Positions 1-10,245 of a DNA stretch of 10,245 nt are shown here, in pieces (position 1 is the first letter of the stretch; each line of letters opens with the position of its first letter). Origin of the DNA: an uncultured Victivallales bacterium (GTDB lineage Bacteria > Verrucomicrobiota > Lentisphaeria > Oligosphaerales > JAFGRS01). The translations under genes were made by a program, and so were the position numbers. The stretch is taken from positions 1-10,245 of the forward strand of contig CAILKC010000455.1 in assembly GCA_903834675.1 (NCBI GenBank), in the 5' to 3' direction. The notes beneath the pieces are model-generated. The model ran no database searches. It worked only from the letters and a program-made list of their open reading frames with translations, and had not been told where the DNA came from.

Positions 1-218
1 GCCTCAGGCGCAGCGGTGGAGCCCACCGCATCTCCACCAAACCGCGGTGGCCCCCCACCGCATCTCCACCGGGTATTCTGGAGAGGCGCCTGGCCTCAGG
101 CGCGGCGGTGGAGCCCACCGCATCTCCACCAAACCGCGGTGGCCCCCCACCGCATCTCCAGCGGATTCTGGAGAGGCGCCTGGCCTCAGGCGCAGCGGTG
201 GCCCCCCACCGCATCTCC
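1..218. repeat. 90-92 bp tandem repeat array, about 2.4 units, with nested hairpins
   Basis: Units start at GCCTCAGG at 1, 93 and 183, giving lengths of 92 and 90 bases and a third, partial unit that lacks most of the first half. The 14-base core CCCACCGCATCTCC occurs five times (22, 54, 114, 146, 205). Each full unit contains GCGGTGG/CCACCGC inverted repeats (13-19 with 23-29; 44-50 with 55-61). Unit boundaries are spanned by GCGCCTG/CAGGCGC (86-92 with 97-103, four-base loop). The rest of the stretch, 219-319, is GC-rich with no gene and no convincing -35/-10 pair; it must carry the leader of the gene at 320. Reading frames of up to about 125 codons across the array are translations of the repeat, not genes. 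The array may continue to the left of the window. Confidence 0.9.
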
Positions 219-319
219 CCGGACCGAGAAAGGACGTTGCCGGCGGGGTATGTTGCGGCGTGTCGTAGTCGTAGGGGGTTGGCGGTGGCGGTGCGGCGGC
301 GTGGGAACGAAGTGAATCT

Positions 320-2122
320 ATGTGGCAGCTTCTTGCAGGGGCATTCGCGGCAGGGTTATGCGTAGGTCCGGCGTGCGTCATGCACTGCGGGGTCCTGCAT
401 GTGGCTTACGTCGGGCGCTGCGCGGTAGCGAATCCTCGGCGAACGGTACGGCTGGGGTTCATGGTGCTGGCCGGTCGGCTGGCGGCCTACGTGCTGCTGG
501 GGGCGTGCATCGGCATGATCGCGGGGGCCGGGCTGCCGGTGCCGGCGCCCTGGCTGCTCAGCGCGGCCGCCGGGGTTCTCCTGATGGTGTACGCCGGGGT
601 GCCTGACCGACACCTGGGCGGCTGCCTTTGCCGTCGCCTGCCCTCCACCTTCTCCGGCGGCGCGCTGACGCTGGGCTTTCTGACCGGCCTGGCCCCCTGC
701 CCGCCGCTGCTGGCCTCGGGAGTCATCGCTCTGCAAACTCACGGCGTGCTGCCTGCTGTCCTCACCTTCGTCGCCTTCTTTGCCGGATCGTCGCTCTTCC
801 TGCTGCCGGCCGTATTCGGGGTCGCGGTCCTGCCGGCGCGTTGGCGCGCTGGCCTGCAACGCCGCAGCCGCTGGCTCGCGGCTGCGGTCGGCATGGTGAC
901 CATCACCCTGGCCGTCGGCCAGCTCCGGGGCGCCGCCGGAGACGAGGCGAGCCTCACGCCTCCGGCGAACGCCGCCGCCAGCCCGAACGCCGGGCCCGCC
1001 GGCGCGAGGCTGGTCCCCATGCCGCCGCCGGCCCCCAAGACTCTGAAGCCGCTCTACGCCAAACAGAAGCTCACCAGTCGGCTGTCTGAGGACATGGTCC
1101 GCAACCTCCAACTCTCCCTGCACGAGGCCAAGTACTACCGTCAGCTCTCGGGTGGCCGGGTGCAATGCCAGCTCTGCCCCCGTGGTTGCACGCTGGAAGA
1201 GGGTGAACGCGGCCTGTGCCGCATTCGGGCCAATATCGGTGGCACTCTGCGGGCGCTGACCTACGGCCTGCCGGTCAGCATCCATGCCGACCCCATCGAG
1301 AAAAAGCCACTCTACCACGTCCTCCCCGGCTCGACCGCGCTCTCCATCGCCACCGTGGGCTGCAACTCGGGCTGCGTGTTCTGCCAGAATTACGAGATCA
1401 GCCAGGCATCCCCCGAGGACGCGCCCCGTAAGCTCGTGCCCCCGGAGAAGCTCGTGGCCGCCGCCATTGAACGGGGCGACGCCGGCATCGCCTACACCTA
1501 CACCGAACCCACGGTCTACTTCGAGTACATGCTGGAAACCGCCACCCTGGCCAAGGCGAAGGGCCTGCGTAACTACTGGATCACCTGCGGCCAGATTCAG
1601 GAGAAACCCCTCCTCGAACTCTGCCAGGTCCTCGACGCTGCCAACGTCGACCTCAAGGGCTTCAGCGATGAGTTCTACGTGGAGTACTGCGACTTTCACC
1701 TGCAACCGGTCCTGCAAACGCTGCTGATCCTCAAGCGTGAGGGAGTTCACACCGAGATCACCAACCTGGTCATCCCCGGCGCCAATGACGACCCGGCCAT
1801 GGTGCGTGCCATGTGCCGCTGGATCAAGGCCGAGCTCGGGCCGGAGACGCCGCTGCACTTCAGCCGCTTCCACCCCGACTACAAGCTGACCCGCCGGCCG
1901 CCCACCCCGGCCGCCACGCTGGCACGCCTGCGCCGTATCGCCTTGGAAGAAGGCATGAAGTACGTCTATGTCGGCAACGTCGAGGTCGCGGGCGCCGCCG
2001 ATACCCCCTGCCCTGCCTGTGGTCGGCCCGCGGTCCGCCGCTCCGGCTTCCTGGTGACGGACAACCGCATCAAGGCCGGCAAGTGCCCGGATTGCGGTTC
2101 CCCCCTCGCCGGCATCTGGTGA
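320..2122 (+). CDS. amrS: Membrane (UreH/TauE/CcdA-like) domain fused to AmmeMemoRadiSam-type radical SAM enzyme
   Basis: 600 residues in two parts. Residues 1-204 form six likely membrane helices (about 3-29, 45-70, 76-93, 114-140, 143-172, 184-203) with Cys/His in helix 1 (C14, C19, H22, C23), a C-L-C pair in a loop (102, 104) and G-L-A-P-C-P-P in helix 4 (C127). This layout resembles the UreH-like/DsbD_2/TauE-SafE families, which move metals, thiol electrons or sulfur compounds. An Ala/Pro-rich linker (205-245) leads to a complete radical SAM protein: N-terminal Cys cluster (C283, C286, C290, C300), DPIEKKPL at 324-331, the [4Fe-4S] motif CxxxCxxC (C348, C352, C355), Y-T-E-P (394-397), NVDLKGF (442-448) and a C-terminal zinc-ribbon pair (C564/C567, C589/C592) ending G-I-W. 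The reaction of this family is not known; it normally accompanies Memo and AMMECR1, which are not in the window. The start is ATG 320 with only a weak upstream purine run. The radical SAM assignment is firm, the membrane-domain family moderate. The symbol names the radical SAM half only. No frameshift or stop separates the halves. Confidence 0.9.
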   Translation: MWQLLAGAFAAGLCVGPACVMHCGVLHVAYVGRCAVANPRRTVRLGFMVLAGRLAAYVLLGACIGMIAGAGLPVPAPWLLSAAAGVLLMVYAGVPDRHLGGCLCRRLPSTFSGGALTLGFLTGLAPCPPLLASGVIALQTHGVLPAVLTFVAFFAGSSLFLLPAVFGVAVLPARWRAGLQRRSRWLAAAVGMVTITLAVGQLRGAAGDEASLTPPANAAASPNAGPAGARLVPMPPPAPKTLKPLYAKQKLTSRLSEDMVRNLQLSLHEAKYYRQLSGGRVQCQLCPRGCTLEEGERGLCRIRANIGGTLRALTYGLPVSIHADPIEKKPLYHVLPGSTALSIATVGCNSGCVFCQNYEISQASPEDAPRKLVPPEKLVAAAIERGDAGIAYTYTEPTVYFEYMLETATLAKAKGLRNYWITCGQIQEKPLLELCQVLDAANVDLKGFSDEFYVEYCDFHLQPVLQTLLILKREGVHTEITNLVIPGANDDPAMVRAMCRWIKAELGPETPLHFSRFHPDYKLTRRPPTPAATLARLRRIALEEGMKYVYVGNVEVAGAADTPCPACGRPAVRRSGFLVTDNRIKAGKCPDCGSPLAGIW

Positions 2123-2128
2123 AACCCC

Positions 2129-3961
2129 ATGGACCTCGCTTACACCACCTATGATATCGTAGTCGTCGGCGGCGGCCATGCCGGCTGCGAGGCGGCCTTG
2201 GCGGCGGCCCGGCTCGGGGCGCGGACCTTGTTGCTGACCCTCAACCACGACCACCTCGCCCAGATGTCCTGCAACCCGGCCATCGGCGGCATCGCCAAAG
2301 GCCAGGTCGTCCGTGAGATTGACGCCCTCGGCGGCGAGATGGCGCTGAACACCGACGCTGCCTGCATCCAGTTCCGTATGCTCAACCGCTCCAAGGGCCC
2401 GGCTGTCCAGTCGCCCCGGGCCCAGTGCGACAAAGTGGTCTACCAGCGCCGCATGAAGCACGTCGTCGAGCGCTGTCCGGGGCTGTTTGTGCATCAGGCC
2501 CAGGCGGTCCGCTTCCAGACCGATGGCGAGCGCGTCACGGCGGTCGCTACCGAGTTCGGCGACCTCTTCCAGGCGCGCGCCTTCGTGGTGGCCACGGGGA
2601 CCTTCCTCGGCGCCACCCTGCACTATGGCCTGTCGTCCTTCCCGGGTGGCCGCGCCGGGGACCCGGCCGCGGCGGCCCTGGCCGAATCGTTCCGCTGCGA
2701 CCTCGCCCTCGAGACCGGCCGACTCAAGACCGGCACCCCGGTGCGGGTCCTCGGCCGCACCCTCGACCTCAGCTCCCTGGAACGCCAGGACCCCGACCCC
2801 GACCCGGTGGGCTTCGCCTTCCGCCCGGACCGCAGCGGCCTGCCCCGCCTCGGCGGCGCCAGCCTGCCCCAGCAGCCCTGCTACATGACCTACTCCACCG
2901 CGGCGACCGCACAGGCCGTACGCGACAACCTGGACCGCTCGCCGCTCTACTCGGGCCGTATCCAGGGCACCGGCGCCCGCTACTGCCCGTCCTTTGAAGA
3001 CAAAGTCGTGCGCTTTGCCGAGCGCGAACGCCACCAGATTTACCTCGAGCCGGAAGGCCACTTTACCGACGAGTACTACCTCAACGGCATCTCGACCAGC
3101 CTGCCGGTGGACGTGCAATGGCGCATGGTGCGCTCTCTTCCCGGCCTCGAACAGGCACACATTTCGCGCTATGCCTACGCCATCGAGTACGACCGGGTCC
3201 TGTCCCACCAACTCGATCGCTCCCTGGCCGTGCGCCGCTGGCCGAACCTCTTCCTGGCCGGCCAGATCAACGGCACCAGCGGCTATGAAGAAGCGGCTGG
3301 CCAGGGCTTGATCGCCGGCATCAACGCCGCCCGCGCCGCCGCCGGCCTCGCGTCGCCGCTCGTGCTGGGTCGGGACCAGGCCTACATCGGCGTCATGATC
3401 GACGACCTGGTCACCAAGGACATCGTCGAGCCCTACCGCCTCTTTACCAGCCGCGCGGAGTACCGCCTGCTCCTGCGCCAGGACAACGCCGACCTGCGCC
3501 TGCTGCGACTGGGGCATGAGATTGGCCTGATCGGGGCGCCGGACCTGGAGCGGCTAGAGGCCCTGGAGAAGGCGATTGCCGAGGGCAGAGCCTTCCTGAA
3601 AGCACAGCGCTCCCAGGGACGGTCCCTGTGGGAGATTCTGCGCACCCCTGGCAGCCGCTATGCCGACCTGCCCGGCGTGCCGACTTTGCCCGCCCGGGCC
3701 GTGGAACAACTGGAGATCGAAACGCATTACGAGGGCTACACCGAGCGCCAGGTGGCCCAGGCCGAGGGCCTGCACAAACTCGAGGCCTGGCGCATCCCCC
3801 CCGATTTCGATTACGCCATCAAGGGCCTGCGCACCGAGGCCCGCCTGAAACTCGAGAAACGCCGACCCCAGACCCTCGGCCAGGCGGCCCGCCTCGACGG
3901 CGTCACCCCCGCCGAAATCAGCCTTCTGCAAGTCCACCTCACCCGCCGCCGCCAGGCGTGA
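2129..3961 (+). CDS. mnmG: tRNA uridine-5-carboxymethylaminomethyl(34) synthesis enzyme MnmG (GidA)
   Basis: FAD-dependent cytoplasmic enzyme. With MnmE (not in the window) it installs the carboxymethylaminomethyl group on U34 of certain tRNAs, using methylenetetrahydrofolate. The 610 residues are close to the usual 620-630. Visible marks are the FAD-binding G-G-G-H-A-G-C-E (14-21), MSCNPAIGG (46-54) with C48, RLKTGTP (198-204), R-Y-C-P-S-F-E-D-K (284-292) with C286, the second FAD-region motif GTSGYEEAAGQGL (382-394), GVMIDDLVTK (421-430), and EPYRLFTSRAEYRLLLRQDN (434-453). C48 and C286 correspond to the two conserved cysteines of the family (C47 and C277 in E. coli). The C-terminus carries the helical MnmE- and tRNA-binding segment (FDYAIKGLRTEA, then LGQAARLDGVTPAEI). 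ATG 2129 lies 6 bases after the upstream stop, and GGTGA at 2118-2122 overlapping that stop may serve as ribosome site. The spacing suggests co-transcription and translational coupling. The frequent partner rsmG does not follow. Confidence 0.98.
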   Translation: MDLAYTTYDIVVVGGGHAGCEAALAAARLGARTLLLTLNHDHLAQMSCNPAIGGIAKGQVVREIDALGGEMALNTDAACIQFRMLNRSKGPAVQSPRAQCDKVVYQRRMKHVVERCPGLFVHQAQAVRFQTDGERVTAVATEFGDLFQARAFVVATGTFLGATLHYGLSSFPGGRAGDPAAAALAESFRCDLALETGRLKTGTPVRVLGRTLDLSSLERQDPDPDPVGFAFRPDRSGLPRLGGASLPQQPCYMTYSTAATAQAVRDNLDRSPLYSGRIQGTGARYCPSFEDKVVRFAERERHQIYLEPEGHFTDEYYLNGISTSLPVDVQWRMVRSLPGLEQAHISRYAYAIEYDRVLSHQLDRSLAVRRWPNLFLAGQINGTSGYEEAAGQGLIAGINAARAAAGLASPLVLGRDQAYIGVMIDDLVTKDIVEPYRLFTSRAEYRLLLRQDNADLRLLRLGHEIGLIGAPDLERLEALEKAIAEGRAFLKAQRSQGRSLWEILRTPGSRYADLPGVPTLPARAVEQLEIETHYEGYTERQVAQAEGLHKLEAWRIPPDFDYAIKGLRTEARLKLEKRRPQTLGQAARLDGVTPAEISLLQVHLTRRRQA

Positions 3962-3963
3962 GC

Positions 3964-3992
3964 CCCCGCCGATAAGGCCCCCCTGCGGCGGG
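3964..3992 (+). terminator. Possible terminator hairpin after mnmG (no T tract)
   Basis: CCCGCCG (3965-3971) pairs with CGGCGGG (3986-3992) around a 14-base loop, starting 3 bases after the mnmG stop. No run of T follows, so if it stops transcription it is not a classic intrinsic terminator. In this GC-rich DNA such stems also arise by chance. Confidence 0.3.
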
Positions 3993-4019
3993 ACTGGCTG
4001 GGTAGCGCGCCTCTGATTC

Positions 4020-4050
4020 CGTCCGAGTCCGCGCCCGCGGACCACGGACG
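4020..4050. repeat. Nested inverted repeat in the convergent spacer
   Basis: CGTCCG (4020-4025) pairs with CGGACG (4045-4050). Nested inside, GTCCGC (4027-4032) pairs with GCGGAC (4037-4042) around GCCC. Together they make a 31-base hairpin with a small internal loop, two bases from the three-way-junction element that follows. It is part of a 262 bp spacer (3962-4223) that contains no gene. Confidence 0.65.
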
Positions 4051-4052
4051 CC

Positions 4053-4104
4053 TGGAGGGCGCTCCTGCGCGAGCGCCGCGGCGGCCACGCAGGGCCGCCC
4101 TCCA
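4053..4104. repeat. Two-armed (three-way junction) inverted repeat element with complementary loops
   Basis: The outer stem is TGGAG (4053-4057) with CTCCA (4100-4104). Inside it sit two 20-base hairpins: GGCGCTC (4058-4064) with GAGCGCC (4071-4077), and GGCGGCC (4080-4086) with GGCCGCC (4093-4099). Both have perfect 7 bp stems and 6-base loops, and only GC at 4078-4079 separates them. Loop 1 contains CTGCG and loop 2 contains CGCAG, which are complementary. The whole is also a near-perfect palindrome (21 of 26 bases per half), so a single long hairpin is an alternative fold. It lies between convergent gene ends and could serve both as a transcription barrier, or be a REP-like repeat. Function unknown. 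Confidence 0.75.
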
Positions 4105-4117
4105 ACGGGCCGACACG

Positions 4118-4134
4118 TTCCGGCCGGCCCGGAA
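4118..4134. repeat. Hairpin in the convergent spacer
   Basis: TTCCGG (4118-4123) pairs with CCGGAA (4129-4134) around five bases. Further right, GTCGC (4149-4153) pairs with GCGAC (4159-4163), and GCGGT (4146-4150) can alternatively pair with ACCGC (4167-4171). No T tract lies beside these on either strand. They may help end transcription of the - strand gene that stops at 4224, but nothing shows it. Confidence 0.4.
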
Positions 4135-4223
4135 TGACCCCCGATGCGGTCGCAGAACGCGACTCAACCGCAAGCGCGCCAGCCGTCTTGAAACAGCCCT
4201 GATCCGCACCAGGCGGGTTCAGC

Positions 4224-7049
4224 TCATTCCGGGATCAGCCAGCCGAAGTCCGCCGAGTTGGCCGTGCCATAGCACAGGCGGCTGGTCTCGAACGGGTGCC
4301 GTTCGACCCAACTGTGCAGCAGAGCTCCCTCAGGAAAAGAGGCATTGCGTTCGAGGTCGAGACGCAACGGTCGCTCGGCGGGAATCTCGGCACGCAGACG
4401 CGCCAGCGGAATCCGCACCGTGGCCGACCAGCCCGTGGCCTCGCGCCGGGTCACCGCCGTCCACTCGGTGGGCTGCAAAGCATAGCCCTCGGAGCAGGCC
4501 TTGGTGCCATCGGCATTGAGCAGATACCACTGCTGCGGCCACAGCCGCCTGGGCTCGATGAGTAGCCGCACGCTTTCCGCCAACGGCGTCCCCATCGCCT
4601 CGCCCGTCGCCGGGCGCGTGCAACGTACCGCCACGTAGAGCGCCTCCTGGTCCATACACGCCTTCCAGAAAGTCCTGGCGGCCGGGACGGCAGCCCCCGA
4701 CTTCACCTCGAGCTCCGCCTCCGGCAAGTCCCGCCAGATCGGTCCCGCCACATCGCCGTCGATAGCTGGCCCGCAACTGACTCGTGGGCAACGCTGGACG
4801 CGGCCCTCGGGACGCACGCCGGTGTACTCCGGCCAGAGTACCTCACCCAGCCGAATCTGCCGGGCCAGGCGCGGAAACCCTTCAGCCAGGAGGCCTTGCA
4901 GTTGCTCCATCCGCCATTCAATCTTGGCGGGGAAGTACTTATAGCCCTCCGCCTCGGAGTGGAAACCGAGCCGCGAGTCGGCCTTCGCAAGCTCGAGCAG
5001 AGCGGCGTCCAGAACCAGCTCACGCTTGACCAGGCGCCGCATCCGGGCCAGTGACCGGCGCTGTTCGAGCGGCGGCTGCCAGGGCAATTCCTCGCGCCAC
5101 GCATAGAACTCCAGCATGTTAGCGCCACTCTCGAACTGGATACCGAGGGCGCTGGCGACGCCGATGTCCCGCACCCGCTCCGGGTTGCTGGCGTAGCGCG
5201 GCAGCAACCGTTTCAGGATCGCCACGCCGTGGTTCCAATCGTTGGCCATGGCACGGCACAGACCGCAGATTTCCGCAAACGTGTGGGTGTAGCCAAAGCA
5301 CTCGCCGATGCGGTCGCCGCTGGCCGGGAAGGGCTTGCAGGTGTGGTACGAAGCGAGTTCCCAGGAGGGTGAGATAGTGCGGTCCGCCGGCTCGAGGTGC
5401 AGGGGCCAAGTCGGCGCATCGTGCATCGGACCGTACCAGCCAAAGACGTGGTTGAGCGGAAAGTTGCTGTAGCCGCTCTGGAACAGCTTCCAGGCCCTGA
5501 CCACCCGCGGCGCGTCCTCGCCCCAGTCCCGGCGCGCCAGGCCCAGCAGAAAGGCGTCCTCCGTGGCCGGAAACGGCGCAAAGGCCAGCTCCCCGGCGGC
5601 CTGGTTCATCAGTCCCGGGTAGTTGCCGAAGTACCAGCACTGCATGACGCCACTGACGCCGAGTTCGTGCATGGTCTTGTACTTGCGGAACAGGTGCCCG
5701 GGCACCGGGACAAAGGGCGCGGTGGCGACCTCGTGACTGCACCCGACCTGGAGCTTGGCGAACATGCGGTTCCCGCTCCGGACTGCCGCTTGTGCGCAGT
5801 CCGCAAACAGCCGACTCGGGCCAATGAAGGACAGCCAGTAGTCGAAGATGCGAATCTTGCGCCCGCACTGCTCGCCGATGGCGGACGACTCGAAGTTGTG
5901 TTGCAGGATGACGCCCTTGGGCAGGCGTCCGGCGCTGGTCACGGTCATCTCGTCGCCCCAGGACCAGTACTGCCCATACGGCCAGGAAACCAACTCAGCG
6001 TCCGGGTTGGCCGCATGCATGCCGCGCTCCATCGCGGCAAGAGTGTCGTTGAGGACGTCGTAAGGCTCCCGGTCCTTGCAGCGCGGACAGGAGATGCCGC
6101 GCGGCGCTCCCGAGTAACAGTGCGAGCCCCCCTCGCCGATGCTGATGTTGATCAGACCCCCCAGATCGGGGATCGCACTGAACAGGTTACGCATCGCCTC
6201 CTCGAGATAGGCCTGCGCCGTGGGATTGCTGGTACAGAAGAAGTGCCGATTGCCCCAGCCCATGCGCTGGCCGAGCAGTTCCGGGTGAGCCAGCCCAACC
6301 GGGCTGTCTGCCATGATCGGAATGGGCTCGTTGGCGAACACGTATACCTTGATGCCGTAGCGCGCACACCGTTCGGCCGTGCTCCGCAACTTATTGAGAC
6401 GCACCGAGGGGTCGCGGCTGTACTCGGGAAGCACCGTCTGCGGACAGATCTCGGCGAAGTGAATGGTGAGCCACAGCCCGTTGATCCCCTCGTGCGCCAG
6501 GCGGTTGAGGTACTCGTCCGGGTAGTAGTTGACGTCGTCGGTCAGCTCGTCACGGTTCTTCGGCGGGCGGTGTATCGGGCCGAAAAAGCAACGCGTGATC
6601 CGGGTGCGAATGACCGGCTGCCTGGCCGTGACGCCAAGGCTCAGGAAGGGCCCGCACGCCCGCCGGATCTCGTCTTCCAGGAAGAAGATGCCGCGCCGAA
6701 TGCCTTCCGTGTCGGCAGCCAGGATCTCGCACTGGTCCTTGCCGACGACCACCTGGTAGGCCTCACGCCCCGCCGTGGGGACGCAGCGCGTGCGGATCCG
6801 GTACGTTCCGGCCAGTGGGATCGCCGCCGCCGCCAGAAATTGGTTCAGATCGTCATAGGCGGTGTCGAGTCGACCACGCTCATCGCAAAACCCCGGCTCG
6901 ACCAACACCCCGCCCGCCAGCGAGACCTCACCCCGACGCGCAGGGCGCGCTTTCCAGTCAAACGGTTGCCACAAAGGGCGCTGCAACTCGTTGACGAAGT
7001 GCCATGACGATTCCGGCGGCTGGAGGGGTTCGGGACGTAGTTGAGACAT
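4224..7049 (-). CDS. GH20-like TIM-barrel protein with C-terminal CBM9-like domain, putative glycoside hydrolase
   Basis: 941 residues from ATG 7049, chosen because GGAAGG lies 6 bases upstream; an in-frame ATG at 7112 would add 21 residues without a ribosome site. Residues about 60-140 look like the alpha/beta domain found before GH20/GH67/GH84 barrels (ending in EGIRRGIFFLEDE). A TIM-barrel-like region follows (about 145-490: EGINGLWLTIHF, RYGIKVYVFANEP, INISIGEGGS). E306 in S-I-G-E-G-G sits where GH20 enzymes carry their acid residue and is a candidate catalytic residue, by analogy only. C321-P-R-C324 with C311 may bind metal. A helical region (about 510-745) contains DSRLGFHSEAEGYKYF. Residues about 760-941 resemble a CBM9-like domain (AIDGDVAGPIW at 762-772). 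No signal peptide or membrane segment is visible, so it is probably cytoplasmic. The substrate is unknown; beta-hexosaminide or uronide cleavage are options. It is divergent from the esterase/fucosidase pair. Confidence 0.85.
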   Translation of the reverse strand: MSQLRPEPLQPPESSWHFVNELQRPLWQPFDWKARPARRGEVSLAGGVLVEPGFCDERGRLDTAYDDLNQFLAAAAIPLAGTYRIRTRCVPTAGREAYQVVVGKDQCEILAADTEGIRRGIFFLEDEIRRACGPFLSLGVTARQPVIRTRITRCFFGPIHRPPKNRDELTDDVNYYPDEYLNRLAHEGINGLWLTIHFAEICPQTVLPEYSRDPSVRLNKLRSTAERCARYGIKVYVFANEPIPIMADSPVGLAHPELLGQRMGWGNRHFFCTSNPTAQAYLEEAMRNLFSAIPDLGGLINISIGEGGSHCYSGAPRGISCPRCKDREPYDVLNDTLAAMERGMHAANPDAELVSWPYGQYWSWGDEMTVTSAGRLPKGVILQHNFESSAIGEQCGRKIRIFDYWLSFIGPSRLFADCAQAAVRSGNRMFAKLQVGCSHEVATAPFVPVPGHLFRKYKTMHELGVSGVMQCWYFGNYPGLMNQAAGELAFAPFPATEDAFLLGLARRDWGEDAPRVVRAWKLFQSGYSNFPLNHVFGWYGPMHDAPTWPLHLEPADRTISPSWELASYHTCKPFPASGDRIGECFGYTHTFAEICGLCRAMANDWNHGVAILKRLLPRYASNPERVRDIGVASALGIQFESGANMLEFYAWREELPWQPPLEQRRSLARMRRLVKRELVLDAALLELAKADSRLGFHSEAEGYKYFPAKIEWRMEQLQGLLAEGFPRLARQIRLGEVLWPEYTGVRPEGRVQRCPRVSCGPAIDGDVAGPIWRDLPEAELEVKSGAAVPAARTFWKACMDQEALYVAVRCTRPATGEAMGTPLAESVRLLIEPRRLWPQQWYLLNADGTKACSEGYALQPTEWTAVTRREATGWSATVRIPLARLRAEIPAERPLRLDLERNASFPEGALLHSWVERHPFETSRLCYGTANSADFGWLIPE

Positions 7050-7055
7050 ACTTCG

Positions 7056-7061
7056 CCTTCC
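7056..7061 (-). promoter_or_regulatory. Ribosome binding site fixing the start of the GH20-like gene
   Basis: Read on the - strand this is GGAAGG, six bases before ATG 7049. The longer in-frame ATG at 7112 lies inside the ACTATA motif region and has no such site, so 7049 is preferred. Confidence 0.7.
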
Positions 7062-7111
7062 CAGTTGGGTCCGGTTACCGAGATTGAACCACGGTCGTCC
7101 GCGTGCCGGCA

Positions 7112-7130
7112 ACTATACTCCCACTATAGT
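7112..7130. promoter_or_regulatory. ACTATA repeat: candidate operator and/or divergent -10 boxes
   Basis: ACTATA (7112-7117) is inverted as TATAGT (7125-7130) with a 7-base spacer. The same hexamer also occurs directly, at 7112 and 7123, 11 bases apart (about one helical turn). TATACT (7114-7119) and TATAGT (7125-7130) match the -10 consensus TATAAT at five of six bases on the + strand, and ACTATA read on the - strand gives TATAGT. It could be overlapping promoters, a regulator site, or both. Confidence 0.5.
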
Positions 7131-7224
7131 AAGACGCGTACGGGGCGCGAGGCGAGTGCAACGTTCCCCGTTCGCTCCCGCTGGCAGCTCCCTGTCGGCA
7201 GGGCGTGGCGCTGCACGACAAGCC

Positions 7225-7230
7225 GGAGGT
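7225..7230 (+). promoter_or_regulatory. Strong ribosome binding site fixing the start of the esterase gene
   Basis: GGAGGT, six bases before ATG 7237. It rules against the longer in-frame ATG at 7084, which would add 51 Arg- and Gly-rich residues and run through the divergent control region. Confidence 0.85.
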
Positions 7231-7236
7231 ACACAC

Positions 7237-8322
7237 ATGGCAACCCAAGCCGTAGAACTCAATGACCTGTTCCGTTTCAACGACGGCGGCGCCGTGCGGC
7301 GCCCAGAAGACTGGCCTAGACGGCGCCAGGAACTCGCCGACGCCATCCTGCCGGGAGAGTACGGCGGCATGCCGCCGACGCCCCTGGCGCCCACCCGCGT
7401 TGAAGTCCTGCACAAGAGCACCGTGCGCCAGTGGGAGGGCGTGCAGTACGTCACCCTGCGGGTCATCCCCGGCAGCGAGCGGCCGCTCCCCTTCATCCTT
7501 ACCCTGCTGATACCGCCCGGCCCAGGCCCGTTTCCCGTCGTCCTCAACGGCGATGCGTGCTGGCGCTATGCCAACGACGAGGTGGCCGCCGAAGTCCTGC
7601 GCCGGGGCAACATCCTGGCGCAATTCAACCGCGTCGAACTAGCGCCGGATGTCTACACCATGGACCGCACCTCGGGGCTGTACACGGTCTATCCCGAGGG
7701 CTGCTACGGCGCCCTGTCGGCCTGGGCCTGGGGCTACCACCGCTGCGTCGACGCGCTGCTGGCCCTGCCCTACGTCGAGGCGCAGCACATCGCCATCGTC
7801 GGCCACTCGCGAGGTGGCAAAACCGCCCTTCTGGCAGGCGCCACGGATACGCGTATCGCCCTGACCTGCGCTAACAACTCCGGCTGCGGCGGCGCTGGCT
7901 GTTTCAAGTTCCAGGGCCCCAAGTCAGAGACCATCGCCGACAGCTTCAAGGCCATCGCCTACTGGTACGCGCCGGGGCTCAAGAACTTCATGGGTCGTGA
8001 GGCGGAACTACCCTTTGACCAGCATTTTCTGAAAGCCATGGTGGCGCCGCGGGCCTTGTTGACCTGTGAAGCCCTCGGCGACCTTTGGGCCAATCCCACG
8101 GGCACCTGGCGCACCCACCTGGCGGCGCGCCAAGCCTACCGTTTCCTGGGCACCGAGTCGCGCCTGGGCATCTGGTTCCGCGAAGGCGAGCACAACCACG
8201 GCCTCGTCGACTGGCAGGCGTTCCTCGATTTCATGGACTGGCAGTTCCGGGGACTCACCCCCAAGCACCGCTTTGACGAGTGCCCGTTTCCCGAACTCGC
8301 GGCGCCGGGAGCCGCGCGGTAG
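7237..8322 (+). CDS. Alpha/beta hydrolase, CE15-like (glucuronoyl-esterase-type)
   Basis: 361-residue serine hydrolase. The nucleophile elbow is G-H-S-R-G-G-K (189-195) with Ser191. It is followed by NNSGCGG (213-219), F-D-Q-H-F (260-264), APRALL (270-275), D-L-W (282-284) and G-E-H-N-H (317-321) before a C-terminal D-W helix. H319 is the likely catalytic His; E278 or D282 may supply the acid. From memory, this order (GHSR.GK, NNSGCGG, DQH, APR, DLW, H..DW) matches bacterial CE15 glucuronoyl esterases, which cut ester bonds between glucuronate and lignin alcohols, and related acyl-sugar esterases. There is no signal peptide, unlike most characterised CE15 enzymes, so another ester substrate in the cytoplasm is possible. 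It lies 74 bp upstream of the GH29 gene on the same strand, probably one operon. The fold is very sure, the CE15 grouping fairly sure, the substrate unknown. Confidence 0.9.
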   Translation: MATQAVELNDLFRFNDGGAVRRPEDWPRRRQELADAILPGEYGGMPPTPLAPTRVEVLHKSTVRQWEGVQYVTLRVIPGSERPLPFILTLLIPPGPGPFPVVLNGDACWRYANDEVAAEVLRRGNILAQFNRVELAPDVYTMDRTSGLYTVYPEGCYGALSAWAWGYHRCVDALLALPYVEAQHIAIVGHSRGGKTALLAGATDTRIALTCANNSGCGGAGCFKFQGPKSETIADSFKAIAYWYAPGLKNFMGREAELPFDQHFLKAMVAPRALLTCEALGDLWANPTGTWRTHLAARQAYRFLGTESRLGIWFREGEHNHGLVDWQAFLDFMDWQFRGLTPKHRFDECPFPELAAPGAAR

Positions 8323-8381
8323 CGCTCGCCAGGGATGACGGGATGGCACCGCGCCGGCGTAGAGGTCGCGAACCCGGAGAT

Positions 8382-8385
8382 GGAG
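8382..8385 (+). promoter_or_regulatory. Ribosome binding site of the GH29 gene
   Basis: GGAG, 11 bases before ATG 8397, with a second GGAGA at 8376-8380. It supports 8397 over in-frame ATGs at 8280 (inside the esterase gene) and 8343 (would add 18 Arg-rich residues). Confidence 0.55.
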
Positions 8386-8396
8386 AACCAAGCACC

Positions 8397-9860
8397 ATGG
8401 ATTTCGAACCGACCTTCGAGTCACTCTTGCAGTACGAGTGCCCAGCCTGGTTCCGGGATGCCAAGTTCGGCATCTGGAGCCACTGGGGGCCGCAAAGCGT
8501 GCCCATGTACGGGGACTGGTATGCCCGGTCCATGTACATCCAGGACCACCCGCAGTACCTCTACCACGTCCGCCACTATGGCCACCCATCCACCTTCGGC
8601 TACAAGGACCTCTGCGCCCTCTGGAAGGCCGAGCGCTTCGACCCCTCGGAACTGATGCGCTTGTACAAGCGGGCCGGGGCGAGGTACTTCGTCGGCCAGG
8701 CCATGCACCACGACCACTTCTTCAACTACCCCTCGACCCTCAACCGCTTCAACGCCGGGCAGGTCGGGCCCAAAAAGGACATCTGCGGCCTGTGGAAGGC
8801 CGCCGCCACCAGCGAGGGCCTGCCCTTCGGACTCACCGAACACCTCGGCGCGACCTTCTCCTGGTGGCGCACCAACAAGTGGTGTGATAGCCACGGCCCC
8901 TACGTCGGCGTGCCCTACGATGGCAACGACCCGCAATACCGTGATTTCTATCTCGACAACTACGAACACGTCCTGCCCGGAGAGAACCGGGCCGATACCG
9001 CCTCCCGGCCCTGGTACACCCCCAATCGCGACTTCCGGCAGTATTGGCTGAAGGTGATGAAGGAGGTGGTGGACCTCTACGAGCCTGACCTGCTGTACTC
9101 CGACGGCGCCCTGCCCTTTGGCGAACACAGCGTCTCGCCGCGCGGAGCCGCCGAGTTCTCCCAGGGGCTCCAGGCCGTAGCTCACCTCTACAACACCTCG
9201 CTCCGCAAACACGGCCGCAACCAGGCCGTCTACAACCAGAAGGACCGCCGCCCCGACATCTACCGCGTCGGCGTCCTCGACCTCGAGAAGAGCCAACTGC
9301 CCGGCGTCAATCCCGAACCCTGGCAGACCGATACCTGCATCGGCAACTGGTTCTATGACGTGCGCCAGAAGTTCAAGCAGCCAGCCCACGTCATCGAGAT
9401 GCTGATCGATATCGCGGCCAAGAACGGCTGCATGCTGCTCAATATCCTGCAAAAGCCCGACGGTAGCATCGACGCCGAGAGCCGCTACCTCCTGGAAGAA
9501 CTTGCCGGCTGGTTCGCCCTCTGCGGCGAAGCCATCCACGGCACCCGGCCCTGGCGACAGCACGGTGAGGGCGACAGCCGCGTGCTGATCGAGGGCTTCA
9601 AAGAGGAAAAAGTCGCCTGGAATAGCTCAGACTTCCGCTTCACCACCCGCGGCAAGACCCTCTATGCCTTCATGCTCAGGGCGCCCGAGAACCGGATCGC
9701 CGTGCTGAAGAGCCTCTCCGAGCAGGACCAGGTGCTCTCGGTGAAGCTCCTGGGCGGCGGCGAGTGCGAGTTCAACCAGGCCTTTGGGGTGCTGACGGCC
9801 AAACTGCCCGGGGCCCTGCCGACGACCTACACGAACGTGCTGGCCATCCGGCTTGCCTGA
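8397..9860 (+). CDS. Alpha-L-fucosidase, glycoside hydrolase family 29
   Basis: 487 residues. GH29 enzymes release alpha-L-fucose with retention of configuration. Family marks, in order: PAWFRDAKFGIWSHWG (16-31), SVPMYGDWYAR (34-44), an H-x-x-x-Y-G element (57-62), YKDL (69-72), the substrate-pocket H-H-D (104-106), and Y-E-P-D-L-L-Y-S-D-G (228-237) with D236 as predicted nucleophile. Next come W-Q-T-D-T-C-I-G-N-W-F-Y (309-320) and AKNGCMLLNI (341-350). A C-terminal beta-rich domain starts near 400 (FRFTTRGKTLYAFML at 413-427). The acid/base residue, which varies within GH29, cannot be assigned by eye. No signal peptide is seen; many bacterial GH29 enzymes are secreted, so a cytoplasmic site is notable. 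It probably shares a transcript with the CE15-like gene upstream. The family call is very sure; activity on fucose rather than a related sugar is likely but not proven. Confidence 0.95.
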   Translation: MDFEPTFESLLQYECPAWFRDAKFGIWSHWGPQSVPMYGDWYARSMYIQDHPQYLYHVRHYGHPSTFGYKDLCALWKAERFDPSELMRLYKRAGARYFVGQAMHHDHFFNYPSTLNRFNAGQVGPKKDICGLWKAAATSEGLPFGLTEHLGATFSWWRTNKWCDSHGPYVGVPYDGNDPQYRDFYLDNYEHVLPGENRADTASRPWYTPNRDFRQYWLKVMKEVVDLYEPDLLYSDGALPFGEHSVSPRGAAEFSQGLQAVAHLYNTSLRKHGRNQAVYNQKDRRPDIYRVGVLDLEKSQLPGVNPEPWQTDTCIGNWFYDVRQKFKQPAHVIEMLIDIAAKNGCMLLNILQKPDGSIDAESRYLLEELAGWFALCGEAIHGTRPWRQHGEGDSRVLIEGFKEEKVAWNSSDFRFTTRGKTLYAFMLRAPENRIAVLKSLSEQDQVLSVKLLGGGECEFNQAFGVLTAKLPGALPTTYTNVLAIRLA

Positions 9861-9892
9861 GCTCGCAGCGGCCAGCCAAAGCGGTGTCGCGT

Positions 9893-9909
9893 CCTGCTGG
9901 GCCAGCAGG
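9893..9909 (+). terminator. Possible terminator or palindrome after the GH29 gene
   Basis: CCTGCTGG (9893-9900) and CCAGCAGG (9902-9909) form a perfect 17-base inverted repeat 33 bases after the GH29 stop, followed by TCTT. As RNA it would give a 6 bp stem with a 5-base loop. The T tract is poor, so termination is only a guess. Confidence 0.35.
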
Positions 9910-9946
9910 TCTTGCCACGCGCACTCCAAATAAGCAGCGCCGCCGG

Positions 9947-10065
9947 CTGGACCGAGCGCCGTCAGGCGATCTTTGGACTGCGGCGGCTTGACGCCGCTTT
10001 CCAAGGGCGCGGTGCGCCCAGCCGCCGCCGCCAGGGCGGCGGTGGCCGCGAGCCGCGGCCGCTCC
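9947..10065. repeat. 119 bp hairpin-rich direct repeat, copy 1 (180 bp period)
   Basis: Identical over 119 bases to 10127-10245. Three stem-loops follow one another. The first has TTGGA (9973-9977) with TCCAA (10000-10004) enclosing GCGGCG (9980-9985) with CGCCGC (9992-9997). The second is GGGCGC (10005-10010) with GCGCCC (10014-10019). The third is GC-rich, 10021-10046. The copy ends in CCGCGG and GCGGCCGC palindromes. The 86 bases before it (9861-9946) hold only the hairpin at 9893. No gene is supported in 9861-10245; the long - strand frame across it is a translation of the repeat. Confidence 0.9.
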
Positions 10066-10088
10066 ATGCTCCGGGACCGCCGACCGTC

Positions 10089-10113
10089 GGGGCGGCGGTG
10101 GCCGCGCCGCCCC
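10089..10113. repeat. Hairpin in the spacer between the two 119 bp copies
   Basis: GGGGCGGC (10089-10096) pairs with GCCGCCCC (10106-10113) around nine bases. CGTCGG (10085-10090) can alternatively pair with CCGACG (10120-10125). It lies in the 61-base segment (10066-10126) that completes the 180 bp period, so each period would carry a fourth stem-loop. Confidence 0.6.
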
Positions 10114-10126
10114 GGCCTGCCGACGT

Positions 10127-10245
10127 CTGGACCGAGCGCCGTCAGGCGATCTTTGGACTGCGGCGGCTTGACGCCGCTTTCCAAGGGCGCGGTGCGCCCA
10201 GCCGCCGCCGCCAGGGCGGCGGTGGCCGCGAGCCGCGGCCGCTCC
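10127..10245. repeat. 119 bp hairpin-rich direct repeat, copy 2, cut by the window end
   Basis: Base-for-base the same as 9947-10065, offset by exactly 180. The match runs up to the last base of the window, so the identity, and possibly further copies, continue beyond it. The lack of any mismatch indicates recent duplication or ongoing homogenisation. Confidence 0.9.

Follow-up and report, generated by a model that had tools for sequence, protein, structure and literature searches.

Background

The conservation of Memo and AMMECR1 extends to humans, and the PCAD-Memo superfamily is reportedly the subject of a 2019 paper by Burroughs and colleagues (cited in PMC7159879). The radical SAM (rSAM) enzyme of the AmmeMemoRadiSam system is described by the NCBIfam family TIGR04337. 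Radical SAM chemistry is unexpected outside the cytoplasm; the pyruvate formate-lyase activating enzyme, for example, is cytoplasmic and carries no membrane domain. No paper on exported AmmeMemoRadiSam enzymes was found among the listed matches of a literature search. The closest described membrane systems are the CcdA/DsbD-like proteins, including the Pfam family DsbD_2 (PF13386), and the DsbD and NapH-like flavinylation-linked electron transfer systems, in which a membrane carrier is combined with FMN-binding and 4Fe-4S domains (PMC8238504), an arrangement that we also find in four relatives of the locus described here (L310, L311, L313, L314). Where that survey defines its DsbD system it does so by PF02683 rather than PF13386, and its main text contains no AMMECR1, Memo or S-adenosyl (PMC8238504).

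The locus lies in a stretch of 10,245 nucleotides (the window; positions 1 to 10,245 of contig CAILKC010000455.1, assembly GCA_903834675.1) from an uncultured Victivallales bacterium. It joins a full-length AmmeMemoRadiSam enzyme to a DsbD_2 membrane domain in one chain.

Results

The fused gene is a single unbroken frame on the forward strand (320-2122; ATG at 320, stop ending at 2122), as originally predicted, and its two parts are both recognizable: residues 8-192 match DsbD_2 (49.0 bits, gathering cut-off 24.9) and residues 270-599 match TIGR04337 (369.1 bits, curated cut-off 220), a complete rSAM enzyme. It shares with other TIGR04337 enzymes the CX3CX2C motif, the N-terminal four-Cys motif and the C-terminal Cys pairs, and differs from them in its N-terminal six-helix domain and predicted extracytoplasmic place. 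It is unlike the pyruvate formate-lyase activating enzyme, scoring 39 bits against a PFLA cut-off of 231.75. The membrane domain resembles other DsbD_2 (PF13386) membrane proteins in its six helices, its cysteines in helices 1 and 4 and its PCPP kink. The features are:

320..2122, + strand: gene fusion of a DsbD_2 membrane domain with an AmmeMemoRadiSam radical SAM enzyme, 600 aa (open frame; TIGR04337 and PF13386 matches)
323..940, + strand: DsbD_2 membrane domain with six helices, residues 2-207, N-out/C-out by prediction (PF13386, AlphaFold2 helices, K/R pattern)
374..388, + strand: helix 1 motif C19-x3-C23 (alignments of fusions; kept in 19 of 19 rows)
698..700, + strand: invariant C127, at the PCPP kink in helix 4 (alignments)
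941..1105, + strand: Pro/Ala-rich linker, residues 208-262 (alignment; low pLDDT at 207-227)
1127..2116, + strand: radical SAM enzyme, TIGR04337, residues 270-599 (369.1 bits)
1166..1219, + strand: N-terminal four-Cys motif C283, C286, C290, C300, invariant (alignments)
1361..1384, + strand: CX3CX2C cluster motif C348, C352, C355 (invariant across 65 aligned rows)
2009..2095, + strand: zinc-ribbon-like C-terminal Cys pairs C564, C567, C589, C592 (invariant in the 27-row alignment)
2129..3961, + strand: mnmG (gidA), the next gene downstream (711.9 bits; not assigned to the system)

Among the fusions C23 is invariant and C19 nearly so (P0024 lacks its N-terminal end). A stretch similar to the linker, judged by eye, also precedes the enzyme in single-anchor relatives. 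A Pfam scan detected no FMN_bind domain in the window protein or in the four other window genes scanned, and no Fer4 domain in the window protein, in which respect it is unlike the flavinylation-linked systems.

Several other features of the window may be recorded. mnmG also follows the fused gene in relatives L088 and L089. Tandem repeats lie at both window ends: at 1-218 the period is 92 and the copy number 2.4, while at 9939-10245 a 127-nt unit is present twice at 180-nt spacing. A gene for a 962-aa protein (4224-7112, minus strand), for which neither Pfam nor NCBIfam gave a match at E 1e-3, adjoins glucuronyl-esterase-like and alpha-L-fucosidase genes, and together these are perhaps a small carbohydrate-degradation cluster.

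The same pair of domains (PF13386 with PF04055) occurs in 28 of the best 120 homologues listed, out of 5021 found in all; P0002 among them is the window protein itself, begun at a later start, leaving 27 others. Two further fusions (P0242 and P0243) were found with the divergent P0074 as query, and three fused loci (L001-L003) lie in named genome records, the nearest being L001 from an uncultured Victivallales bacterium at 83% identity. The alternative first considered, an assembly or chance joining, is not borne out in the face of at least 27 other proteins of the same architecture, and on this evidence the domain fusion is no assembly accident. A tree built from 107 rSAM domains (quick method, midpoint root) groups 21 of 22 fusions into one supported clade, which lies among proteins with a single anchor or a Sec signal. 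The fusion P0074 branches apart from that clade, and the fusion event therefore probably happened at least twice.

AlphaFold2, run with the 65-row alignment (mean pLDDT 89.9), placed helices at residues 2-33, 39-70, 77-93, 110-124 with 128-138, 143-170 and 173-207, which agrees with the six membrane helices originally predicted. Residues 143-170 form a single helix, and an escape from the predicted topology by reading 143-172 as two helices is thus not supported. Lysine and arginine occupy the loops after helices 1, 3 and 5 (loops 1-2, 3-4 and 5-6) in 27/27 aligned fusions, extending across the group what had been noticed in the window protein alone, and the pattern recurs in 19/19 rows that include stand-alone DsbD_2 modules and second-origin fusions. 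(Alignment A1 leaves out P0002, P0007, P0009 and P0015, which have truncated N-terminal ends.) By the positive-inside rule, six helices with this charge pattern lead to an N-out/C-out prediction, the arrangement proposed at the outset, and both ends of the window protein should therefore face outside. Independent support for an outward C-terminal end comes from four planctomycete proteins in which the same membrane module is followed by an FMN-binding domain and then a Fer4_5 domain, since flavinylated FMN-binding proteins are described as extracytosolic in a 2021 eLife survey (PMC8238504).

Export signals are widespread among relatives that lack the fused domain. By a fixed rule, an N-terminal hydrophobic segment is present in 81/90 stand-alone relatives (P0031-P0121 without P0074), compared with 0/49 activase-type controls. 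The top-scoring TIGR04337 enzymes are unlike these relatives, with 28 of 29 loci lacking an export signal by the same rule (L123-L152; 30 loci taken, one without a usable start), and the one flagged, L146, has a doubtful upstream frame. The part preceding the segment has the more positive net charge, as expected for N-in, in 59/81, an equal one in 8 and a less positive one in 14, so that the orientation of the anchor is unsupported by net charge in 22/81 single-segment relatives; a plain K/R count around the segments gave no decision. Some relatives carry Sec signals of cleavable look. The twin-arginine signals that the original prediction mentioned for some relatives are also present as sequence motifs: Tat or Tat-like motifs precede the enzyme in Armatimonadetes (L007) and Terriglobia (L008), as does a Tat-like motif with KR for RR in Bacteroidetes (L009, L013), and Tat or Tat-like motifs occur in further verrucomicrobial and planctomycete genomes. 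Export is well supported by this body of sequence evidence, and of the two branches that the original prediction left standing, a misread topology or an enzyme active on the far side of the membrane from the cytoplasm, it is the second and bolder that has the better support.

The predicted partner appears to be exported as well. In 3/3 genomes of the named fused loci, Memo is fused to an AMMECR1-like part (judged from frames) and bears a signal peptide, as does Memo-AMMECR1 in G141; two of the three also encode an unsignalled rSAM and an unsignalled Memo. Thirty further genomes were followed, chosen mainly for having at least two listed rSAMs (with rSAM matches above the cut-off read), with Memo export classes assigned by eye and the second Memo of G188 left out. 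Nineteen of them have an exported rSAM, 16 of these 19 with an exported Memo; only unsignalled Memo was seen in G142 and G212, and none in G283. Exported Memo is likewise present in 10 of the 11 followed genomes where no rSAM that was read has a signal (six of these genomes have it close to an unsignalled rSAM on one contig), and Prevotella L011/L108 offers the same combination; export of Memo therefore needs no exported rSAM. Among the 120 matches listed out of 6115, an N-terminal hydrophobic segment is present in 60/80 two-domain Memo-AMMECR1 proteins. Of the same 120, 38 carry rSAM, AMMECR1 and Memo in one chain, 24 of the 38 starting with a hydrophobic segment. Such triple fusions are the cleanest case for a predicted shared export, as both partners are in one chain. 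The database start of P0122 lies downstream of a longer frame, read in L333, that has the hydrophobic segment.

Two side observations concern these partners. A second class of rSAM (L262, L228, L181, L224, L226, L232) lacks any N-terminal extension, starts at the first Cys motif and has genes for exported Memo-AMMECR1 nearby on its contig: might this be a cytoplasmic enzyme with an exported partner? In L083 and L086 the Memo part of an exported Memo-AMMECR1 gives just a partial match (56.7 and 54.4 bits) and has by eye apparently lost its PHAG motif, and this Memo is possibly non-catalytic.

With a profile of the membrane domain, a separate six-helix DsbD_2 gene was found beside rSAMs of the single-anchor or Sec type. 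It is the immediate upstream neighbour in L254-L257, lies two genes away on the upstream side in L249 and L251, and precedes the rSAM by about 5 kb in L059. Counting loci that had not been selected for this feature, the module is nearby in 7/12 Sec/anchor loci (L249, L251, L254-L258, L321, L322, L339, L059, L004) versus 0/39 Tat loci (L243-L248, L250, L252, L253, L260, L261, L319, L320, L323, L324, L325, L327, L330-L332, L334-L338, L340-L349, L007, L008, L009, L013; Fisher p = 7e-6), where export classes were assigned by eye, L321 was placed in the Sec/anchor group although its Sec signal is unsure and several Tat loci have KR or RK for RR. With close kin among the 12 (L254-L257; L249 with L251) counted once the figure is 3/8 (p = 0.003), kinship among the 39 Tat loci being unreduced. 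Five of the 12 have no DsbD_2 nearby; the loci range from about 5 to 21 kb, and a partner farther off or past a contig end would therefore be missed. Cytoplasmic-type loci gave 0/23 (L010-L012, L014-L027, L029, L030, L262, L326, L328, L329; L025 is cut at its N-terminal end). One further search used a profile built from loci that it re-found, so that only its other rows are independent, and part of the planctomycete loci were chosen from listed rows, mostly with an open frame of about 380-440 aa.

Three loci fetched for their DsbD_2 matches (L310, L311, L312) were left out of both counts. In L310 and L311, which represent a second phylum, a DsbD_2/FMN_bind/Fer4_5 gene directly precedes an anchored rSAM with Memo alongside. 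L312 is a partial exception to the pattern of Tat loci without the module: a Tat rSAM and Memo are followed, farther on, by a polyferredoxin and DsbD_2, the latter 5 kb from the rSAM. The three-domain protein is also present in L313 and L314, with no rSAM in the fetched stretch of either. Across 13 planctomycete genomes with a DsbD_2 match, an rSAM lies in the fetched stretch of three (G328, G536, G378), coverage for four of the 13 being limited to loci of some 3.6 kb. Two high-scoring DsbD_2 copies, G067:C120 and G240:C120, are on contigs without a listed rSAM. A polyferredoxin-like membrane protein is encoded directly upstream of DsbD_2 in L249 and L251, with Fer4_5 and Fer4 domains by Pfam in L251. 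Cys19, Cys23 and Cys127 are kept in 19/19 rows of the subfamily, fused and stand-alone.

Between DsbD_2 and the anchored rSAM, L249 (5724-7868, 36.5 bits) and L251 (3463-5733, 25.1 bits) encode a membrane protein with a Spermine_synth domain. The aminopropyl donor of the Spermine_synth family is derived from SAM, and a link of this protein to SAM supply is speculation. Separately, other DsbD_2 proteins (L315, L316, L318) have, by eye, a heavy-metal-associated-looking N-terminal domain, along with a CWMGM motif in their C-terminal domain.

Discussion

We hypothesize, with a probability of roughly 0.6, that these genes belong to an extracytoplasmic AmmeMemoRadiSam system in which Sec-exported enzymes need a transmembrane supply of reductant, the window protein being the fused form. 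The six-helix DsbD_2 domain, with both ends predicted outside, would place the rSAM domain outside, where it would meet an exported Memo-AMMECR1 of the kind whose export signals are seen in relatives. DsbD_2 would most likely be more than an anchor: C19 and C23 of helix 1, with C127 of helix 4, may pass reducing equivalents outwards by thiol exchange, and these could keep the cluster cysteines reduced for iron-sulphur assembly outside, or feed the cluster itself. Thiol potentials are generally too high to reduce a radical SAM cluster, which counts against this reading. Tat exports folded proteins (PMC10924467), and a Tat-borne rSAM can therefore carry its cluster; such relatives would bring the cluster along, with no module next door. 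Sec-exported relatives, crossing unfolded, would have to acquire or keep their cluster outside, and it is here that DsbD_2 is often fused or adjacent. We infer that the module, which certain genomes connect to FMN and 4Fe-4S relays, offers the most economical supply of reductant.

The strongest competitor, though an unlikely one, accepts an rSAM outside and makes DsbD_2 a metal carrier that provides the cluster, or Memo, with iron or copper. UreH/SafE-like relatives of the domain are metal carriers and Memo is a metal protein; the conserved helix 1 Cys pair together with C127 would suit a soft metal, and the heavy-metal-associated-looking domain of L315, L316 and L318 points the same way. Within the subfamily found beside rSAMs, however, the fused or adjacent domains, where seen, are FMN-binding and 4Fe-4S domains, not metal chaperones.

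We consider it improbable that DsbD_2 is a mere anchor in place of a single helix, with no catalytic link. The position of the fusions among single-anchor proteins in the rSAM tree and the 5/12 Sec/anchor loci without the module nearby fit such a role, but the cysteines are kept in 19/19 rows, and the module also occurs as a separate gene beside rSAMs that are already anchored.

A wrong topology, with the rSAM domain cytoplasmic and the hydrophobic N-termini acting as reverse anchors, would suit the cytoplasmic location of SAM, cluster assembly and low-potential electrons, the opposite charge balance of 14/81 segments and the unsignalled rSAMs beside exported Memo, but is similarly improbable given the Tat and cleavable-looking Sec signals of relatives, the triple fusions with N-terminal hydrophobic segments, the K/R odd-loop pattern in 27/27 fusions and the FMN-binding domain on the same C-terminal end in relatives.

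Returning to an extracytoplasmic system with its own reductant supply, it is tempting to widen the scheme: bacteria may run rSAM chemistry outside by two routes, a Tat route that carries the cluster along and a Sec/anchor route with a DsbD_2 electron or thiol conduit, FMN/4Fe-4S relays being optional, and the window protein would then be conduit and enzyme in one chain. This wider form is tentative, and we put it at a little short of even odds. Radical SAM chemistry outside would mean that SAM is present outside, and so implies an exit route for SAM; no SAM exporter was identified, which counts against an extracytoplasmic rSAM.

Conclusions

What is new here, at the level of sequence, is the fused architecture, the two export routes and the candidate reductant partner. 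If true, the proposal would overturn the view that radical SAM enzymes work only in the cytoplasm, and the source of the SAM would become a question to answer. It would also make the reductant pathway directly testable, and if the system does work outside with its own electron supply, the candidate substrates of AmmeMemoRadiSam would narrow to molecules of the envelope.
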